In this document: positions 1-64,000 of the stretch, in pieces | How the letters are laid out: each line of letters starts with the position of its first letter | Position numbering within the stretch: position 1 is the first letter of the stretch | Origin: Candidatus Saccharimonadota bacterium | GTDB taxonomy: Bacteria; Patescibacteriota; Saccharimonadia; Saccharimonadales; Saccharimonadaceae | NCBI GenBank assembly: GCA_015655045.1 | Contig: JAATFU010000005.1 | Span: 186,001-250,000 of the forward strand | Direction: 5' to 3' | DNA: 64,000 nt | Translations under genes and position numbers: made by a program | The notes under the pieces: model-generated | Told to the model about the DNA's origin: nothing | What the model saw: the letters and a program-made list of their open reading frames with translations, nothing else | The model's database searches: none

Positions 1-253
1 CGCTCTGAACCCAGCTATTATCTTTGAGTTCTGCTGGCGTATAGGCGATTGCGCGTTCGATGTTATCGATAACAGGTAATAATTTTAAAATAGCATTTGC
101 CTGTCCGGCTTCACGGGCCGCGACCTTCTCGCTATCGACACGCTTACGGTAATTTTCGAAGTCAGCTCGAGTTCGTTGCAAATCACTTGTGATTTCATTC
201 AATCGACGTTCGAACTCTAGATCTTTCTTGGTTTTTTTTGGACTATCAGCCAT
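1..253 (-). CDS. grpE: GrpE nucleotide exchange factor (3' part outside window)
   Basis: The first 84 residues are visible; the rest runs off the window edge. A lysine-rich N terminus leads into a long coiled coil containing DFENYRKR and then LLPVIDNIERA, both characteristic of GrpE, the nucleotide exchange factor that releases ADP from DnaK. The gene starts 3 nt after the hrcA stop codon, and its Shine-Dalgarno (GAGGAGG) lies inside the hrcA 3' end, so the two are probably co-transcribed and translationally coupled in the usual hrcA-grpE-dnaK order. Control by the CIRCE operator ahead of hrcA follows from that. Confidence 0.92.
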   Translation of the reverse strand, partial: MADSPKKTKKDLEFERRLNEITSDLQRTRADFENYRKRVDSEKVAAREAGQANAILKLLPVIDNIERAIAYTPAELKDNSWVQS

Positions 254-255
254 GA

Positions 256-972
256 TTATAATACCTCCTCTAACATAGCGCCGGCATGACGAACCAAACG
301 CATTACTTTTGCATAACTTTGGCGAGTTGAACCAAGTACCCCAATATAACTTCGATCACTGTATGGTGAACGAAAGCGACTAATGATCAAGCTCGCGCCA
401 CTCGTCTTACCAATTGGGTTTTCCGCCCCAATATAGACATTGAGTGGCTCATTGGGTGCTGCTTCGCGCAGCCATGGCTCCAGGTTATCAAGTAGACGAG
501 CCACTGCCTGGGTGTGGTTACCTTGGGCAAATTCAGGTTGAGAGAAAAGGTTACCAATTCCACTCATATATAGTTCGTCGCCAATCGTGGCGATACCGAG
601 GTTATGTGTCAACTCAACGAGACTATCAACTGCGCTCCGAATGGCTCGATCAGCATGATCGCCTCCATAATTATTAACTCGGGCTTCAATCGCTCTCGCA
701 CTGCGATCGAGGAGTAAGGGTTGTGGTTCATTCGCGTGTTGCTCATTGAGACTGTTAACGTAAAAACGGTATCCCGCGTCGGTTGGGACTCGGCCTGCAC
801 TCGTGTGTGGCTGAGCAATCAGCCCCATCTCTTCAAGCTTTGCCATTTCACTTCGTATCGTTGCACTGGAAACACCAAACAGCTTGGCCAACATGACACT
901 TCCAACAGGTGCCGCAATCTCGGCATGCTGTTCAATAATGGCGGCTAGTATCTGGATCTGACGTTCGGTCAT
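256..972 (-). CDS. hrcA: Heat-inducible transcription repressor HrcA, short form
   Basis: HrcA represses heat-shock operons by binding CIRCE when kept active by GroEL. The N-terminal winged helix is clear (MTERQIQILAAIIEQH, VSSATIRSEMAKLEEMGLI, then HTSAGRVPTDAGYRFYV). The C-terminal half keeps GAF-like elements and ends with RLVRHAGAMLEEVL. At 238 aa it is about 100 residues shorter than typical HrcA (~340), which suggests the inserted dimerisation region is missing or reduced. I chose the start at 972 because an upstream in-frame ATG at 1002 lies inside the CIRCE element, and because the -10 box ends 6 nt before 972, giving a leaderless mRNA. grpE follows directly. Confidence 0.93.
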   Translation of the reverse strand: MTERQIQILAAIIEQHAEIAAPVGSVMLAKLFGVSSATIRSEMAKLEEMGLIAQPHTSAGRVPTDAGYRFYVNSLNEQHANEPQPLLLDRSARAIEARVNNYGGDHADRAIRSAVDSLVELTHNLGIATIGDELYMSGIGNLFSQPEFAQGNHTQAVARLLDNLEPWLREAAPNEPLNVYIGAENPIGKTSGASLIISRFRSPYSDRSYIGVLGSTRQSYAKVMRLVRHAGAMLEEVL

Positions 973-978
973 GTTGTT

Positions 979-1006
979 ATTATAGCAAAATCTAGCACTC
1001 ATTCAA
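979..1006 (-). promoter_or_regulatory. hrcA promoter (leaderless type)
   Basis: On the minus strand TTGAAT (1006-1001), a 16-nt spacer and TATAAT (984-979) are followed by only six bases (AACAAC) before the hrcA ATG. Transcription should therefore start at or next to the A of the start codon. The -35 box and spacer lie within the CIRCE dyad, so HrcA binding would block the polymerase directly. Confidence 0.8.
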
Positions 1007-1018
1007 GTCGAGTGCTAG
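992..1018. promoter_or_regulatory. CIRCE operator
   Basis: A perfect inverted repeat CTAGCACTC-N9-GAGTGCTAG matches the CIRCE consensus (TTAGCACTC-N9-GAGTGCTAA) except at the outermost base of each arm. It lies 20 nt upstream of the hrcA start and overlaps its promoter, so HrcA autoregulates the hrcA-grpE operon. Confidence 0.96.
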
Positions 1019-1033
1019 ATGAAAGGATGTAGA

Positions 1034-1359
1034 TTATTCAGATAGTATCGTTTGCAGAACCTGAAAAAGTCTCCGCTTTTCCGCTTGTGCAAGCTCACCA
1101 ATGAATGCCTTAAGCCGACTCTTGTCAATTGCCCGTATCCGATCGCATGTCGCGCTTGATTTCTGATTCAGGACATTGACTGTAACACGAAATGGCCACG
1201 GTTGAATAGTAGAGGTCAGCGGTACAATAGCAACCGTTTGGAGATAGCCATTCATTTCGTCGGGAGAGACCACGATACACGGTCGGATCTTACACATTTC
1301 CGATCCCTTAGTAGGCTCGGAATCAAACCAATAACCGAGCTTTGCTTAAGACTGAGCAT
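1034..1359 (-). pseudogene. MazF/PemK-like toxin, frameshifted near its N terminus
   Basis: The frame from 1297 down to the stop encodes the core of a MazF-type mRNA interferase (KIRPCIVVSPDEMNGYLQ, then VAIVPLTS). The same frame reads upstream as YWFDSEPTKGSEMC, the conserved beginning of this family, but reaches the antitoxin's TAA with no start codon between. The natural start, ATG at 1359 overlapping the antitoxin end, reads MLSLKQSSV and then leaves the frame. Inserting one base after SSV would join it to YWFDSEPTKGSEM. The simplest reading is a 1-nt deletion around 1331-1335 that silences the toxin. Internal initiation at 1297 would give a protein lacking the N-terminal strand and loop. 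Recoding or a sequencing error cannot be excluded. Confidence 0.75.
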
Positions 1360-1660
1360 CATTGCCTTTTCTCCAGTCCTCGTACGACATTCCCTCCCAA
1401 GCAAGAGTGTCGAGTTCGTCGGATGCATTGGTGCGAAGATCGGCCAATTCTGCTGTAGGGTCACCATACCGTTCACCAAGCGTACCAATCTGCTCGTGCC
1501 ATCCTTCTCGTGTATCTATGGAGTTGCTAATGATGATCTGACCCTCTTTTGCCTCAAGGCTCACTGCATGAGTAAGCCCACTCATTGCAAGTAGCTCCTT
1601 TGGAAAGCGTACGGCAACACTATTGCCAGAAGTAGTAAGCGTGGTTCGGATTACATTCAT
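1346..1660 (-). CDS. MazE/AbrB-like antitoxin
   Basis: This 104-aa protein opens with a swapped-hairpin DNA-binding domain (TTLTTSGNSVAVRFPKELL) typical of AbrB/MazE antitoxins, followed by an acidic, flexible C-terminal tail that would bind the toxin (DPTAELADLRTNASDELDTL). It precedes the MazF-like gene and overlaps that gene's natural ATG by 14 nt, the usual coupled TA arrangement. I chose the start at 1660 because it follows a -10 box by six bases; an upstream in-frame ATG at 1681 would lie 5' of that promoter. Autoregulation is likely through the palindrome at the start codon. The antitoxin looks intact although its partner is frameshifted. Confidence 0.8.
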   Translation of the reverse strand: MNVIRTTLTTSGNSVAVRFPKELLAMSGLTHAVSLEAKEGQIIISNSIDTREGWHEQIGTLGERYGDPTAELADLRTNASDELDTLAWEGMSYEDWRKGNDAQS

Positions 1661-1695
1661 ACGTACATTGTACGTACACATGATAAAAATGTTAA
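1660..1695 (-). promoter_or_regulatory. Antitoxin promoter with overlapping palindromic operator
   Basis: On the minus strand TTAACA (1695-1690), a 17-nt spacer and TACAAT (1672-1667) are followed by six bases and the ATG. A 17-bp perfect palindrome, TACGTACA-T-TGTACGTA (1660-1676), covers the -10 box and the first base of the start codon. This is a likely operator for the antitoxin or the TA complex. Confidence 0.75.
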
Positions 1696-1730
1696 GAATT
1701 ATAGTTCATCAGAGCCGGAATTGCTACCTC

Positions 1731-2450
1731 CTAGACAGCACGTTCAATCGCATCAAGGAGGTCATGTGCTCGTAATCGAGCTTCATCATCGCCTCGATTG
1801 AAGGTATCACTATCCTTGTGAGCAATTTTATCGGTAATAGTAGCCGCTCGTTCGAGATCATCATTAATCACGAAGTGGTAGTAGGGCACTTCGAGCGCAT
1901 GACTCAGCTCATGAATGGCGCTCTCTCGTCGTTTTGGCCACTCGGCTTCAAATTCGGCCTGAGTAGCGTAGCGTTTTTTCAGGCGCGCTAGCCACGTCGT
2001 ATGGTCGGGAGGTACTAAGAAGATAGCTATCACATTCTTTGAGATATCTTTATATTCATCTATCCCCTGCACATCAATATCCGTAAGAGCAATCTTATGT
2101 TCAACATCTGCTTGCTTCACTTCTTCAATCGAAGTGCCATAAATATCTTCATGAACAAGCTTGGCTTCAATAAATGCATGGGCATCAAGCAGTTTACTAA
2201 TAGCTTCTTTCGATACGAAATGATAGTTAATACCGTCGACCTCCCACGTACCATTATTCTCGCGTGGAGCGCGAGTGGTATAGGAGACTATATCCCGGAA
2301 ATCAGCCGATTGGAGTAGCTTATTCTTGATAGTATCTTTTCCGGCACCCGAGATGCCCGCAAGCAGGGCAATGGCGGTTTCACTCACGACGCGTATTGCT
2401 TCGGCGCTCCGTTGGTAGTCTTTGACTTTGCGCACTAAATCTAAATCCAT
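1731..2450 (-). CDS. gmk: Guanylate kinase
   Basis: Converts GMP to GDP with ATP. A P-loop (GISGAGKDT, residues ~33-41) is followed by the GMP-binding SYTTRAPRENNGTWEVDG segment and the DIDVQG Walker-B-like strand, in the family order. At 239 aa it is longer than the usual ~200, with ~25 extra residues at the N terminus and a charged C-terminal tail. The P-loop has Asp after the Lys (GKDT) where GKST/GKGT is more usual. It is the last gene of the ftsH-murJ-lepA-gmk run. A TAGAAT box ends 5 nt upstream of its ATG, so it may also have its own leaderless promoter. Confidence 0.92.
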   Translation of the reverse strand: MDLDLVRKVKDYQRSAEAIRVVSETAIALLAGISGAGKDTIKNKLLQSADFRDIVSYTTRAPRENNGTWEVDGINYHFVSKEAISKLLDAHAFIEAKLVHEDIYGTSIEEVKQADVEHKIALTDIDVQGIDEYKDISKNVIAIFLVPPDHTTWLARLKKRYATQAEFEAEWPKRRESAIHELSHALEVPYYHFVINDDLERAATITDKIAHKDSDTFNRGDDEARLRAHDLLDAIERAV

Positions 2451-2465
2451 ACCTTATTCTAGCAC

Positions 2466-4244
2466 TTAGTCACGTCGAAGCATCACCGTAAAGGCCTCGG
2501 AAGGGATATCAACTTTACCAAAGCGTTTCATACGCTTCTTACCCTTAGCTTGTTTGGCGAGGACTTTTTTCTTGCGAGAGACATCCCCACCATATAAGCC
2601 CGTCGTTACATCTTTACGGTACGCGGAGAGATCGGCCCGCGCAATGAATTTGCCTCCGATTGCCGCCTGTAGAGCTACTTGAAAGTTCTGCCGCGGAATC
2701 ACCTCTTTTAACTTGTCGACGATTTCTCGACCGAGCGACTGAGCTTCACTGCGATGCGCCATAACGCTCAGGGCATCGACGATATTCCCGGCGACATAGA
2801 AATCGACGCGAACTAAGTCCTCGGCTCGATACGCATCGAGTTCATAGTTAAATGAGCCATAGCCACTCGTAACTGATTTGAGTTGATCATAAAAATCCGT
2901 GAGTAGGTTTGCCAGGGGCGCTTCAAAGCTAATTAAGGCTCGCTCATCGATATAGCTGAGATTATTCTGCTGGCCACGTTTATTGACAATTAACTGAATC
3001 ACCGCACCGATGTAGCTTTGTGGCACCACAATCTCACCCTTAATCCAAGGTTCTCGAATCTCGCGAACACGACTCACATCGGGCAGATCACTGGCGCTTT
3101 TGATATCAAGTTCTTCGCCTGATGAGAGGGTGACGTGATAGTCAGTGGAGGGGTTAGTCACCACGAGATCGAGGTTATATTCTCGCTCTAGTCGTTCGCG
3201 AATAATATCCATGTGAAGTAGCCCCAAGAAGCCAATGCGAACACCAAATCCAAGCACGGGCGAATTCTCCGGTTCAAATTGGAGCGCCGAATCACTTAAG
3301 CTCAACTTTTCAACGGCATCTTTTAAGTCTTGGTATTCGTCGTTACTGACTGGGAAAAAACCAGCATAGACAAATGGCTGGACAAGCTTATACCCAGGCA
3401 CTTGGCGATCGGTAAAGGCGCGTTTCGTCGTGACCGTATCACCCACTCGCGCATCTCGCGTCGTCCGAAGATTCGTCACGATATAGCCGATTTCACCTGT
3501 CGTAAGTTCCGTTCCAGCGTGCATACTCGGTTCCAGCGCCCCGACTTCAAGTGCTAAGCCAGCTCCATTATTGGCAATCATTTGGATGGTATCGGCTTTT
3601 TTAATGGTGCCATCAACCACCCGAACATACAGAATCACACCCCGATAATCATCATAGTAGCTATCGAATATGAGGGCTCTCGTTGGCGCATCGGCCTCAC
3701 CTTGCGGTGGAGCAATACGTTCGACAACCGCGTCAAGTACTGCTGGTACACCTTCGCCAGTTTTGGCGCTGATCTTAATAATGTCTTCTTCTTTACAGCC
3801 AAGCAAGTTGATCACTTCGGCTGTTACGCGTGGTACGTCAGCCGCTGGTAAATCAATCTTATTTAAGACCGGGATAATAGTTAGATCAGCAGCAAGGGCT
3901 AAATACACATTCGCGAGAGTTTGCGCTTGAATGCCCTGACTCGCATCAACGACTAGAATAGCGCCTTCGCAGGCTGCCAAAGAACGACTGACTTCATAGC
4001 TAAAATCAACATGTCCTGGCGTATCAATCAGGTTTAAATCATAGTCTTGATATTTCATGCGTACGGGCGCGAGTTTGATCGTAATTCCCTTCTCTCGTTC
4101 TAGATCCATGCTATCGAGTAGCTGCGACTTCATATCGCGCTTTTGGACAGTACCGGTAATCTCAAGCATTCGATCAGCGAGGGTCGACTTCCCATGATCA
4201 ATGTGGGCAATAATACAGAAATTTCGAATGTGGGCCTGGTTCAT
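2466..4244 (-). CDS. lepA: Elongation factor 4 (LepA)
   Basis: A ribosome-associated translational GTPase that acts on stalled or misassembled translating ribosomes. The G1 motif AHIDHGKSTL comes first, then EREKGITIK (switch I), DTPGHVDF (G3) and NKIDLP (G4), followed by EF-G-like domains and the LepA-specific C-terminal domain ending in KRFGKVDIPSEAFTVMLRRD. The length of 592 aa is normal. The start codon overlaps the murJ stop by 4 nt (ATGA), so translation is coupled. Nothing unusual is seen in the sequence. Confidence 0.97.
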   Translation of the reverse strand: MNQAHIRNFCIIAHIDHGKSTLADRMLEITGTVQKRDMKSQLLDSMDLEREKGITIKLAPVRMKYQDYDLNLIDTPGHVDFSYEVSRSLAACEGAILVVDASQGIQAQTLANVYLALAADLTIIPVLNKIDLPAADVPRVTAEVINLLGCKEEDIIKISAKTGEGVPAVLDAVVERIAPPQGEADAPTRALIFDSYYDDYRGVILYVRVVDGTIKKADTIQMIANNGAGLALEVGALEPSMHAGTELTTGEIGYIVTNLRTTRDARVGDTVTTKRAFTDRQVPGYKLVQPFVYAGFFPVSNDEYQDLKDAVEKLSLSDSALQFEPENSPVLGFGVRIGFLGLLHMDIIRERLEREYNLDLVVTNPSTDYHVTLSSGEELDIKSASDLPDVSRVREIREPWIKGEIVVPQSYIGAVIQLIVNKRGQQNNLSYIDERALISFEAPLANLLTDFYDQLKSVTSGYGSFNYELDAYRAEDLVRVDFYVAGNIVDALSVMAHRSEAQSLGREIVDKLKEVIPRQNFQVALQAAIGGKFIARADLSAYRKDVTTGLYGGDVSRKKKVLAKQAKGKKRMKRFGKVDIPSEAFTVMLRRD

Positions 4245-5869
4245 ATTGCCTTTGGACCGCTAAAGAATATCTTCTTGACCCGACTAATAATTGGATTCAC
4301 TTCGGGGAGTCTCATTGCTCGGCTCAGAGCGACGTAGGCTACTATATTAATAAGAACGATCGCGGCGAACTTTGGAAAGGTCGACAGAAAGCTCTGGTCA
4401 TAGGCCTTAAGCGGCAACCAGGTAACCGTTAGGTAGGTAATGACAGCCATAAAGCCAGTGGCGCTCGCCATACGTGCAATGGCATGTATAAATACCATAT
4501 CAAACAAACCTTTGATGCGACGCGACATAATGGTAAATAAGATAGCCACTTCGACGACCGAGACAATTGTAGCTGCCCAGGCAAGCCCATACGCACCGAG
4601 GCCAAGTCCAAGGGTGAACCAGACTGCCAGGGTAATGTTCAGTCCAATGGTAAAGAATGAAATGTAGAGCGGCGTTTTGGTATCTTGTTGGGCATAGAAA
4701 CTTTTAGCCGAGATGAAGTAGATACTGCGAAACAGGATTGCAATCGCCAGGATCCCTAAGATACTAGCCATGAGGTTGTCTCCCCCATTCTTAATGAAGT
4801 TCACTAGGTAGCCTCGGCCAAAGAATGCAATCACCGTCACCGGAAGGGCAATCCAGATAATTACCCGGAGCACTGCCTGCAGTTCACTTTTAAACAGATC
4901 CGGTCGACCCTGACCCAGTCGTTCGGCCATCTTCGGGAAAGCAGCTGTACTAATGGCGACTCCCACGAGGTTAATCGGAACATAAGATAGCGCGCTTGCT
5001 TGTTGGTAGGCGCGGACAGTTCCGGCAAGCATGCGAGATGCCAGGTTGGTTTCAACGATACTATTAACGTAGTCGATACTCTGATCAAGCGAACGAGCTG
5101 GCAAGAGCGAGAGGACTTTACGAAACCCTTTATTCTTCCAGTAGATCTTGAACCGGTAGTCAAAGCCCATACCAATCAGTCCGATACTACTTATAAGTAG
5201 CTGCAAGATCGAACCAAGTACTACTCCCAAGGCTACCCCCATGATGCCACCTTCAAAAATTTGCCATCCAAACAGATTAATACCATTAGTGAAGAATAAG
5301 GCGCCAATAATGATACCGACGTTATACATGGTTGGGGCAAGGGCAAAGAAGGTAAACCGTCCTACCGCCTGTTGCATACTGGCAAGTACCGTTGCGATGG
5401 CAAAGAGGAAGGGATTCACCGCAATCACTCGCATCATACTGACCGCTAAAGCCCGGCTTGATTCATCGAGTCCCGGTCCGACAACATAGTGGACGAGTGG
5501 TTCGGCAAATATGATAATGAGTACGCTCGTAATCAGGGTAATAATCGCCATTAAGTTGAGCATGCTCGTCGAGAGTTCCCAAGCCGATTTCTTATTGCCA
5601 GCTGCGAGACGCTGATTAAAAACTGGAATAAACGTCACGCTCAGTGCACCCGAAACGAGCACAAAGAACATGAAGTCAGGAATCGTGAAGGCAACAGTAT
5701 AGGCATCGATGCCCTGGGGATAGGTTACATAGTACAGACCATTTAGTTGGCGATCACGGATGAGCCCTAATACACTTGAAAGGAGCGTTGACCCCGCCAG
5801 GAGCGCCGCCGCCATCGAGATAGGCAGTTTACGATTAGCGCGAGCGACGGTGCTTTGAAGGCGTCCCAT
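4241..5869 (-). CDS. murJ: Lipid II flippase MurJ
   Basis: A polytopic membrane protein of 542 aa with about 14 hydrophobic segments. It belongs to the MurJ/MviN family that moves lipid II across the cytoplasmic membrane for peptidoglycan synthesis. The N terminus carries the conserved LLSSVLGLIRDRQLNGLYY and PDFMFFVLVSGALSVTFIPVF-like segments. It lies between ftsH and lepA with an 11-nt gap and a 4-nt overlap respectively, so it is part of the same operon. It indicates that this cell makes its own peptidoglycan. Confidence 0.93.
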   Translation of the reverse strand: MGRLQSTVARANRKLPISMAAALLAGSTLLSSVLGLIRDRQLNGLYYVTYPQGIDAYTVAFTIPDFMFFVLVSGALSVTFIPVFNQRLAAGNKKSAWELSTSMLNLMAIITLITSVLIIIFAEPLVHYVVGPGLDESSRALAVSMMRVIAVNPFLFAIATVLASMQQAVGRFTFFALAPTMYNVGIIIGALFFTNGINLFGWQIFEGGIMGVALGVVLGSILQLLISSIGLIGMGFDYRFKIYWKNKGFRKVLSLLPARSLDQSIDYVNSIVETNLASRMLAGTVRAYQQASALSYVPINLVGVAISTAAFPKMAERLGQGRPDLFKSELQAVLRVIIWIALPVTVIAFFGRGYLVNFIKNGGDNLMASILGILAIAILFRSIYFISAKSFYAQQDTKTPLYISFFTIGLNITLAVWFTLGLGLGAYGLAWAATIVSVVEVAILFTIMSRRIKGLFDMVFIHAIARMASATGFMAVITYLTVTWLPLKAYDQSFLSTFPKFAAIVLINIVAYVALSRAMRLPEVNPIISRVKKIFFSGPKAI

Positions 5870-5880
5870 AGTCTAGCTAT

Positions 5881-7755
5881 CTACGCCGCCTGGCTATAGA
5901 GTTGAGCCTCTTTGGGAAGTGATGCGTCTTTTAAGAGCTTCACGACTTGGCTCTCATCAAGCGTTTCCTCGACAAGTAAAGCTTTAGCAAGCTTGTCGAG
6001 ACTTGGACGGTTATGGGTAATCACCAGTTCAGCCCGACGAGCGGCTTCTTGGATGAGTTGCGCGACTTCAAGGTCGATTTCTTTAGCGGTGTCTTCACTA
6101 TATGGTCGCTCGTGTGTCATGCGCTCAAACATCATACTGCCATTATCCTCATGGAATACCTGGTCACGTAGCTTACTGCCCATACCCTGTTCAATCACCA
6201 TGTCTCGTGCAATCTCAGTCGCGTGACGAAGATCTGAACCTGCACCTGTAGTAATACCATCGGCACCATATATCAGCTTTTCGGCAATACGGCCAGCCAT
6301 CGCCCGGGCCAATACATCCTTAAATTCATAGATGTTGGTGTAGATTGTATCTTCCGGAGGAAGGAACCAGGTGACACCACCAGTCCCTCCACGGGGGATG
6401 ATCGTCACTTTATGGACAGGATCGCTATCGGGGAGAACGTGGCCGACAAGGGCATGACCTGCTTCGTGGTAGGCGGTGGTTTCCTTATCCTTTTGACTCA
6501 TAACCATACTCTTACGTTCTGGGCCAATGGCAACTTTCTCAAATGCTTCGGTTAGATCTGCGTTAGAGATCTTCTTGGCGTTACGTCGGGCAGCTACAAT
6601 CGCAGCTTCGTTAGCCATATTCGCAAGGTCAGCACCAGACGAACCAGCAGTTTTGGCAGCGAGGGCATCGAGGTTGACAGTCTCGTCAGCTGGCTTCTTC
6701 TTAAAGTGGACTTTTAAAATAGCTTCCCGATCTTTTCGTTCGGGCAAGGTAATATTTGTGCGACGGTCAAAACGACCCGGACGCAGCAAGGCTGCATCGA
6801 GCACGTCAGCGCGGTTGGTTGCCGCCAACACAATAACGTTAGTGCCCGTCTCAAAACCGTCCATTTCAACAAGAATCTGGTTCAGGGTTTGTTCACGTTC
6901 GTCGTGTCCGCCACCCATACCGCTCCCGCGCTTTCGGCCGACCGCATCAATCTCATCGATGAAGATAATGGCTGGTGCATTTTTCTTCGCTTTGGCAAAC
7001 AAGTCTCGCACCCGGGAAGCACCCACACCGACAAACATCTCTACAAATTCTGAACCAGAAATCGAGAAGAATGGCACGTTGGCTTCACCGGCAACGGCTC
7101 GCGCAAGCAGCGTTTTACCTGTACCCGGATTCCCTACGAGCAGCACACCCTTTGGAATCTTTGCGCCTAAAGCCTCGTATTTCTTAGGGTGCTTCAGAAA
7201 GTCGACTACCTCTTCAAGGTCTTGTTTGGCCGATTCGTTACCAGCAATATCATCAAAGAGAACTTTCTCTTTATCAAGGCCATAGAGCTTGGCTTTTGAT
7301 TTACCAAAACCAAGGGCTTGGTTATTCTGACCCTGTGCCTGACGCATCATAAACATAAAGAAGGCGGCAATTAAGACTACGGGGATAATGATAACGGCCA
7401 GATTCCACACGGTATCACCTGTCGTTGAGGGAGTCGTGATTGAAACTTGGACTTTCGCATCTTTATTGAGACCCTGGTCTTGAATACTACTTCCCTGTTC
7501 TTTGGTCGTTTTCTCGGTGGGTGCGTCACTACCTTTTGGCGTCACCTTAATGTCATTACCCTGAATCTCTAACTTACTAATATCGCCTGCGTTTGCTTGG
7601 TTGATGACATCAGAGATTGGTACCTGTTTGAGGTTGTCATGCGGAGAGACGACGGCGACGAGAATAAGGACAATGAATACGAGTATCGCCCAAAATAGTG
7701 TGAGTCGAACCGCGTTACTTGCCTTCTTTTGTGGGGGTTGTGATTTTGCTGCCAT
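5881..7755 (-). CDS. ftsH: ATP-dependent zinc metalloprotease FtsH
   Basis: A membrane-bound AAA+ protease that degrades misassembled membrane proteins and regulators. Two N-terminal membrane segments flank an extracytoplasmic region (residues ~20-135). The AAA module has Walker A GNPGTGKT, Walker B IIFIDEID and an SRH region around [19 protein letters not shown]. The protease domain has the zinc motif HEAGH. The length (624 aa) is typical. It appears to be the first gene of the ftsH-murJ-lepA-gmk run. A GAAAGG Shine-Dalgarno-like sequence lies somewhat far (about 15 nt) from the ATG. Confidence 0.97.
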
Positions 7756-7863
7756 ATAAAACTATTGTGTCCTTTCAGAGTTGTATCAAGATAGAGGATT
7801 TCACTCCTATTATTTTAGCATTAACTGAGGGTTTTAGGCAACGAGAAGAGAGTGTAAGCTCCA

Positions 7864-8754
7864 TTACCTGGGGCTCGAGACATTCTCGATCGTAAAGCTG
7901 GTTGCTTGAATGCGAAGCTGAACCTGCTTCATGACATGATGCACGGTACCAGCTTTGGCGGTCTTGATCGCAAGGAGCGCTCGACTCCGCTGAGGTCGAG
8001 TGGGAGAAATCCCTTTGAGTTGTTCTATAAAGGCCGCCCGCAGTAACTCATCGGCCGTCTGGTCATCAATTGAAACGAATAGATAGCGCGGGTACGTCGT
8101 TAAGCCTCCCAGGAGAGTCGTTGTCTCGGTATCAATCGCACGTTTCAATTCAACCTGACGAGCACGCAGTGCCCATAGTTGTCGTTTCTCATCTTCCCCT
8201 ACGGCTTTGAGTTGACGTCGCAGCCGGTTGCGAAGATAGGCATCTGTAGCGTTGGTACTATCTTCGTGCCACTGAAGGGTATGGTCCGTGGCATAGGTTA
8301 CTATTTCTTGTTTTGTCATGCCAAGAAGTGGCCGAACAATATCTGAGTCAAGGACCGCAAGCCCCCTCCAGCCCGTACCACGACTGAGGTTAATGGCAAT
8401 TGTTTCCACTACATCATCGGCATGATGTGCCGTCACCAGTTGGACCTGATACTTCTTCGCGACCGAACGCAGAAAGCGATAGCGTCGAGATCGAGCCTGC
8501 TCCTCACTTGTATGCGTCCCAAGCTCCTCGCGTTTTGTTTCAAATGGTATGCCATAGGTTGTTGCGAGGGTATGTACAAATTGAGCGTCTTCGGCCGAGT
8601 CGGTTCGAATACCATGATCAAAGTGCGCTACCACAAGCTTTAGTCCGGGAGTATGCACGAGCATATCCAGCAAGACAACCGAATCAACCCCACCGCTCAC
8701 AGCGATAACGTAATGCCCCGTAGGGAGAGTTAGCCGACTCGTTTGTACACCCAT
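7864..8754 (-). CDS. tilS: tRNA(Ile)-lysidine synthase TilS
   Basis: TilS converts C34 of the CAU-anticodon tRNA-Ile2 to lysidine, switching its identity from Met to Ile. The PP-loop SGGVDSVVLLDML near residue 20 and the VTAHHADDVVETIAINLSRG segment identify the N-type ATP pyrophosphatase core. At 296 aa it has a short C-terminal part compared with E. coli TilS (~430). Its substrate is probably the tRNA-Ile2 at 23087-23162 in this window. The 5' end overlaps a small membrane-protein gene by 25 nt. Confidence 0.92.
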   Translation of the reverse strand: MGVQTSRLTLPTGHYVIAVSGGVDSVVLLDMLVHTPGLKLVVAHFDHGIRTDSAEDAQFVHTLATTYGIPFETKREELGTHTSEEQARSRRYRFLRSVAKKYQVQLVTAHHADDVVETIAINLSRGTGWRGLAVLDSDIVRPLLGMTKQEIVTYATDHTLQWHEDSTNATDAYLRNRLRRQLKAVGEDEKRQLWALRARQVELKRAIDTETTTLLGGLTTYPRYLFVSIDDQTADELLRAAFIEQLKGISPTRPQRSRALLAIKTAKAGTVHHVMKQVQLRIQATSFTIENVSSPR

Positions 8755-8900
8755 ACACCGAGCCAGATGCCGAACAGACCACCTACAGTTCCCGCTAGAA
8801 TGCTCCAGATATCGAGAAAGTCCTTATCACCAAATAGAAAAGGCACGTAGCCACCCGCTATACCAAAGACGGTCGCAAAGAGAGTTAAAACTGTCTTCAT
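8730..8900 (-). CDS. Small two-helix membrane protein (56 aa)
   Basis: The reading frame encodes 56 residues with two hydrophobic stretches (FATVFGIAGGYVPFLF and ILAGTVGGLFGIWLGVWV) and a short basic end (YKRVG). A TATACT box lies 8 nt upstream of the ATG, as in many leaderless genes here. The stop falls 25 nt inside tilS, so the two are probably expressed together. No family or function is recognised. The Gly-rich second helix suggests helix packing, possibly as an oligomer. Confidence 0.65.
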   Translation of the reverse strand: MKTVLTLFATVFGIAGGYVPFLFGDKDFLDIWSILAGTVGGLFGIWLGVWVYKRVG

Positions 8901-8916
8901 ATGCTCTTAGTATACC

Positions 8917-9948
8917 CTATAGAGCTGGCCCAGTTGAAGTTGAGTTATTCGGGGTGCCGTTCCAAACCCAAGAGGATGGAGATGTGTTTGGATCGACATA
9001 GTTGTAGAGTGTAGAGCCTTCAGTCACCATCATATCGTCATACCAAATTGAGCCAGATCCACTCGATCCTCCATGATAGAATCGCAACCAAGCTGCTGTT
9101 GCGTCGGATGGAATTGTGTATGTCAGTGAGACTCGATAATCCCCGGCACTATTGGGCGCTTGCGTCCCATTAACCCGAATTGGATTACCGGCAGCATTCG
9201 TATACCAACCGGTAATAAGCCGGCTACCATTATTATTAAAAGTGCCAGTCAGGGGCGCACTTAAATGTATAGTTGCTGATATTGTATAGGTCTTACCAGC
9301 CTGTAGACCCATACGGAACCCTCCAATATCCCCACCAAGTGTAAAGTAAGAGTCGTTTCCAGCGCTTGCGGGAGTCATTTTCACCGAACTGACTCCACTC
9401 GATTTCCAGTCGGTAGCAATAGTCATATTTGCACTTGCCGTACCTATAATACCCGCACTACCACCTTCTGCACTTGGGTTAGTGACTAAGTTCGTAATCG
9501 CAGCCGTTCCCCCCGTCCCATGTCCTGGACAACCACCAGCCTGGGGAGTGGCATCATTGGTGGTGAAGTAAGAGGTTGAGCCATTGGTCGCCGTAAGACA
9601 AAAGGTAGGAGGAGTGGTTGAGTTGTTTACAGTGTATTGGTAGGTCGTATTGGTGCTTGCTTTTAAGCAGATGGTATTAGGAGCGGGAGGAGTGGAGCAG
9701 TCAGTAGCTACGGGGTAGTTACCTGAATCTATTTGAGCAAGTTTGAGTTGTTTCGAAGCATTGTCAAGATCTGAAGAAAGAGAAGCGATGACTGCTCTTT
9801 GGGAGATACCCCGATAGGCTACGATAGTTATAGCTGCCAGGATGGCGATGACGACGATGACGACCAGGAGTTCGATGATGGTGAAACCAGAGGCACGCAA
9901 ACGGCTCAAGTTAGACTGGGACTGTACTGAATAACCCGTACGTTGCAT
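8917..9948 (-). CDS. Type IV pseudopilin with C-terminal lectin/CBM-like domain
   Basis: The N terminus has a leader with a Gly-Phe cleavage site and Glu5 (G/FTIIELLVV) followed by a ~20-residue hydrophobic helix, the class III prepilin signature. Residues ~50-140 form a short pilin-like globular region with paired cysteines. From about residue 150 (NLVTNPSAEGG to SGSIWYDDMMVTEG) the sequence resembles the beta-sandwich carbohydrate-binding modules of the CBM4/9 (CenC) type, often found in tail fibres and secreted glycan binders. I infer a surface pilus or pseudopilus tip subunit that binds glycans. A leaderless promoter precedes it. Confidence 0.85.
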   Translation of the reverse strand: MQRTGYSVQSQSNLSRLRASGFTIIELLVVIVVIAILAAITIVAYRGISQRAVIASLSSDLDNASKQLKLAQIDSGNYPVATDCSTPPAPNTICLKASTNTTYQYTVNNSTTPPTFCLTATNGSTSYFTTNDATPQAGGCPGHGTGGTAAITNLVTNPSAEGGSAGIIGTASANMTIATDWKSSGVSSVKMTPASAGNDSYFTLGGDIGGFRMGLQAGKTYTISATIHLSAPLTGTFNNNGSRLITGWYTNAAGNPIRVNGTQAPNSAGDYRVSLTYTIPSDATAAWLRFYHGGSSGSGSIWYDDMMVTEGSTLYNYVDPNTSPSSWVWNGTPNNSTSTGPAL

Positions 9949-9954
9949 ACCAAT

Positions 9955-9982
9955 ATTGTAACATAGCCATAAGTGACATCAA
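9955..9982 (-). promoter_or_regulatory. Pseudopilin promoter (leaderless type)
   Basis: TTGATG (9982-9977), a 16-nt spacer and TACAAT (9960-9955) on the minus strand, then six bases (ATTGGT) before the ATG at 9948. There is no Shine-Dalgarno between box and start. Confidence 0.65.
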
Positions 9983-9990
9983 GGTGATAT

Positions 9991-11223
9991 CTAGAGGTAG
10001 CGCGTACTGCCAAACGGTATTTTTTGTTTGACAAACTCACCCGTTTGTAACGTGTCAGCCGCATGCACGGTCCGATCACCATAGCGTTGATTAATCTCAT
10101 CAATAGCGTGAACAAGGTGACGTTCGCGCATAATCACATCGCCAAACAGACTTAGTTGCCCATCGCCCTCGTCCGACAGTTCGTAACAATGAACCCCAAT
10201 CTCTTGTATCATCCTCGGGGCCGCTTGAAAGAGTTGTTGGGCCAGTACATTAATTGTCGTATCTGAACTAAAGGGTAGCTGGCTCATCTGACTGGCGTGC
10301 CAATATTGATGGTCAGGTGTCTTAGCGTAGACATAGACTCCACGAGCTACCTTACGTTGCGCTCGGAGGCGTGAGCCGACTGACTCACATAAGTGATGGA
10401 GCCGTTTGACAATTTCATCCCGACCAAGGGTACGACTTTCAAGCACATATTGACGACCGACTCGTTTAATCGTGGAAGCGACATCATCCACTTCATAACC
10501 CCGCAACCGTTGATACCACTGTTGACCAACGATACTCTTAAAAACAATCTTATGGAGTGTTACTTCATCGGCATCAAGAAACTGCAGCGGCGTGGTAATC
10601 CCGACGGCCTTGAGGCGCACCTCATTATGGCGGGCAATGCCCGTAAGATCAGTCAAGTGCAGTGATGCAAGCGTTGCACGAAGGTTAGTTGCATCAATCA
10701 CATCAAGTCCGTCTGGTTTATGGAGGCTCGCGGCTGTTTTTGCAAGGAACCGATTCGTGCTAATACCAATATTGCAGCGCATAGCGCTACCAATTTCATC
10801 CTTTAAGCGCTGCTTGATTTCGGCTCCAATTTCCCGAAGCTCACGAAAACGCATCGCCTCGGTGGCTTGATGAAAGTCAATTGCTCCCTCATCGATACTT
10901 TTCATACTGACATGAGCCGAGTAGTCGGACATGATACCAAGCAACTTATGGTAGACAAAGCGGTATTTAGCCGGGTCACTCTCAAGGGCAACCACTTCGG
11001 GCACAAGCAGCTTCGCGTCTCTTACTCGCATACCAACTTTGATCCCTCGCGCTTTAGCTTCGTAACTGGCCGTGACAATTGAAGTAGTGTCGGTCCGGCG
11101 ATTGACGACCACAACAGGGCGCCCCCTTAATAACGGCCGGGCTTGTTGCTCGACTGTGGCAAAACAACTATTCAGATCAATGTGCATGATCAGGGGCCGT
11201 TCGAGATTGTAGCTGTTATTCAT
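9991..11223 (-). CDS. dinB: Y-family DNA polymerase (DinB/Pol IV-like)
   Basis: A translesion polymerase of 410 aa. The first catalytic motif is IMHIDLNSCFATVEQQ and the second SMKSIDEGAIDF, carrying the metal-binding Asp and Asp-Glu residues, and the palm, thumb and little-finger regions follow. The second motif has EGAID where DinB usually has EAYLD. The start at 11223 overlaps the stop of the upstream 88-aa gene by 8 nt, which argues for coupled translation; an in-frame ATG at 11271 lies inside that gene and is less likely. No LexA-type operator was recognised upstream. Confidence 0.9.
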   Translation of the reverse strand: MNNSYNLERPLIMHIDLNSCFATVEQQARPLLRGRPVVVVNRRTDTTSIVTASYEAKARGIKVGMRVRDAKLLVPEVVALESDPAKYRFVYHKLLGIMSDYSAHVSMKSIDEGAIDFHQATEAMRFRELREIGAEIKQRLKDEIGSAMRCNIGISTNRFLAKTAASLHKPDGLDVIDATNLRATLASLHLTDLTGIARHNEVRLKAVGITTPLQFLDADEVTLHKIVFKSIVGQQWYQRLRGYEVDDVASTIKRVGRQYVLESRTLGRDEIVKRLHHLCESVGSRLRAQRKVARGVYVYAKTPDHQYWHASQMSQLPFSSDTTINVLAQQLFQAAPRMIQEIGVHCYELSDEGDGQLSLFGDVIMRERHLVHAIDEINQRYGDRTVHAADTLQTGEFVKQKIPFGSTRYL

Positions 11224-11482
11224 AGTGATCAGCCTCTCTCGTGAGCTGCCAGGTAAGCTGCTGACTATCAAACTCGAGACGATAGTCGGCCGACCCGTCG
11301 GTTACGTCAAAAATATGGAGCGTGCGTTTACCTTGAATGCTCGGATGACGCAGCCCAATCTCGGTAATTGCTATCTCGCGTCCATTGGCTCGTCTAAATT
11401 TCAGTGGCCGACAAGGGTTAAGGCCTGCGCCAAATACAGCCACTACCTCAATTCGTTCATGTAAAAAGATTTCATCATCCAT
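11216..11482 (-). CDS. Small protein encoded with the Y-family polymerase
   Basis: An 88-aa soluble protein without signal or membrane segment. It is predicted beta-rich (RIEVVAVFGAGLNPCRP, IAITEIGLRHPSIQGKRTL, DYRLEFDSQQLTWQLTRE). It starts at 11482 with a GAGGA Shine-Dalgarno about 9 nt upstream; an upstream ATG at 11497 is poorer. The overlap with dinB suggests a partner in the damage response, comparable in position to accessory factors of Y-family polymerases in other bacteria. I do not recognise the family, and the functional link rests only on the gene order. Confidence 0.7.
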   Translation of the reverse strand: MDDEIFLHERIEVVAVFGAGLNPCRPLKFRRANGREIAITEIGLRHPSIQGKRTLHIFDVTDGSADYRLEFDSQQLTWQLTREADHYE

Positions 11483-11873
11483 CGTAAATATCCTCAAAAA
11501 GTTACTTTGAGAAACGATTCCAGTTGTATCGCCCGTTTTCTTGTCCGTTTCTAACGAAGAAGCCGTAGACGATGGATAATCCGAGGGCGAGGGACGCTTA
11601 TCAAATGACAGTGAGTATCGCCTGGAAGTACTTCTAGTATACCACCGGACCCGGATTACGTAACGTCCATGGGGAGTTAACTACCTTTTACACATGCGCG
11701 GAGATTTCTCCCTCTTACATAAAGAGAGAAAGTGTAAGCTGATCTAACAGGACCTATGGAACAATAAAGATGCTGATTTGCACATCAATGAAAAGTATAG
11801 AATCTATTGAAATTGCAAAAGCAGTAGAGGGAGATACGTTGTGTCAAGCAAGGTTATAAAATATGATAGATTA
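11483..11873. other. Intergenic region between dinB operon and a small membrane-protein gene
   Basis: No convincing gene. On the minus strand a TATACT box (about 11636-11641) could serve the dinB operon with a long leader. A short imperfect hairpin (CTCTT/AAGAG) lies near 11712-11727. An in-frame GTG at 11841 opens the frame of the next gene but lies upstream of that gene's strong promoter, so I do not use it. Confidence 0.5.
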
Positions 11874-11902
11874 TTGACGATTACTACTACTCATGTTATA
11901 AT
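11874..11902 (+). promoter_or_regulatory. Strong sigma-70-type promoter
   Basis: TTGACG (11874-11879), a 17-nt spacer and a perfect TATAAT (11897-11902). It gives a leader of about 35 nt carrying a GAAGGG Shine-Dalgarno before the TTG start of the small membrane-protein gene. Confidence 0.8.
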
Positions 11903-11945
11903 GCAAACGTTCAATCATGTTCTTTGTTATCTGAAGGGAAAAGCC

Positions 11946-12170
11946 TTGAAACACCTTATTTTTGCCGTGTGCCTCACGGCAATCGGCATTGTCTTGACTA
12001 CCATCGGTGGTGTCGCCTTTAGCAGGCCCCCACTGGGGATCCTGCTTGTCATCGGCATACCCCTGGGGGTGTGTGGGACTACCCTAACCGGGATGGCCCT
12101 GTACAACTTACAACAATCGCGACAGCGCATCCCTTCGGATAAAAGCAGAGAAGCTCGGATTCATATCTGA
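11946..12170 (+). CDS. Small membrane protein (74 aa, TTG start)
   Basis: Two hydrophobic helices (LIFAVCLTAIGIVLTTIGGVAF and LGILLVIGIPLGVCGTTLTGMAL, both read from position ~4 on) with a basic C-terminal tail. I place the start at the TTG at 11946 because a GAAGGG Shine-Dalgarno sits 7 nt before it and the only good promoter lies just upstream; starts at 11841 or 11901 would precede the expected transcription start. A hairpin terminator follows. Function unknown. Confidence 0.6.
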   Translation: MKHLIFAVCLTAIGIVLTTIGGVAFSRPPLGILLVIGIPLGVCGTTLTGMALYNLQQSRQRIPSDKSREARIHI

Positions 12171-12193
12171 GTTCGAAGAGCATGCAAAGAACG

Positions 12194-12248
12194 GCCGCGA
12201 ACGTAGCAGACGAGAATCACTTCTCGCCCGTAGCGTATCGCGGCTTTT
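12194..12248 (+). terminator. Rho-independent terminator (branched hairpin)
   Basis: An outer stem GCCGCGA (12194-12200) / TCGCGGC (12238-12244) encloses an inner ACGAGAA/TTCTCG hairpin and is followed by TTTT. It ends the small membrane-protein transcript and may slow transcripts from the opposite side too. Confidence 0.7.
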
Positions 12249-12299
12249 CATATCTAAGAGACTAAAGCTGCCTAGAGAGATACTACTTCGGTCAAGAAA

Positions 12300-13493
12300 C
12301 TAGTTGGCGTCACGAATAATGGGCGCAAGGGCCGACGCAATACGACTAGCAAAGTAGTCATAACCATTTGGCCAAGACGGGTGCGTTCCGTCGCCCGACC
12401 GGTTAAAGTCACCCGACCCCGTGCCCGTAGGCACATCAATTGTCCCGCCTCCATTGTTGATCCCTGTAAAATCAATATACGACACACCAAGTGCCGTCCA
12501 AGCATTCTTCACGTCTGTATTCACACTGGTAATATTTGCATTGGTAGCACCCGAAAAGAGGACTGACGAAGCAATAATCTTTGTTGTTGGCGAACCGGCT
12601 TTCATAGCTGCAGCAATGGCATTGATGGCTGTTGCTAGTGCTCCAGCAGGAGGGAGGGTATTGGTATCATTGACTGAAGCTGGAATGTAGAGGATATCTG
12701 GTTGGTATGGAATGACATCCTGAGCAAGACGAGAGATAAATGGCTGAGTACTCGCAATATACCCTGTTCCACCAATACCGCGCCCCCAGGTGTCTTCAAT
12801 CCCAAGTAACTCCCCAACCCGATAAATAAAACCTGGTGTATTCGTCTGGGCGCCACTGGCATATGATTGTCCGTATACAAAAGAGTCCCCTAGGATATGT
12901 AGTCGGAGTGGATTATCAACTGCAGCCGGATAAATAAGATCGGTCGGTAGTACCCGAAGCCCCCGAAAGAATGATTGATGAAGCTGAATTGTAATGTCGT
13001 AAGCGTCTCGTACGCCTAGATCAACCTTAATAAGGTAGTCATTCAGGCTTGTACCAGCAAAGGTTTGCCAGAGTGCTGTCGCGGGTACGCCATTGACCAG
13101 AATACGATACATAAAGTTTGCCGAGTACAATACGCCAAACTCAAACACCTGGCCATTAAAGCCAAATTGTACGCTTAAGCCAGTGGCATCGGTTGCTGTT
13201 CCTAATCGCTTTGGACGTCCATAGAGCGCGTTGCCACTATAGGGCTGGAGGTCTGCTCCAAGATAACGAAGTCTCGTATCTGTATATGCAACAAGGGATG
13301 ATCCAGCTAGTGTGGTAGTTGCAAGACCCCCACCAGTCCCTGCCGTTCCCACCACCACACTGGGAGGAGAAGCCATTGGCGACAATTTTGGACGCTGAAT
13401 ACGACGACCCCACCGCTCAGCGATTGAAGCTGTCCGACGAAAGCGGGCATCTGATTGTGGTTGGGAGTAGCCGGGAACGTCAAGCACACTCAT
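12300..13493 (-). CDS. SGNH/GDSL-type hydrolase
   Basis: Residues ~195-397 form an SGNH esterase/acyl-hydrolase domain: block I ILGDSFVYGQ (catalytic Ser), Gly of block II in RGIGGTGYIA, Asn of block III in PASVNDT, and DGTHPSWPNGYDYFA with the Asp-x-x-His pair of block V. The ~190 N-terminal residues are beta-rich with a Ser/Gly-rich linker, a layout seen in surface carbohydrate esterases. There is no signal peptide, which is odd for a protein that presumably acts on glycan or lipid outside the cell. It is the third gene of a cassette whose first two products are a membrane-anchored protein and a tail-fibre-like protein. AAGGA Shine-Dalgarno. Confidence 0.85.
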   Translation of the reverse strand: MSVLDVPGYSQPQSDARFRRTASIAERWGRRIQRPKLSPMASPPSVVVGTAGTGGGLATTTLAGSSLVAYTDTRLRYLGADLQPYSGNALYGRPKRLGTATDATGLSVQFGFNGQVFEFGVLYSANFMYRILVNGVPATALWQTFAGTSLNDYLIKVDLGVRDAYDITIQLHQSFFRGLRVLPTDLIYPAAVDNPLRLHILGDSFVYGQSYASGAQTNTPGFIYRVGELLGIEDTWGRGIGGTGYIASTQPFISRLAQDVIPYQPDILYIPASVNDTNTLPPAGALATAINAIAAAMKAGSPTTKIIASSVLFSGATNANITSVNTDVKNAWTALGVSYIDFTGINNGGGTIDVPTGTGSGDFNRSGDGTHPSWPNGYDYFASRIASALAPIIRDAN

Positions 13494-13523
13494 AATTCAC
13501 ATCCTTCTTACGAGCTTTTCTCA

Positions 13524-14384
13524 TTATGCGACCGTGATAGCGGGCTGAGACGTAATACCACCTTGGGCATCACGAGTAACGGCGGGCTGAGTCACTGTCC
13601 TTGTAATCGAACCATTGACGTAGGTTACATGGTAAGCATCGATCGCACCGGGGAAGGCAGACGAGGCCGTATCAGTCGTAAACGTACCAGTCGAGCCGTC
13701 GGGCCAGACAACCGACGCAGTGGTTAAGGCCTCATTCGCGTCTCGAGTCGCCGAAGCTAAACGATAAGCTTCAGTGTAGGTCCAAGCGATCAGGTGGGTA
13801 TTTAGGACTGACCCAAAACGAGCATCGAGCTGCGTGAGTGGAATATCATCACTAACGACATACCAAAGAGCACCGGTCGTCGCGTACTGAACGGTCACTG
13901 ACTGATTGAGAAGAGCGAGTGATACCGAGGTGCTCCCTCCGGCTTTGTTAAACACGTCGGATCCAGCTGTCGCAACGGTCACTGCGTTTGATGAAGTGTC
14001 TATTTTCTTAATGGTGACACGGGTCTTATCAACTGGCGCAGTCGGTAACGTAACTGTAAAAGCACCACTGGTAGCATCAACGGGCACAAGCTGATTGGCG
14101 GTCGTCGTGTAAGTACCTGTTTTAACCGTAGTAGTGGCTACGGCTGTTGCGGCACCCAGGTTGGAAATTGCAGCTGGCTTATTTGCAACATCGCTTAGGT
14201 TACTACCTGCCTGAAGGGCGGTCGTAGCTTTTGTGAGATTTGTTTGTGTGGCTGTATCGAGTTTTGCCGTTGCAACAATACCATCCTTAATCGTACCGTC
14301 ACCATTGAGCGTTGTTGTGAGATAGTCATTGAGAACCTGTCCCCAGTTACCAGCATCACCGCCTACTTGTGGTAATCGTGCCAT
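13524..14384 (-). CDS. Tail-fibre-like protein, 'MARLPQ' family (paralogue 1)
   Basis: A 286-aa Thr/Ala/Ser-rich protein. Its first ~33 residues (MARLPQVGGDAGNWGQVLND then YLTTTLNGDGTIK) match the start of the 237-aa protein at 17248-17961 and recall N termini of phage minor tail proteins. The middle has a triple-beta-helix-like stretch (SGAFTVTLPTAPVDKTRVTI, then SNAVTVATAGSDVF) also found in the paralogue as LTVTLPTAVGNTNRYTIKN. The C-terminal ~90 residues differ. No signal peptide is visible. The Shine-Dalgarno AGGGAG lies in the end of the upstream gene. I infer a trimeric surface fibre or adhesin; host-receptor binding is a guess. Confidence 0.7.
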   Translation of the reverse strand: MARLPQVGGDAGNWGQVLNDYLTTTLNGDGTIKDGIVATAKLDTATQTNLTKATTALQAGSNLSDVANKPAAISNLGAATAVATTTVKTGTYTTTANQLVPVDATSGAFTVTLPTAPVDKTRVTIKKIDTSSNAVTVATAGSDVFNKAGGSTSVSLALLNQSVTVQYATTGALWYVVSDDIPLTQLDARFGSVLNTHLIAWTYTEAYRLASATRDANEALTTASVVWPDGSTGTFTTDTASSAFPGAIDAYHVTYVNGSITRTVTQPAVTRDAQGGITSQPAITVA

Positions 14385-14389
14385 ATTAT

Positions 14390-14899
14390 TTACTCCCTAT
14401 TCTCGTTTTCTTTTTTACGTCTTTTACCTGCAATAATAGCCCACAATATAAGAGCAATGGCGAGCACAATCAGAATAATGAACCAGATCATTGGCCAGAC
14501 GCTATCTTTGTTCGTACTGCCAGTATCTGTCGTTACGTCAGCCGTATCAGAACTAGCGCCAGACCCGTTCGGGGTGCTGGTATCCGTATCACCCGCACCT
14601 GTTGTAGTACCAGTTGAACCTTCCGTTCCCGTAATGGTCGCCGTATCATTACCCGAGCTAGTATTACTTCCAGTCGTCTGACCTGACGTCGTTGTAGCTG
14701 GTGTCGTCGGGGCGACAGGAGTTGTGGGAGTACTTTCACAATTTTGCCCATAACTACCTGCCCCATAGGTGCCACAGGAGTATTCTTCAACGGCCGAGAC
14801 GCGAGCCACGGGTGTAAGACCAATCGTTACAAATAGACCAAAAACGACCGCAAGGAGCGACCAACCTGCTGTTATTCGTTGAGTGCGACGTTTAATCAT
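14390..14899 (-). CDS. Secreted, Ser/Thr-rich membrane-anchored protein with YG motif
   Basis: The 169 residues comprise a signal peptide (basic start, hydrophobic core LLAVVFGLFVTIGL, exit near VSAVEEY), a short Cys-flanked segment CGTYGAGSYGQNC, a ~75-residue low-complexity Ser/Thr/Gly stalk, a C-terminal membrane helix (MIWFIILIVLAIALILWAII) and a basic tail (GKRRKKENENRE). This layout fits a surface protein anchored by its C-terminal helix. It heads the cassette with the tail-fibre-like and SGNH genes. The YGAGSYG motif resembles YGSSTYGG at the end of the 71-aa protein that heads the other cassette. Confidence 0.75.
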   Translation of the reverse strand: MIKRRTQRITAGWSLLAVVFGLFVTIGLTPVARVSAVEEYSCGTYGAGSYGQNCESTPTTPVAPTTPATTTSGQTTGSNTSSGNDTATITGTEGSTGTTTGAGDTDTSTPNGSGASSDTADVTTDTGSTNKDSVWPMIWFIILIVLAIALILWAIIAGKRRKKENENRE

Positions 14900-14989
14900 T
14901 TCGTGTGACTCCCTACCATGCTACCCCTTGCACTAATTAGTGTTTCGCTTATACTTAAGAATATACCATACAAATGAAGGAGTAAAGAC

Positions 14990-15202
14990 ATGGGAATTGG
15001 AAAAGTTGAATTAATATTGATAATCATCTTAGTGATTATCGTGCTGTTCTTTGGTGCAAAGAAGTTGCCAGAGCTCGCTCGGGGTGTGGGTCAGTCCGTG
15101 AAAGAGCTTAAGAACGGTTTCAAGGACGGTCCAACCGATGCCGACAAAGCCGAAGCTGAGAAAAAAGAGACTGCCGCTACAACCACCGATAAGAAGTCTT
15201 AG
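14990..15202 (+). CDS. tatA: Sec-independent translocase subunit TatA
   Basis: A 70-aa protein with one N-terminal membrane helix (VELILIIILVIIVLFFGAKK), the FGAKKLPELARGVGQSVKELK amphipathic-helix signature split by the hinge, and a charged tail. TatA oligomers open the membrane for folded proteins carrying twin-arginine signals. GGAG Shine-Dalgarno; tatC follows after 21 nt. No TatB-like gene is present, so this is a minimal TatA/TatC system as in many Gram-positive bacteria. Confidence 0.95.
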   Translation: MGIGKVELILIIILVIIVLFFGAKKLPELARGVGQSVKELKNGFKDGPTDADKAEAEKKETAATTTDKKS

Positions 15203-15223
15203 TTTTAAAAGAAGGTACCTCAC

Positions 15224-16240
15224 GTGAAGAGACGAGAGAACGATTCGCGCTCGCCTGCGAAACTATTAGATCATGTTCGCGAGCTCCAGGTTCGACTGCT
15301 CGTCTCTTTTAGTATCGTCATGGTGGGCGGAATTCTGGGCTACGTCTTCTATACGCAGATCCTCGACTTCCTCCGTTCTCCCCTCAATGCACCGCTCTAT
15401 TACAGCACCCCGGCCGGAAGCTTTGCTTTCATTATGAAGATTTGTGGCATGGTCGGAGTCGCTGTTGCAGTGCCAGTCATTATCTACAGCCTGGTTATGT
15501 TCGTCCGGCCCGCCTTTAAGGAAGTGCTGACGCTTCGACGGGTTTATTTCACCACTCTCTTTTCAATATTTCTGGCAGTGAGTGGGGCGGCTTTTGGCTT
15601 TATCTTTATTATCCCAGGTGCGCTGAAGTTCTTTGCGGGCTTTCAGGTCAACGGTCTCAGTGCCCTCATTTCGGCTGATAGCTACTTGAACTTTGTCATT
15701 AACGTACTGATTACCTTTATCTTAGTCTTTCAGATTCCGCTACTCGTTACTCTGATTGATCGCATTAAGCCCATCCCCCCCAAGACATTATTTAAAGCCG
15801 AAAAGTGGGTGATCCTCGCCAGCCTCATTATTAGTTTAATCGTACCTTTTGCCTTTGATATCATTACGTGTTTGTTGATCGCGGCGCCTATCGTGGTGCT
15901 CTTTAACCTCTCGATTATCCTCATCCTCTGGCAACATGCTCAGACTGCTCGCCTCGCTCGAAAACATCAAAAACGAGCCCGCAAGCAAGCTCCCACTTTT
16001 GTTACGCCCCAGCCTGTCCCTACCTCGTCACCGGCACCAGTCTTTGCGACGACTCCGTTTACCCAAACGGCCCCTCCACCTCGCCCCGTAGCCCGCCCAT
16101 CTCGACCCAGCATGGATATTATTCGCCCCGCCAAAGCCACGCCAGCTCGTCGAAGTGCGCCAGCCATTCACCCACCCACACGCCCGCCAGCTCCCGGCCC
16201 TACCAACGATCTTCGATTTATCTCAGATATCCGGAGCTAA
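15224..16240 (+). CDS. tatC: Sec-independent translocase subunit TatC
   Basis: The receptor subunit of the Tat system. Six membrane segments lie in residues ~25-240, with the family's N-terminal LLDHVRELQVRLL motif and the FVRPAFKEVLTLRRVYFTTL loop. A GTG start with an AAGG Shine-Dalgarno gives 338 aa. About 85 residues beyond the usual end form a Pro/Ala/Arg-rich, probably disordered cytoplasmic tail. The tail is unusual for TatC and might recruit partners. Convergent with the 16297-17235 gene; a hairpin terminator lies between. Confidence 0.94.
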   Translation: MKRRENDSRSPAKLLDHVRELQVRLLVSFSIVMVGGILGYVFYTQILDFLRSPLNAPLYYSTPAGSFAFIMKICGMVGVAVAVPVIIYSLVMFVRPAFKEVLTLRRVYFTTLFSIFLAVSGAAFGFIFIIPGALKFFAGFQVNGLSALISADSYLNFVINVLITFILVFQIPLLVTLIDRIKPIPPKTLFKAEKWVILASLIISLIVPFAFDIITCLLIAAPIVVLFNLSIILILWQHAQTARLARKHQKRARKQAPTFVTPQPVPTSSPAPVFATTPFTQTAPPPRPVARPSRPSMDIIRPAKATPARRSAPAIHPPTRPPAPGPTNDLRFISDIRS

Positions 16241-16246
16241 TAAAAA

Positions 16247-16275
16247 ATCCGCCTAGAGTATGGTGGATCTTTTAC
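16247..16275. terminator. Terminator between convergent tatC and tail-like gene
   Basis: Stem ATCCGCC (16247-16253) / GGTGGAT (16262-16268) with one G-U pair, preceded by A6 and followed by CTTTT, so it could work in both directions. Confidence 0.65.
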
Positions 16276-16296
16276 TGACTATCTCTTAGCTTTATT

Positions 16297-17235
16297 CTAG
16301 ATGTACACGATTGTCACGTTGTAATTACTGGCCGTTGTCGTCGCCGTGTAGGTTGCCTTTGTGGTTGAGACGCCCCAAGCAATTCCGGCCGAAAAAGACC
16401 GACCAGCCGTTCCGAAGAAGCTCTCGTCTACCTGTAGGACCCCAGGGGCTGTTGCGGAACCAACCGGTACCGCAAACGAGAGAAGTGGCACTGCTCCCGC
16501 AGCTGGGATAGTCGCACTCATAAAGAGCTGTAGGTAGACAAGCGTGCCATCAATACTTTCACAACGAGCAACAAAGACCGTACCAGTCGAAGTTTTCGAG
16601 ACCGCACTCACGGCTGCCCCTAGATTTGCATTGATACTTGCGTTATTAAGGCCAGCAGTCGATCCAGCAGCTTTTGTCAGACCCCACGTACCATTTTGTG
16701 CGGCATTGACAGCCATCGTCGTCACCCCACCCGGCTGTGATGAAAAGAGGATGGTACCAGTTGCGGCACCGGAAACATAAGTACCGCTAAACGTGAGCCG
16801 GAAGTATCGAGCTGCGAGACCACCATGCCAGACACCCGTCCCGGTTGTACTACCGACCGCAGTCACCACGCCAGAGTTTGCTGCTATTAAAGTAATTGAG
16901 GAAAAGTTTACACCATCATTAGAAATTTGGAAGCTTATGACTGGACTTCCTCCTGCGTATTGCGTCACGATGTGTACGCTTACCCAGCGATAGTTACCAA
17001 CGTCATACGTGGGGCCGTTAGAAACGGATGTTACCGAGAAAGTCTCTGACAAAGTAGTGGCCGCAATAGGCACTGCATTAACCGTCGCATTCGGCGTTCC
17101 CGGTACCAGGACGCCGACCATATTCGTACCGTCACTGAGCTTTGTCGTAAGTGCTGTTTGGTCGCTGGCGAGCACTACGGGGGTAGAATTTGCCATCGCA
17201 GCTTGTCCATTGGGGTTAGCGGGGGTATATGTCAT
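16297..17235 (-). CDS. Phage-structural-like protein
   Basis: A 312-aa protein rich in Thr, Ala, Ser and Gly without signal peptide or membrane helix. The opening NPNGQAAMANSTPVVLASDQ followed by TALTTKLSDGTN is a pattern I associate with phage virion proteins (ASDQ...K..DGTN). The middle part (YRWVSVHIVTQYAGGSP, ISNDGVNFSS, ARYFRLTFSGTY) looks like a jelly-roll binding domain. It follows the MARLPQ-type gene (paralogue 2) as the third gene of the second cassette, in the place of the SGNH gene in the first. AAGGA Shine-Dalgarno, TATAAT 11 nt upstream. Function unknown; a surface-displayed tail-like component is plausible. Confidence 0.6.
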   Translation of the reverse strand: MTYTPANPNGQAAMANSTPVVLASDQTALTTKLSDGTNMVGVLVPGTPNATVNAVPIAATTLSETFSVTSVSNGPTYDVGNYRWVSVHIVTQYAGGSPVISFQISNDGVNFSSITLIAANSGVVTAVGSTTGTGVWHGGLAARYFRLTFSGTYVSGAATGTILFSSQPGGVTTMAVNAAQNGTWGLTKAAGSTAGLNNASINANLGAAVSAVSKTSTGTVFVARCESIDGTLVYLQLFMSATIPAAGAVPLLSFAVPVGSATAPGVLQVDESFFGTAGRSFSAGIAWGVSTTKATYTATTTASNYNVTIVYI

Positions 17236-17247
17236 ATGTTCCTTCTA

Positions 17248-17961
17248 TTATACTATGTTCCATTGGCTCGTTGTGCTTATGATATCTAAACTGGCATTTT
17301 GAACACTCAAGACCGCTGAACTACTGCCGTCAATGGTTTGACTAGCAGTTGGGGCGATCGTCACGACACCCGTGCCTTGATTCTTAATGGTGTAGCGGTT
17401 CGTATTACCTACGGCAGTAGGCAGCGTGACGGTTAGCGTACCCGAAGCCAGATAGACGTAGTCAGTGTGCGAAGCAGCACCTGCGGTAATACTCGTAGAG
17501 ATACCAGTCGTCATTCGCTGTATAAAGCCAGAAAGATCTTGATCACCCGTGTTCGTGCCACTGGTTGCGGCAAGGACAGCGAGCTCCGCGTCAGTTACAT
17601 AGCGTTTATTGGTGCTGTCGGCGATATCGGCCGTCGTGGCATCAGTACCAGCCGTTACCACGCCCTGGTTGTTATAGGTGAGTTTCGTCTTGGTCGCAGC
17701 CGTCACAGTGACTTTATCTGCCTTCGCGGCAAGGTCACTCGTCAAGTTCGTAATTTTGCTCTGCGGCAAATCCTGAACTGTACTTGGGCTTACCGAATTC
17801 GGTGCCAGTTGGGTAGTTGTAATTGCATTAGCTTGGATTTGCGTCGTGCCAACCGTATTGGCCTTTAACAAGCCGTCAGCGTCGAGCGACTGCGTTAAAT
17901 AATCATTGAGAATGCCGCCCCAAGTTCCCGAATCGGCGCCGGGTTGCGGAAGACGCGCCAA
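17248..17961 (-). CDS. Tail-fibre-like protein, 'MARLPQ' family (paralogue 2, TTG start)
   Basis: A 237-aa protein. Its N terminus MARLPQPGADSGTWGGILND plus YLTQSLDADGLLK parallels paralogue 1 at 13524-14384. A long stretch with heptad-like polar repeats (TQIQANAITTTQLAPNSVSP and on) resembles phage tail-fibre shafts, and the C-terminal third (SGTLTVTLPTAVGNTNRYTI) again matches paralogue 1. The start is TTG at 17961 with a GGAGG Shine-Dalgarno 7 nt upstream that overlaps the stop of the 71-aa gene. No export signal is visible. Confidence 0.7.
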   Translation of the reverse strand: MARLPQPGADSGTWGGILNDYLTQSLDADGLLKANTVGTTQIQANAITTTQLAPNSVSPSTVQDLPQSKITNLTSDLAAKADKVTVTAATKTKLTYNNQGVVTAGTDATTADIADSTNKRYVTDAELAVLAATSGTNTGDQDLSGFIQRMTTGISTSITAGAASHTDYVYLASGTLTVTLPTAVGNTNRYTIKNQGTGVVTIAPTASQTIDGSSSAVLSVQNASLDIISTTSQWNIV

Positions 17962-17964
17962 GGT

Positions 17965-18180
17965 CTAGCCTCCGTACGTAGAAGAACCGTAACCAACTGA
18001 CGTATTCTTTGCTGAAGAAGTAGCGCCAACCTGTTTGTGTTCATCGTGGGCACTAAGAAGAATACGCATAAAACCGGTTACCCCGATCACTGCTAGGATA
18101 AGACTACCACCGTACTTAAGGAAGTCCTTGCGGTCCATCTCTTTTTGTAACAAGCCTGCGAGTTGCGTTTTAATAGCCAT
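17965..18180 (-). CDS. Small membrane protein with RK-type Tat-like motif and YG tail (71 aa)
   Basis: Residues ~13-42 read EMDRKDFLKYGG followed by a hydrophobic stretch (SLILAVIGVTGFMRILL). This is the shape of a twin-arginine signal (consensus S/T-R-R-x-F-L-K) with Lys in place of the second Arg. The C terminus ends SVGYGSSTYGG. AAAGGG Shine-Dalgarno just upstream of the ATG. It heads the second cassette and lies 1.7 kb from tatC. It could be a Tat-exported or Tat-anchored partner for the tail-like proteins, or a simple single-span protein; the motif alone does not decide. Confidence 0.6.
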   Translation of the reverse strand: MAIKTQLAGLLQKEMDRKDFLKYGGSLILAVIGVTGFMRILLSAHDEHKQVGATSSAKNTSVGYGSSTYGG

Positions 18181-18358
18181 AATCCCTTTTTAGATCCCTC
18201 TTATGTTATAGGTTTGTCTTTATTAAAGCAGGCTTGCAATATGAATGCAAGAATAATCACCTGTTTAAGACATAGTAACCGACCCTCTTCTCGAGCAGTC
18301 AGCCGTTGAGCCCTAGGAAATCCCCCTCTTATTTGGTACAATCATCCACGTACTATAT

Positions 18359-18435
18359 GGCAGCGTAGCTCAGTTGGTTAGAGCGTAGGACTCATAAGCC
18401 TAAGGTCACAGGTTCAATTCCTGTCGCTGCTACCA
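18359..18435 (+). tRNA. tRNA-Met (CAU), elongator
   Basis: A cloverleaf with acceptor GGCAGCG/CGCTGCT (G1-U72 wobble), D arm TAGCTCAGTTGGTTAGAGC, anticodon loop CTCATAA and T arm ACAGGTTCAATTCCTGT. CCA is encoded. The body closely resembles E. coli elongator tRNA-Met (GTAGCTCAGTTGGTTAGAGC). Base pair 31-39 is an A-G mismatch. A TACAAT box with an upstream TG (extended -10) lies at about 18340-18345. Confidence 0.93.
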
Positions 18436-18445
18436 AGAAATTATT

Positions 18446-18474
18446 ACCTCTTCAATGTAGAGGTTTTATTTTTT
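18446..18474 (+). terminator. Terminator after tRNA-Met
   Basis: ACCTCT (18446-18451) / AGAGGT (18459-18464) stem with a 7-nt loop, followed by TTTATTTTTT. Confidence 0.8.
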
Positions 18475-18514
18475 ATGCGAAATAGGTGACACTCGACTGG
18501 TATACAATAAGCAT

Positions 18515-18993
18515 ATGTATCAACGACGACGACAGGTGGTTACGCATATTAAAGCAAATACTAGCAAGCGACTGCGTACCAATTTACGTATGCTTTTTAT
18601 CGTCTATTTTGTGCTCCTCGTCATCACTATCGTTCGGGCAGTTGAGTCACATGTCAGCTTTTGGCAGGTCATGAGCGGTTTTTTGTGGGCCTCGTAGCCG
18701 GATTCATTTCTTCACGGATGTATAAGATTTCATGGAGTAAAGATGAAGCGAAAGTGATTGGCCGGATTGACCGTTATGGTCTTATTGTGCTCGGCTTCTT
18801 TATTCTGTTTGAATTGAACCGTAACTTAGTTGCGGGATTCATCGCACCAACCGAGGTGATTAGCACGATCAGCTTTGCCCTGATTACCGGAACCCTGTAT
18901 GGGCGTATCCTTGGTACTAGTCGTCGCATTCTTAAGACGTTACACCGAGAAGGCCTGTTCGTACCTCATCATCGATCGTCATCGAAGAGCTAG
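18515..18993 (+). CDS. Membrane protein gene split by a -1 frameshift at a T6 run
   Basis: Two overlapping frames make sense only together. Frame one (18515-18697) encodes a basic N terminus, a membrane helix (LFIVYFVLLVITIVRAV) and SFWQVMSGFL, then stops. The -1 frame from the overlap encodes VGLVAGFISSRMYKISW, then DRYGLIVLGFFILFELNR, a further helix ISTISFALITGTLYGRIL and a basic tail, ending at 18993. The switch lies at GGT TTT TTG (about 18680-18687), a U-UUU-UUG-type slippery run where a -1 slip joins the frames exactly. It may be programmed slippage, a recent one-base deletion or a sequencing error. The full product would be ~160 aa with about four helices. Start: ATG six bases after TACAAT (leaderless). 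Confidence 0.65.
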
Positions 18994-19143
18994 CTAGACG
19001 CTGTCGGCTTGAACCTGAAGAGTAGCTTCACGACGCTCAATAAAGTTTTTGAGCTCATCACTCGTGCGAGGGCGATCCCAGCTCGCCAGTTCTAAGATAT
19101 CACTAACGGTGACCGGTTCGATATCGGCTTCTTCCAATTCCAT
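18994..19143 (-). CDS. Small acidic protein (49 aa)
   Basis: The frame encodes 49 residues starting MELEEADIEPVTVSDILELA and containing WDRPRTSDELKNFIERREA. It is acidic and probably helical, with no membrane segment. An AGGA Shine-Dalgarno lies about 9 nt upstream. It is convergent with and directly abuts the stop of the frameshifted membrane-protein gene. The codon use looks like real coding sequence, but I do not recognise a family. Confidence 0.6.
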   Translation of the reverse strand: MELEEADIEPVTVSDILELASWDRPRTSDELKNFIERREATLQVQADSV

Positions 19144-19239
19144 GTTTTTGCGTCCTTTTTGTTTTTATTGTTTGGTGATACTATTTAAGCATAAAAGGCT
19201 TAAAAAAGCAATAGATTTATGGCAAATCAAGCCCCACCT

Positions 19240-19269
19240 TTGACGTATCAGTAGTGGTTATGCTATAAA
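19240..19269 (+). promoter_or_regulatory. Promoter of the membrane protein / ATP-cone / flavoprotein operon
   Basis: TTGACG (19240-19245), 18-nt spacer, TATAAA (19264-19269). The leader to the ATG at 19299 is about 23 nt and A-rich. Confidence 0.7.
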
Positions 19270-19298
19270 CTAACTAGAGGTAAACAAAAAATAAACAT

Positions 19299-20012
19299 AT
19301 GGACACATTTGGTTCACTCGCCATTGTCGCACTCGCCGCCCTCATCCACGCTAGCTTTCAGCTGAGCGTAAGCGTTTTGACGCTCCTGGGTGGCCACGCA
19401 ATTGGTGCGAAGCGCTCACAGGCCACTGTTTTGCGCCTCACGAGCAGCTTTGTTGGCGGCGTCACCGTTATGACGATCCTGCTACTGTCTTTTGTCGCGC
19501 TCGTACTCAGTAGCGTCTACGGCAACCATGCGCCCGAGTATGCCTGGGCGATTGTCTGTGGCTTACTCGTGGGCGTTGGCGTGGCCGTGTGGGCTTTTTA
19601 TTATCGTCGCGAAAAAGGTACCTCGCTCTGGATTCCACGCGCGATTGCCAGCTATCTGAGTGATCGCACGAAGGCAACCAAGCAAAGTGCTGAAGCTTTT
19701 GGCCTTGGTCTTAGTAGTGTGATTGGCGAATTACTATTTGTGGCTGCCCCAATCCTTATTTCTGCGCTGGTACTCATCCAGCTTGAACCATTGTGGCAAC
19801 TCGTTGGTATTGGCCTGTATACAGTTATTTCCCTGCTCTCTCTCGGAACGGTCTGGAGTCTGATTGGAGGCGGCCATACCCTGAGTCGCATTCAACGTTG
19901 GCGCGAAACCAACAAATACTTTTTGCAATTTGCAGCTGGCAGCGGTCTGATTATTCTCGGCTTCTTTGTCTATGTCAATGAGGTAGTAGCTGCTGCCGTT
20001 GGAGCTAGTTAA
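19299..20012 (+). CDS. Polytopic membrane protein (about six helices)
   Basis: A 237-aa protein with hydrophobic segments near residues 5-30, 45-70, 80-103, 140-165, 170-192 and 212-232, and a cytoplasmic loop YYRREKGTSLWIPRAIASYL. The spacing loosely recalls LysE/DsbD-type transporters, but I see no diagnostic motif. The next gene starts immediately after its stop (TAAGTG), and a pyridine-nucleotide oxidoreductase follows, so a role in electron transfer across the membrane is possible; this is only inferred from the operon. Its own promoter lies at 19240-19269. Confidence 0.75.
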   Translation: MDTFGSLAIVALAALIHASFQLSVSVLTLLGGHAIGAKRSQATVLRLTSSFVGGVTVMTILLLSFVALVLSSVYGNHAPEYAWAIVCGLLVGVGVAVWAFYYRREKGTSLWIPRAIASYLSDRTKATKQSAEAFGLGLSSVIGELLFVAAPILISALVLIQLEPLWQLVGIGLYTVISLLSLGTVWSLIGGGHTLSRIQRWRETNKYFLQFAAGSGLIILGFFVYVNEVVAAAVGAS

Positions 20013-20297
20013 GTGAGCCTGGCGGTGGATATCGTGAAGCGCGAGGGCCGACGCCCGACAGAGGCGTTTGAGCGAGCGAAGCTCCACGCGAGTATCCTTG
20101 CTGCCTGTCTCAGTGTACGAACGCCCGAAGGTCAGGCCGATTCAGTCGCCCAAGCTGTCTGTGATGCCGTTAGTGAATGGCTAGCGCAACGACCTGAAGT
20201 GACAAGTCAGGATATCCGCCGCGTCGCCAGTACCCATCTGAAGCGTTACCACCCTGAGGCTGCGTATTTATATGAACAACACCGCATGGTTATCTAA
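20013..20297 (+). CDS. Stand-alone ATP-cone domain protein
   Basis: The 94-aa protein is almost entirely an ATP-cone: VDIVKREGRRPTEAFERAKL, then SILAACLSVRTPEGQADSVA and the closing HLKRYHPEAAYLYEQHRMVI. ATP-cones bind ATP/dATP in NrdR and ribonucleotide reductases. Here the zinc ribbon of NrdR and any catalytic domain are absent. A GTG start directly follows the upstream stop codon, so translation is coupled. It might sense ATP/dATP to control the membrane protein or flavoprotein beside it; that is inference. Confidence 0.85.
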   Translation: MSLAVDIVKREGRRPTEAFERAKLHASILAACLSVRTPEGQADSVAQAVCDAVSEWLAQRPEVTSQDIRRVASTHLKRYHPEAAYLYEQHRMVI

Positions 20298-20312
20298 AAG
20301 GAGAGTATAGAT

Positions 20313-21686
20313 ATGGCTAAAAAAGATACATTTGATTATGATTTGATCGTTATCGGCAGTGGTGCCGGTGGTAGCGCTGCCGCTACTATTGCCGCCGCCG
20401 AAGGCAAACGGGTCGCTATTGTCGAAGCCGATACGTTTGGCGGGGATTCACCGAACTGGAGTGATGTGCCGACCAAGGCGCTGCTTCATGCCGCTACCCT
20501 CTATGACGCCGCTCGACATGGCGCTCGATTTGGCCTGCGCTCGGCGACACTTGGTTACAACTATCCTTCAATTCGAGCCTGGAAAGACCTCGCCGTCGAA
20601 CGAACGGGAGCTGGCGGTAATCGCCGCTACTATGAAAACCAGGGCATCAGCGCCTTTAGTGGCTTAGCCCACTTTCTCTCACCGAATGAAATTAGCGTCA
20701 GCCGTCGTCACCTTTCTGCGAGCCATTTTTTACTAGCCACCGGTTCCCACTGGGTAGCCCCTGATATTCAAGGGCTAGATAAGATTGCCTACTTTACCCC
20801 CCGCACTATCCTCGAAGCCATGCGACCGCCTAAGAGCCTCCTGATTATTGGTGGTGGTGGCACGGGCGTTGAGATTGCTGAACTCATGGCTATCTTTGGT
20901 ACCAAAGTCTATATTGCCGAGATTGCCAGTCGTCTACTGCCCCACCAGGACGAAGAAGTTGGCAGCCTGATGGAACGGTTACTACGTGAACAAAAAGGCG
21001 TCACCACACTCACCCAGACGCGCGTTCTATCTGTTGTCAAAGAAGGTCTTACGAAGCGGGTTACTATCTCACGCGGTGGCGTTGAAAAGACTATTAAGGT
21101 CGATGAGATTTTGGTAGCCGCCGGCCGAGCTCCGTCGGTGGACTTTGGACTCGAGAATGCCACCGTCAAATACACACCGAAGGGTATCGAGGTGAATGAA
21201 TTTCTTCAAACCAGCGCCAAGCACATCTATGCCGCTGGAGATGTTCTGGGCCGCAGCAGTAATACCCACTCAGCCTTGCTTGAAAGCCGGGTGGCAGCTA
21301 ATAATATCCTTCATAAGGCAAAGCTCTCGCCTGATTATACCGCTACGCCAAGCCTCATCTTTACCAGTCCTGGCATTGCCCGAGTAGGTCTGACCGAAGA
21401 CGACTGTGTAAAGCGTGATCTGGCGATTAATAAGGCGATTGCACCACTTAATATTATTGCCCGTAGTAACACGTCTGATTTTCGCGATGGCTTCGTGAAG
21501 CTTATTACTGATAAGAAGGGCGTTGTCCTAGGGGCCACTATTGTCGCTCCGCACGCAGCCGAGCTCATCCATGAAATTGCGCTAGCCATTAAGCATGGAC
21601 TCACTGCAACCGATATTGCCAATACGCCGCATGCCTTCTTAAGCTGGAGCGAGGCAGTACGAGTAGCGGCATCTAAGTTAAGTTAG
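20313..21686 (+). CDS. FAD-dependent pyridine nucleotide oxidoreductase lacking the redox cysteines
   Basis: Two-dinucleotide-binding-domain flavoprotein, 457 aa, similar in layout to dihydrolipoamide dehydrogenase and mercuric reductase. FAD motif VIGSGAGGSAAATIAAAEGK, NAD motif IIGGGGTGVEIAELMAIFG, second FAD motif IYAAGDVLG, and a C-terminal dimerisation domain with PHAFLSWSEAV. The active-site segment, normally GGTCxNxGCxP(S/T)K, reads GGDSPNWSDVPTKALL, so both cysteines are replaced (Ser and Asp). It probably acts as an NAD(P)H oxidase or quinone-type reductase without a disulfide relay. GGAGAG Shine-Dalgarno. Third gene of the operon from 19299. Confidence 0.88.
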   Translation: MAKKDTFDYDLIVIGSGAGGSAAATIAAAEGKRVAIVEADTFGGDSPNWSDVPTKALLHAATLYDAARHGARFGLRSATLGYNYPSIRAWKDLAVERTGAGGNRRYYENQGISAFSGLAHFLSPNEISVSRRHLSASHFLLATGSHWVAPDIQGLDKIAYFTPRTILEAMRPPKSLLIIGGGGTGVEIAELMAIFGTKVYIAEIASRLLPHQDEEVGSLMERLLREQKGVTTLTQTRVLSVVKEGLTKRVTISRGGVEKTIKVDEILVAAGRAPSVDFGLENATVKYTPKGIEVNEFLQTSAKHIYAAGDVLGRSSNTHSALLESRVAANNILHKAKLSPDYTATPSLIFTSPGIARVGLTEDDCVKRDLAINKAIAPLNIIARSNTSDFRDGFVKLITDKKGVVLGATIVAPHAAELIHEIALAIKHGLTATDIANTPHAFLSWSEAVRVAASKLS

Positions 21687-21843
21687 CTTTTTTACGTCGC
21701 ACCGTCTTTCTCTTCTAAGCCCGACCGTGTCGAACCCACACCCCTGTGGAAATGCTTGCCCCGTCTCCCACGGAGTTGATAGGCACGAGATAGTCCGCTA
21801 AAGTAAGAGGGAGATATAAGGAAAGATAGAGGAGAATAAATTG

Positions 21844-22398
21844 ATGGAAGACCCCATAACCACTTTAGCCAAACAACTCGCAACGGTTGTCATTAGCAAT
21901 ACTGCGACGATTGTTGCCGACCGCGTTAAAACTGCTCGAGTCAATAAAGACAAGGACAAGACTATAGCCGCCTTAGAGGAAATCATCAACGAGCTTGTCA
22001 GTGACAAAAGTGAGCTTACCCGTATAGCTCAGGCTTATGAACAAGAGTTTGTATCGCAAAAGATTACGGAAAAAGAGCTTAAATACATTACAGATAACGT
22101 TTTACCTCTACTTGATAAATTCATTCCTCAGAACCAAAAAGAAACCGTAGACCAGATTAAATCTCTGCTCTCCGTGGAGACGCTGGCTATCATGCAGCTA
22201 CTCGGCTTTAACTATAAGCGTGCTATTGGCGAGCCGCTGACGACACTGCTCCAGAAGACCATTGAGTCAAAGATACCTGCCGACCCGACAGAAGCACAAA
22301 GAGCCAACCTCCTTGCACTAGAAATAATTAAAGACGCTGAAGCTTCAAAGCGTTATGAAGTATGGACTGGCAAGAAGCTATCCAATCCGTCCGCTTAG
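21844..22398 (+). CDS. Uncharacterised mostly helical protein (184 aa)
   Basis: A soluble, charged protein with a coiled-coil-like region in residues ~30-90 (KDKDKTIAALEEIINELVSD then KSELTRIAQAYEQEFVSQKI), a second helical part (LLDKFIPQNQKETVDQIKSL) and a C-terminal helix. The ATG at 21844 follows a GAGGAG Shine-Dalgarno; a TTG directly before it is less likely. The base composition is more AT-rich than the preceding operon, and it sits beside the initiator tRNA, so lateral acquisition is possible. No family recognised. Confidence 0.65.
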   Translation: MEDPITTLAKQLATVVISNTATIVADRVKTARVNKDKDKTIAALEEIINELVSDKSELTRIAQAYEQEFVSQKITEKELKYITDNVLPLLDKFIPQNQKETVDQIKSLLSVETLAIMQLLGFNYKRAIGEPLTTLLQKTIESKIPADPTEAQRANLLALEIIKDAEASKRYEVWTGKKLSNPSA

Positions 22399-22417
22399 TT
22401 AGGGCACTGTACAACAA

Positions 22418-22443
22418 AGAAGAACCTCACGTGAGGTTCTTCT
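22418..22443. terminator. Perfect 26-bp palindrome, terminator-like
   Basis: AGAAGAACCTCAC / GTGAGGTTCTTCT is a 13-bp perfect inverted repeat without loop, 20 nt after the stop of the upstream gene and 9 nt from the 3' end of the opposing tRNA. Likely a terminator for both convergent units. Confidence 0.7.
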
Positions 22444-22449
22444 AATAAT

Positions 22450-22529
<80 letters not shown>

Positions 22530-22570
22530 ATACATCCCCCATCTTAACAGATTGAGCCTTTTTTGACAAG

Positions 22571-23029
22571 CTAGGAATTAGTAGAAATACTCTTACTATT
22601 GCCACCAAATAGGAAATTCATCCACTGTTGAAAATTACCAATCGGAGCAACATCTACCGTCGTCGATTGCGTTGCGGGAGTGGTTGTGTCGGCTGCAACA
22701 GCTGCTGCTGAATTAGCTGGTAAGATTAACACTTTCTCACCAGGTGTCACTAAACCAAGTCGTTGCCGAACCGCTAGCTCTTGATATTCATTCGTCTGAT
22801 AGTAGCGTTGTTGCAACTGAGCTTTCTCGGTATCAAGCTGGGCAACAAGTAGTTGACGTTGCTTGTCATCAACTTCTTTTTGCAGGCTATAGTTACGCTC
22901 CATAACCCCAAGCGAACCCCACACCCAACCAGCTGCAATCGCAAAGGCAAGCGCAATAACTGCGTTATTTAATGTGAAGTATTTATGACGCAATTGATAG
23001 GTAAATCGACGGATGTTTATTTTTTTCAT
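22571..23029 (-). CDS. DivIC/FtsB-like septum formation initiator
   Basis: A 152-aa bitopic protein with a basic N-terminal cytoplasmic part, one membrane helix (VIALAFAIAAGWVWGSLGV), a coiled coil (VDDKQRQLLVAQLDTEKAQL) and the motif EYQELAVRQRLGLVTPGEKV common at the end of the coil in DivIC/FtsB/FtsL proteins, which stabilise the divisome. The C-terminal Thr/Ala-rich tail is longer than usual. It lies between the two tRNA genes on the opposite strand to tRNA-Ile2. Confidence 0.85.
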   Translation of the reverse strand: MKKINIRRFTYQLRHKYFTLNNAVIALAFAIAAGWVWGSLGVMERNYSLQKEVDDKQRQLLVAQLDTEKAQLQQRYYQTNEYQELAVRQRLGLVTPGEKVLILPANSAAAVAADTTTPATQSTTVDVAPIGNFQQWMNFLFGGNSKSISTNS

Positions 23030-23086
23030 GATGACCTAGCTATAGTATAGCCCAACAGGGGCCCAATACGCTATACTACGATACGC

Positions 23087-23162
23087 GGGGCTGTAGCTCA
23101 TCGGTCAGAGCAGGCGGCTCATAACCACTTGGTAGATAGTTCAACTCTATCCAGCCCCACCA
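23087..23162 (+). tRNA. tRNA-Ile2 (CAU, lysidine type)
   Basis: Acceptor GGGGCTG/CAGCCCC, D arm GCTC...GAGC, anticodon loop CTCATAA, T arm GATAGTTCAACTCTATC, CCA encoded. The stretch AGAGCAGGCGGCTCATAACC, continuing ACTTGGT, is nearly identical to E. coli tRNA-Ile2 over D stem, anticodon arm and variable loop, which separates it from the two Met tRNAs in this window. Pair 29-41 is a C-A mismatch. C34 should be modified by TilS. TATACT at 23072-23077 is the likely -10. Confidence 0.88.
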
Positions 23163-23172
23163 ACCATAAGCA
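23156..23172 (+). repeat. Left direct repeat (attL-like), from the tRNA-Ile2 3' end
   Basis: CCCACCAACCATAAGCA covers the last three acceptor bases, discriminator and CCA of tRNA-Ile2 plus ten bases beyond. It recurs with one mismatch at 26432-26448, at the far end of the AT-rich gene island. Confidence 0.7.
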
Positions 23173-23178
23173 CAATAG

Positions 23179-23203
23179 AAAAGTCTCTAATTCAGAGACT
23201 TTT
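23179..23203. terminator. Terminator after tRNA-Ile2
   Basis: AAAAGTCTCT (23179-23188) and AGAGACTTTT (23194-23203) form a perfect 10-bp stem with a 5-nt loop. It works for the tRNA and, in the other direction, for the thymidylate-synthase-like gene. Confidence 0.85.
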
Positions 23204-23232
23204 CATTCTTCGATAAATTACGGTTCGTAAGA

Positions 23233-23988
23233 TTAACGAGTAAGAGCCATGGAAACTTCGGGAGCTTGTTCTTGTAAGTAGTCAAAAATTACCTGTTGTG
23301 CATTCTCATAAGTATTTTCATAGACATGAATATCAGTCACCAGTCCATCCATACGTCCTGGTTCGATTTTAATACCTAGTTTATCTTCAAGTTGATGTCG
23401 CACTACATCACCGATCATAGAAGTAACAATAAGATCACCGGCTCCCTTTTGGAAACCATCCCATGAACGCATAAATAGAGTTAAATCAAGGTAATGTCGA
23501 CCTCGACGTTTCGCAACCCTAAACTGTAAGGCAACAATACATGGAAGATAGTCATTCCACGGACTTGTCGTAACAGCCTCATAGTCTTCATACGTAGGAA
23601 ATACCATTACCGCCTTCTTAGATTCTGGTATCTTTGCAAGCCGCTTCACGACGAATTCAACCATGTTGCCTTCTTCGAGACGCTTCTTGTAACTTTTCGC
23701 GCCTGTTCGAAATGAAGGAGTAATGTCAAAATCTGTCATCACATCAGACTCAAAAACAACACGTTTCATGGCATCAATCTTTGACTGATCACCATATCTT
23801 TCTATAAGTTCGTCATTAATGTCAGTGGTTTCAGAGGCAAAGCGAAGATTGTGTACCGCGAAGCGTCCACGATTCTCGTCGAGCTCGAAACTACCATTTT
23901 TAATGACAGTTTCGACCATTTGTAACCAGGTTTCACCAAGTGTTTTACCGTAAACTGCGTAACCAATGTTCTCAATTCGTTCAATCAT
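23233..23988 (-). CDS. Thymidylate synthase-like protein
   Basis: 251 aa with several ThyA-fold landmarks in order: WNDYLPCIVALQFRV (the PC of the nucleophile loop, then the Q-F strand), LDLTLFMRSWDGFQKGAGDL (cf. RSxDxxxGxPFN in ThyA) and TDIHVYENTYENAQQ (cf. DxHiYxNH). ThyA-family enzymes alkylate C5 of dUMP or dCMP with methylene-THF. Divergence from housekeeping ThyA (GAGDL for G-PFN; ENTYENA) suggests another substrate or product, such as a hydroxymethyl or altered pyrimidine. Start six bases after TATAAG, leaderless type. Divergently placed from the RdgB-like gene. Confidence 0.75.
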   Translation of the reverse strand: MIERIENIGYAVYGKTLGETWLQMVETVIKNGSFELDENRGRFAVHNLRFASETTDINDELIERYGDQSKIDAMKRVVFESDVMTDFDITPSFRTGAKSYKKRLEEGNMVEFVVKRLAKIPESKKAVMVFPTYEDYEAVTTSPWNDYLPCIVALQFRVAKRRGRHYLDLTLFMRSWDGFQKGAGDLIVTSMIGDVVRHQLEDKLGIKIEPGRMDGLVTDIHVYENTYENAQQVIFDYLQEQAPEVSMALTR

Positions 23989-24035
23989 GTTTTACTTATA
24001 CACTATTTGTGTATTATTGTCAAAACGATTATGTG

Positions 24036-24452
24036 TTAAAATGTCCTAATAAGGGGCAGCACGTGTTCAATTGTCATAGGAGTAAGAAGATCCAAGCTAT
24101 TCGCCATCTGATCATATGTTAACCAGTGGAGCTCAGCAATTTCGTTTGTTGGAGCAATATCTTCAGTAACATTTCCTGTAAAGACAAACATCTTTATGCC
24201 ACGACCTTCCGGTGTGAGCGCTTCGTATGTATCTCGGTACACAACATTCGTAGGTGTTACGCCCAGTTCTTCTTCTGTTTCGCGCACCACTGCTTGTTCG
24301 GGTGATTCGGCCTCTTCAAGCTTTCCACCGGGAAAACCGTACTTCGTCTTATTGTGAGCTAGCACGTTTAGTACCTCAAGCGAGGCATCTCCTTCTTTAC
24401 GAGTGACGATAAGTGCAGATACTTGAAGTGGCGAGTTAATATCTTGTGGCAT
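24036..24452 (-). CDS. Nudix hydrolase (138 aa)
   Basis: A complete Nudix box (GGKLEEAESPEQAVVRETEE followed by ELGV) matches GX5EX7REUXEEXGU. The single-domain size fits MutT-like house-cleaning or nucleotide-sugar hydrolases. A GAGGA Shine-Dalgarno lies upstream, and TATAGT nearby could be the -10. It lies between the thymidylate-synthase-like gene and the divergent RdgB-fusion gene, so hydrolysis of a modified or damaged pyrimidine nucleotide made or tolerated by its neighbours is plausible, but specificity cannot be read from the sequence. Confidence 0.88.
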   Translation of the reverse strand: MPQDINSPLQVSALIVTRKEGDASLEVLNVLAHNKTKYGFPGGKLEEAESPEQAVVRETEEELGVTPTNVVYRDTYEALTPEGRGIKMFVFTGNVTEDIAPTNEIAELHWLTYDQMANSLDLLTPMTIEHVLPLIRTF

Positions 24453-24560
24453 TAGTGAGTATTCCTCTTTAAATAATTATTATGACTATACCACAGGATA
24501 GTAACTAGTTCCAGCATAATATTGACTTAAACGCATATCTATGTTAAGTTACTGAACAAT

Positions 24561-25775
24561 ATGAAACACGTATACTACGCAACGAGCAATGAGGCGAAGT
24601 TTACTGATGCCAAAGTCTTTTTATTAGGGTTAAACCCCGAACTGACGATCGAACAACTTCCGATCGAAATTCCTGAGATTCAATCAGATAACCCTGATGA
24701 TATCATCAAGCAAAAGGTTGAATTTGTCCGTGCATCTACAGCCGTTCCATTCATAGTTGATGATGCTAGCTTTTACACAGAGCGATTCCCTACTTTTCCT
24801 GGTGCATATGCAAAATTCATCAACAATTCGCTCGGTAAAGAGGGCTGGAAAAAGCTCTTTACCGAAGGTGACAAAATACGTGCCGTTGCTCGGATTGCAC
24901 TCTATAATTTCGGTGAGACCCAATACTTTACCAGTGAAATCAAAGGAAGTCTCTCATTTGACGAAACACCGAGCGATGACACCTTCTCTCTGAATGATCA
25001 CATCGTCGTAGAGGATGGCCGCACATTAAACGACGCGATAGCTGACCCTACATTCCTGAACCACCGCCGAAGCGCACTCTTGGAACTTTCAAACTCAGTA
25101 TCAACAAGTAATGACCAGAGTGATGACAAAAAGCTTGAAATCGGAGAGCGCTGGAGTAGCCGTGCAGTAATTTGGAAAAACCTTATCGAAGACGAAGCAT
25201 CATATGTTAATTACGAAGACAACTACGAGCGCGTGAACACGCTCATCAAACTGTACGGACCCCTCGCCAAAGGAAAGGCACTCGAAGTTGGGTGCGGAAC
25301 CGGCGAAGCTGGTCGTATTCTAAAAACATCAAATCCAGCACTAGAACTACTTTCAACCGATATTGCGGGTGGGATGCTTACAGAAGCTCAGAGACAAACA
25401 GCCGAGGTCGGCCTTGATATTAAATACAAGCAGCTAGATATTACAGATGAAGCCCTCGGCGATGAAAAATTTGGAATTGTCATCTCTAGAGGCGTGGTCG
25501 TCTCCCATCTTCCCAAGTCAAATATCTACGATTTTCTTAAAAGTGCCGCATACCACACAGACACCAACGGATACCTTCTGTTTGATTTTATACAAGACAC
25601 TACTGTGGGTGAAATCGAAAAACCAGTTGATACCAAAAATGCATTTACATTACAGCAGATGGACGACATGCTATCACATTTCGACATGCAGCGCGTCGAT
25701 GATGCCGGAAACGACAGTATGCGCGTTCGGGTTGTTTGCTATCAGCACTTAAATTCTAAAGGAGAAACGCGATGA
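24561..25775 (+). CDS. RdgB/Ham1-like pyrophosphatase fused to SAM methyltransferase
   Basis: Residues 1-~180 form a non-canonical NTP pyrophosphatase domain: YYATSNEAKFTDAKVFL (family start TxNxxK), FIVDDASFYTERFPTFPGAY (cf. DSGL..D.L...PG), ending NHRRSALLELS. After a short linker, residues ~215-404 form a class I methyltransferase with motif I ALEVGCGTGEAGRILK, acidic motif II (LLSTDIAGGML) and motif IV-like IVISRGVVVSHLP. House-cleaning domain and methyltransferase in one chain is unusual; it suggests processing of one modified nucleotide. The next gene overlaps by 4 nt (ATGA). Confidence 0.82.
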   Translation: MKHVYYATSNEAKFTDAKVFLLGLNPELTIEQLPIEIPEIQSDNPDDIIKQKVEFVRASTAVPFIVDDASFYTERFPTFPGAYAKFINNSLGKEGWKKLFTEGDKIRAVARIALYNFGETQYFTSEIKGSLSFDETPSDDTFSLNDHIVVEDGRTLNDAIADPTFLNHRRSALLELSNSVSTSNDQSDDKKLEIGERWSSRAVIWKNLIEDEASYVNYEDNYERVNTLIKLYGPLAKGKALEVGCGTGEAGRILKTSNPALELLSTDIAGGMLTEAQRQTAEVGLDIKYKQLDITDEALGDEKFGIVISRGVVVSHLPKSNIYDFLKSAAYHTDTNGYLLFDFIQDTTVGEIEKPVDTKNAFTLQQMDDMLSHFDMQRVDDAGNDSMRVRVVCYQHLNSKGETR

Positions 25776-26404
25776 ATTTAATAAACCCCGAGTTACAAGC
25801 GCCATACGCCCCAGGCGTTTACATGCTTACTGGAGTAAATGGCATAGGAAAATCAACTATTGTTGATAGTATTGCCGCGGGACACCCTGAAGTAGCTGCC
25901 CTTCATGCGTCACTAGAGCTCCGACAACTTTTTAATGGTATATCTCGAGAAGAGCTAGAAGTGTTAAAGCCGGAAGATAAGCTAGCGAAAATGGTCGTTC
26001 ATTTCACTACTCAGTTTGAAAAAACACTAGAAGAGAAAAAAGCCGTATTACTCGATACCCATCTTCTCGTCCCAATTCGTAAAGATAGGTCGGTCGTATA
26101 TGAAGACATATGGTCAGATGCCTACACACCCTATGTGTCATCTATGGTAATGCTTTCAGCAGAACCTAGTGACGTTCGAGCATGGAGGCTTAGGGATGAA
26201 GCTAACACGGGTCGTAAGCGTAATAGTGAAATTGTAGATATTACCGCTGACCAAGATCAAAACATAGCTCGTTTCCATAGTCTTGTATCGAGCGGGTCTA
26301 TACCTGAAAAATCGAGAGTTATTAATAATAGTCACGGTTCGATCGAAACAACAAGAAAAAATATTGAAGAAACCTTTCACACAACTCTTAGGTTAGATTT
26401 CTGA
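25772..26404 (+). CDS. P-loop nucleotide/nucleoside kinase-like protein
   Basis: 210 aa with Walker A YMLTGVNGIGKSTIVD at residues ~16-31, a Walker-B-like strand KAVLLDTHLLVP near residue 95, and a lid-like Arg-rich segment (DVRAWRLRDEANTGRKRNSE). The pattern matches adenylate-kinase-fold proteins (AAA_18/'ATP-binding' type). It is translationally coupled to the RdgB-methyltransferase gene. In that setting I infer a kinase acting on a nucleoside monophosphate, possibly a non-standard one. Confidence 0.75.
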   Translation: MNLINPELQAPYAPGVYMLTGVNGIGKSTIVDSIAAGHPEVAALHASLELRQLFNGISREELEVLKPEDKLAKMVVHFTTQFEKTLEEKKAVLLDTHLLVPIRKDRSVVYEDIWSDAYTPYVSSMVMLSAEPSDVRAWRLRDEANTGRKRNSEIVDITADQDQNIARFHSLVSSGSIPEKSRVINNSHGSIETTRKNIEETFHTTLRLDF

Positions 26405-26431
26405 TAATTTAGTTCTGACTTCGTGCTAATG

Positions 26432-26448
26432 CCCACCAACTATAAGCA
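26432..26448 (+). repeat. Right direct repeat (attR-like)
   Basis: CCCACCAACTATAAGCA matches the tRNA-Ile2 end repeat at 23156-23172 in 16 of 17 positions. It lies 28 nt after the stop of the kinase-like gene. Confidence 0.65.
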
Positions 26449-26482
26449 GTACTCAGGAAAACCCCCTTCATTCGATGGTGTT

Positions 26483-26884
26483 TTATTCGTTAGATTGGTC
26501 CATATAGGCAGCTATGAACGCGTCAATTTGCCGCTGTTTTTCTTCTTTGGGAAGGTATTTGATATCTTCGAGTTCGACAAAACGACCGACAGCATGCGCA
26601 AGTGAAGCGCCCTTATGATTAATACGAGCCTGCTCGTCATCAACCGTTTCGATAGGCCCCGTCCAGTGTGGATCAAGTTCGCTATCGCTTGGTTCTGGAT
26701 AGGCGCGGCCACCACGATGCGAGTAACGGGTTCGCTCTATATGATTTTTTTCCTGAACCGCAATCTCACCTAAAGGGCGGACAGTACCTTGAGTAATCTG
26801 TCGAGCTCGTTCGGGTGGAAATCCGCCATTTTCTACAAGGCGATCATACCGAGCTTCGTCACGATCAAACGATTCGAATGTCAT
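26483..26884 (-). CDS. Uncharacterised soluble protein (133 aa)
   Basis: A charged protein with helical ends (FDRDEARYDRLVENGGFPPE, KYLPKEEKQRQIDAFIAAYM) and a polar middle (HRGGRAYPEPSDSELDPHW). It has no signal peptide or membrane helix. The ATG follows TATAAA by six bases, leaderless style. It lies just outside the right repeat of the island. No family recognised. Confidence 0.7.
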   Translation of the reverse strand: MTFESFDRDEARYDRLVENGGFPPERARQITQGTVRPLGEIAVQEKNHIERTRYSHRGGRAYPEPSDSELDPHWTGPIETVDDEQARINHKGASLAHAVGRFVELEDIKYLPKEEKQRQIDAFIAAYMDQSNE

Positions 26885-26920
26885 AGTAACTTTATAGCAT
26901 AAGTGCCATAAAAAGTCAAT

Positions 26921-28030
26921 CTATTCCCAGCGAAATACTCGGAAAGCAATGGCGTAAATAACCACAATCCAGATGCCAATCAAGCCTATTTGCGGCAAGA
27001 TATCAAGTAGGCCCTTCCCTTCTGTCACAATCAAGCGAATACCATCAATGATCGGCGTCAGTGGCAAGAAGGCGGAAACGTTTTGAAGCCACTCGGGCAT
27101 TAAGAAGCGTGGGAAGAAAGTTCCCGAGAGAAACATGAGGGGAAAGACAATGATATTAGCTAGCGGCGCCACTTGACGTTCATTCTTAGCCCAACCTCCT
27201 AGCGCCAGCCCAATGCCAAGAATACAAATAATTCCCAGGACCAAGAGAACCGCCAGTTCGAGATAATTACCCACCACCGTGAGATGAAACACGGTCAGGG
27301 CCACAATGAACAAGACAGCGATACTAATCAATCCGACAAAGACCTGTCCGGCCATGGTTGCGAGGAAATACTGCCAGACTTTGAGTGGCGTGGTACTCAG
27401 GCGCCGCAAAATGCCCATCTTCTTTAATTCAGGAAAAATGTTAATCGGTCCAAAAATACCCATACCGATAATCGAGAAGCCCAGTAAGCCTGCAAAGGTA
27501 TAGTCAAAGGCAGATAGGCTCCGTTCGTTGAGCTGCTCACTTGTTACCGTAAATGGTGTGTCGGCTTTCACAAAGTGAGCGTTAATACCCTTAAACTGCG
27601 CATCGAGAACCGATTGGAGTGCTTGGGCTGATTGGGCATTGTTTTGCGTATAGACAATGTTGGCCTGTCCAGAGGGATAGGTGGCCCCTGGTGCGATTTC
27701 ACCAAAGCTTTTCGGCAGCACAATCGTGGCGTCCAGTTCAGAGTGACTCATCTTATCTTTCGCCACAGCTAGATCGGTCACAGCTTGATTTACCTTTAAT
27801 ATCTTGCCGCTTTCGGCACTGCCGACAAAGTCTTTTGCAAAGGAGCTACTTGATTGATTAATAATTGCGACATTAAACGAGACATCTTTACCGCCACTAT
27901 TGAGACTTCCAAAGACGAACAAGAAGATGACAGGGAAACCAATCGTAAAAAATAAGGCCGTCTTATCACGAAAGACTCGTTTGGTATTGATTTTAGCCAG
28001 GGTATAGATCGTGTAGAATGACTTTTTCAT
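26921..28030 (-). CDS. ABC-2 type transporter permease
   Basis: 369 aa: an N-terminal membrane helix (TALFFTIGFPVIFLFVFGSL), a large extracytoplasmic domain (residues ~45-180) and five to six C-terminal helices, including the family's FPLMFLSGTFFPRFLMPEWL loop. This is the DrrB/YhhJ-like exporter layout. It follows the ATPase gene after 2 nt and ends the operon. The substrate is unknown; such pairs export drugs, lipids or peptides. Confidence 0.9.
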   Translation of the reverse strand: MKKSFYTIYTLAKINTKRVFRDKTALFFTIGFPVIFLFVFGSLNSGGKDVSFNVAIINQSSSSFAKDFVGSAESGKILKVNQAVTDLAVAKDKMSHSELDATIVLPKSFGEIAPGATYPSGQANIVYTQNNAQSAQALQSVLDAQFKGINAHFVKADTPFTVTSEQLNERSLSAFDYTFAGLLGFSIIGMGIFGPINIFPELKKMGILRRLSTTPLKVWQYFLATMAGQVFVGLISIAVLFIVALTVFHLTVVGNYLELAVLLVLGIICILGIGLALGGWAKNERQVAPLANIIVFPLMFLSGTFFPRFLMPEWLQNVSAFLPLTPIIDGIRLIVTEGKGLLDILPQIGLIGIWIVVIYAIAFRVFRWE

Positions 28031-28032
28031 GT

Positions 28033-28791
28033 TTATTCTTCTCGTAGTCCCTTGCCAGTTAGATCAATGAAGACATCTTCGAGGTTCGCTTGTTCGACGT
28101 GTTGGTCTTTATGAAAGCCCCGTTTCAATAATTGTTTGATCAGGTTTTTTGGCGTATCAATTGCCACAATTTGACCGTTGTCCATAATTGCGATCCGATC
28201 ACAGAGGACTTCGGCTTCGTCCAGATAGTGGGTCGTCATGATGACACTAATGCCACGATCACGCACCTGCTTAATCAGCTCCCAGAGATTACGTCGAGCC
28301 TGTGGATCAAGGCCCGTGGTTGGTTCATCTAAGAAAAAGACTTTTGGTCCGTGCACTAGCGCCGTGGTAATACTCAGGCGTTGTTTCTGGCCACCAGAGA
28401 GGTCCTCGACGTAGTTATGGGCCTTCTCCTCAAGGTCGACGTCACGAAGAAACTGCATCACATCAACCTTCTCACCATACGCGGCAGCGAACATTTCAAT
28501 GACTTCGGTGAGTCGTGTTTTATCTTGAAAGGCGGGTGACTGGGGTTGCACTCCGATGAGATACTTAATTTTATCAGGCTGCTCGGCCACATTAATGCCA
28601 TCGATAAACACCCGACCGTCATCAATCGGGCGCAAGGTTTCCATCATTTCCAGTGTTGTTGTTTTACCAGCACCGTTGGGTCCAAGGATGCCAAAGATCT
28701 CACCCTTTTTCACTTCGAAACTAATGCCATCGACTGCCTGCTTGTCGCCATAGCGTTTCCGAAGATTACTGACCTCTATCATTGCTTGCAT
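28033..28791 (-). CDS. ABC transporter ATP-binding protein
   Basis: 252 aa with Walker A LGPNGAGKTT, Q-loop VQPQSPAF, signature LSGGQKQRL, Walker B VFFLDEPTTGLD and the H-loop THYLDEAE. It drives the adjacent ABC-2 permease (26921-28030), DrrA/NodI-like. A TAAACT box sits 8 nt before the chosen ATG; a second ATG three codons later is possible. Confidence 0.95.
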   Translation of the reverse strand: MQAMIEVSNLRKRYGDKQAVDGISFEVKKGEIFGILGPNGAGKTTTLEMMETLRPIDDGRVFIDGINVAEQPDKIKYLIGVQPQSPAFQDKTRLTEVIEMFAAAYGEKVDVMQFLRDVDLEEKAHNYVEDLSGGQKQRLSITTALVHGPKVFFLDEPTTGLDPQARRNLWELIKQVRDRGISVIMTTHYLDEAEVLCDRIAIMDNGQIVAIDTPKNLIKQLLKRGFHKDQHVEQANLEDVFIDLTGKGLREE

Positions 28792-28828
28792 CTTTTCTTA
28801 GTTTACACTACGAAAGGCCAAACGGGAT

Positions 28829-28860
28829 AAAAAAAGCCCCCAGGGGAGGGGGCAATTTTT
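28829..28860. terminator. Bidirectional terminator
   Basis: GCCCCC (28836-28841) / GGGGGC (28848-28853) stem flanked by an A-tract on the left and AATTTTT on the right. It ends the 69-aa gene on the minus strand. Confidence 0.85.
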
Positions 28861-28922
28861 AGCACCTGTTTGTTTGGGTATTACTATACTCCCAAACGCG
28901 CTTATGGTGCAAGCCTAATAAA

Positions 28923-29132
28923 TTAGTCTTTTTTCTTTGAAACGGTCAAGAAGCCATTGCGTGGGTTTTCTTTGACGACGCGGTCAGCTGGAAGATCAAC
29001 TGGTTGACCCTTTGCATTCTTCTCTACCTTAGCAAAAAAGTAGATGGTCTGTGGTTTGCCGCCACGAAGTGTAACTTCGGTGCTGTGCAAGTAGTAAGTG
29101 ACGCCCTTTGAGTTTGTGTGACTGTAAGCCAT
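28923..29132 (-). CDS. Small basic protein (69 aa)
   Basis: A compact protein: MAYSHTNSKGVTYYLHSTEV, then LRGGKPQTIYFFAKV and the end DRVVKENPRNGFLTVSKKKD. It is basic and beta-rich, without membrane segment. I have an impression of similar short proteins being common in Saccharibacteria, but cannot verify it. AGGAGG Shine-Dalgarno about 12 nt upstream and a strong terminator downstream indicate a monocistronic, well-expressed gene. Function unknown; nucleic-acid binding would fit its charge. Confidence 0.8.
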   Translation of the reverse strand: MAYSHTNSKGVTYYLHSTEVTLRGGKPQTIYFFAKVEKNAKGQPVDLPADRVVKENPRNGFLTVSKKKD

Positions 29133-29201
29133 AAGATTCTATTCCTCCTGTTAGTGCTATACGAGAGTTAGAGTACAGCCTCAAATAGCCCCTGTCAACA
29201 C

Positions 29202-29864
29202 TTAAATGGACTTATAGTGACGTCGAAGTAACAGTCTGAGCACCCCGAGGCTGACTAATCGAACGATTATTAAGACTAAAATAACCAGCGAAACCACAAG
29301 CGACCAACCAGCAAAATCAGGCGACCAGGCGGGCGAGACATAGACGTGCAAATACTGATCGGCACGTGGGAGAACGATGGTGCTTGCCAGGTCCGAACCA
29401 GGCGCATATGAGGAGACTTGATCGAGGAAACACTGCTGGTACGCCGCATAGGTACCATGGGCATAATCAGGGTAGCGAGCTCGACAAACCGCCTCGGCTT
29501 TCTTATAGACATTGCCGTTTGTGTCTTCGCTTGCTGAGGCGGCATCGAGAATCTTTTTGCTGTCACGATTGTATTGATTTTGTAAGTACACACCTTTACC
29601 CATATCGGTATTCATATGCGCCGTCACGTAGCGTTGTAAATCATACAATCTATTCGCTGTCACATTACTATCGCCTGCCGCATCGGCACTGATAACTGCC
29701 GTCCGACGTTCCACCATGCCAATGTTATTGAGACGTAAGAAAGTTGCGGTGACGAAACAAGCAAGAATAAACAAAATAATCAACTGCCACGTCTTAATGC
29801 GTTGCAGCGTTTTCATTGTTTGTCGCACTCGCCTTTTATCAGCCACCAAAAGCTCCCCACCCAT
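29202..29864 (-). CDS. Membrane protein with two helices around an extracellular domain
   Basis: 220 aa: an N-terminal helix (WQLIILFILACFVTATFL), an extracytoplasmic domain of ~120 residues with two cysteines (EAVCRARYPDYAHGTYAAYQ, then QCFLDQV) that could form a disulfide, and a C-terminal helix (GWSLVVSLVILVLIIVRLVS) with an Arg-rich end. A second in-frame ATG at 29816 would remove only the first 16 hydrophilic residues and may be the real start. Divergent from the Mur ligase gene. Family unknown. Confidence 0.72.
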   Translation of the reverse strand: MGGELLVADKRRVRQTMKTLQRIKTWQLIILFILACFVTATFLRLNNIGMVERRTAVISADAAGDSNVTANRLYDLQRYVTAHMNTDMGKGVYLQNQYNRDSKKILDAASASEDTNGNVYKKAEAVCRARYPDYAHGTYAAYQQCFLDQVSSYAPGSDLASTIVLPRADQYLHVYVSPAWSPDFAGWSLVVSLVILVLIIVRLVSLGVLRLLLRRHYKSI

Positions 29865-29941
29865 ATCGTATTACCCATAGTATATCACGCAAGGGCCCTC
29901 AAGGTAGACCACTTCACCAACCGAGGTGGTATACTAATCGT

Positions 29942-31192
29942 ATGAACATCTACTTCTCAGGGATTGGCGGGGTTGGCATTGGACCCCTCGCTGAGATCGC
30001 CCGTGACGCGGGCTATCAGGTGAGCGGTTCGGATCTCCACGAGAGTCTTGTCACTACGCGTCTTCAGGCCGAAGGAATTGCTATTCACATTGGCCAAGAT
30101 GGCAGTTTTCTACAATCCCAGCACCAGCATCAACCAATTGATTGGTTCATCTACACGGCCGCCCTCCCCCAAGACCATCCAGAGCTTGTGCTCGCTCGTC
30201 GGCTCGGTATCCCTACGGCAAAACGAGACGAACTCCTTGCAACGATTATCGCCGATAAGAAGCTCAAGTTGATTGCCGTGGCAGGTACACACGGCAAAAC
30301 AACGACGACAGGTATGCTGATCTGGATCTTCAAGCAACTTGGTATACCCGTCAGTTATTCGGTTGGCACCACACTCTCGTTTGGTCCAAGCGGCGCTTTT
30401 GATCCGGGTAGTGAATATTTCATCTACGAATGTGATGAGTTTGACCGTAATTTCCTCCAGTTCCATCCCCACCTCGCCCTGCTTACCTCGATTGGTTACG
30501 ACCACTCCGATACGTACCCTACGGCCGACGAGTACTTGGCGGCTTTTCGTCAATTTGCCACCCAAAGTGAGCAAGTCATTACGTGGCGTGACCAGCACGG
30601 CGATATCTTTGAGGGACTCTATCAGGTGAGCGCGCTCGATCCTGCCGAGGTAAGCCCTACCATGCCGCTGACAGGTGAACACAACCGTCGCAATGGTACG
30701 TTGGTTCAAACCGGCCTCCGCCGTCTTGGTTTTACAGATGATATCACTGGCTTACTCGCGACATTTCCTGGCACCGATCGACGCTTCGAGAAACTAGCCG
30801 ATAATTTATACAGTGATTATGGCCACCATCCAGTTGAGATTGCCGCTACGCTACAGCTTGCGCGTGAAGTTTCAGATCATATCATTTTAATCTATCAGCC
30901 TCACCAGAACGTTCGTCAATATGAGATCAAGGATCAATACACCACTCAATTTGAAGCAGCTGATGAGATTTATTGGCTACCGACGTACCTTTCACGCGAG
31001 GATCCAAATCTTCCCATCCTCACGCCCGATGAGCTTATCCAACATATCACCAATAAGGCACACGTTCACATCGCCGACTTTAACGATGAACTCTGGGACG
31101 TTATCCAGAGAGCTCGAGACCAGGGTATATTAGTGCTCGGTATGGGAGCTGGCAAGATTGATAGCTGGTTACGAGAGCGCCTCGCAGCATGA
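29942..31192 (+). CDS. Mur ligase (MurC/Mpl-like)
   Basis: 416 aa. N-terminal UDP-MurNAc-binding Rossmann part (YFSGIGGVGIGPLAEIARDA), ATP motif VAGTHGKTTTTGML, the DEFDRNFLQFHP segment and a C-terminal domain. MurC adds L-Ala to UDP-MurNAc; Mpl adds recycled tripeptide. MurC is the likelier role in a genome with MurJ, but the length (MurC usually ~460) leaves room for doubt. The start at 29942 follows TATACT by six bases (leaderless); an upstream extension of the frame precedes that promoter. The stop overlaps the next ATG. Confidence 0.87.
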   Translation: MNIYFSGIGGVGIGPLAEIARDAGYQVSGSDLHESLVTTRLQAEGIAIHIGQDGSFLQSQHQHQPIDWFIYTAALPQDHPELVLARRLGIPTAKRDELLATIIADKKLKLIAVAGTHGKTTTTGMLIWIFKQLGIPVSYSVGTTLSFGPSGAFDPGSEYFIYECDEFDRNFLQFHPHLALLTSIGYDHSDTYPTADEYLAAFRQFATQSEQVITWRDQHGDIFEGLYQVSALDPAEVSPTMPLTGEHNRRNGTLVQTGLRRLGFTDDITGLLATFPGTDRRFEKLADNLYSDYGHHPVEIAATLQLAREVSDHIILIYQPHQNVRQYEIKDQYTTQFEAADEIYWLPTYLSREDPNLPILTPDELIQHITNKAHVHIADFNDELWDVIQRARDQGILVLGMGAGKIDSWLRERLAA

Positions 31193-31611
31193 GTGCTCCC
31201 AAGGTCTATTTTGCCTGTTCGGTTCGAGGAGGAGGTGATACCTCTTCCTACTTGACAATTATTGAAGCGATCAAAGCCGCAGGAGCAATAGTTTTAAGTG
31301 AAGTCTTTGTCCATGATGCTATTGAATATAAAGGCAGCCCCTTACCTTCGGAACAGATTTATCAACGTGATATACACATGATTCACGCTGCCGATATTAT
31401 GATCGCCGAGGTTACCAACCCTTCTCTGGGCGTTGGGTATGAACTTGCCTATGCCGAGAAGCTCGGCCGCCCCATTCTGTGTCTTTTTGACCGCACCTCC
31501 GATAAGAACTTATCGGCTATGATAGCAGGCAATTCCTCTCTTACGCTCAAGCGCATCGAGCCTCCTGAGATTGCCAAGACTGTACGCGATTTTATAACCA
31601 GCGCTATCTAA
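31189..31611 (+). CDS. Nucleoside 2-deoxyribosyltransferase-like / DNPH1-like hydrolase
   Basis: 140 aa: KVYFACSVRGGGDTSSY at the N terminus, IAEVTNPSLGVGYELAYAEK in the middle and SAMIAGN near the end match the DNPH1 (Rcl) branch, which cleaves the N-glycosidic bond of 5'-monophosphate deoxynucleosides. The role would be clearing non-standard dNMPs such as hydroxymethyl-dUMP. Overlaps the Mur ligase gene by 4 nt, and the MazG gene convergently by 4 nt. Confidence 0.85.
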   Translation: MSAPKVYFACSVRGGGDTSSYLTIIEAIKAAGAIVLSEVFVHDAIEYKGSPLPSEQIYQRDIHMIHAADIMIAEVTNPSLGVGYELAYAEKLGRPILCLFDRTSDKNLSAMIAGNSSLTLKRIEPPEIAKTVRDFITSAI

Positions 31612-31937
31612 CGATTATCTCCACTGCCACTTAGGGTACCTCGTTCTAGGCGACTAGCTAGCTTTTCGATATTCTTTGTACCAATAGCTTCAAGCTTAAT
31701 GTCAAAATGGTCACCAAGGACCGCAATGTACCATAGTACATCACCTAGTTCTTTGGTAAGATCCTCACGATCAAGCTGGCTAAAGTCACTAGCTTTATCG
31801 CGCACAATCTTCTTGGCTTTTTCAGCAATCTCACCTACTTCACCGGCAAGGCCAAGCAGCAAATGAAACACTTCATCTTTCTTATCTTTTGGTGAGGCGG
31901 TTCGGAGAGCTTGTTGTTGGTAATCGTCTAAATTCAT
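31608..31937 (-). CDS. MazG-like nucleotide pyrophosphohydrolase
   Basis: 109 aa, single all-alpha NTP-PPase domain: GLAGEVGEIAEKAKKIV (metal-binding Glu residues) and ELGDVLWYIAVLGDHF, the second metal-binding helix. It hydrolyses NTPs/dNTPs to monophosphates and acts in pool sanitation. The ATG follows TATAAT by six bases (leaderless). Convergent with the DNPH1-like gene, which has a related job. Confidence 0.9.
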   Translation of the reverse strand: MNLDDYQQQALRTASPKDKKDEVFHLLLGLAGEVGEIAEKAKKIVRDKASDFSQLDREDLTKELGDVLWYIAVLGDHFDIKLEAIGTKNIEKLASRLERGTLSGSGDNR

Positions 31938-31979
31938 ACCCTTATTATAGCAAGTCTTGGCTATGTTTCGTCTGCGTGG

Positions 31980-32354
31980 CTACGGCTGGCTTGTATCGCT
32001 GGCGGCACTAATCTCGAGTGCATCGGGATTCATCGGATCACCGCCAAAAGCATCAATGGCTTTAACGTTTTGAACTTGCTTGGCATACAATGCCTTGAAT
32101 TGATCAATGGACGCTTGGTTAATCGCTCCGGTATCATCGTATTGCTGGAAGGTATTATCACTCTTAAGCGCCTGACTACTCACCGAGCGATAGCCGGGAC
32201 GACTCAAATCAAGCTGGGCTGCGCCGCTACTTGTATAGAGCTGCATACTAACCACGACCAAGATGAGCGAAAGGATAACCGACGAGCCAACCAAGATCAA
32301 GAAGCGATGTTGGGGCCAAAAGCCAAGATTTTCAGTCAGCGGTTCGTCGCTCAT
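31980..32354 (-). CDS. Single-span membrane protein (124 aa)
   Basis: Cytoplasmic N terminus, one helix (FLILVGSSVILSLILVVVSM) and a ~80-residue outer domain with polar, helical sequence (GAINQASIDQFKALYAKQVQ). It overlaps the upstream secreted-protein gene by 4 nt, so the two are coupled and probably form a complex at the membrane. No family recognised. Confidence 0.72.
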   Translation of the reverse strand: MSDEPLTENLGFWPQHRFLILVGSSVILSLILVVVSMQLYTSSGAAQLDLSRPGYRSVSSQALKSDNTFQQYDDTGAINQASIDQFKALYAKQVQNVKAIDAFGGDPMNPDALEISAASDTSQP

Positions 32355-32908
32355 GAGGGATTCACTCCTTGAGCTGCCTGTTGGTAGCGTTGTTCAAAAG
32401 CAGTAATGGCCGTTTCGTAATCATCGACGTACTGATCTAGTTGTTGCACGTCAGTATGGACCTTCGTTCGCTTTGTCCGTGCCAGGTCGACCGCTGTATA
32501 AAATTCGACCGGCTGCTTGCTACAGTCTACTTTTAACGCTGCCGACAGCTGCTCTTCGTAAGCTTGATAGTCAAGCCGAAAGGTATCGAGCGTGTGTCCG
32601 TAGTTCATAGTAATTGATTGTAAATCAGTCACGGCAAAGTTAGCCCGAACAGCTCGGGTATTAAATCGCTGCATGAGCTTTGTCGATAGTGATTCGTAGA
32701 GCTGGCCTCGGTTGACCCGAAGCAAGGCATCACTCGCGTGAAGTTGGTTCAGGGTATTGAGAGCCGAAACACAACTAGTGCGAATGCGAATAATTTGGGC
32801 ATCACTCATAGGGGGCTGCTGCTGAGCATGAGCCGGCGCAAATTGGGCTATCGCCAGCACGACCCCAAACAGGCCGACTAGGAGTCCAAATCTGAAGAGT
32901 ATTTTCAT
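32351..32908 (-). CDS. Secreted helical protein (185 aa)
   Basis: A signal peptide (LLVGLFGVVLAIAQFAPAHA, cleavage after AHA) followed by a ~160-residue helical domain with two cysteines (RTSCVSALNTLNQLHASDAL, VDCSKQPVEFYTAVDLARTK). GATAAT seven bases before the ATG. First gene of a two-gene unit with the membrane protein 31980-32354. Function unknown; a periplasm-side partner is likely. Confidence 0.75.
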   Translation of the reverse strand: MKILFRFGLLVGLFGVVLAIAQFAPAHAQQQPPMSDAQIIRIRTSCVSALNTLNQLHASDALLRVNRGQLYESLSTKLMQRFNTRAVRANFAVTDLQSITMNYGHTLDTFRLDYQAYEEQLSAALKVDCSKQPVEFYTAVDLARTKRTKVHTDVQQLDQYVDDYETAITAFEQRYQQAAQGVNPS

Positions 32909-32933
32909 CTACTCTATTATCCCCTTTTTAGGC

Positions 32934-33776
32934 CTATTTGGTCAAATACAATTGCGTATCTGTCTGCACCAGAAGACCTTCCTGACGTAAGGCCTCGATA
33001 GCTTGCCCCAAACGCGCATCAACCACGACGACTTCACCGAGCTGTCTCAGCGTTAAGGGGCCACCAACAAGCGCTTTGAGAATCTGACCACGTATTTCTC
33101 TCACGCTTCCCCTCAGTGGCGATTGGGCGTGATAGTGGCGACTCTGCTGGTTGTGGCCAACCCCTTGTTTTTTTAACCAACTCCCATAATCCATCAGGGC
33201 CCAATACCAGCGCCTCGGCTGTTGTCGATCAAGGGTTTGTTCAACAAGACGAGTTACCTCCTGATCGTGGACCTGAAGGTGGGCTTCAAAAAAGTGGTGG
33301 AAATACACCGTCCGAATATTGGTTTCAATGAATATACTGGGCTGGTTAAAGCCATAGGCGAGTATTGCACCGGCAGTGTTGGGGCCAACACCCGGCAGAC
33401 TGCGTAATTCAGGGAGAGTTGAGGGTACTATACCGCCATAGTCGGCCATGACTTTTTTGGCTGCTTCAGATACAAACTTCGCTCGTCGATTGTACCCGAG
33501 TCCACTCCATGCCACGAGAACATCGGCTAGTGGTGCGCGAGCGAGGGCATCGAGCGTTGGAAACGTGGTGATGAAGGCCGTAAACTTGGGCACAACCCGC
33601 TCAACCTGGGTCTGCTGGAGCATGAGTTCACTGACCAATACCCAATACGGATCAGGATTATCTCGCCACGGCATCGATCGATAGAGCGTGCGGCCGTGGT
33701 GCCATACTTGCTCTTGGAATAGCCTGATTTGTTCACTTGTTTGATCGTCACGCTTGCTCCCTTGAGTTGTAGACAT
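32934..33776 (-). CDS. MutY-like adenine glycosylase without iron-sulfur cluster
   Basis: 280 aa. HhH-GPD glycosylase with SMPWRDNPDPYWVLVSELML, then QQTQVERVVP (catalytic Glu of MutY), the hairpin LPGVGPNTAGAILAYGF and IFIETNIRTVYFHHFF. The protein contains no cysteine at all, so the C-terminal [4Fe-4S] cluster of MutY/Nth is absent, as is the 8-oxoG-recognising C-terminal domain. The catalytic Asp position (IDTN in others) reads IETN. A short winged-helix-like end (LTLRQLGEVVVVDARLGQAI) replaces the usual tail. Clean GGAGG Shine-Dalgarno. Confidence 0.85.
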   Translation of the reverse strand: MSTTQGSKRDDQTSEQIRLFQEQVWHHGRTLYRSMPWRDNPDPYWVLVSELMLQQTQVERVVPKFTAFITTFPTLDALARAPLADVLVAWSGLGYNRRAKFVSEAAKKVMADYGGIVPSTLPELRSLPGVGPNTAGAILAYGFNQPSIFIETNIRTVYFHHFFEAHLQVHDQEVTRLVEQTLDRQQPRRWYWALMDYGSWLKKQGVGHNQQSRHYHAQSPLRGSVREIRGQILKALVGGPLTLRQLGEVVVVDARLGQAIEALRQEGLLVQTDTQLYLTK

Positions 33777-33996
33777 ATGTCCTCCGTGCCTCCATAGTAA
33801 TTACTTGTGCAACTTAGTACAACCCGCCTCGATCCACGGCGAGCCGCAGCAACTCCACGGTTGACTACCTGTGGCATATAATGCGATACCTGTACGCGTA
33901 GCGATAATGACCGTAGTATCGAAAGATGCTTGCAGTTCATGCTTTCTGGGTGCTTTATCCCCTCGAGGCTTGAGTGCAATGGCGTATACTAGAGAT

Positions 33997-34524
33997 ATGA
34001 CAACATACGTACTAGCTGGAGGATGTTTCTGGTGCCTGGATGCGATTTATCGACGCCTGAGGGGTGTTGAGTCGGTCGTCAGCGGCTACGCCGGCGGCAC
34101 CGGTGCCCACCCAACCTACTATCAGGTCGCCACCGGTGATACAGGACACGCCGAAGCAGTCCAGATTACGTTTGACGAGACCGTTATTTCACGTGAGGTT
34201 ATCCTTGATCTTTTCTTCCTGATTCATGATCCGACGACACTGAATCGTCAAGGTAACGATGTTGGCACCCAGTATCGCTCCGCTATGTTCTACGTTGATG
34301 AAGTCCAACACACGGCCTTTGCAGCTGCCATGGAGCGCGCTACAGCCCACTGGGACGGCCCTCTGGTGACCGAGTTGGTTCCGCTTGAAACCTTCTGGCC
34401 AGCCGAAGATGAGCACCAGGATTACTTTAATAAGAACCCCGGGAATGGCTACTGCTCAATTGTGATTGCCCCAAAAATTGTCAAAGCCCGCAGCGCTTAT
34501 ACGCAATGGTTTAAGGAGAACTAA
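33997..34524 (+). CDS. msrA: Peptide-methionine (S)-S-oxide reductase MsrA
   Basis: 175 aa with the catalytic GGCFWC motif, GYAGGTGAHPTYYQV and HAEAVQITFD, all family markers. Reduces Met-S-sulfoxide in proteins. The family usually has GCFWG-x-E; here GCFWCLD with a second Cys. The start at 33997 follows TATACT (33985-33990) by six bases; an upstream in-frame extension has no support. Next gene begins one base after the stop. Confidence 0.93.
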   Translation: MTTYVLAGGCFWCLDAIYRRLRGVESVVSGYAGGTGAHPTYYQVATGDTGHAEAVQITFDETVISREVILDLFFLIHDPTTLNRQGNDVGTQYRSAMFYVDEVQHTAFAAAMERATAHWDGPLVTELVPLETFWPAEDEHQDYFNKNPGNGYCSIVIAPKIVKARSAYTQWFKEN

Positions 34525-34525
34525 T

Positions 34526-35155
34526 ATGCACTTAACGAAATATGAACACGCCTGTTTGACACTTGAGAAAGACGGACAACTCCTCGTGATTGACCCGGGA
34601 GGTTTTAGTAGTGATTTTATTGCTCCCGCCAATGTGGTCGCGGTGGTTATTACCCACGACCATGGTGATCACCTCGATCATGACCAACTGGCAGGGATTA
34701 TCGATAAGAACCCTGATGCCCTTATCATCGGCGATCAAGCCGTAACTTCGACCATTGAGGCCTTTGCTACCCGCACTGTCCAGTCCGGTGACCGGCTCAC
34801 GATAGGTGAATTTGACCTTGAGTTTTTTGGTGGCCAGCATGCCGTGGTATATACCGTCGCACCTACCACAACCAATCTTGGGGTAATGGTCAATGATCTT
34901 TTCTATTACCCGGGCGACTCTTTTACCCTACCTGGTAAACCAGTTGACGTCTTAGCTTTGCCGATCGCCGCACCGTGGCTGAAGGCAGATGAAGTGCGCG
35001 AATTTATGCTGGCTATTAAGCCACGACTCGCCTTTCCAACCCATGACGCATTACTGTCTGACATTGGTAAATCACTCCCTGATAGGCAATTACCTCAATT
35101 TGGCCGCCCTCAAGGCATTGATTATATGCGTCTGACAGGCCCTCTTGATATCTAA
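34526..35155 (+). CDS. Metallo-beta-lactamase-fold hydrolase (UlaG-like)
   Basis: 209 aa with THDHGDHLDHDQL (HxHxDH zinc motif) after LVIDPGG, then YYPGDSF (metal Asp) and FPTHDALLSD (last His). The size and motif spacing suit the UlaG/YfnR branch, whose members often have lactonase or unknown activity. AAGGAG Shine-Dalgarno overlaps the msrA stop, and the stop overlaps the AlkA-like ATG (TAATG), so msrA, this gene and alkA form one operon. Confidence 0.87.
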   Translation: MHLTKYEHACLTLEKDGQLLVIDPGGFSSDFIAPANVVAVVITHDHGDHLDHDQLAGIIDKNPDALIIGDQAVTSTIEAFATRTVQSGDRLTIGEFDLEFFGGQHAVVYTVAPTTTNLGVMVNDLFYYPGDSFTLPGKPVDVLALPIAAPWLKADEVREFMLAIKPRLAFPTHDALLSDIGKSLPDRQLPQFGRPQGIDYMRLTGPLDI

Positions 35156-35814
35156 TGGCCACCTCACTTGATGCCGCACTCGAACACCTACGGGCACACG
35201 ATCCCATTTTGGCACAATTGATAACTGGCGATACTCGGCCAAACTTTACGCCCCATACGCAGTACTATCAAGCATTAGTCGAGAGTATCATCTCGCAACA
35301 ATTAAGCGTCAAGGCATCCGCAAGCATCGAGAAGCGGTTCTTGGCGCTCTTTCCACTAGATACCTTCCCTAGCCCTGAACATATCCTCCAAACAGATAGT
35401 GAACACTTACGAGCCGCCGGCTTATCTCGCCAAAAGGCCAGCTACATCCAGGATCTCGCCTTAAAAGTGATCGAAGGAATAGTTCAGTTTGACCAGCTTG
35501 ATAGTTTAGCTAATGATGCCATCATTCAAGAGCTCACCCGTATTAAGGGTGTCGGGGTCTGGACGGTTCATATGTTTTTGATGTTTTGTATGGGACGACT
35601 CGATGTACTCCCAATTGGCGACCTTGGTATTCGTAATGGCATCCAGAAGCTTTATGGACTCGATACGGTTCCGACACCCGATGAAGTTACCCAGCTCGCC
35701 CGTACTAACCAGTGGCATCCGTATGAATCAGTGGCCAGTTGGTACATTTGGCAAGCACTCGATACTCAACCAGCCATCGAGGTGTTAGAGTCCGAGACCA
35801 TCGAGCGTCCCTGA
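35155..35814 (+). CDS. DNA-3-methyladenine glycosylase II (AlkA-like)
   Basis: 219 aa HhH-GPD protein: YQALVESIISQQLSVKASAS, hairpin LTRIKGVGVWTVHMFLMF and LPIGDLGIRNGIQKLYGL with the catalytic Asp. It removes alkylated purines, and lies in an operon with msrA, a pairing of oxidative and alkylation repair. It lacks the N-terminal domain of E. coli AlkA, as in most single-domain members. Its last 30 nt overlap the convergent TM2 gene. Confidence 0.9.
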   Translation: MATSLDAALEHLRAHDPILAQLITGDTRPNFTPHTQYYQALVESIISQQLSVKASASIEKRFLALFPLDTFPSPEHILQTDSEHLRAAGLSRQKASYIQDLALKVIEGIVQFDQLDSLANDAIIQELTRIKGVGVWTVHMFLMFCMGRLDVLPIGDLGIRNGIQKLYGLDTVPTPDEVTQLARTNQWHPYESVASWYIWQALDTQPAIEVLESETIERP

Positions 35815-36234
35815 AGGAAGCGCCCCTTTGAGGCTATCGAGGCCGCCACTTGACTGAAAATGAGTGATCAGCTGGGCAAGTGAGAGGATAGTGATGGCGC
35901 CACCCACGAGTACAGTCACTGCCGTCAAGATAACAAACCACAGTACAGTACGACTGGCAAAGCGTTGGTAGCGCTTATAGTCCAGCATTTCCTGGCCCTG
36001 TTTGTCGCGCATAGCACCGGACATAATGAGAGCCAAATCAACGATCGTCCAGACCCCTAACCCCCCAAGCGTGAGTAGTTTGATAATTCCGGTACCAACC
36101 TTACCAAGATAAAAGCGATCTACCCCAAAGGTACCCCACATAAAGCTTAAAAAGAAGACGGCTAGAAAATGTCGACCGTTTGGAGAAGCTGCGGACTGCG
36201 AGACTAATGCGGCCACAGGGAATTCATCTTGCAT
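35785..36234 (-). CDS. TM2 domain membrane protein
   Basis: 149 aa. The TM2 domain is clear: FFLSFMWGTFGVDRFYLGKV then GLGVWTIVDLALIMSGAMRD, two helices joined by the GxDrFYLG turn. A third helix (FVILTAVTVLVGGAITILSL) and a polar tail follow. TATACT lies seven bases before the ATG (leaderless type). The 3' end overlaps the AlkA-like gene. Role unknown. Confidence 0.88.
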   Translation of the reverse strand: MQDEFPVAALVSQSAASPNGRHFLAVFFLSFMWGTFGVDRFYLGKVGTGIIKLLTLGGLGVWTIVDLALIMSGAMRDKQGQEMLDYKRYQRFASRTVLWFVILTAVTVLVGGAITILSLAQLITHFQSSGGLDSLKGALPSGTLDGLGL

Positions 36235-36288
36235 ATGTTTTAGTATAGCATTGCCGCTAAATCAGCTACTACGTCGCAAGTATATATT

Positions 36289-36459
36289 CTATTGAGCAAG
36301 ATAAAGTGTGCCTTCGGGGCACATAGCCGCAAAGCCATTCAATAAACACTCACCGATATACATTAAGCGTGCTTTAGCGCGTAGATCCTTGAGCTCGGGT
36401 TCATATTCGCTTAATACCTGATTTTCATATGTCTTATCGTTGTTTGAATTTTCATTCAT
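36289..36459 (-). CDS. Small protein after aspS (56 aa)
   Basis: The frame starts 15 nt after the aspS stop and encodes a polar N-terminal half (NENSNNDKTYENQVLSEYEP) and a helical half with two Cys (RLMYIGECLLNGFAAMC). No strong Shine-Dalgarno is seen; it could be translated by coupling to aspS. No homologue recognised, and I rate it as probable on codon pattern and position only. Confidence 0.5.
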   Translation of the reverse strand: MNENSNNDKTYENQVLSEYEPELKDLRAKARLMYIGECLLNGFAAMCPEGTLYLAQ

Positions 36460-36473
36460 AGCTAAGTTCTTTT

Positions 36474-37787
36474 TTATGGGGTTAGGCGATTAATATCACG
36501 AGGAAATAGAGAGGCTTCTTTCACGTTCGCCAGACCGATAATCTTCTGCGTGAGGCGCTCAAGGCCCATGCCAAAGCCACCATGGACTGGGAGGCCGTAT
36601 TGAAAGGCTTGAAGATAGTACTTAAAGCCATCAGCCTCTGGGTTGCCACCAGCAATCGTTTTCAGTTGATCGAGTAGTACGTCGTAGCGATTTTCGCGCA
36701 TACTGATCGTCGCGATTTCAACGCCACGGAAGATCAGGTCTGCCCGTTCAGCAAAGTCTGGGTTGTCGGCGTTTTTACGGTGATAGAACTTCATCTCACT
36801 TACTGGCCAGTCGACCACAAAGACGGCTTCGCTACCGAGATTCTTTTTGGCGTACTCACAAATCCAACGCTCTTCATCAGGACGCATGTCCTTTTCACCA
36901 ATACTGTTTTCCCCTGTGGCCTTGCTATAGAGCTCGTGAATATGCGCAAGCGGTAGTTGAGGGATCTCAACCGCCAGTTTCACCGGCGTGGCATTAAGAC
37001 GCTCCAGCTCAGCTTCGTGAGTTGTCCAGATACTGGCGCTCACAACCTGAACCAAACCACCAACAATCGTGAGCAGTTCCTGGAAGGTCACAAAACCAAT
37101 TTCGGCATCAATGTGAAGAAATTCTGTCATGTGACGCGTGGTAGCTGAGAGTTCAGCTCGGTAGGTTGGGTTAATTTCATAGGCCCGTTCGAATACGCCC
37201 ACCATAATCTGCTTATAGAACTGGGCACTTTGCGCCAGGGTGGCTTCTTTGCCGAAGTAATCGAGCTTAAAGACCTCTGCGCCGCCCTCAGTTGCTTCGG
37301 GGAGAAGTTTGGGAGAGTTAAATTCGGTGAATTCAAGACTGTGTAAATATTGCCGAACGGCTTCTTTAATACCAGCTTGAATCTTAAAGATACTGGCTTC
37401 TTGAATGTTACGGAGGCCGATCACCCGGGTATTAAACAGCGTGTCGAGATTTTCAGATTGGTGGCTGAGTGGTTTATCAATTTCAACTGGTGATTCATGG
37501 GTAACCGGGACAAGTACCTCAACCATTACCTCGTGTAGCTCGGCCCCACCGGGGGCTCGCTCATCAGCTACTACCATGCCAGTCAATGCTAACACTGTTC
37601 CGATTTGGAGACCACGGAGCTTCTCAAGCTCATCCTTGCTCTCAATGAGTGTTTGACCCAGGCCACTCCGATCACGGAGGGTAATAAAGTTAAGGCCACC
37701 AAGTAGGCGCTTCTTATGAAGCCATCCTTGAATGGTGACGGTCTGGCCAACATGGGCGGCAACGTCTCGGACTAATGTTCTTGTCAT
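36474..37787 (-). CDS. aspS: Aspartyl-tRNA synthetase, archaeal-type
   Basis: 437 aa, class IIb synthetase: N-terminal OB-fold anticodon domain (VTIQGWLHKKRLLGGLNFIT) then catalytic domain with FTEFNSPKLLPEATEGGAEV (motif 1 region), YRAELSATTRHMTEFLHIDA (motif 2) and GFGMGLERLTQKIIG (motif 3). Bacterial AspRS is ~590 aa with a GAD insertion, which is absent here, so this is the shorter archaeal/eukaryotic type. Such enzymes can be non-discriminating, charging tRNA-Asn too if GatCAB is present; that cannot be judged here. Confidence 0.93.
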   Translation of the reverse strand: MTRTLVRDVAAHVGQTVTIQGWLHKKRLLGGLNFITLRDRSGLGQTLIESKDELEKLRGLQIGTVLALTGMVVADERAPGGAELHEVMVEVLVPVTHESPVEIDKPLSHQSENLDTLFNTRVIGLRNIQEASIFKIQAGIKEAVRQYLHSLEFTEFNSPKLLPEATEGGAEVFKLDYFGKEATLAQSAQFYKQIMVGVFERAYEINPTYRAELSATTRHMTEFLHIDAEIGFVTFQELLTIVGGLVQVVSASIWTTHEAELERLNATPVKLAVEIPQLPLAHIHELYSKATGENSIGEKDMRPDEERWICEYAKKNLGSEAVFVVDWPVSEMKFYHRKNADNPDFAERADLIFRGVEIATISMRENRYDVLLDQLKTIAGGNPEADGFKYYLQAFQYGLPVHGGFGMGLERLTQKIIGLANVKEASLFPRDINRLTP

Positions 37788-37836
37788 AATTACTGTCTAG
37801 TGTACCACTCTCACCCCTATACGACCAGACTATAAG

Positions 37837-38847
37837 CTAGACGTTCTCGGCTTGAGTGGGCTCATTGTTATGGTGCGGGTTGTCGAGCGCAACCGCCCGC
37901 AAGTCTTCGTGAGCGTCAAATTCATCTCTAATGGGGCGACCGAGTAGTGCTTCAATCACGTCCTCGAGTGTCAATAGCCCTACTGTTTCACGGTATTCAT
38001 TGACGACGATAAATAAGTGGTGTCGAGTCCGTAGGAATGCAGCCAGCGCGTGCTGTAAGGTTTTATCTTGGCGGACATAATAGACTCGCGGTTCCATGGC
38101 TTTTTCAGCAGTGACAGAGCGTTTAATATCAAGGGCAAGGAGGCCGCGTAACTGCAGGATGCCCACTACATGATCAATATCCTGATCAATCACCGGTAAT
38201 CGACTGTGGCCAGTTTTATGGAGTTCATCAAGCGTGAGGGGGCCTAAAAATTCAGTCTTTTTAATAGTGTCGATCATGCTGCGCGGCGTCATGAGCTCAC
38301 TGACTAGACGTTCACCAAACGAGAGACCATGAATAACAATTTTTTTCTCCTCCGCCGTCAGGATTCCTTGAGACTCATTCACGAGGTGCTCGAGTTCTTG
38401 ACGGGAGCCAAGCTGTGGCTGGGGTTGTCGAAAGTCCGCCCGTACTAGCCTAAAGAAAAGGGGTGCTTTTTGAATAACATGCAGTAAGGACGCTTCACGT
38501 TTAAGATAGAACCGCGCGGCACGCTGCGTTATAAATGACCACCGAGCCATTGCCCCATACGTCAGTCCAATCAGTACCGCAATACTAAGACCCCATACCC
38601 ACGCAAACGTAATGATGCTCCAGATGGTAATAATAATCAGTAGGAGCGTTACCACGGCCTGTTTTAAGGAGAGGATATCCGCCCGAACTTCGTGACGACG
38701 CAATTGGGCTTGGGCTTCGGTTTCACCTCGTGTGGCGCGGCGAGTCAATTCAAAGTGACTGAGGCCAACGTCTGGGAGCTGTATAGCCTGAACAAATACG
38801 AGCAGCCAGAGCCAGACGAGGAACAGAATAAGGAGTAGCACGATCAT
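37837..38847 (-). CDS. CNNM/CorC-type protein (DUF21-like plus CBS pair)
   Basis: 336 aa: an N-terminal hydrophobic region (three helices within residues 1-110), then a cytoplasmic CBS pair. VSELMTPRSMIDTIKKTEFL opens the first CBS and HHLFIVVNEYRETVGLLTLE plus DVIEALLG ends the second, the classical CorC signature. Related proteins affect Mg/Co efflux. The C-terminal CorC_HlyC domain is missing. TACAAT box 8 nt upstream of the ATG, divergent from the DsbA-like gene. Confidence 0.87.
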   Translation of the reverse strand: MIVLLLILFLVWLWLLVFVQAIQLPDVGLSHFELTRRATRGETEAQAQLRRHEVRADILSLKQAVVTLLLIIITIWSIITFAWVWGLSIAVLIGLTYGAMARWSFITQRAARFYLKREASLLHVIQKAPLFFRLVRADFRQPQPQLGSRQELEHLVNESQGILTAEEKKIVIHGLSFGERLVSELMTPRSMIDTIKKTEFLGPLTLDELHKTGHSRLPVIDQDIDHVVGILQLRGLLALDIKRSVTAEKAMEPRVYYVRQDKTLQHALAAFLRTRHHLFIVVNEYRETVGLLTLEDVIEALLGRPIRDEFDAHEDLRAVALDNPHHNNEPTQAENV

Positions 38848-38917
38848 ATAGCTCTATTGTACCGTAGGTCGAGACAATATTTGCTACAATAGAGAGAGTT
38901 AATTAAGGAGTTGTCAC

Positions 38918-39628
38918 TTGAGTAAATTGTCCTGGATCATATTTAGTGTTATTGCTGTCGGTCTTTTAGGAGGGCTCGTCTTCTTTTCAAGTAAGAGTCG
39001 CGTTGAAGTGGGCGATGTTAATCCAGATGTCGTGCAGGCCGCGAGTGCCGCCAATGGCAATATTGCCGACCATACGCTTGGCGTACCTGCCAGTAAGGTT
39101 ATTTTGACTGAGTACGGTGATTTCCAGTGTCCTTATTGTGCAAATGAGGCACCACTTATTAAGCAGATTGCTGAGAAGTACAGTAACCAGATTACCTTTA
39201 TCTTCCGCAACTTCCCTCTGACAACCATTCACCCGAATGGTCGCGCCGCCGCGGGGGCAGTGGAAGCAGCTGGACTACAGGGTAAGTACTGGGACATGTT
39301 TGATAAGATCTACCAGAATCAAAGCTCATGGGAGAATCTTACAGGTACCGATCGAAATGATTTCTTTGTCGATTACGCCAAGTCGCTTGGACTCAATACT
39401 GATACCTTCATAAAAGATAGCGCCAGTGATGCCGTCAGTCAGAAGATCGCTTTCGATCAGGCAATTGGTAAGAAACTCGGAGTTGATTCTACCCCAACCT
39501 TCTACCTTGACGGCGTAAAGGTTGAGCAAGCAACCTGGGGCGATGCTACCAAACTATCTACTGCAATCGACGCAGAACTTACCAAGAATGGCATTACTCC
39601 ACCAACCACGAGTACGACCGCTCAGTAA
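38918..39628 (+). CDS. DsbA-like thioredoxin-fold oxidoreductase, membrane-anchored
   Basis: 236 aa. An N-terminal helix (WIIFSVIAVGLLGGLVFF) anchors a thioredoxin fold with the CPYC active site (EYGDFQCPYCANEAPLIKQI) and cis-Pro loop GVDSTPTFYLDG, placing it in the DsbA/BdbD-like Thioredoxin_4 group. It would form disulfides in exported proteins, several of which here have paired cysteines. TTG start with an AAGGAG Shine-Dalgarno; promoter-like TACAAT at about 38884. Followed by a strong terminator. Confidence 0.93.
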   Translation: MSKLSWIIFSVIAVGLLGGLVFFSSKSRVEVGDVNPDVVQAASAANGNIADHTLGVPASKVILTEYGDFQCPYCANEAPLIKQIAEKYSNQITFIFRNFPLTTIHPNGRAAAGAVEAAGLQGKYWDMFDKIYQNQSSWENLTGTDRNDFFVDYAKSLGLNTDTFIKDSASDAVSQKIAFDQAIGKKLGVDSTPTFYLDGVKVEQATWGDATKLSTAIDAELTKNGITPPTTSTTAQ

Positions 39629-39648
39629 GCATAGCCGTATAGATACCA

Positions 39649-39676
39649 AAAACACCCCGGTGCCTTGGGGTGTTTT
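39649..39676. terminator. Terminator after the DsbA-like gene
   Basis: AACACCCC/GGGGTGTT stem with an 8-nt loop and TTTTATTTT downstream; also preceded by an A-tract, so it may be bidirectional. Confidence 0.9.
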
Positions 39677-39686
39677 ATTTTGGGTC

Positions 39687-39710
39687 GAACCTTCAAGAAT
39701 GAGAAGGTTC
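39687..39710. terminator. Perfect hairpin after the 30-aa ORF
   Basis: GAACCTTC / GAAGGTTC, 8-bp perfect stem with 8-nt loop. It begins two bases past the minus-strand stop at 39712 and lies between that ORF and the DsbA terminator. Confidence 0.55.
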
Positions 39711-39711
39711 T

Positions 39712-39804
39712 TTACTGTGCGATATACAGTTGCCATTCGGCAGGCACCACATCCACGGCGATCTTTTTGCGTCGTGACGACACAAATTCGATTGCTATTG
39801 GCAT
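39712..39804 (-). CDS. Possible 30-aa basic peptide
   Basis: MPIAIEFVSSRRKKIAVDVV followed by ten more residues. An AAGGAG Shine-Dalgarno sits 10 nt upstream of the ATG and a perfect hairpin follows the stop, so the signals of a gene are complete although the ORF is tiny. The frame stays open to 39915 on the upstream side. Function unknown; a random ORF remains possible. Confidence 0.35.
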   Translation of the reverse strand: MPIAIEFVSSRRKKIAVDVVPAEWQLYIAQ

Positions 39805-40238
39805 GTGATTGGTACTCCTTGTACTATGTACAGCCTCACGCGCTTCGACCTTTAAATTAAATGTTTTGGCGCGAGACACATCATATATAGTATCAATTCG
39901 ACATTGATACGTCAAGACAGACGTTATTTACATAACGCTACTGTTTGTATATTAGACCATATAACCAGCAATAACAAGTGATTTCTGTAGAAAAGGTCCT
40001 TAGGTTGTAAATAATACAATCTCCAACCTTCTCACCTATCTACATACCGAAGCTACATTCCTTGCGCAAATGCCCTTATAGCTCCGATAGCTAACCTATG
40101 GCCATTATTTTACAAATACTATAAATAGTTGTAAAATAATATATACAAGTTGATGGAACACACCCGAGGTTGAGTGCTCTAAGCTGCACGTCTTGGCGTT
40201 CTCAATTTCGTACACTCTCATTATTGGAAGGAATTTCG
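39805..40238. other. AT-rich intergenic region
   Basis: No gene seen. It contains a strong 37-bp dyad at 40104-40140 and several A/T-rich runs with TATATA-like boxes (about 39886-39891 on the minus strand; 40141-40146 on the plus strand). A long leader or regulatory region for the gene at 40239 is likely. Confidence 0.5.
40104..40140. repeat. Large inverted repeat in AT-rich intergenic DNA
   Basis: ATTATTTTACAA (40104-40115) and TTGTAAAATAAT (40129-40140) are perfect 12-bp arms. The 13-nt centre contains CTAT-AA-ATAG, a smaller dyad. Located ~100 nt upstream of the secreted-protein gene; could be an operator or a cruciform-prone site. There is no T-run to make it a normal terminator. Confidence 0.7.
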
Positions 40239-40610
40239 ATGCGACGCATCATGGCAATTCTGTTTAGCACGCTCGCACTGACCTTCGGGGCCGTTGTCTT
40301 GTCCGCTACGAGCGCAAGTGCATATACCTGCGATAGCTCAGCGGGTACGATTGCAGACGATGGGATTTGCGATTACATTAACCCCGCAGACTATCCCACA
40401 TACCTCTGGGACCAACAAGATGACATTCAGCAGCTCCAGAAGAAGGTCTCCGACCTCGAAACCAAGCATAGGGCCGAAGATGTAGAGATCTGGGTCCTCA
40501 TATTGGTCGTCGCAGTGCTGTCGGTCGACCTGCACATGAGGATGTTCAAGAGGCCCACGCAGCCCCATGATGACGAACCCGCCAAAAGCGAGTCGACAAC
40601 CCAACTCTGA
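40239..40610 (+). CDS. Secreted coiled-coil protein with C-terminal membrane helix (123 aa)
   Basis: Signal peptide (ILFSTLALTFGAVVLSATSA, exit ASA-YTC), a Cys-containing short domain (CDSSAGTIADDGICDY), a coiled coil (DDIQQLQKKVSDLETKHRAE), a C-terminal membrane helix (IWVLILVVAVLSVDLHM) and a charged cytoplasmic tail. GGAAGGA Shine-Dalgarno 6 nt before the ATG. Base composition and codon use (GC-rich, many CGC/GAC) look different from neighbours, suggesting transfer, perhaps from an actinobacterial source. Strong terminator follows. Confidence 0.75.
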   Translation: MRRIMAILFSTLALTFGAVVLSATSASAYTCDSSAGTIADDGICDYINPADYPTYLWDQQDDIQQLQKKVSDLETKHRAEDVEIWVLILVVAVLSVDLHMRMFKRPTQPHDDEPAKSESTTQL

Positions 40611-40627
40611 CCTGCACCAATTATGAG

Positions 40628-40660
40628 AGTACCCGCCCCAAAAGGGTGGGTACTTTTACT
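40628..40660 (+). terminator. Terminator
   Basis: AGTACCCGCCC (40628-40638) pairs with GGGTGGGTACT (40644-40654) with one G-U pair and a CAAAA loop, then TTTACTTT. Confidence 0.88.
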
Positions 40661-40671
40661 TTCTTGGCTTC

Positions 40672-42366
40672 CTAGATTTCGCCAGGCGTGTCAGTTGGTC
40701 GCGCTGATCGTAGTGGCTTCTCTTTGATGGCAATCGTGAGAGCTCCCGCAATACCCACGATCAAGGTAGAGACCAAGAAGATGGTATGGAGACTTTCGCT
40801 AAAGGCATCGACGATCTTCGTGTTGTAGTTATTCTGAATGGTTGTGAACTGCTTCGTCGCAGCGACCTGGGCAGTTGCTGGCAATGTCGTAATACTCTGC
40901 CTGAAGCCATCTGAGATAGCTTGCTTCGTAGCGGGAGCATTGATGTTGAGCAGGGTGTTGGCATCGCTCGTGCTGGTGAGGATCTGGCTGGCAGCCGGAG
41001 ATTGACGAAGCGTTTGAATGTAGGCATCGTCTTTCATATCACCTAGGTGGGTGGCGATCCCAATCGTCAGCAGGCTCCCAAAGATTGCAGTTCCGACAGT
41101 TGAACCGAGGCTTCGGAAAAGCTGGCTCGCACTGGTAGCCGAACCGAGGTCTTTTTGCTCAAATTCGTTTTGAACAGCAATGTTAATGATTGGCAGCGCC
41201 ATCCCGACACCAAGACCGACAAAGACCATGACAATTGCTTCAAACAAGTAGCTCGTGGCAGGAGTTAGGAGGGTAAGCATTGCGAGCGAGCCAGTCATGA
41301 CAACAAAGCCAGAGACGATAATCGCCTTGTACTTCCCAATGCGTGAGACAAGTTGTCCGGTCGAGATACTGGCCGTCATGAGCCCTCCAATGAGTGGCAG
41401 GAGCATCAGACCAGAGGCAGTTGGCGAAGCACCAAAGACTTGTTGATTAAACTGGGTAAGGTATAGGATCGCCCCTAAGAAGGCGGCACCATGCAGCAGG
41501 GCAACAGCCATAATAATTGAGAAGTTACGGTTCTTAAAGAAGGACAGGTTAATAATTGGCTCACTAGCGCGGCGCTCAACGTACAGCAAGGCGGCGAGGG
41601 CTACGGCGATAATGGCGTACATAATAAGACGTAAGCCGAGAAGACTGAGGCCAGTCGCAGAAAGCAGGCCAGCAAAGATCTGATCAGTGTTATCAATGGC
41701 GAGGATCAAGGTGGCGAGGAAAATCGCCACGAGGCCTGCGCCTAGGTAATCAACGCGAGGTTTATTATCGTGCTTAAGTGGTGGACAGAAAATCGCAATA
41801 ATAATGAAGGCAACAATAGCAACTGGCACGTTGATCCAGAACGTCCAACGCCAGTCAGTCGTTAGCCACCCAAAGATACTGTGACCATCGGTTAGGAAAC
41901 CCCCAAGTAGTGGCCCCACGACAGACGCGATACCAAAGACAGCGCCGATCAGACCTTGCCACCGGCCACGTTCGCGAGCAGCGAACAAGTCACCGACAAT
42001 CGTAAAGGCGTTGGCGGTGATGATACCACCACCGATACCCTGCAGGGCGCGGGCCAAGATAAGCATCACAATATTGACGCTGGCACCACTTAAGATCGAG
42101 CCAATCGCAAAGATGGCCACCCCAATCAGTAAGATACGTCGACGACCGAACAGGTCAGAGAGCTTACCAGCAATCGGCACCGTAATGGTGGTGGTGAGCA
42201 GGTAGGCAGTGACAATCCAGCTCAGAGACGAGAAAGCATCAAAGTCTTGCACGATCTTGCCCAGAGCTGTCGCAATAATAGTCTGGTCGAGCGCAACCAA
42301 AAAGAGGCTGGCCATAACAGACAACATAATAATAACTTTGCTTCGAAGGCTTAAGTGGTGGTGCAT
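40672..42366 (-). CDS. MFS multidrug efflux protein, DHA2 (EmrB/QacA) family
   Basis: 564 aa with 14 predicted helices. Motif D1-like LVALDQTIIATALGKIVQDF, motif A LSDLFGRRRILLIG and motif C GPLLGGFLTDG identify the drug:H+ antiporter-2 family. I place the start at 42366, 7 nt after the stop of the AbrB-type regulator gene; an earlier in-frame ATG at 42414 lies inside that gene. Co-transcription with the regulator suggests autoregulated, substrate-responsive expression. Confidence 0.9.
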   Translation of the reverse strand: MHHHLSLRSKVIIMLSVMASLFLVALDQTIIATALGKIVQDFDAFSSLSWIVTAYLLTTTITVPIAGKLSDLFGRRRILLIGVAIFAIGSILSGASVNIVMLILARALQGIGGGIITANAFTIVGDLFAARERGRWQGLIGAVFGIASVVGPLLGGFLTDGHSIFGWLTTDWRWTFWINVPVAIVAFIIIAIFCPPLKHDNKPRVDYLGAGLVAIFLATLILAIDNTDQIFAGLLSATGLSLLGLRLIMYAIIAVALAALLYVERRASEPIINLSFFKNRNFSIIMAVALLHGAAFLGAILYLTQFNQQVFGASPTASGLMLLPLIGGLMTASISTGQLVSRIGKYKAIIVSGFVVMTGSLAMLTLLTPATSYLFEAIVMVFVGLGVGMALPIINIAVQNEFEQKDLGSATSASQLFRSLGSTVGTAIFGSLLTIGIATHLGDMKDDAYIQTLRQSPAASQILTSTSDANTLLNINAPATKQAISDGFRQSITTLPATAQVAATKQFTTIQNNYNTKIVDAFSESLHTIFLVSTLIVGIAGALTIAIKEKPLRSARPTDTPGEI

Positions 42367-42373
42367 AAATTTT

Positions 42374-42610
42374 TTAGTCTTTCTTTGATCGTTTGAATGA
42401 TTTAAATGTTTCAACCTGTATGTTCATTTGCTCAATGAACTGTTCAATCTTATCTTCTTTGAGCAACACAACAACTCCTTTACCAGCGGAACCAGTCACA
42501 TAGAGATGGTCACCCGGTTCTAGACCAAGCGCTTCGCGCGCTTCAGCAGGAATGACAATTTGGCCTTTTGTGCCAATCGTTGCCGTACCGTAGAGTTTCT
42601 TGTCATGCAT
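42374..42610 (-). CDS. SpoVT/AbrB-domain regulator
   Basis: 78 aa: YGTATIGTKGQIVIPAEARE then ALGLEPGDHLYV is a textbook AbrB swapped-hairpin, followed by a short helical tail ending FKSFKRSKKD. TATACT lies further upstream and an AGGGG Shine-Dalgarno precedes the ATG. It heads the operon with the DHA2 transporter and probably regulates it. An antitoxin role is less likely because no toxin gene follows. Confidence 0.9.
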   Translation of the reverse strand: MHDKKLYGTATIGTKGQIVIPAEAREALGLEPGDHLYVTGSAGKGVVVLLKEDKIEQFIEQMNIQVETFKSFKRSKKD

Positions 42611-42654
42611 ATCACCCCTAGTATAGCGAAGTATGAAAAGTATGTCAAGTATGA

Positions 42655-43131
42655 TTAGTTAGACGAAGGTTTGGAAGATGATTCAACCGGCGTGTTGTTG
42701 TGTAGTTCAACGTCAATGACAAAGTTAGAAGCTGGCTTCTTTTCTACCAGTACTCCATGCAGTGAACGCATAATCTCTAGTTGTTGCTGATTGAGGCGAG
42801 TCAATGCTTCAATCTCACGCTTAGCCCGAATGTTCGTCTCATAGTCATGCTTGGCCATGGCGGCGCTAATCGAATCTTGGCGTTTCGAAGCAATCAACAG
42901 GATTGCCCCTTGGAGCCCGGCAAGCATCGAGAGGAATAGGTTGAGCAGGATGAAGGGATAGACGTCCCAATGAAGAAACGGTACGATCGTATTCAAGATT
43001 GCCCAGACACCCATAAAGATAATGAAACAAAAAACAAACGTCCAGCTCCCCATGCCATTACGAAGCATATCAGCTGCGCGCTCCCCGTTAGTGAGGCTCT
43101 CTTTTTGTTTACGATGCCAGTTGTAAATCAT
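42655..43131 (-). CDS. DUF1003 membrane protein
   Basis: 158 aa. Two helices (WTFVFCFIIFMGVWAILNTI and YPFILLNLFLSMLAGLQGAI) with the DUF1003 arrangement HWDVYPFILLNLFLS...QG.ILL..KRQD. The cytoplasmic tail has a coiled coil (KREIEALTRLNQQQLEIMRS). TATACT 8 nt before the ATG. Function unknown for the family. Confidence 0.88.
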   Translation of the reverse strand: MIYNWHRKQKESLTNGERAADMLRNGMGSWTFVFCFIIFMGVWAILNTIVPFLHWDVYPFILLNLFLSMLAGLQGAILLIASKRQDSISAAMAKHDYETNIRAKREIEALTRLNQQQLEIMRSLHGVLVEKKPASNFVIDVELHNNTPVESSSKPSSN

Positions 43132-43193
43132 ATGTAATCAGTATACCTTATTTGCAAAGTCACACCAATCCGCTTATTGTTACACAGATAATC

Positions 43194-43367
43194 TTACAGC
43201 GCGGGTGAGTTCGGCTCCTCGCTGTCGTCGATCTCATTCGTCTCGTCGCTGTTACTGTCACGGGTGAGGAAATCGTCAAGCACGTCCTCCTCCCCTATTT
43301 CACGTTCCACCTCCAGCTCGTCGTCAAATGGCGGTCGAGCTGGAGAGGTATGCATTACTTTACCCAT
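43194..43367 (-). CDS. Small acidic protein (57 aa)
   Basis: Strongly acidic: FDDELEVEREIGEEDVLDDF and SNSDETNEIDDSEEPNS. AAAGGAG Shine-Dalgarno ~7 nt before the ATG supports real translation. It lies between the glsB-like and DUF1003 genes in the same direction, 25 nt after the glsB stop, so it is probably co-transcribed. Disordered; unknown function. Confidence 0.6.
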   Translation of the reverse strand: MGKVMHTSPARPPFDDELEVEREIGEEDVLDDFLTRDSNSDETNEIDDSEEPNSPAL

Positions 43368-43391
43368 AGAGGATTACTCCTTTGTATTGAT

Positions 43392-43673
43392 TTAGGTACG
43401 GGCTGCAGGCGTTGCACCACGACGGGTGAAGGCTCGGACAATAGCGAGCAAAATAATTGCGCCAATGACTGACACAATCAGACCCATGAGACTAAAGGCC
43501 GATATATCCACGCCGAACACGAAGCGGAAGAGAAAGCCACCTAAGATAGCGCCCAAAATACCGGTCACGATATTACCACCTGCACCTTGTTGAGCATTTG
43601 TTCCCATGATCATTGAGGCGATCCAGCCAGCGAGCGCGCCAAAGAGGAGCCATAAAATAACATTTAGTATCAT
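43392..43673 (-). CDS. GlsB/YeaQ/YmgE-type stress membrane protein
   Basis: 93 aa, three helices with the family pattern LLFGALAGWIASMIMGTNAQ, GNIVTGILGAILGGFLFRFV and LIVSVIGAIILLAIVRAF. Homologues are induced by stress. AAGGAG Shine-Dalgarno. Its promoter has TATACT (43712-43707) with a 16-bp palindrome centred about 41.5 nt upstream of the expected start site, the position used by Crp/Fnr-type activators, and a crp/fnr-type gene lies immediately upstream. Confidence 0.92.
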   Translation of the reverse strand: MILNVILWLLFGALAGWIASMIMGTNAQQGAGGNIVTGILGAILGGFLFRFVFGVDISAFSLMGLIVSVIGAIILLAIVRAFTRRGATPAART

Positions 43674-43706
43674 ACTATTTCTCCTTTACTTTTACTTGTC
43701 ATCATT

Positions 43707-43749
43707 AGTATACAAGGAGGAAGCGATCAAAAATATAAGATATCTTACA
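43707..43749 (-). promoter_or_regulatory. glsB-like promoter with Crp/Fnr-type operator
   Basis: The palindrome TGTAAGATATCTTATA (43749-43734 on the minus strand) lies 21 nt upstream of the TATACT -10 box (43712-43707). The same motif and the same spacing occur upstream of the 48759-49397 operon. Confidence 0.72.
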
Positions 43750-43760
43750 TTACATTTCAG

Positions 43761-44423
43761 TTAGGCAATCGTTACCCCGGGGTCGTAGTCCCCATCCAAC
43801 AACTTTTCGAGTTTACTCGTATCAACCGTGTAGATCTTATTCTTGGAGACAATCACGTTGGCGGCTTTTAAGCGAAGCAGTTCGTTGGTGGTCGTTTCAC
43901 GCGTAATCCCGATTAAGCCCGCTAGTTCATCCTGTGTAAAGGGAATGGCGATACGAACACGGTCTGGGGCAACGTCTTTCCCGTAGCGCAGGCACAGATA
44001 ATGAAGCATGCCAATGACCTTCAAGTTAGCGCGGGGTTGGCCGAGAGCTTTGAGCTGCAGGCTTGTTCCCACGTAGCCATTGACCTGATGGTCAAGGAAG
44101 ATGCGCGACAAGGCAAGGTTTTGATCAACCGCGTCCAGTAAGGCTTGCTGGTCCATTAGATAGACCACACAATCGGTATGGGCTTCGTAGTAAAACAGCG
44201 TAGTTCTTGTCTTATTAAAGATCCAACCCATAGGAAAGAGTTCGCCAGAGACGGCAAAGGAGATCGAGTTCACTGCCCCATCAGATCCCAGTGAGTACAT
44301 ACGGACCGAGCCGACTTTGACCGCGTAGGCCATATCCGGCTCTTGATCTTGCAGGAGAATCGTCTCGCCCTTTTTATATGCCCGAGTTGGAAACTGGCTA
44401 TAAAATGCACGCAGGATACTCAT
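43761..44423 (-). CDS. Crp/Fnr-family transcription regulator
   Basis: 220 aa: N-terminal cyclic-nucleotide-binding-like domain (KKGETILLQDQEPDMAYAVK, ISFAVSGELFPMGWIF) and C-terminal winged helix (IPFTQDELAGLIGITRETTT then NELLRLKAANVI). No Fe-S cysteine cluster of Fnr type is present, and the cNMP-binding Arg-Ser pair of CRP is not obvious, so the ligand is unknown. An earlier in-frame ATG at 44453 is possible. It lies 69 nt after the GT39 gene stop, so it may be the last gene of the glycan operon and autoregulated through the operator at 49458-49473. Confidence 0.9.
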   Translation of the reverse strand: MSILRAFYSQFPTRAYKKGETILLQDQEPDMAYAVKVGSVRMYSLGSDGAVNSISFAVSGELFPMGWIFNKTRTTLFYYEAHTDCVVYLMDQQALLDAVDQNLALSRIFLDHQVNGYVGTSLQLKALGQPRANLKVIGMLHYLCLRYGKDVAPDRVRIAIPFTQDELAGLIGITRETTTNELLRLKAANVIVSKNKIYTVDTSKLEKLLDGDYDPGVTIA

Positions 44424-44491
44424 ATTGATTTTCCACGCATATCTACTTTTCATTTTACCCTATCCCCCTGCCTCTCGCTAGGCCTGTTTGC

Positions 44492-46015
44492 CTATTTAAT
44501 TGACACCGTTGGATCATATCGAATCTTATACTCGTACACCGTTAGACCTGGTGAGAACTGCCGGTGAGTAAGCTGCTGAAAATGGTTATCATAGTAATCC
44601 TTAATGGCTTGGTTGTAACCCTGATCGTAACTGAGGATCAGCCAGGCGTTTCGGTAGTCAGACACATTTGTCTGGGTTTGCGTGGCGAGTTGCGTGGCAT
44701 CAAACCCTGGCACGGAACCGCTCGCAAAACGATCCCAAATCGGTTGGGTGGTGAGCTTGGCTGGTCCGTGGTAGTAATACTCGATTGGATAGATCGTAAA
44801 GGGAGCGGTGGCAATGATGACGTCTTGAGCTTTTGATTGAGATGACACATAGGCAACGGCTTGCTGGTAGTCCTCCTTGACAGGCGTATTGGGATTAGCG
44901 ATTTGAATCACCAGCAAACCACTAATGAGTATGATGACCACAAGCTGGACCACCCGCTGCACCCGGGGCGGATAAATCGAGATAATCCAGGCAAAGACAA
45001 GGACCAGTGATGGCAGCGAGACAATCAGGTAGCGGCTCAAGAAAAATGGTTTAATGAGCACGCTCACAACAAAGGCGCCAAGGACAGGAAGCACGGCAAG
45101 CATAATGACAAAGACTGAACCTGGGGAGGTTTGCTTTTTGCGTTGCAGGGTGAAAAAGGCAGCTAAAACAAGGATTGGCCAGAGTGAAATAATAACCGTA
45201 TTCAGGCCATCGGATTGAAACCCGAATAAGAACTGGGCGTAGGTGTTAAAGATATCACCGCTTGAGGGGATACCTAAGTAGGGTTGGGTGTTACTCGCAA
45301 GGCCCAACTTATAGACATACCCCAGCCACGGTACGAGTGACCCCACTGATATCACACCTGCAACGATGAATTTCGGTAGCGACCGGACGGGGAAATGTTT
45401 TCGAAAGAACAGATAGAAAATTGCTTCAGTGAGGAGTACAAAGCCGAAGAAATAGTGAGTGTATAGCCCTAATATTGCCACCACGACGTAGAGCACCCAG
45501 TATCGTCCCCGACCTATCTTAAAAATCTGAACAAACAGGATCTGATGAATCACAGTGAGAAAAGCGAGTAAGGCATACATGCGTGCCTCGGCTCCATACC
45601 AGAGCATAAACGGCGAAATCGCCAGTAGCAGCGCAGCAAATAACCCCACGCGACGGCTAAAGATAAGCTTGCCAAGATAGTAGACAGCTGGAATGGTTGC
45701 GACAAAGAAGACCACCGAGAGGTAGCGAGCCGTTGCGATATCATCTCCAAAAAGTATCGTCCAGAATTTTAAGAGCAAATGGTAGAGCGGCACATGAACA
45801 TCTTGGGCCACGAGGTATAACACGCCGGGGACATCGCGGCTAATTTGAAACAAACTCTGCGCTTCATCGAGTCGCAGACTGGTATGCGCAAAGATGAGTA
45901 CACTTAAAAGTGTTGCGAGTCCCATGAGTCCCACTAGCACCCAACCTATTAGAAGGCTTGAATGGCCAGTCGGGCTACTCGATGGTTCAGGCACTCGTCG
46001 AGAATGGACGCTCAT
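44492..46015 (-). CDS. GT39/ArnT-like membrane glycosyltransferase
   Basis: 507 aa with ~11 helices. The first extracytoplasmic loop carries the acidic LRLDEAQSLF motif and HVPLYHLLLKFW, typical of the GT39/GT83 (PMT/ArnT, lipid-linked sugar donor) family, followed by GAEARMYALLAFL. It would transfer sugars from polyprenyl phosphate to an acceptor outside the membrane. Overlaps the GT2 gene by 4 nt (ATGA). The acceptor is unknown; it may glycosylate the S/T-rich protein of the same operon. Confidence 0.85.
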   Translation of the reverse strand: MSVHSRRVPEPSSSPTGHSSLLIGWVLVGLMGLATLLSVLIFAHTSLRLDEAQSLFQISRDVPGVLYLVAQDVHVPLYHLLLKFWTILFGDDIATARYLSVVFFVATIPAVYYLGKLIFSRRVGLFAALLLAISPFMLWYGAEARMYALLAFLTVIHQILFVQIFKIGRGRYWVLYVVVAILGLYTHYFFGFVLLTEAIFYLFFRKHFPVRSLPKFIVAGVISVGSLVPWLGYVYKLGLASNTQPYLGIPSSGDIFNTYAQFLFGFQSDGLNTVIISLWPILVLAAFFTLQRKKQTSPGSVFVIMLAVLPVLGAFVVSVLIKPFFLSRYLIVSLPSLVLVFAWIISIYPPRVQRVVQLVVIILISGLLVIQIANPNTPVKEDYQQAVAYVSSQSKAQDVIIATAPFTIYPIEYYYHGPAKLTTQPIWDRFASGSVPGFDATQLATQTQTNVSDYRNAWLILSYDQGYNQAIKDYYDNHFQQLTHRQFSPGLTVYEYKIRYDPTVSIK

Positions 46016-47526
46016 GAGTGTGCCTCTTCAATTGCCTCGGTGACGCCGACCGTGTCTTCGCGTGGCACCGTTGTTTTTTGAAAGGCCGCACTTATAAATG
46101 GGACGAAGCTGGCTACATATACTAGTGCCCACGCGGCGTTGGATAAGATTGATGGATTAAGTCCTTCGCGCAGGGCCCCCACCAGCACTCCGATCCCCAC
46201 TAACACGATATACACTATATGCGGCGCGACCAAGTAGCCATGGTTACCGGCTACTGCCCGTTTTGAGGTCACGACAAAGCCCGACTTCTTACCTCGAATG
46301 ATCTGCCAAATCGCTTGCAAATGAATCGGAAAAGCGCTCAAACTGAATGACAGCGCGCGGAAGGTATACGAAAAGCCACTGGTAAGTTGCACAGTATATA
46401 AGACCACAAAGATATACGGTAAGAAGAATAGGGCGAGAGTCATCGTTCCAATCGTCAGGGGCTCAAGACCAGTAAAGAAATAAATTAGTGGCAGGAGTGC
46501 GTTGGCAAACACGATCAGACCAGAAAGGTAAAAGCTGGCTGAGGAGAGATATTGAATACGCTGGCTCACGGTTAATCCCCGACGAAACAACGGATTATAT
46601 TTAAAGATCACTTCGAGACTGCCCCGAGTCCAGCGAAATTGCTGTTTATAGTAGGAGAGAAAGTCCTCTGGTGCCAACCCCTCGGCCAGGACTTCACTCA
46701 CGTAGACCGAGGCCCATTTTTTCTGGTGAATGAGCAGTGAGGTCAAGAAATCCTCAGCGATACTACATTCACTCATACCCCCCACTTGGGTAAGCGCACT
46801 GCGACGAATAATCATATTGGTGCCACACATGAAGGCCGAGTTACTCCCGTCTTTACCCCGACAGATCGCTCCAAAGAAAAGTTCTTGTTGTTCCCAGGCT
46901 CCTCCTGTTACGAGGTTCTGGGCGTAGTTCTTATAAAACTGTGGTGATTGCACAAAGCCCACTTGCGGATCGACGAAGTATCCCATCATGGCGCGAAGGA
47001 AATGGGGCTTGGGAATATGATCGGCATCAAAGACGGCGATAAAGGGCTCGTCTGTCTGGGAGAGGGCGTGGTTAATATTGCCGGCTTTTGCTCCACCTGG
47101 CACTGTTCGGGTCAGACAGCGAATACCATACTGCTCGGCAATCGCTTCTGCCTCGCGCCAGTTCTCTCGCCCCGCAACCAACCCATCATTGAGGATATAG
47201 ACGTGAGCTTCAGGATAGTCCATCGCCAGTACTCCCCGTACGGTCGCCTCGACGATATCAGCTGGCTCTCCTGTCACTGTAATATACACCGCCACAGGAG
47301 GTTGGAACTGTCGGTTAAAACGATGGAGTCGTCGACGTGGCCAGACACTATGGACGTAGCCTAAGGCTTGCCAGAGATGGAATACCTCTGCGACAATTAA
47401 GACGCCGAATAAGATAGGGTTTCCAATCGGAAAGAAACAGGCGATACAAATGAAATAGGCAATCGCTAGGCTAATGTTCAGCAGTAGGAAAACGCGGGTC
47501 GGCACGGCATGAGGTACTCTACGCAT
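46012..47526 (-). CDS. Cellulose-synthase-like GT2 (BcsA-type processive glycosyltransferase)
   Basis: 504 aa. Two N-terminal helices, a cytosolic GT-A domain with YILNDG, VFDADHIPKPHFL, the acceptor ED in SIAEDFLTSL and QQFRWTRGSLEV (QxxRW), then four to five C-terminal helices forming the channel. This is the D,D,D,QxxRW layout of processive beta-glycan synthases. The PilZ domain that makes BcsA respond to c-di-GMP is absent. Placed between GH8 and GT39, which supports synthesis of a beta-1,4-type glucan or related glycan. AAGGAG Shine-Dalgarno. Confidence 0.9.
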   Translation of the reverse strand: MRRVPHAVPTRVFLLLNISLAIAYFICIACFFPIGNPILFGVLIVAEVFHLWQALGYVHSVWPRRRLHRFNRQFQPPVAVYITVTGEPADIVEATVRGVLAMDYPEAHVYILNDGLVAGRENWREAEAIAEQYGIRCLTRTVPGGAKAGNINHALSQTDEPFIAVFDADHIPKPHFLRAMMGYFVDPQVGFVQSPQFYKNYAQNLVTGGAWEQQELFFGAICRGKDGSNSAFMCGTNMIIRRSALTQVGGMSECSIAEDFLTSLLIHQKKWASVYVSEVLAEGLAPEDFLSYYKQQFRWTRGSLEVIFKYNPLFRRGLTVSQRIQYLSSASFYLSGLIVFANALLPLIYFFTGLEPLTIGTMTLALFFLPYIFVVLYTVQLTSGFSYTFRALSFSLSAFPIHLQAIWQIIRGKKSGFVVTSKRAVAGNHGYLVAPHIVYIVLVGIGVLVGALREGLNPSILSNAAWALVYVASFVPFISAAFQKTTVPREDTVGVTEAIEEAHS

Positions 47527-47540
47527 GGGGCATTCACTCC

Positions 47541-48740
47541 TTAGGTGGTTAGATTATCAAGTTGATCAGTATAGAGAGCCATGCCAAACCAGGCCCAGTT
47601 ATCACTGTAGTAGCTCATAGGCTGGGACCAGGTATTGCTATCAGCATCATATAAGCTCACCAGTTTTGTCTGGTAGATAGTGGCGGCCGCGTGGGGGTCA
47701 ACAACTTTAAAATACCCAATGGCGGTACCGTAGGCTTCAGGTGGTTCATCCCCACTTTTAATCGTGCCGTCATGGCCATAAATGGCGGCAAGCTTACCTG
47801 TCTGTTGCCACTGCGTAGACAAAAAGGACATCCGTTGAAGGGTTGTTTTGGCTCGTGGGTCTTTATTCCACGCATAATCAAGTGCGAGCCGCCAGGTCGT
47901 CCGATTGGCATCATACCCATAATTAGTCGTAAGATTCGTACTACGTTCCGGCGCCCGAATTGCTCCCGTTTGCTTATTGAGTAGCAGCCAGTCGGGAGGT
48001 AGTCCCACTGAGGTTGCTGTATCCAACTTATCATCGAGAGCGCGGTTCATCAGACTATAGGCTGAGTCAACGACGGCGGACCAGTTGTGGCTCGTGTCGA
48101 GCTTGGCAAAAATGCGGTAGGTATAAGGTGCCATATACGAAAGATTCATGACCGCATCTTGAGAGGAATCCTTTTCAAGGTTATTAGACGCAAGATACGG
48201 TGTCCCTGCTACCGAAATTACCTCTTGTTGCCAAATCTGGGAGATGATTTGCTTAGCTGCCTGCAAATACGTCGCGTCTTGCCAGCGGTTGGCTGCCATG
48301 GTGAGAGCAAAGGCAATATCACTATCGGCGTCTGAAGCGGTATTGTTGCCGCCTTGATCAGTGAGCACTCCATAGCTCCCATCGGCTTTTTGGCCCCACT
48401 TCCAGGCAAACAAACTATCTTGGCGTTGCAGATGGCCCTTTGTCCAATCCCAAGTAGCATCAAAGGTAGCTTTATCACTTTGCCATACAGCCCGAAGCAT
48501 CGTATAGCTTTGCCCCTCAGACGTGGTAATGTTGTTTGACTGCTTATCGAGTGTCCGACCAGTTGAGGATTCCCAGTACTCCTGTTTGTAGCTATTCCAT
48601 AAGCCAGAAAGCATCGTACGGTCAGCAAAAACAGGGGTCTCGTCGGCCTTATCACTACTTCGAAAGAGTGCAAAGCCACCGAGGGTAAGTGCGGCTATAA
48701 CGAGAACAACGGCTAGAAGTCGAAGAGTAAATTTAATAAT
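47541..48740 (-). CDS. GH8 family endoglucanase-like protein, membrane-anchored, apparent AUU start
   Basis: The GH8 domain has TTSEGQSYTMLRAVW (general-acid Glu) and ASDADSDIAFALTMAA (family signature), as in BcsZ/CelY, which trim cellulose during export. The first in-frame ATG (48614) falls at the start of the catalytic domain. Reading upstream adds 42 residues with an ideal signal anchor (FTLRLLAVVLVIAALTLGGF) up to a stop at 48746. In that stretch the only plausible initiation codons are ATT ATT (48740, 48737), just after GAGGTG. I therefore infer AUU initiation, giving ~400 aa. It follows the S/T-rich gene after 18 nt. Confidence 0.85.
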   Translation of the reverse strand: MIKFTLRLLAVVLVIAALTLGGFALFRSSDKADETPVFADRTMLSGLWNSYKQEYWESSTGRTLDKQSNNITTSEGQSYTMLRAVWQSDKATFDATWDWTKGHLQRQDSLFAWKWGQKADGSYGVLTDQGGNNTASDADSDIAFALTMAANRWQDATYLQAAKQIISQIWQQEVISVAGTPYLASNNLEKDSSQDAVMNLSYMAPYTYRIFAKLDTSHNWSAVVDSAYSLMNRALDDKLDTATSVGLPPDWLLLNKQTGAIRAPERSTNLTTNYGYDANRTTWRLALDYAWNKDPRAKTTLQRMSFLSTQWQQTGKLAAIYGHDGTIKSGDEPPEAYGTAIGYFKVVDPHAAATIYQTKLVSLYDADSNTWSQPMSYYSDNWAWFGMALYTDQLDNLTT

Positions 48741-48758
48741 TGCACCTCAGTCTTTCCG

Positions 48759-49397
48759 TTAAGGGATATAGCGAATCGCAATAGGACGTGGTTGCGCTAG
48801 CTTGTAGGCCGGGGTTCGCGCTGGTAACTGGGTGGCGCCGTAAAGCAACACCCCTATAAGTCCCATAACTGCCGCAGCCTGGTAGAGGAGCTGGGCGGTA
48901 TGGACATCTAGTTTATGCGATTGGTACACGACGTGGCTGGTGGCCGTCGTTGATTGCGCTTTGGCGGTCGCAGTCACCTCAGGAGCGGTATCAACTGGCA
49001 CGGGAGCTGTTGGCGTAGGTTGCGACTGAGGCGTCACTGTGGTGGAAGCGGACACGGACGTCACAGCTGGCGCGGCACCCGGCTGAACCGATTGACTGGC
49101 GGGGGGTGGGGCGCTCGGACGAGAAGAAGGTGTGGTGGTGGAAGAAGCTGGCTGCTTCGTTGTCGGAGTCGTCTTACTTGATGAGGTTGTTTGACGGCTC
49201 TTGGTTTGAGTTGTGTGCGTTTGATTTCTTGTCATACTTGATTGACCACCAAAACTTCGGTCATAGCCGGTTGGGTATGACACCGCATTGGTCACCAAGG
49301 CTGGTACGGCACCAATGAGGACAATGCCCCCAACGACGAGGCCGCTTATGAGCCTCGTTGAACGTCTCCGTAATAGGTGAGTTCGTTGTAGTTTCAT
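48759..49397 (-). CDS. Secreted Ser/Thr/Pro-rich protein with C-terminal helix
   Basis: 212 aa: N-terminal signal (basic start, LISGLVVGGIVLIGAVPALV), a motif SYPTGYDRSFGG, ~100 residues of Thr/Ser/Pro/Gln low complexity, then a membrane helix (LLYQAAAVMGLIGVLLYGAT) and a short end. It is the first gene of the glycan operon. The stalk could span the wall or be O-glycosylated by the GT39 enzyme encoded downstream. GGGAG Shine-Dalgarno; promoter with Crp/Fnr-type operator upstream. Confidence 0.75.
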   Translation of the reverse strand: MKLQRTHLLRRRSTRLISGLVVGGIVLIGAVPALVTNAVSYPTGYDRSFGGQSSMTRNQTHTTQTKSRQTTSSSKTTPTTKQPASSTTTPSSRPSAPPPASQSVQPGAAPAVTSVSASTTVTPQSQPTPTAPVPVDTAPEVTATAKAQSTTATSHVVYQSHKLDVHTAQLLYQAAAVMGLIGVLLYGATQLPARTPAYKLAQPRPIAIRYIP

Positions 49398-49430
49398 ATC
49401 ACTTCTCCCACTTATGTTGGTGATAGTTTT

Positions 49431-49473
49431 AGTATAAAGAGCCTCCCTTCAGGGGTCTGTAAGATACCTCACA
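49431..49473 (-). promoter_or_regulatory. Glycan operon promoter with Crp/Fnr-type operator
   Basis: On the minus strand TGTGAGGTATCTTACA (49473-49458) is a near-palindrome one base off the E. coli CRP pattern TGTGA-N6-TCACA. Twenty-one nt further lies TATACT (49436-49431). The centre is at about -41.5 from the expected start, the class II activator position. Confidence 0.75.
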
Positions 49474-49506
49474 ATTACCCTACATACTGTTTTAGAACAA
49501 AAAAAT

Positions 49507-49522
49507 ACCCCTACGAAGGGGT
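49507..49522 (-). terminator. Terminator overlapping the stop of the F420-oxidoreductase-like gene
   Basis: On the minus strand ACCCC-TTCGTA-GGGGT is followed by ATTTTTTT. The TAG stop codon at 49513-49511 lies inside the hairpin. Confidence 0.85.
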
Positions 49523-50158
49523 TGTGGCAGTAAGGGTGCGTATCTGGGCTGCGCTGAGGCGGGTATTAAATAACGGGGTATCAGGCTCGAACAGTACACC
49601 CCGGGCTAAGGGGCCAAGATCCACTGCTTCAAAGCCAAGCTCATTAATCAACTGACTCACAAGTTGCTTTGCCGACAGATCATCCCCCGCTAGCGCGAGA
49701 CCGCGACGGTTAACTGCATCGGCTGGAAGTGCATCTTCCTCGAGCTCATGATAGGCAATATGGTTCAGTGTTTTTACGAGACGACTTTTTGAAAAATACG
49801 TTTGTAAATACTCACTTGAGCTATGTGAACCTACGAACTCTTCAATTCTTCCTTCAGTTGGAGACCAATAGTTCATGGCGTCAATGACTACCTTCCCTGC
49901 CAGTAACTCGGGCGACATAGAGCGGTAGGCGTGAAGTGGCAGAGCGAGCACAATCAGATCAGACGTACGGGCAAGTTCAGTAAGCTCCGCCGCTTTTGCA
50001 CCAGGTAGTAATACACTCAATGGCAGGGCGAGACTCGCCGGGCCACGCGAGTTAGCCAGCTGCACACTGTAGCCAGCCCGAAGAGCCTGACGAGCAACAG
50101 CAGTACCCAGTCGACCAGCGCCAATAATACCTAGTAATGGGGTCATCTGGCTCGTCAT
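49511..50158 (-). CDS. NADP(H)-binding oxidoreductase (F420-dependent NADP reductase-like)
   Basis: 215 aa. LLGIIGAGRLGTAVARQALR is a Rossmann GxGxxG at the N terminus, followed by VQLANSRGP (phosphate-binding loop suggesting NADP) and VKTLNHIAYHELEE as in the NADP_oxidoreductase/F420 reductase family. It need not use F420. The ATG overlaps the stop of the flavin monooxygenase-like gene, so the pair may form a two-component reductase-oxygenase. Confidence 0.83.
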   Translation of the reverse strand: MTSQMTPLLGIIGAGRLGTAVARQALRAGYSVQLANSRGPASLALPLSVLLPGAKAAELTELARTSDLIVLALPLHAYRSMSPELLAGKVVIDAMNYWSPTEGRIEEFVGSHSSSEYLQTYFSKSRLVKTLNHIAYHELEEDALPADAVNRRGLALAGDDLSAKQLVSQLINELGFEAVDLGPLARGVLFEPDTPLFNTRLSAAQIRTLTATTPS

Positions 50159-51195
50159 TTCTTGTCTTTTATGGCTGCTCGCACTCGAGGAGCGACTTCG
50201 GTACCTAACAGTTCAATGGAACGGAGGAATTTATCGTGAGGCAATTGACCAACATCCATTTGAAAGAAATGTCGACTATGGCCAATACTTGCATGAAGCG
50301 CAATGATACGGTCGGCAATTTCATCGGGACTACCCGCAAACAGCGCTCCATCTTGCTGTGATTCCGCATCATAGTGCGCACGGCTGGGAGCGGCAAAGCC
50401 ACGTACTTTGCCTAGTGTCGCCATCGTCCAACCCCAATGTTTCCAAAAAGTGTCCTTGGCGTCTTTTGCATCTTCGGCGATATAGCCAGGACTGGCAATC
50501 GCAATCTTGACGTCACTTGGCTTCATTTCGTATTGCTCAGCAGCTCGCCGATACAAATCAACTAGTGGCGCAAAGCGTGACATATGGCCGCCAATAATAG
50601 CGTAGGCGATCGGTAGTCCGAGTGCAGCAGCCCGAATCGATGATTCGGGATTACCACCTGTGGCTAACCATATCGTGAGGGGTGAATCAGGCTGCGGGAC
50701 AATGGCGATGTTTTGAAGTGGTGCCCGAAACTGGCCCTCCCAAGTGAGCGGCTCGTTGGGCCCCAGGTCATTTATTTGTAGTAACAACGCCAGCTTCTCA
50801 GCGTAGAGAGCGTCATAATCACGCAGGTCATAGCCAAACAGCGGAAAGGACTCGGTCGAGGAGCCACGACCAGCAACGATTTCAACGCGACCACCCGAAA
50901 TAATATTGGCCGTCGCAAATTGCTGATATACCCGAACGGGGTCATCTGTACTTAAGACCGAGACTGCACTGCTTAATGTAATGTGCGTGGTGGTAGCCGC
51001 CGCGGCAGCGAGAATTGTGGCGGGCGAAGAGGCCGGAAAGTATGCGGTGTGATGCTCACCCACACCGAAGAAATCAAGCCCCACTTTATCGGCTAGCTGG
51101 ATAGCTTCGAGGAGATTTGTAATAGCTTGACTGGTTGGCCCCAGGCCAGTCTGTGAACGTTGGACATCGCCAAAACTATAGACACCTAGTTCCAT
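50155..51195 (-). CDS. LLM-class flavin-dependent oxidoreductase
   Basis: 346 aa, luciferase-like TIM barrel: LADKVGLDFFGVGEHHTAYF, TLSSAVSVLSTDDPVRVYQQ and GRVEIVAGRGSSTESFPLFG are family hallmarks of the bacterial luciferase-like monooxygenases. Uses FMNH2 or F420H2 for oxidation of organic substrates. AAGGA Shine-Dalgarno. With the coupled NADP reductase-like gene it forms a compact accessory operon of a type common in Actinobacteria and Bacilli, so probably acquired. Confidence 0.9.
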   Translation of the reverse strand: MELGVYSFGDVQRSQTGLGPTSQAITNLLEAIQLADKVGLDFFGVGEHHTAYFPASSPATILAAAAATTTHITLSSAVSVLSTDDPVRVYQQFATANIISGGRVEIVAGRGSSTESFPLFGYDLRDYDALYAEKLALLLQINDLGPNEPLTWEGQFRAPLQNIAIVPQPDSPLTIWLATGGNPESSIRAAALGLPIAYAIIGGHMSRFAPLVDLYRRAAEQYEMKPSDVKIAIASPGYIAEDAKDAKDTFWKHWGWTMATLGKVRGFAAPSRAHYDAESQQDGALFAGSPDEIADRIIALHASIGHSRHFFQMDVGQLPHDKFLRSIELLGTEVAPRVRAAIKDKK

Positions 51196-51341
51196 TTCTT
51201 TTTCCTTGTCTTTATCAAAATACTATATCTAGTATAGCATATAGCTTCAGCTCTTTGGTGCCTTGATATCCTCCTCGGTGGACGCATCGTCTCATCTGTT
51301 TTATGCTAGAGGGGTAGTATGTAAGCCAAAGGAGGAATGTT

Positions 51342-51569
51342 ATGAGCCCACTTGAAACCACCTATTATATTATTGGTATTATTTGTATGAGTCTGATTAC
51401 ACTCATATTGATTGGCCTCATCATTGTCGCCGTTATGATCAAGACGAAGGTAACCCACATTCAGCGTAGCTTGCAAGATAAAGTTCGACCACTCACCGAC
51501 TTTGTTGATCAGGCCGAGCAAGTCGCTCGACGCGCCAGTAAACAAGCTAAGAAAATCTTCCAGAAATAG
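51342..51569 (+). CDS. Small single-span membrane protein (75 aa)
   Basis: A membrane helix (ICMSLITLILIGLIIVAVMI) is followed by a basic amphipathic part (LQDKVRPLTDFVDQAEQVAR then RASKQAKKIFQK). AAAGGAGG Shine-Dalgarno and a strong terminator downstream suggest good expression as a single gene. Resembles in style the short DUF948/YtxH-type proteins, but I cannot assign it. Confidence 0.78.
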   Translation: MSPLETTYYIIGIICMSLITLILIGLIIVAVMIKTKVTHIQRSLQDKVRPLTDFVDQAEQVARRASKQAKKIFQK

Positions 51570-51585
51570 TTTCTTCTCCCCTCAA

Positions 51586-51622
51586 AAAAGCCCCGCTAAC
51601 CTGCATAGGTCACGGGGCTTTT
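51586..51622. terminator. Terminator
   Basis: AAAAGCCCCG (51586-51595) / CGGGGCTTTT (51613-51622), with an inner ACCT/AGGT hairpin; A- and T-tracts on both sides make it bidirectional. Confidence 0.9.
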
Positions 51623-51652
51623 GGGTTTGTATGAACTACCGTAGCTTTATGA

Positions 51653-52492
51653 TTAGCCAAGCTGGGCAAGATCATCTGCATCGAGCGTAATCTCAACCGC
51701 TGCGATATTAGCCTCAAGATGGCTGATTGAGCCCGTCCCTGGAATAGGGAGCATCACTGGGGAGTGGGCGAAGAGCCACGCAAGTGCAATTTGGCGAACA
51801 TCCGCGTGATGTTTGTCGGCAATTGCCTGTAATTTCTCAAGGCTTGTACCGTCACCCCCAATAGGAAAGTACGGAATAAAAGCGATATCTTGCTCGGTGC
51901 AGTAGTGCAAGATCGCCTCACTGGTTTCCGAGGCACCCGCATTATAACGGTTCTGCACACTAGCAATATCCGTCATGGTCTGAGCCTGTTTGAGTTGCTC
52001 GAGCGTGACGTTACTCAGGCCAATATTTTTTATCTTGCCCTCATTTTTTAAATCAATCAGCGTTTGCACAGATGTCTCAAACGGCACATTTGGGTCAGGT
52101 CGATGGAATTGGTAGAGATCAATCGCTCCAACCCCGAGACGTGTCAGGCTACCCTCTAGGGCGGCCCGCAAATGTTCAGGACTACCATCGGGCGTCCAAA
52201 TCCCAGGACCTTGGCGCGTTAAGCCACCCTTGGTAGCAATAACAATGCCGTCGTAGGGGTAGAGTGCTTCGTGAATCAGGTTTTCTGATACGTCTGGCCC
52301 ATAGGCATCAGCGGTATCAATAAAGGTAACGCCCAGCTCCACTGCTCGTTTTAAAACGGCAATGGCTTCGTCGTGGTCGCGTGGCTCCCCCCAAATCCCC
52401 TCACCTGTAATGCGCATCGCCCCAAATCCGAGACGGTTAACGGTCAGAGTACCTACCTTTACTTGTCCACTTTGTGCTGCGTTTGCTGTCAC
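51653..52492 (-). CDS. Aldo/keto reductase
   Basis: 279 aa TIM-barrel NADPH oxidoreductase. GVTFIDTADAYGPDVSENLI contains the catalytic Asp and Tyr, IVIATKGG the Lys, and IDLYQFHRPDP the His. C-terminal PIPGTGSISHLEANIAA is the NADP-binding end. GTG start with an AAGGAGG Shine-Dalgarno. It probably reduces aldehydes or other carbonyls. Convergent with the 75-aa membrane-protein gene. Confidence 0.94.
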   Translation of the reverse strand: MTANAAQSGQVKVGTLTVNRLGFGAMRITGEGIWGEPRDHDEAIAVLKRAVELGVTFIDTADAYGPDVSENLIHEALYPYDGIVIATKGGLTRQGPGIWTPDGSPEHLRAALEGSLTRLGVGAIDLYQFHRPDPNVPFETSVQTLIDLKNEGKIKNIGLSNVTLEQLKQAQTMTDIASVQNRYNAGASETSEAILHYCTEQDIAFIPYFPIGGDGTSLEKLQAIADKHHADVRQIALAWLFAHSPVMLPIPGTGSISHLEANIAAVEITLDADDLAQLG

Positions 52493-52606
52493 GATATGCC
52501 TCCTTTTTTGTACAACTTACCATTCATGGTCACTCTCTCTATTATACGCGCTTCGCCTGACTCACTTCGCTATCCATAGTGTGGCAGATACGATATACTT
52601 GAAGCT

Positions 52607-53254
52607 ATGAATGATACTATCAATGCAACCTCACCGCTCTTAACCGCTGAAAATAACTGGTATGAAGTCTGGCCCGTCGGCGAACGACGTAGCGGCTTTC
52701 GGTCGTGGGCCGAAGGTATGGCCTATGTCAAAGCCAATGAGTATTTTAAAGGCACAAGTGTTTTTAAGCATGTCTTCCAGCTCGGCACGTTTCGTAAGAA
52801 CCTTGAGGCAAAATATCTTCAACTCCAACAGGTCATGATGCAACTCAGCCCCGAAGATGCCCGCGTCATGGCCCACCTACCCGCTCTCACCCAGGAGAGC
52901 GTTAAGCAACAACATAATGAAATCGTCTACGTTGACTACTTTGCATCAATTGGCCTGCGAACGTTTGCCCCCGGTGAAAGCTACGACAGCCTCAAGGCGA
53001 GCCTACAAACCTCACTCGGCGACACCGCCTTACTCCACGACACGACCGTGGGAGTCGATCCGGCATTAAGTTATGAGTACACCAAGCTGGCTCAAGATGG
53101 TTCGTTTGAAGTAGCCCTCACTCAATACACGATCTTTCCCGTGGGGAAATCATTTACCATCCAGCTCACTGTCCAGACGGTGCTTGATGAAGCAGCGAAG
53201 AACCTTTCTAGCCTCACTCAACAGATTCTCGACGGCTTCGTTATTACCAGTTAG
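52607..53254 (+). CDS. Uncharacterised soluble protein (215 aa)
   Basis: No membrane segment. NNWYEVWPVGERRSGFRSWA, a helical stretch (RKNLEAKYLQLQQVMMQLSP) and a beta-rich C terminus (SFEVALTQYTIFPVGKSFTI). TATACT seven bases before the ATG (leaderless). Convergent with the methyltransferase-like gene, the stops 4 nt apart. Not recognised. Confidence 0.75.
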   Translation: MNDTINATSPLLTAENNWYEVWPVGERRSGFRSWAEGMAYVKANEYFKGTSVFKHVFQLGTFRKNLEAKYLQLQQVMMQLSPEDARVMAHLPALTQESVKQQHNEIVYVDYFASIGLRTFAPGESYDSLKASLQTSLGDTALLHDTTVGVDPALSYEYTKLAQDGSFEVALTQYTIFPVGKSFTIQLTVQTVLDEAAKNLSSLTQQILDGFVITS

Positions 53255-53258
53255 TACG

Positions 53259-53909
53259 TCAAGACCCAGCCTTACGAAATGTCGTGTGCCTGCGGTAGTG
53301 GATCAGCGCCAATGAATGCGACACTTGAAGTGACTGTCCCTGCTGATGACACCATGCATCAACCGCCCGCTTCGCCCCAGGCAGGGCATCGTTGGCGTAA
53401 TCATCGACTACAATAGTGGCATCCTCAACGAGATGTGCCGCAATCAGTTCGAGTGAGACTTTAATTGACTCATAGTAATCACCGTCTAAGAAAGCAAAGG
53501 CAATTGATGCGGGCAGTTCATCTATGGTCAGTTGATCAAACCACTGCTTATGAATAACCGGCAGACGCAGATCGGCTTTATGAAATTCTCGTATAAATTG
53601 CTTTTTACTCGCTAAAAGTTCACCCTCTTGGAACTGGATACCTAGTGGCGACTCGTCTTGGCTCGACTTAGGTGGGAGTCCCTCAAAAGAATCATAAACA
53701 TGAAACGCCCGAGCGTCACGTCGCAAATCAAGCACGCGCTGAATGTAGAGACTCGTTGTTCCCGTAAAGCAGCCAAATTCAACTACGGCGCCCTCTACAG
53801 TGAGACTCTTTTCGAGCTCACTGAGTATGACTATTAGCTCTTGAGTATCTACTTGATCAGAAATGAGTTTATAGTGATCTATGAGCTGGCGGAAGTTAAG
53901 AGAAGGCAT
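53259..53909 (-). CDS. TylF/macrocin O-methyltransferase-like SAM methyltransferase
   Basis: 216 aa class I methyltransferase: AVVEFGCFTGTTSLYIQRVL (motif I, with Cys in place of the usual second Gly-flanked residue), FHVYDSFEGLPP, and IAFAFLDGDYYESIKVSLEL then ATIVVDDYAND, the metal-binding pattern of TylF-type enzymes. They methylate sugar or antibiotic hydroxyls. I place the start at 53909, six bases after TATACT; a longer frame to 53930 crosses that box. Confidence 0.86.
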   Translation of the reverse strand: MPSLNFRQLIDHYKLISDQVDTQELIVILSELEKSLTVEGAVVEFGCFTGTTSLYIQRVLDLRRDARAFHVYDSFEGLPPKSSQDESPLGIQFQEGELLASKKQFIREFHKADLRLPVIHKQWFDQLTIDELPASIAFAFLDGDYYESIKVSLELIAAHLVEDATIVVDDYANDALPGAKRAVDAWCHQQGQSLQVSHSLALIHYRRHTTFRKAGS

Positions 53910-53938
53910 AGAGAGAGTATAGCAAACCACTGCTCAGT

Positions 53939-54430
53939 TCAGTTAAATAGCGGCGTGACAAGCTCAATCATCCGCTCACCAACTGGGCCATAGTTAATTG
54001 CACGGTTAAGATCAGTGAGGCTGACTAACCTATAGCCAATCACACCACCACCTGGATCATGCTCAAATTTACCCAGCTTCTCAAGCTTCGCATAGACGCG
54101 TGCTTGATATATCGGCTCGGATATACCTGGCTCAAACAGCTTCTGGTAGCCAATTGGCTGCCAATCTATGACCCGACAATTTAACTCTTCGATGAGCTCG
54201 CGGCGGAGAGTTTGTTCAATAGTTTCGCCTGGTTCGGTTTTTCCACCAGGTAGGTTACTGTGATCATCTTCATATACGACCACTGGCACCCGTCCTTCAA
54301 GCTCGGCCACCGCGTACACTTGTTGCCACGATACAGTTGGAAGCGCCTCTTTCACATCGACATCAAACCATTCAACTTGTATTGTTTTACTGTTGTAGAC
54401 AAAGGAATCAACAAGAGAGGGGGTCACCAT
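53939..54430 (-). CDS. Nudix hydrolase (163 aa)
   Basis: Nudix box NLPGGKTEPGETIEQTLRRE then LIEELNC, with G, E and REUxEE positions intact. It lies in the centre of a ~160-residue alpha/beta domain. Substrate unknown. ATG six bases after TATACT. Adjacent to a run of small one-domain genes of accessory character (DUF1905, VOC, NAD-binding). Confidence 0.88.
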   Translation of the reverse strand: MVTPSLVDSFVYNSKTIQVEWFDVDVKEALPTVSWQQVYAVAELEGRVPVVVYEDDHSNLPGGKTEPGETIEQTLRRELIEELNCRVIDWQPIGYQKLFEPGISEPIYQARVYAKLEKLGKFEHDPGGGVIGYRLVSLTDLNRAINYGPVGERMIELVTPLFN

Positions 54431-54455
54431 AAGATCAGTATAGCAGAAGGGTTTT

Positions 54456-54728
54456 CTAGGATAGTCGATTTGTAAGGTGCACCTTCACGCTTTCACCTTC
54501 TTCTTTTTGAATGGCTTGGCGAATAGCACTTTTCACCGGCAGCATGTGAGTACCGTCGCCCAGTGCCATTAGTGAACTTTCAAACGGATAGCCATCAATG
54601 GTGCCTTTGACTTTGACGAGGCCTCGCGTACCGAAGAAGTTGACTGAATCGGGTACGATAACACGCGTCCACGAACCTTTATGGGTACCGCGCTGAAGCG
54701 TGGCCGTGAACTTTTTATCAATATCCAT
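54456..54728 (-). CDS. DUF1905 domain protein
   Basis: 90 aa: DKKFTATLQRGTHKGSWTRV, TRGLVKVKGTIDGYPFESSL and GDGTHMLPVKSAIRQAIQKE are the three segments of DUF1905, a small beta-barrel. AAGGAG Shine-Dalgarno, though 11 nt from the start. Function unknown; often found near the VOC/PhnB type proteins as here. Confidence 0.88.
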   Translation of the reverse strand: MDIDKKFTATLQRGTHKGSWTRVIVPDSVNFFGTRGLVKVKGTIDGYPFESSLMALGDGTHMLPVKSAIRQAIQKEEGESVKVHLTNRLS

Positions 54729-54747
54729 ACGAGAGGTTCTCTCCTTT

Positions 54748-55209
54748 TTAAAAATCTTTGATTATGAGCTTTTTCATCTGCATCAAATGGGCATAGGCAT
54801 TCGATCGTTGCATCAACTCGCCCATGTTTTCTGGTACGATTTGCCAGCTTAGCCCAAAGCGGTCTTTACACCAGCCACATTGCTCGGCTTCTGGTACGGC
54901 CGAGAGCTTCTCCCAGTAATAGTCAATTTCAGCTTGATCCTTGCAGGTGATGGCAAACGAGACTGCTTCGGTAAAGCTAAACTCTGGTCCCGCGTTAATG
55001 GCTATAAAGCGAAGACTGCCGAGGCTAAATTCGATCGTTAGTTCTTTACCGGCTAGATTTTGTTGAAAATCAGCGAGACCCTGATCGGCGGTTAACGGAT
55101 AATGGGTTGTCGCACTGATCTGACTGTCAGGGAAGACCGATGTATAGTAGTCAACCGCCTCCCTCGCATTACCGTCAAACCATACATTGGGAGTGATCTT
55201 TTGTTGCAT
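54748..55209 (-). CDS. VOC-fold PhnB-like protein
   Basis: 153 aa: ITPNVWFDGNAREAVDYYTS, LRFIAINAGPEFSFTEAVSF and CGWCKDRFGLSWQIVPENMG are markers of the '3-demethylubiquinone-9 3-methyltransferase'/PhnB branch of the glyoxalase/bleomycin-resistance fold. Despite the historical name no methyltransferase activity is implied. 19 nt ahead of the DUF1905 gene, co-transcribed. Confidence 0.92.
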   Translation of the reverse strand: MQQKITPNVWFDGNAREAVDYYTSVFPDSQISATTHYPLTADQGLADFQQNLAGKELTIEFSLGSLRFIAINAGPEFSFTEAVSFAITCKDQAEIDYYWEKLSAVPEAEQCGWCKDRFGLSWQIVPENMGELMQRSNAYAHLMQMKKLIIKDF

Positions 55210-55321
55210 ACTGAGGCCCTCCTTGCACTTAGATTAGTCCTGTTCTTATCATAGCAAAATGAGTTTTATTAGGGCAGAGGGTCATTTTTGGCTGGCTTTC
55301 CTGATGGCGGTAGTAGCTAGG

Positions 55322-55969
55322 CTAGTGGACGAGTGATATATTTTCATCCGTATGTATGCCGTGCTCGATCTCATCCATGACGCCGAGGGCAAAATCTGCT
55401 CCAGATATCTTTGACTCGCCCGCTTCGTCAAACAATGCAACATCTGTGCCGAGACGATAGGTCCCAAAATCAGGTACCGTAGCGTAGGCGCCAAAGACTG
55501 CAGCGGGACTTATAAATACCCACGAAAGCTCTTTCGGCGCGTTGGCTTTCAAACTATCAAAAATACCAGCAATTTCAAGAGCCTCAGCAAGGTACTCAGC
55601 TGGAACGTCACCACTTTCAACAAAGCGTGGCTGTCCCGCGGCGGGACGAAGTGAGCTAAAGCCGCCAATAATCACTAGTCGAGCACCGCGCGTGGCCGCT
55701 TCGTCGGCCAGCTCCGCGTAAAGCGGTGCTACTTTTCCGGCCATATCTGCTCGTGGTGAGACTGCTCCCACTATCACCTCGGCTCCTTCCAACGCTTGAC
55801 GACGAACCTGCTCGCTCGTTGCAGAACCCTGGACGTATCGAACGTTATCAAGTGGTGTCGTAGGTAAAGAGCGACTCACCGAGACGACGCTATGACCCCG
55901 ACGAGCCGCTTCTTGAACGATGTGCGATCCTGCAAACCCCGTACCGCCAATGACTACAATCTTACTCAT
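55322..55969 (-). CDS. NAD(P)-binding atypical SDR
   Basis: 215 aa with IVVIGGTGFAGSHIVQEAAR (GxxGxxG), VSRS phosphate loop, VIIGGFSSLRPAAGQPRFVE and WVFISPAAVF. No YxxxK active site, as in the NmrA/atypical NAD(P)H-binding group. GGGAG Shine-Dalgarno. May act as a redox sensor or isomerase-like reductase. Separate from the downstream VOC gene by ~110 nt. Confidence 0.88.
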   Translation of the reverse strand: MSKIVVIGGTGFAGSHIVQEAARRGHSVVSVSRSLPTTPLDNVRYVQGSATSEQVRRQALEGAEVIVGAVSPRADMAGKVAPLYAELADEAATRGARLVIIGGFSSLRPAAGQPRFVESGDVPAEYLAEALEIAGIFDSLKANAPKELSWVFISPAAVFGAYATVPDFGTYRLGTDVALFDEAGESKISGADFALGVMDEIEHGIHTDENISLVH

Positions 55970-56029
55970 ATCTCGCTCCCCCGTGTCTTATTAATATATG
56001 AAGTATAGCATCGGATGAGAGACTATGAC

Positions 56030-56119
56030 ATGGCACACTCCACAATGAAAGGAGAGTACCTTATAGACATGGACAGCCCGCCGATAGACATCACACCCCT
56101 TAAGACACTTGAGGCCTAA
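56030..56119 (+). CDS. Possible 29-aa peptide
   Basis: MAHSTMKGEYLIDMDSPPID plus nine residues. A second ATG at 56069, giving 16 aa, has an AAAGGAG Shine-Dalgarno but at ~14 nt. No promoter stands out. The ORF ends 23 nt before the convergent 414-aa gene's stop. Listed only because a good ribosome binding sequence lies in otherwise non-coding DNA. Confidence 0.2.
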   Translation: MAHSTMKGEYLIDMDSPPIDITPLKTLEA

Positions 56120-56142
56120 GTCTCGCAGACAGATGCTTCTAT

Positions 56143-57387
56143 TTACAGTGCTTGATAATTCGATTTTATTCGATTATACGTTTGCTTCAACTGTTCAAGT
56201 TGGGCCTGCGTGAGTGTGCCGCTCTCGAGTGTTTGGCGAGTAAGGCGGTTCGCCCGTACCATACACTTATCGGCAAAGTCCTTCGCTCGTATAGAGAGCT
56301 CGGCGTCAACCGTATTATCTCGGATAATACGATGGAGTCGATCGACTACTTCATCAATTCCTTCAAGCTCTAGCGGCTGATCAAAACCTTCGGCCAACTC
56401 AAGGAATCTTCGTAAAGCAGCATCGGTTTGAGGATTTTTCTCAAGTGAGTCAATCGCACGTATAGTGACACGAAGGTCGCGAGTTGTCTCAAATTCACCC
56501 TCCTGATGGAGCATCATATTGACAATAGCCGAGGTCTCAAGTGGGTAGTGGGACGTATCGATTTTCGGTACAGCTCCAAGAAATACTCTTGCGACATGCT
56601 TGTCGTATTGACTCATATTTACTGTCGTATATTTTAAAATGTCATGCGTAAATTTAGGATCGATAAGTCCTTTTGGCAGAGTCCGTATCGCCATATATAC
56701 ATTGGTCATTTCAACATAATTAGGCTTATCTCGTATCGCTATCTCAAAAAGTCCTTGGAGGGTTTCGTCCACCAGTTGCTTCATATCTGCAACGTTTGGC
56801 AATGTGAGTGTTTCGGTCGAAACTTCTTCATTATCCCGTTCGAGTGACATATACTTATCGCTGAATAGTTTTAGAGTTGTCGCATAGTTCTCGGGTCCGA
56901 TTTTATCGCGGCCAGCCTTCTTGCGACGATCAATGACCCCAAGTGAGGTATCGAGAAATTCAAGTGGATCATTAATCGTATTGCTATATCTCACAATACG
57001 AGTATTAGTACCCACAACCCCATAATCACCATTTGGAAGGATCTCTGGTTGAGCCTCTGGAACAGTCGGAATCGAATCGACACCCAAGAAATAGTTCTCA
57101 AATGAGCCAAGTGCTCGACGACTCAGTAGTGCCGCAACAGCGTTGCGGCCGGCCTCCCACTCTCGTAACTCAGGGCTCGCGTGCACGCCGACCTCTTTAA
57201 CGGTATCTTCAAGAATCATATAGGCTGATTCCTGTTGCGCGTGCCATTCTTCGGTGGCAATAGATGACTCTTCGGTGGCGAATGGCGCAGCGAGCGCCTC
57301 CCGATAGCGGGGATCGCTCACAATAATCTCGGCAAGCATACCGGATTCTTTATTGTTAAGCTTATGGCGTCTTTGTTCAGGTGGCAT
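56143..57387 (-). CDS. Uncharacterised alpha-helical protein (414 aa)
   Basis: Soluble, mostly helical protein without signal peptide or membrane helices. N-terminal acidic segment (ESSIATEEWHAQQESAYMIL), middle with LPNVADMKQLVDETLQGLFE and a repeat-like helical C-terminal half (DLRVTIRAIDSLEKNPQTDA, ALRRFLELAEGF). TPR- or HEAT-like stacking is possible. Leaderless-type box (TAATAT/TATAAT) lies 4-7 nt before the ATG. Codon use is AT-richer than the neighbours, hinting at transfer. No family recognised. Confidence 0.72.
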   Translation of the reverse strand: MPPEQRRHKLNNKESGMLAEIIVSDPRYREALAAPFATEESSIATEEWHAQQESAYMILEDTVKEVGVHASPELREWEAGRNAVAALLSRRALGSFENYFLGVDSIPTVPEAQPEILPNGDYGVVGTNTRIVRYSNTINDPLEFLDTSLGVIDRRKKAGRDKIGPENYATTLKLFSDKYMSLERDNEEVSTETLTLPNVADMKQLVDETLQGLFEIAIRDKPNYVEMTNVYMAIRTLPKGLIDPKFTHDILKYTTVNMSQYDKHVARVFLGAVPKIDTSHYPLETSAIVNMMLHQEGEFETTRDLRVTIRAIDSLEKNPQTDAALRRFLELAEGFDQPLELEGIDEVVDRLHRIIRDNTVDAELSIRAKDFADKCMVRANRLTRQTLESGTLTQAQLEQLKQTYNRIKSNYQAL

Positions 57388-57511
57388 TAATATTATATTA
57401 GCATTTTTATGTTAATATGTCAATGGATGGAGTATCCAGAGATGTCGTACTCGCTTACGTGTCGAGTGGCGAAATAATTTGAAAACCATACCTATCGATC
57501 TCTTCTTTAGG

Positions 57512-57706
57512 CTAGACTTCCCAATTTTTTGTCTTGCCTATATAGCCAACGCGTCTTCGCATTTCTCGCCCCGTATATGCTTTGGTTGTTGGATCCCACT
57601 CGCGAAAGAGGATTCCTAGAGTTGGATTATCGGCTGTGACTGCGTCCGTGTTCAGGAACGTTGTGATGTAATTTTTTGTGTCGCTTTGTCCTGCGCGCCA
57701 CAACAA
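57512..57706 (-). pseudogene. C-terminal remnant of a DUF3850/ASCH-like gene
   Basis: The last ~40 residues (LGILFREWDPTTKAYTGREM then RRRVGYIGKTKNWEV) fit the end of ASCH/DUF3850 proteins (pattern lREwdp...YTGR...rVtYi.KT). The expected first half (Lys/Glu/Arg motif around 'EIRlad') is missing: upstream of about 57625 the frame only shadows the 3' end of the Cna-B-like gene. I read this as a truncated leftover joined to the neighbour by recombination. The first ATG (57706) would make a 64-aa hybrid of doubtful meaning. Confidence 0.55.
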
Positions 57707-58079
57707 TCACAACAAGTACAATGAGTATAAGCAGTAGGATACCGCCACTCATAAACGCAGGGGTTGTCTGATACCAGGGGGTTGGCGCAGCAATTGTCGT
57801 CTTAGCACTCGTTTTGTGTGCCGACTTTAGCTGCTTCAAGTACGCCAAGTCAACTTCAAGTCGAGCGGTGTTGTCGCTCGTTGCGTAAAATGGTACTGTT
57901 TGCGACTCACTACCTACGACCACTTTTACCTGATATTTATTTGCACCATCTATTGTTACTGTTGCTTCGCCATTGGGGTTGGTCGTGCCTGTCACATTGC
58001 CCGGGCTAACCGTCACATGAGCACCTTCGACCAGCTTGCCATCAACACCCTTAACAATAACGGTTAGAGCAGTACTCAT
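57627..58079 (-). CDS. Cna-B/CarboxypepD_reg-like domain protein with C-terminal helix
   Basis: 150 aa: an Ig-like beta domain (VKGVDGKLVEGAHVTVSPGN, GTTNPNGEATVTIDGANKYQ) of the carboxypeptidase-regulatory/Cna-B kind, a short linker, a membrane helix (FMSGGILLLILIVLVVIVVA) and a basic end (RRTKRHKKLHHN). There is no classical N-terminal signal, yet the C-terminal anchor resembles that of the giant FN3 protein encoded 5 nt upstream. Probably co-expressed with it and displayed at the same membrane; topology is uncertain. Confidence 0.75.
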   Translation of the reverse strand: MSTALTVIVKGVDGKLVEGAHVTVSPGNVTGTTNPNGEATVTIDGANKYQVKVVVGSESQTVPFYATSDNTARLEVDLAYLKQLKSAHKTSAKTTIAAPTPWYQTTPAFMSGGILLLILIVLVVIVVARRTKRHKKLHHNVPEHGRSHSR

Positions 58080-58084
58080 GCCTT

Positions 58085-61000
58085 CTAGCTTCTCTTATGT
58101 CGCTTCGTGGCCACAATGATCCATATAATCACGATGATAACAACCGCAGCAATGACTACCCATAGCCATACAGCAGCATGGCCACTATCGGCGCGCTGAG
58201 TGTTACCGGTATCTGTCTTAGTGCCTGGGTTATCGACGTCGGTGTCGTCAGATGTAGTGGCATCAGATGTGGTGGTTGGCGTGGTTTGGGTAGTATCATC
58301 GGAACTCACACTGTCACTGTTGTGGCTGCCCGTACTCGTTGACGGCTCGGTCACAGTAGTAGTAGTGATTGCAGACGATTTTACCACTCCGAACAAGGCA
58401 AAGAGCGAAAACTGAGTGGTTGTACCGGTGATCGTGTTGGTCGCTTCGTTGACCGTAGAACCGCTGAGTGGTTGCCACTCACCATTGTGCCAGTTGTAAA
58501 GCACTAAACTTGATTCCGCCAAACCGGCAATCTCGGCGTCAGTATAGTGAAGAGTGATTGTAATAGGCTGGTCAAAGTCTGTTACTAAGTCGCCCGAGGA
58601 TGCCACGGCCTTAATGTCGTACACCTGACTACCGATAGCTATCAGGCTTGTGTTCGGGGTACCGGTTGTTGATTCCGGCAAACCACCAAATTGCTTGATT
58701 TGGATGACCGTAGGCGAAGTAGTGTAACTGGCTGGCGCGCTCACGCTCATCGAAGCACCGTCCACGACGCTACTATCCAGCGCAACCTCACCGCCGCTTG
58801 TCGGAACGGATGCAATTTCCTCCCCTACCGGGACTAGTCCACCAGGACAACCAGTTGTGGTTACTGTGTAATTGTCACTTGTTGTTACTCCCCCGGCTGC
58901 TGGCTGAGAGATGACGCGGTAATTATACGTTACGCAAGGTTCTAGGAGACTCACGGTCACACTGTGGCTAGTTGGGCGCGTACCCGTCGTATCCGTCACT
59001 GGTGTCAGGTTGCCATAACTCGTGTCGGGACCATATTCAACCTGTGAACTAGCGCCAAGGTCGGTCGTCCAAGTAAAGACAATGCTACTATCCGTTGGGT
59101 TGGCCGCAACGGCCGAGATAACCGTTGTCGGCAACACCGGCGTTGCACTGGCAGTTGCGCTCGGGCTACTTGAGCCAGCCGCATTCACTGCACGTACCCG
59201 AAAGTCATAGGCGGTGCCATTAGCAAGGTCCGTTACTGTTGCACTCGTCGTGGTGGATACGCCGTCCGCAAAGGTCGTCCAACTGTTCGCCCCGCTCAGG
59301 CTGTATTCCACGACGTAATCAGTAATGCCAGAACCACCATTGTCGGCCGGGGTCGTCCAGCTCAAACTCACCTGCGCGTTACCATAGGTTGCCGTCAGTC
59401 CTGTTGGCACGCTTGGAGTGGTCCGGGGCGTACTCGTCGCGGAGGCACTCACCGCCCCTGTTCCTAGGGCATTCACTGCACTCACTCGGAAGTCATAGGC
59501 CGTACCATTGGTTAAACCGGTGACAGCTGCGCTCGTGGTTGTTGAGGTGCCATCGGAGAACACTGTCCAGGTGTTCGCACCACTCAAGCTGTATTCAACG
59601 ATATAGTCAGTAATACTTGAGCCGCCGTTACTTGCGGGCGCTGTCCATGCGAGATTCATAAGTGTATTTCCTGGGGTTGCCACCAGAGATGTTGACGCGC
59701 CAGGAATAGTTGCTGGCGTTATGCTCGCACTAGGAGTTGAGCTGACGCTTGTTCCCGCAACGTTGGTGGCCGTGACCGTAAAGGTATACGCGGTACCGTT
59801 GGTAAGGCCGGTAACCGTCAATGGCGAGGATACACCAGAAGCCGTTTTACCGCCTGGGTTACTCGTGACGGTGTAACTGGTAATAGCTGAACCGCCATTG
59901 TTCATTGGCGCGGTGAAGCTAACGGTTGCCTGGGCATTACCACGAACCGCCGTTACCCCCGTTGGCGCGTCTGGGACGGTGCGGGGTGTCACACTTGCAC
60001 TGGCGCCAGAAGGTGCACTCGTACCGACGCCGTTGGTGGCCGTGACGGTAAAGGTATACGCCGTGCCATTTGTTAAATCAGTCACCGTAATCGGCGAGGT
60101 TGCACCAGTACCGGTTTTACCGCCTGGGCTCGAGGTTACGGTGTAACTGGTAATAGCTGAACCGCCATTGTCGGCCGGTGGTGTAAAGGCCACACTCACT
60201 GAACCATTGCTTGGGGTGACTGTGCCAATAGTCGGTGCGCCTGGCACAGTTGCTGGTATCACGCTACTGCTGGGGCTCGATGCCGCACTATTACCAGCGG
60301 CATTAGTGGCAACCACAGTAAAGGTATACGCCGTGCCATTAGTGAGGCCCGTAACTGTGAGTGGTGAGGATGCGCCACTTGCGGTCAGATTACCTGGGCT
60401 GCTCGTCACTGTATAACTTGTAATAGCTGCTCCGCCATTATCGGTTGGTGCCGTAAAGCTAACCGTTGCCTGCCCATTACCGCGAACGGCCGATACGGCA
60501 GTTGGGGCAGCGGGAACGGTTCGAGGGGTTACGCTGGCGCTAGCGGCAGAAGCTGCGCCAGTGCCAGCAGCATTTGTAGCAGTAACCGTAAAGGTATACG
60601 CGGTACCATTGGTAAGGCCGGTAACCGTAATTGGAGAAGTTGTTCCGGTGCCCGTTTTACCGCCTGGGCTCGAGGTTACCGTATAGCCGGTAACGGCCGA
60701 GCCGCCATTATTTGCTGGGGCGACGAAGGCAACACTCACCGAAGCGTTCCCTGGCGTTACCGTGCCAATGGTTGGTGCGCCTGGAACAGTGAGTGGGGTA
60801 TCGGCGGCGGGGCTGCTCGGCGTCCCTGTTCCTACGGCGTTAACTGCACTTACCCGAAAATCGTAGGCGGTACCATTAGTTAAGCCAGTGACAGCTGCGC
60901 TCGTGGTTGTTGAGGTGCCATCGGCAAAGGTCGTCCAACTGTTCGCCCCGCTCAGGCTATATTCCACGACGTAATCAGTAATAGGTGAACCGCCGGTAAC

Positions 61001-62872
61001 GGTCGGTGCCGTCCATGTCAAGCCAACTTGATTATTATTAGGTGTCGTCAATAACCCAGTTGGTGCGCCTGGAACAGTCGCCGGTGTCACACTATTACTG
61101 GCATTAGAAGCGGCCCCCGTCCCAACAGAGTTAGTTGCCGTCACTGTAAAGGTGTAGGCAGTACCGTTGGTGAGGCCGGTGACAGTCAGTGGTGAGGACG
61201 CGCCACTTTTCGTAATATTGCCTGGGTTACTTGTAACCGTATAACTCGTAATTGTTGCGCCACCATTTGAGGCAGGAGCGGTGAAAGTAACAGTTGCCGA
61301 CGCATTACCAGCCGTTGCCGTGCCAATGGTTGGTGCGCCCGGAACAGTGAGTGGGGTAACCCCTGCACTTGCGCTCGATTCAACACTATTTCCTGCGGCG
61401 TTGGTAGCGTGAACAGTAAAGGTATACACTGTACCATTCGTGAGGCCCGTGACAGTGAGTGGTGAACTCGGACCTGAGACAGTAATATTGCCAGGGCTTG
61501 AGGTCACGACGTAGCCGGTAATAGCTGAGCCACCATTAAAGGCTGGCGCGGTAAACGAAACGACCGCCTGAGCATTGCTCGCAACCGCTGACACAGCAGT
61601 TGGTGCATTCGGCACAGTATATGGTGTTACTGCAGGACTGGCAGTTGAGGCAGCTCCAGTACCAACGCCATTGGTGGCCGTCACTGTAAAAGTGTAGGCC
61701 GTACCATTAGTGAGCCCATTGACAGTGATTGGCGAGGTTGCGCCTGATTGCGTCACGCCACCCGGATTAGATGTCACTGTATAACTTGTAATAGCTGAAC
61801 CATTTGCTGAAGGTGCAGTAAACGCAACCGATACACTTCCGTTATGAGGAGTACCACTTACGGCCGTTGGCGCTCCTGGTAAACCAGCCGGTGTGACACT
61901 ATTGGAGCTGCCCGACTCCGGTCCGCTGCCAACGCTGTTCACCGCATGAACCGTAAAGGTATAAGCCGTACCATTAGTGAGGCCAGTAATCGTGATTGAA
62001 GAGGTTGTTCCGGTGCCCGTTTTACCACCAGGGCTTGAGGTCACGACGTAATTTGTAATGGCTGAGCCGCCATTGTCGGCCGGAGCAGTGAAGGTTACTG
62101 TCGCCGAGGAGTCACCACGGGTTGCCGTACCAATTGTTGGTGCACCAGGAGCTCCCAAAGGAATCGCTGTCGCTGTCGCGCTATAGTCTCCTTGGCCAGT
62201 ATTATTCACCGCCGCTACCCTAAAATCGTATGATGTACCGTTAGTCAAACCAGTAACAACGGCGTTCGCGGCAGTGGAGGTGCCGTCGGCAAAGGTTGTC
62301 CAGGTACCGCCAGTGCTTGTTTGATATTGGACAACGTAGTCAATAATGGCCGACGTTCCCGTGTACCCTGGAGCAGTCCACGACAAATTCACCTGGCCGC
62401 TACTCGACGTGGCCGCGAGAGCCGTTGGTGCACCCGAAAGTGGTGAAACTGGTGTGGCGGTGGCGATATCACTTGGGTCACTTTGGCCATCATCATTCAC
62501 GGCGCTGACACGGAAGTCGTAGGCAGTATTATTTGTGAGATCCGTCACCATTGCAGTGGTATTAGTTGAGGTGCCATCGGCAAATATCTGCCAAGTGTTG
62601 GCACCACTTGTACTGTATTCAACCACATAATCAGTCACAGGAGGATCCCCTGCATCTACCGGAGCCGTCCAACTCAAAGAGACCTGTGTGTCGCCAGCAG
62701 TTGCCACCAAATCAGTTGGTGGAGTAGTGGCAGCGGCCAGCACTCGCGCTGATACTCCACCAAGGAGCCCTACAGCCACAACGATCGCCAAAAAAGAGAC
62801 AGTGAATTTTCGCTTAAACCATATCGATCGCCTAGTAATTGGCGCAGTGCCACCCTCGAAAACTGTCTGCAT
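58085..62872 (-). CDS. Giant fibronectin type III repeat surface protein (1595 aa)
   Basis: A signal/anchor segment (FTVSFLAIVVAVGLLGGVSA) is followed by 13 tandem FN3 domains of ~90 residues, a divergent 14th (FTWTTDLGASSQVEYGPDTS), a ~150-residue domain (EEIASVPTSGGEVALDSSVV region), a Ser/Thr/Asp stalk and a C-terminal helix with basic tail (WLWVVIAAVVIIVIIWIIVA then TKRHKRS). Repeats fall into two sequence types, one around DYVVEYSLSGANSWTTFADG (1, 2, 7, 12, 13) and one around AYTFTVTATN (3-6, 8-11). It looks like a long adhesin or stalk. GAAGGG Shine-Dalgarno; TATATA boxes ~50 nt upstream. Confidence 0.92.
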   Translation of the reverse strand: MQTVFEGGTAPITRRSIWFKRKFTVSFLAIVVAVGLLGGVSARVLAAATTPPTDLVATAGDTQVSLSWTAPVDAGDPPVTDYVVEYSTSGANTWQIFADGTSTNTTAMVTDLTNNTAYDFRVSAVNDDGQSDPSDIATATPVSPLSGAPTALAATSSSGQVNLSWTAPGYTGTSAIIDYVVQYQTSTGGTWTTFADGTSTAANAVVTGLTNGTSYDFRVAAVNNTGQGDYSATATAIPLGAPGAPTIGTATRGDSSATVTFTAPADNGGSAITNYVVTSSPGGKTGTGTTSSITITGLTNGTAYTFTVHAVNSVGSGPESGSSNSVTPAGLPGAPTAVSGTPHNGSVSVAFTAPSANGSAITSYTVTSNPGGVTQSGATSPITVNGLTNGTAYTFTVTATNGVGTGAASTASPAVTPYTVPNAPTAVSAVASNAQAVVSFTAPAFNGGSAITGYVVTSSPGNITVSGPSSPLTVTGLTNGTVYTFTVHATNAAGNSVESSASAGVTPLTVPGAPTIGTATAGNASATVTFTAPASNGGATITSYTVTSNPGNITKSGASSPLTVTGLTNGTAYTFTVTATNSVGTGAASNASNSVTPATVPGAPTGLLTTPNNNQVGLTWTAPTVTGGSPITDYVVEYSLSGANSWTTFADGTSTTTSAAVTGLTNGTAYDFRVSAVNAVGTGTPSSPAADTPLTVPGAPTIGTVTPGNASVSVAFVAPANNGGSAVTGYTVTSSPGGKTGTGTTSPITVTGLTNGTAYTFTVTATNAAGTGAASAASASVTPRTVPAAPTAVSAVRGNGQATVSFTAPTDNGGAAITSYTVTSSPGNLTASGASSPLTVTGLTNGTAYTFTVVATNAAGNSAASSPSSSVIPATVPGAPTIGTVTPSNGSVSVAFTPPADNGGSAITSYTVTSSPGGKTGTGATSPITVTDLTNGTAYTFTVTATNGVGTSAPSGASASVTPRTVPDAPTGVTAVRGNAQATVSFTAPMNNGGSAITSYTVTSNPGGKTASGVSSPLTVTGLTNGTAYTFTVTATNVAGTSVSSTPSASITPATIPGASTSLVATPGNTLMNLAWTAPASNGGSSITDYIVEYSLSGANTWTVFSDGTSTTTSAAVTGLTNGTAYDFRVSAVNALGTGAVSASATSTPRTTPSVPTGLTATYGNAQVSLSWTTPADNGGSGITDYVVEYSLSGANSWTTFADGVSTTTSATVTDLANGTAYDFRVRAVNAAGSSSPSATASATPVLPTTVISAVAANPTDSSIVFTWTTDLGASSQVEYGPDTSYGNLTPVTDTTGTRPTSHSVTVSLLEPCVTYNYRVISQPAAGGVTTSDNYTVTTTGCPGGLVPVGEEIASVPTSGGEVALDSSVVDGASMSVSAPASYTTSPTVIQIKQFGGLPESTTGTPNTSLIAIGSQVYDIKAVASSGDLVTDFDQPITITLHYTDAEIAGLAESSLVLYNWHNGEWQPLSGSTVNEATNTITGTTTQFSLFALFGVVKSSAITTTTVTEPSTSTGSHNSDSVSSDDTTQTTPTTTSDATTSDDTDVDNPGTKTDTGNTQRADSGHAAVWLWVVIAAVVIIVIIWIIVATKRHKRS

Positions 62873-63046
62873 TACTACCCTTCCCCTGCCGGCTCTTTTC
62901 TCGCTATGTATATATAGTAGTTAATGGTTAATAGTGATTAAATCGTATCACAAACGTAACCATAACGGCAAGCATTTCACCTTAAGGTTTATGTCTTGGC
63001 CTACAACGATAGAGGAAGTTATAACTCTAGTCAAGCGAGATCCTAA

Positions 63047-63778
63047 CTATGCCATACCGCCATTAACGTAGATTGTTTGCCCATTAACCCACGTTGATAC
63101 AGTCACCAAGTTCAAGACGACAGCTGCAATATCTTCAGGCGTCCCAAGCCGCTCTTTCGGGTTTGCGCTCGCAATCTTTTGAATCGTTTCATCGTCTTTT
63201 CCGTCCAGAAATAAATCCGTTGCAGTCGGGCCAGGTGCAACCGTGTTTACATTGACATCCTTGCCGCGCAATTCACGGGCCAATATAAGCGTCAGTCCCT
63301 CAACAGCACCCTTCGTTGCGGTATATGCACCATAGTTAGGGAAAGCAGTTTTTACGACACTGGTTGAAAAGTTAATGATTGAACCGCCAGAACGAACGTG
63401 GCGTGCGGCGAGCTGACTCGACACGAACGTTCCACGCACGTTGGTTCGCATCATGGCGTCGAAGTCATCGAGATTGAATGTTGCTATCGAGCCAAGTCGC
63501 ATAATACCAGCGGAGTTAATAACAACATCTACCCCACCATGTTCAGCGATGACCTCGTCAAAGACCTCGCTCATCGCAGTTTCATCTGCAACATCGACCC
63601 TGTACGACGAAATAACACCACCTTCATTGGTAATCTCACTGGCTGTTTTGTCAGCTTCTACTTGGTTAAATGAATAGATAATTGCAACTTTCATCCCAGC
63701 ATCAATAGCGAGTGAGCGCGCTATTGCTTTTCCTATACCTTTAGAACCGCCTGTTACGATTGCGACTTTACTTGTCAT
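63047..63778 (-). CDS. Short-chain dehydrogenase/reductase
   Basis: 243 aa classical SDR: VAIVTGGSKGIGKAIARSLA (cofactor), NSAG, catalytic Ser in NFSTSVVKTAF, YTATKGAVEG (YxxxK), and the C-terminal GQTIYVNGGMA. It resembles 3-oxoacyl-ACP reductase-type enzymes, but no fatty-acid genes are near. The start at 63778 has an AAGGAG Shine-Dalgarno; a longer frame to 63811 would remove that. The ATG overlaps the end of the upstream MerR-type gene. Confidence 0.93.
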   Translation of the reverse strand: MTSKVAIVTGGSKGIGKAIARSLAIDAGMKVAIIYSFNQVEADKTASEITNEGGVISSYRVDVADETAMSEVFDEVIAEHGGVDVVINSAGIMRLGSIATFNLDDFDAMMRTNVRGTFVSSQLAARHVRSGGSIINFSTSVVKTAFPNYGAYTATKGAVEGLTLILARELRGKDVNVNTVAPGPTATDLFLDGKDDETIQKIASANPKERLGTPEDIAAVVLNLVTVSTWVNGQTIYVNGGMA

Positions 63779-64000
63779 TATATTTCTCCTTCTTAATAGA
63801 TAATTTTGCACCTATTTGATTGTTAGACTTACTTATAAATTTCAGCTTTTCCTTGTCACCTAACTGAACCGCTTGCCAATAGTTAATTTTGCCAGCGGCA
63901 TAGTCACGCTGTAGATGTAGTCTTTTTATTTCTTCGTCGATTCGGTCTACCTGTTTCGTGAACAAGCTAACTTGCTCATCGGCAACAGCCTGTCCCTTTG
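63768..64000 (-). CDS. MerR-type regulator, C-terminal part (5' end outside window)
   Basis: The frame is open to the window edge. The visible ~77 residues (ADEQVSLFTKQVDRIDEEIK then RLHLQRDYAAGKINYWQAVQ) form the long antiparallel coiled coil and short end typical of MerR-family regulators, in which the DNA-binding domain would lie upstream. The stop overlaps the SDR start by 11 nt. MerR/SDR or MerR/reductase pairs usually mean the regulator controls the enzyme gene. Family call rests only on the coil pattern. Confidence 0.6.
   Translation of the reverse strand, partial: KGQAVADEQVSLFTKQVDRIDEEIKRLHLQRDYAAGKINYWQAVQLGDKEKLKFISKSNNQIGAKLSIKKEKYNDK

Follow-up and report, generated by a model that had tools for sequence, protein, structure and literature searches.

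A conserved GH8-GT2-PMT_2 gene cassette of CPR bacteria and Actinobacteria, with a candidate role in surface polysaccharide synthesis

The stretch of DNA analyzed here (the window) comprises 64,000 nucleotides from a saccharibacterial genome of 848 kb, assembled to 99% completeness in 8 contigs; the bacterium that carries it is probably host-dependent. In the analysis its lineage was read from the nearest relatives, several of them recorded as Saccharibacteria. The genes considered are listed below in order of transcription, with the evidence for each assignment in parentheses.

48759..49397, minus strand: S/T-rich type I membrane protein, 212 aa (ORF, composition, TM segments)
47541..~48740, minus strand: GH8 glycosidase of the BcsZ/endoglucanase kind with an N-terminal membrane anchor (Pfam/NCBIfam)
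46012..47526, minus strand: BcsA-like GT2 of 504 aa without PilZ, putatively a processive synthase and channel for a beta-glycan (Pfam/NCBIfam, model)
44492..46015, minus strand: GT-C glycosyltransferase of the PMT_2/GT39 type, 507 aa, without a MIR domain (Pfam, model)
43761..44453, minus strand: Crp/Fnr-family regulator, 38 nt downstream of PMT_2 and outside 44492-49397 (Pfam)

Successive intergenic gaps are about 18, 14, -4 and 38 nt, the negative value being a 4-nt overlap of GT2 and PMT_2. GH8, GT2, PMT_2 and the Crp/Fnr regulator could be assigned to their families with confidence (Pfam/NCBIfam). A preliminary description had placed all five genes in 44492-49397; four of them are real genes within it, on the minus strand and with operon spacing, whereas the regulator gene falls outside. 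An MFS exporter and a MazE/AbrB-like gene (window positions 40672-42610) lie near the cassette and are found likewise at several loci of the window clade (L032, L033, L040, L052 and L103).

The GH8 protein was matched by Pfam/NCBIfam at 4e-42 and by the BcsZ model at 1e-39, the latter under its curated cut-off. Its ATG-started ORF spans 47541-48614, but the frame stays open upstream and encodes an N-terminal TM anchor, so that the ATG at 48614 is too late to be the start. Translation probably begins at an ATT at 48740 or 48737, behind GAGGTG, the sole plausible start, and in the close relatives examined GH8 starts with ATG at about the same point. ATT is a rare start codon, and the window's ATT (48735-48740) is either a true rare start or a base error. 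Among 62 homologs, the catalytic acid Glu was present in 61 and the base position was Asp in 56 (Glu in 5); 61 of the 62 carried an N-terminal hydrophobic anchor. The catalytic Glu and Asp align with those of CelA (1cem), where they act as acid and base, respectively.

To define the neighborhood in other genomes, GT2 alone was used as the query. Among 84,980 species genomes it recovered 65 loci, and among 393 genomes belonging to the class it recovered, besides the window, 10 close relatives with 54-71% identity; once duplicates had been dropped along with three remote loci, 68 loci with the cassette were left. GH8 adjoins GT2 in 65 of these and PMT_2 in 66, and every locus lacking GH8 or PMT_2 sits at a contig end. 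The order GH8-GT2-PMT_2 is nearly universal (GH8-PMT_2-GT2 in three loci). Within the class, only 10 of the 393 genomes had GH8, and each of these carries the cassette. Pairwise distances of GT2 and PMT_2 correlate with r 0.91, from which it follows that the two genes were inherited together, and the three genes stay adjacent in lineages whose GT2 identity falls to about 43%. By synteny in 68 loci and by co-occurrence of GH8 with GT2, the association is far beyond chance. A grouping of carbohydrate genes that is catabolic or accidental, with no common task, is very improbable: GH8 and GH6 families do occur in cellulose degraders too, but adjacency in 65-66 of 68 loci at such divergence and the co-inheritance of GT2 with PMT_2 speak against it. 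A GH8 of the catabolic chitosan or xylan type, which the preliminary description had named as evidence against its reading, was not found; the enzyme is of the BcsZ/endoglucanase kind and its pairing with the synthase is borne out, as is the membership of the GT-C (GT39) enzyme in the unit.

The main result is that the window operon is one copy of a widespread three-gene core, GH8-GT2-PMT_2. Of the five-gene order proposed earlier, it is this core that recurs in other genomes; the S/T-rich protein and the Crp/Fnr regulator are not part of it. Carriers include many CPR lineages and some Actinobacteria, among them cultured Geodermatophilus, Klenkia and Modestobacter, in which the product is directly testable. 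A search of the openly accessible literature turned up no description of the cassette in CPR bacteria or Actinobacteria, and the cassette is apparently undescribed so far. A second cellulose-synthase-like GT2 clade (L041-L048; ~35% identity), common in Saccharibacteria, was set aside as a cassette member, as neither GH8 nor PMT_2 was found in any of the 10 loci examined. GT2 is broken into two or more frames in L040 (G142), L109, L103, L106, L107 and L110, and PMT_2 also in L107, through either decay or assembly errors.

The GT2 protein scored 281 bits against the CelA model TIGR03030, below its curated cut-off of 699 bits. A search of PDB sequences with the A1 profile gave no match. The structure model (pLDDT 91.8) found BcsA as its best match (Z 39.4, rmsd 2.5, 479 residues), with the superposition spanning almost the full length, and the DAD, ED and QxxRW motifs and the FxVTxK gating loop were invariant in 61 GT2 sequences. 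Grouping with non-processive enzymes, which would have told against the preliminary description, was not observed. From fold and genomic context, it is very likely that GT2 synthesizes a polymer processively and exports it. At the aligned positions of the family, BcsA Y149 is replaced by C, A or T, N150 by G in 60 of 61 sequences and D179 by N in 61 of 61; where BcsA has the first D of its DDG, each of the 61 has N, and some channel residues also differ from BcsA. In BcsA-UDP structures, Y149 and D179 lie in the uracil site. Because channel residues and those aligned with the uracil site are altered, the donor or the polymer may differ from cellulose.

No PilZ domain was found in the GT2 protein or in the source genome, and no GGDEF domain in the source genome, by profile searches at the sensitivity used in which the controls matched. 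BcsB (PF03170) was found in 0 of 11 cassette carriers, while the E. coli and B. subtilis controls matched. The earlier characterization of a BcsA-like synthase without PilZ thus holds for the 504-aa protein, with BcsA fold and motifs kept, and the reported absence of BcsB and PilZ extends genome-wide at this sensitivity. Its expectation that c-di-GMP control is lacking agrees with these searches, in which neither PilZ nor GGDEF gave any sign of such control. In 4 of 5 window-clade genomes, one of the few Crp/Fnr genes is located no more than about 4 kb from the cassette, on varying side and strand; no such gene was found near the cassette in other carriers. It is a clade-level neighbor outside the conserved core, although from its proximity in the window clade regulation of the cassette by the Crp/Fnr protein is plausible.

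PMT_2 was matched by Pfam at 6.5e-13 with no other domain at E 0.01; in particular, the MIR domain of eukaryotic PMTs was not found at this threshold. The D-E motif of the first loop (D50-E51) was invariant in 49 sequences. In the structure model (pLDDT 92.9), the closest folds were the protein O-mannosyltransferases Pmt4 (Z 28.8, rmsd 3.5 over 338) and Pmt1-Pmt2, with oligosaccharyltransferases and ArnT (Z 26.5) close behind. The S/T-rich protein consists of a signal/TM segment, an S/T/P-rich ectodomain of ~110 residues (46 S/T in residues 46-155), a C-terminal TM segment and a short basic tail, and no Pfam family matched it. HMM searches placed it directly upstream of GH8 in 7 loci of the window clade. 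An iterated C-terminal HMM drifted to N-termini and was redone on C-termini; the redone model was significant only in the window clade, and several of its best sub-threshold matches lay directly upstream of GH8. ORFs that combine S/T/P-rich composition with a C-terminal TM segment accounted for 18 of 63 immediately upstream of GH8 and 63 of 3595 elsewhere, an enrichment whose p-value overstates independence, since the loci are related.

These data bear on the acceptor of PMT_2. In the preliminary description, the enzyme O-mannosylates the S/T-rich membrane protein, and the resulting glycoprotein anchors or primes the surface polymer. Eukaryotic protein O-mannosyltransferases act on S/T-rich regions, and this reading draws on their being nearest in fold and on the S/T-rich protein that is encoded immediately before GH8 throughout the window clade's examined loci and in some other lineages. 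Against it, the model scores nearly as well with ArnT and the ALG enzymes, whose acceptors are lipids or glycans, the MIR domain is missing, and no S/T-rich neighbor was found in the loci of Actinobacteria and WWE3, which retain PMT_2. The S/T-rich protein itself is thus confirmed, but it recurs in only part of the loci, and for this reason the constant job of PMT_2 is more likely decoration of the polymer. Judged by context and fold, the chance that the GT-C enzyme decorates the polymer is about even, and decoration of the S/T-rich protein in its place is rather unlikely; the protein is probably a further glycosylated surface partner.

Genes near the cassette point to the sugars involved. A DPM1-like GT2 was found near 39 of the cassettes, and 16 have a GtrA protein nearby; such proteins would be expected to supply and carry a polyprenyl-phosphate sugar for the GT-C enzyme. 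The source genome encodes an ArnC/PgfS-like polyprenyl-P glycosyltransferase. A GH6 protein with an EPD motif occurs near 25 cassettes, including four of Geodermatophilus, and GH113 (beta-mannanase family) near about eight. GH6 enzymes are beta-1,4-glucanases, and their presence near 25 cassettes favors beta-1,4-glucan. First GH113 counts were discarded, as a 'WWP' domain present in both families had led the GH113 HMM to match GH6 proteins. At L054, L057, L037, L072, L076, L083 and L091, the GH6 and GH113 proteins near the cassette carry this extra domain, with the motif (I/V)(D/E)(I/V)WWP; Pfam named no domain there in two proteins scanned, and it is perhaps a carbohydrate-binding module.

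On genomic context and fold, the product is probably a beta-1,4-glucan. It is unlikely to be a GlcNAc polymer, or else a beta-mannan or glucomannan with GDP-sugars as donors. Such an alternative would suit the altered residues at the positions of the BcsA uracil site, the GH113 genes near some loci and the enzyme set of the source genome, in which searches with TIGR01099 and PF00483 for GalU as donor source returned no GalU, despite 99% completeness in 8 contigs, and GDP-mannose pyrophosphorylase, with an adjacent HAD-family gene, as the only PF00483 enzyme type. A PF01704 search gave no match even in the controls and so carries no information on GalU. Against these other polymers stand the BcsZ-kind GH8 in every complete locus, the GH6 proteins, and GalU-like genes in 10 of 10 other carriers; the lack of GalU could reflect a gap in the assembly, a real loss or the use of a different donor.

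Taken as a whole, the operon is somewhat better explained than not as a self-contained, probably c-di-GMP-independent machine for a decorated beta-1,4-glycan at the surface of a single-membrane cell. GT2, with its BcsA fold, would polymerize a glycan with beta-1,4 linkages (most likely a glucan) and also provide the channel through which the chain is extruded. GH8, anchored in the membrane, would trim the emerging chain as BcsZ does, and PMT_2, fed by a polyprenyl-phosphate sugar that is probably mannose, would add sugars to the outward-facing polymer. For the identity of the polymer, the donor sugar and the acceptor of the GT-C enzyme, these assignments follow from gene neighborhood and predicted fold. 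Host attachment by way of the polymer is a candidate role suggested in the preliminary description.

CPR bacteria synthesize little themselves, and knowledge of their surface polymers is sparse. The cassette shares with the BcsA-BcsB-BcsZ operons of Proteobacteria a BcsA-type processive GT2 with gating loop and a partner gene for a GH8 of the BcsZ type. It differs from them in the lack of PilZ and BcsB, with GGDEF not found in the source genome, in having a GT-C enzyme as its constant third member and in belonging to single-membrane cells; by the two tested features, PilZ and BcsB, it is not a Bcs system. PMT_2 has the GT-C fold and first-loop D-E motif in common with GT39 protein O-mannosyltransferases and ArnT, but it lacks the MIR domain of the former and is tied to a polysaccharide synthase gene. 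In Streptomyces, CslA-GlxA-CslZ provides the core synthase and glucanase of a Gram-positive, with, as in the cassette, a synthase of only distant identity to BcsA, and with a radical copper oxidase (GlxA) as partner and stimulation by c-di-GMP (PMC11022532). The conserved neighbor in the cassette is instead a GT-C enzyme and the adjacent hydrolase is GH8; on inspection of the recurrent neighbors, GlxA was not recognized. In Clostridia, CcsZABHI is a Gram-positive cellulose locus of mosaic make-up, in which synthase and hydrolase are combined with non-homologous partners (PMC7710045), the hydrolase being GH5 (PMC9693552); GH5, CBM-type CcsB and O-acetylation proteins were not seen among the recurrent cassette neighbors. 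In both systems, as in the cassette, the synthase is accompanied by a hydrolase and by a partner that is non-homologous. Next to BcsAB, CslA-GlxA and CcsAB, the cassette would constitute a fourth architecture. Tentatively, it may be a new class of machine for polysaccharides: a BcsA-like synthase paired with an obligate GT-C enzyme in place of BcsB, GlxA or CcsB would make a side-chain-decorated beta-1,4-glycan, and the genes would have moved between Saccharibacteria and actinobacteria.

Rooting of the GT2 tree groups the cassettes of actinobacteria in a single clade (100/100), nested in a clade with five saccharibacterial cassettes (100/99), and the window cassette belongs to a second saccharibacterial lineage. 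A topology with the actinobacteria on the side of the outgroup, apart from every CPR cassette, was rejected (p-AU 0.025). The nesting of actinobacterial within saccharibacterial cassettes implies transfer across phyla. Actinobacteria are the phylum of the known Saccharibacteria hosts, and the cassette is an apparent example of genes exchanged by Saccharibacteria with this phylum. The tree suits a transfer from Saccharibacteria to Geodermatophilaceae and relatives, with direction the less certain part. One further locus, L052, titled Chloroflexi bacterium PMG_070, has a cassette and neighborhood of saccharibacterial type with 69% GT2 identity and is probably a mislabeled bin.
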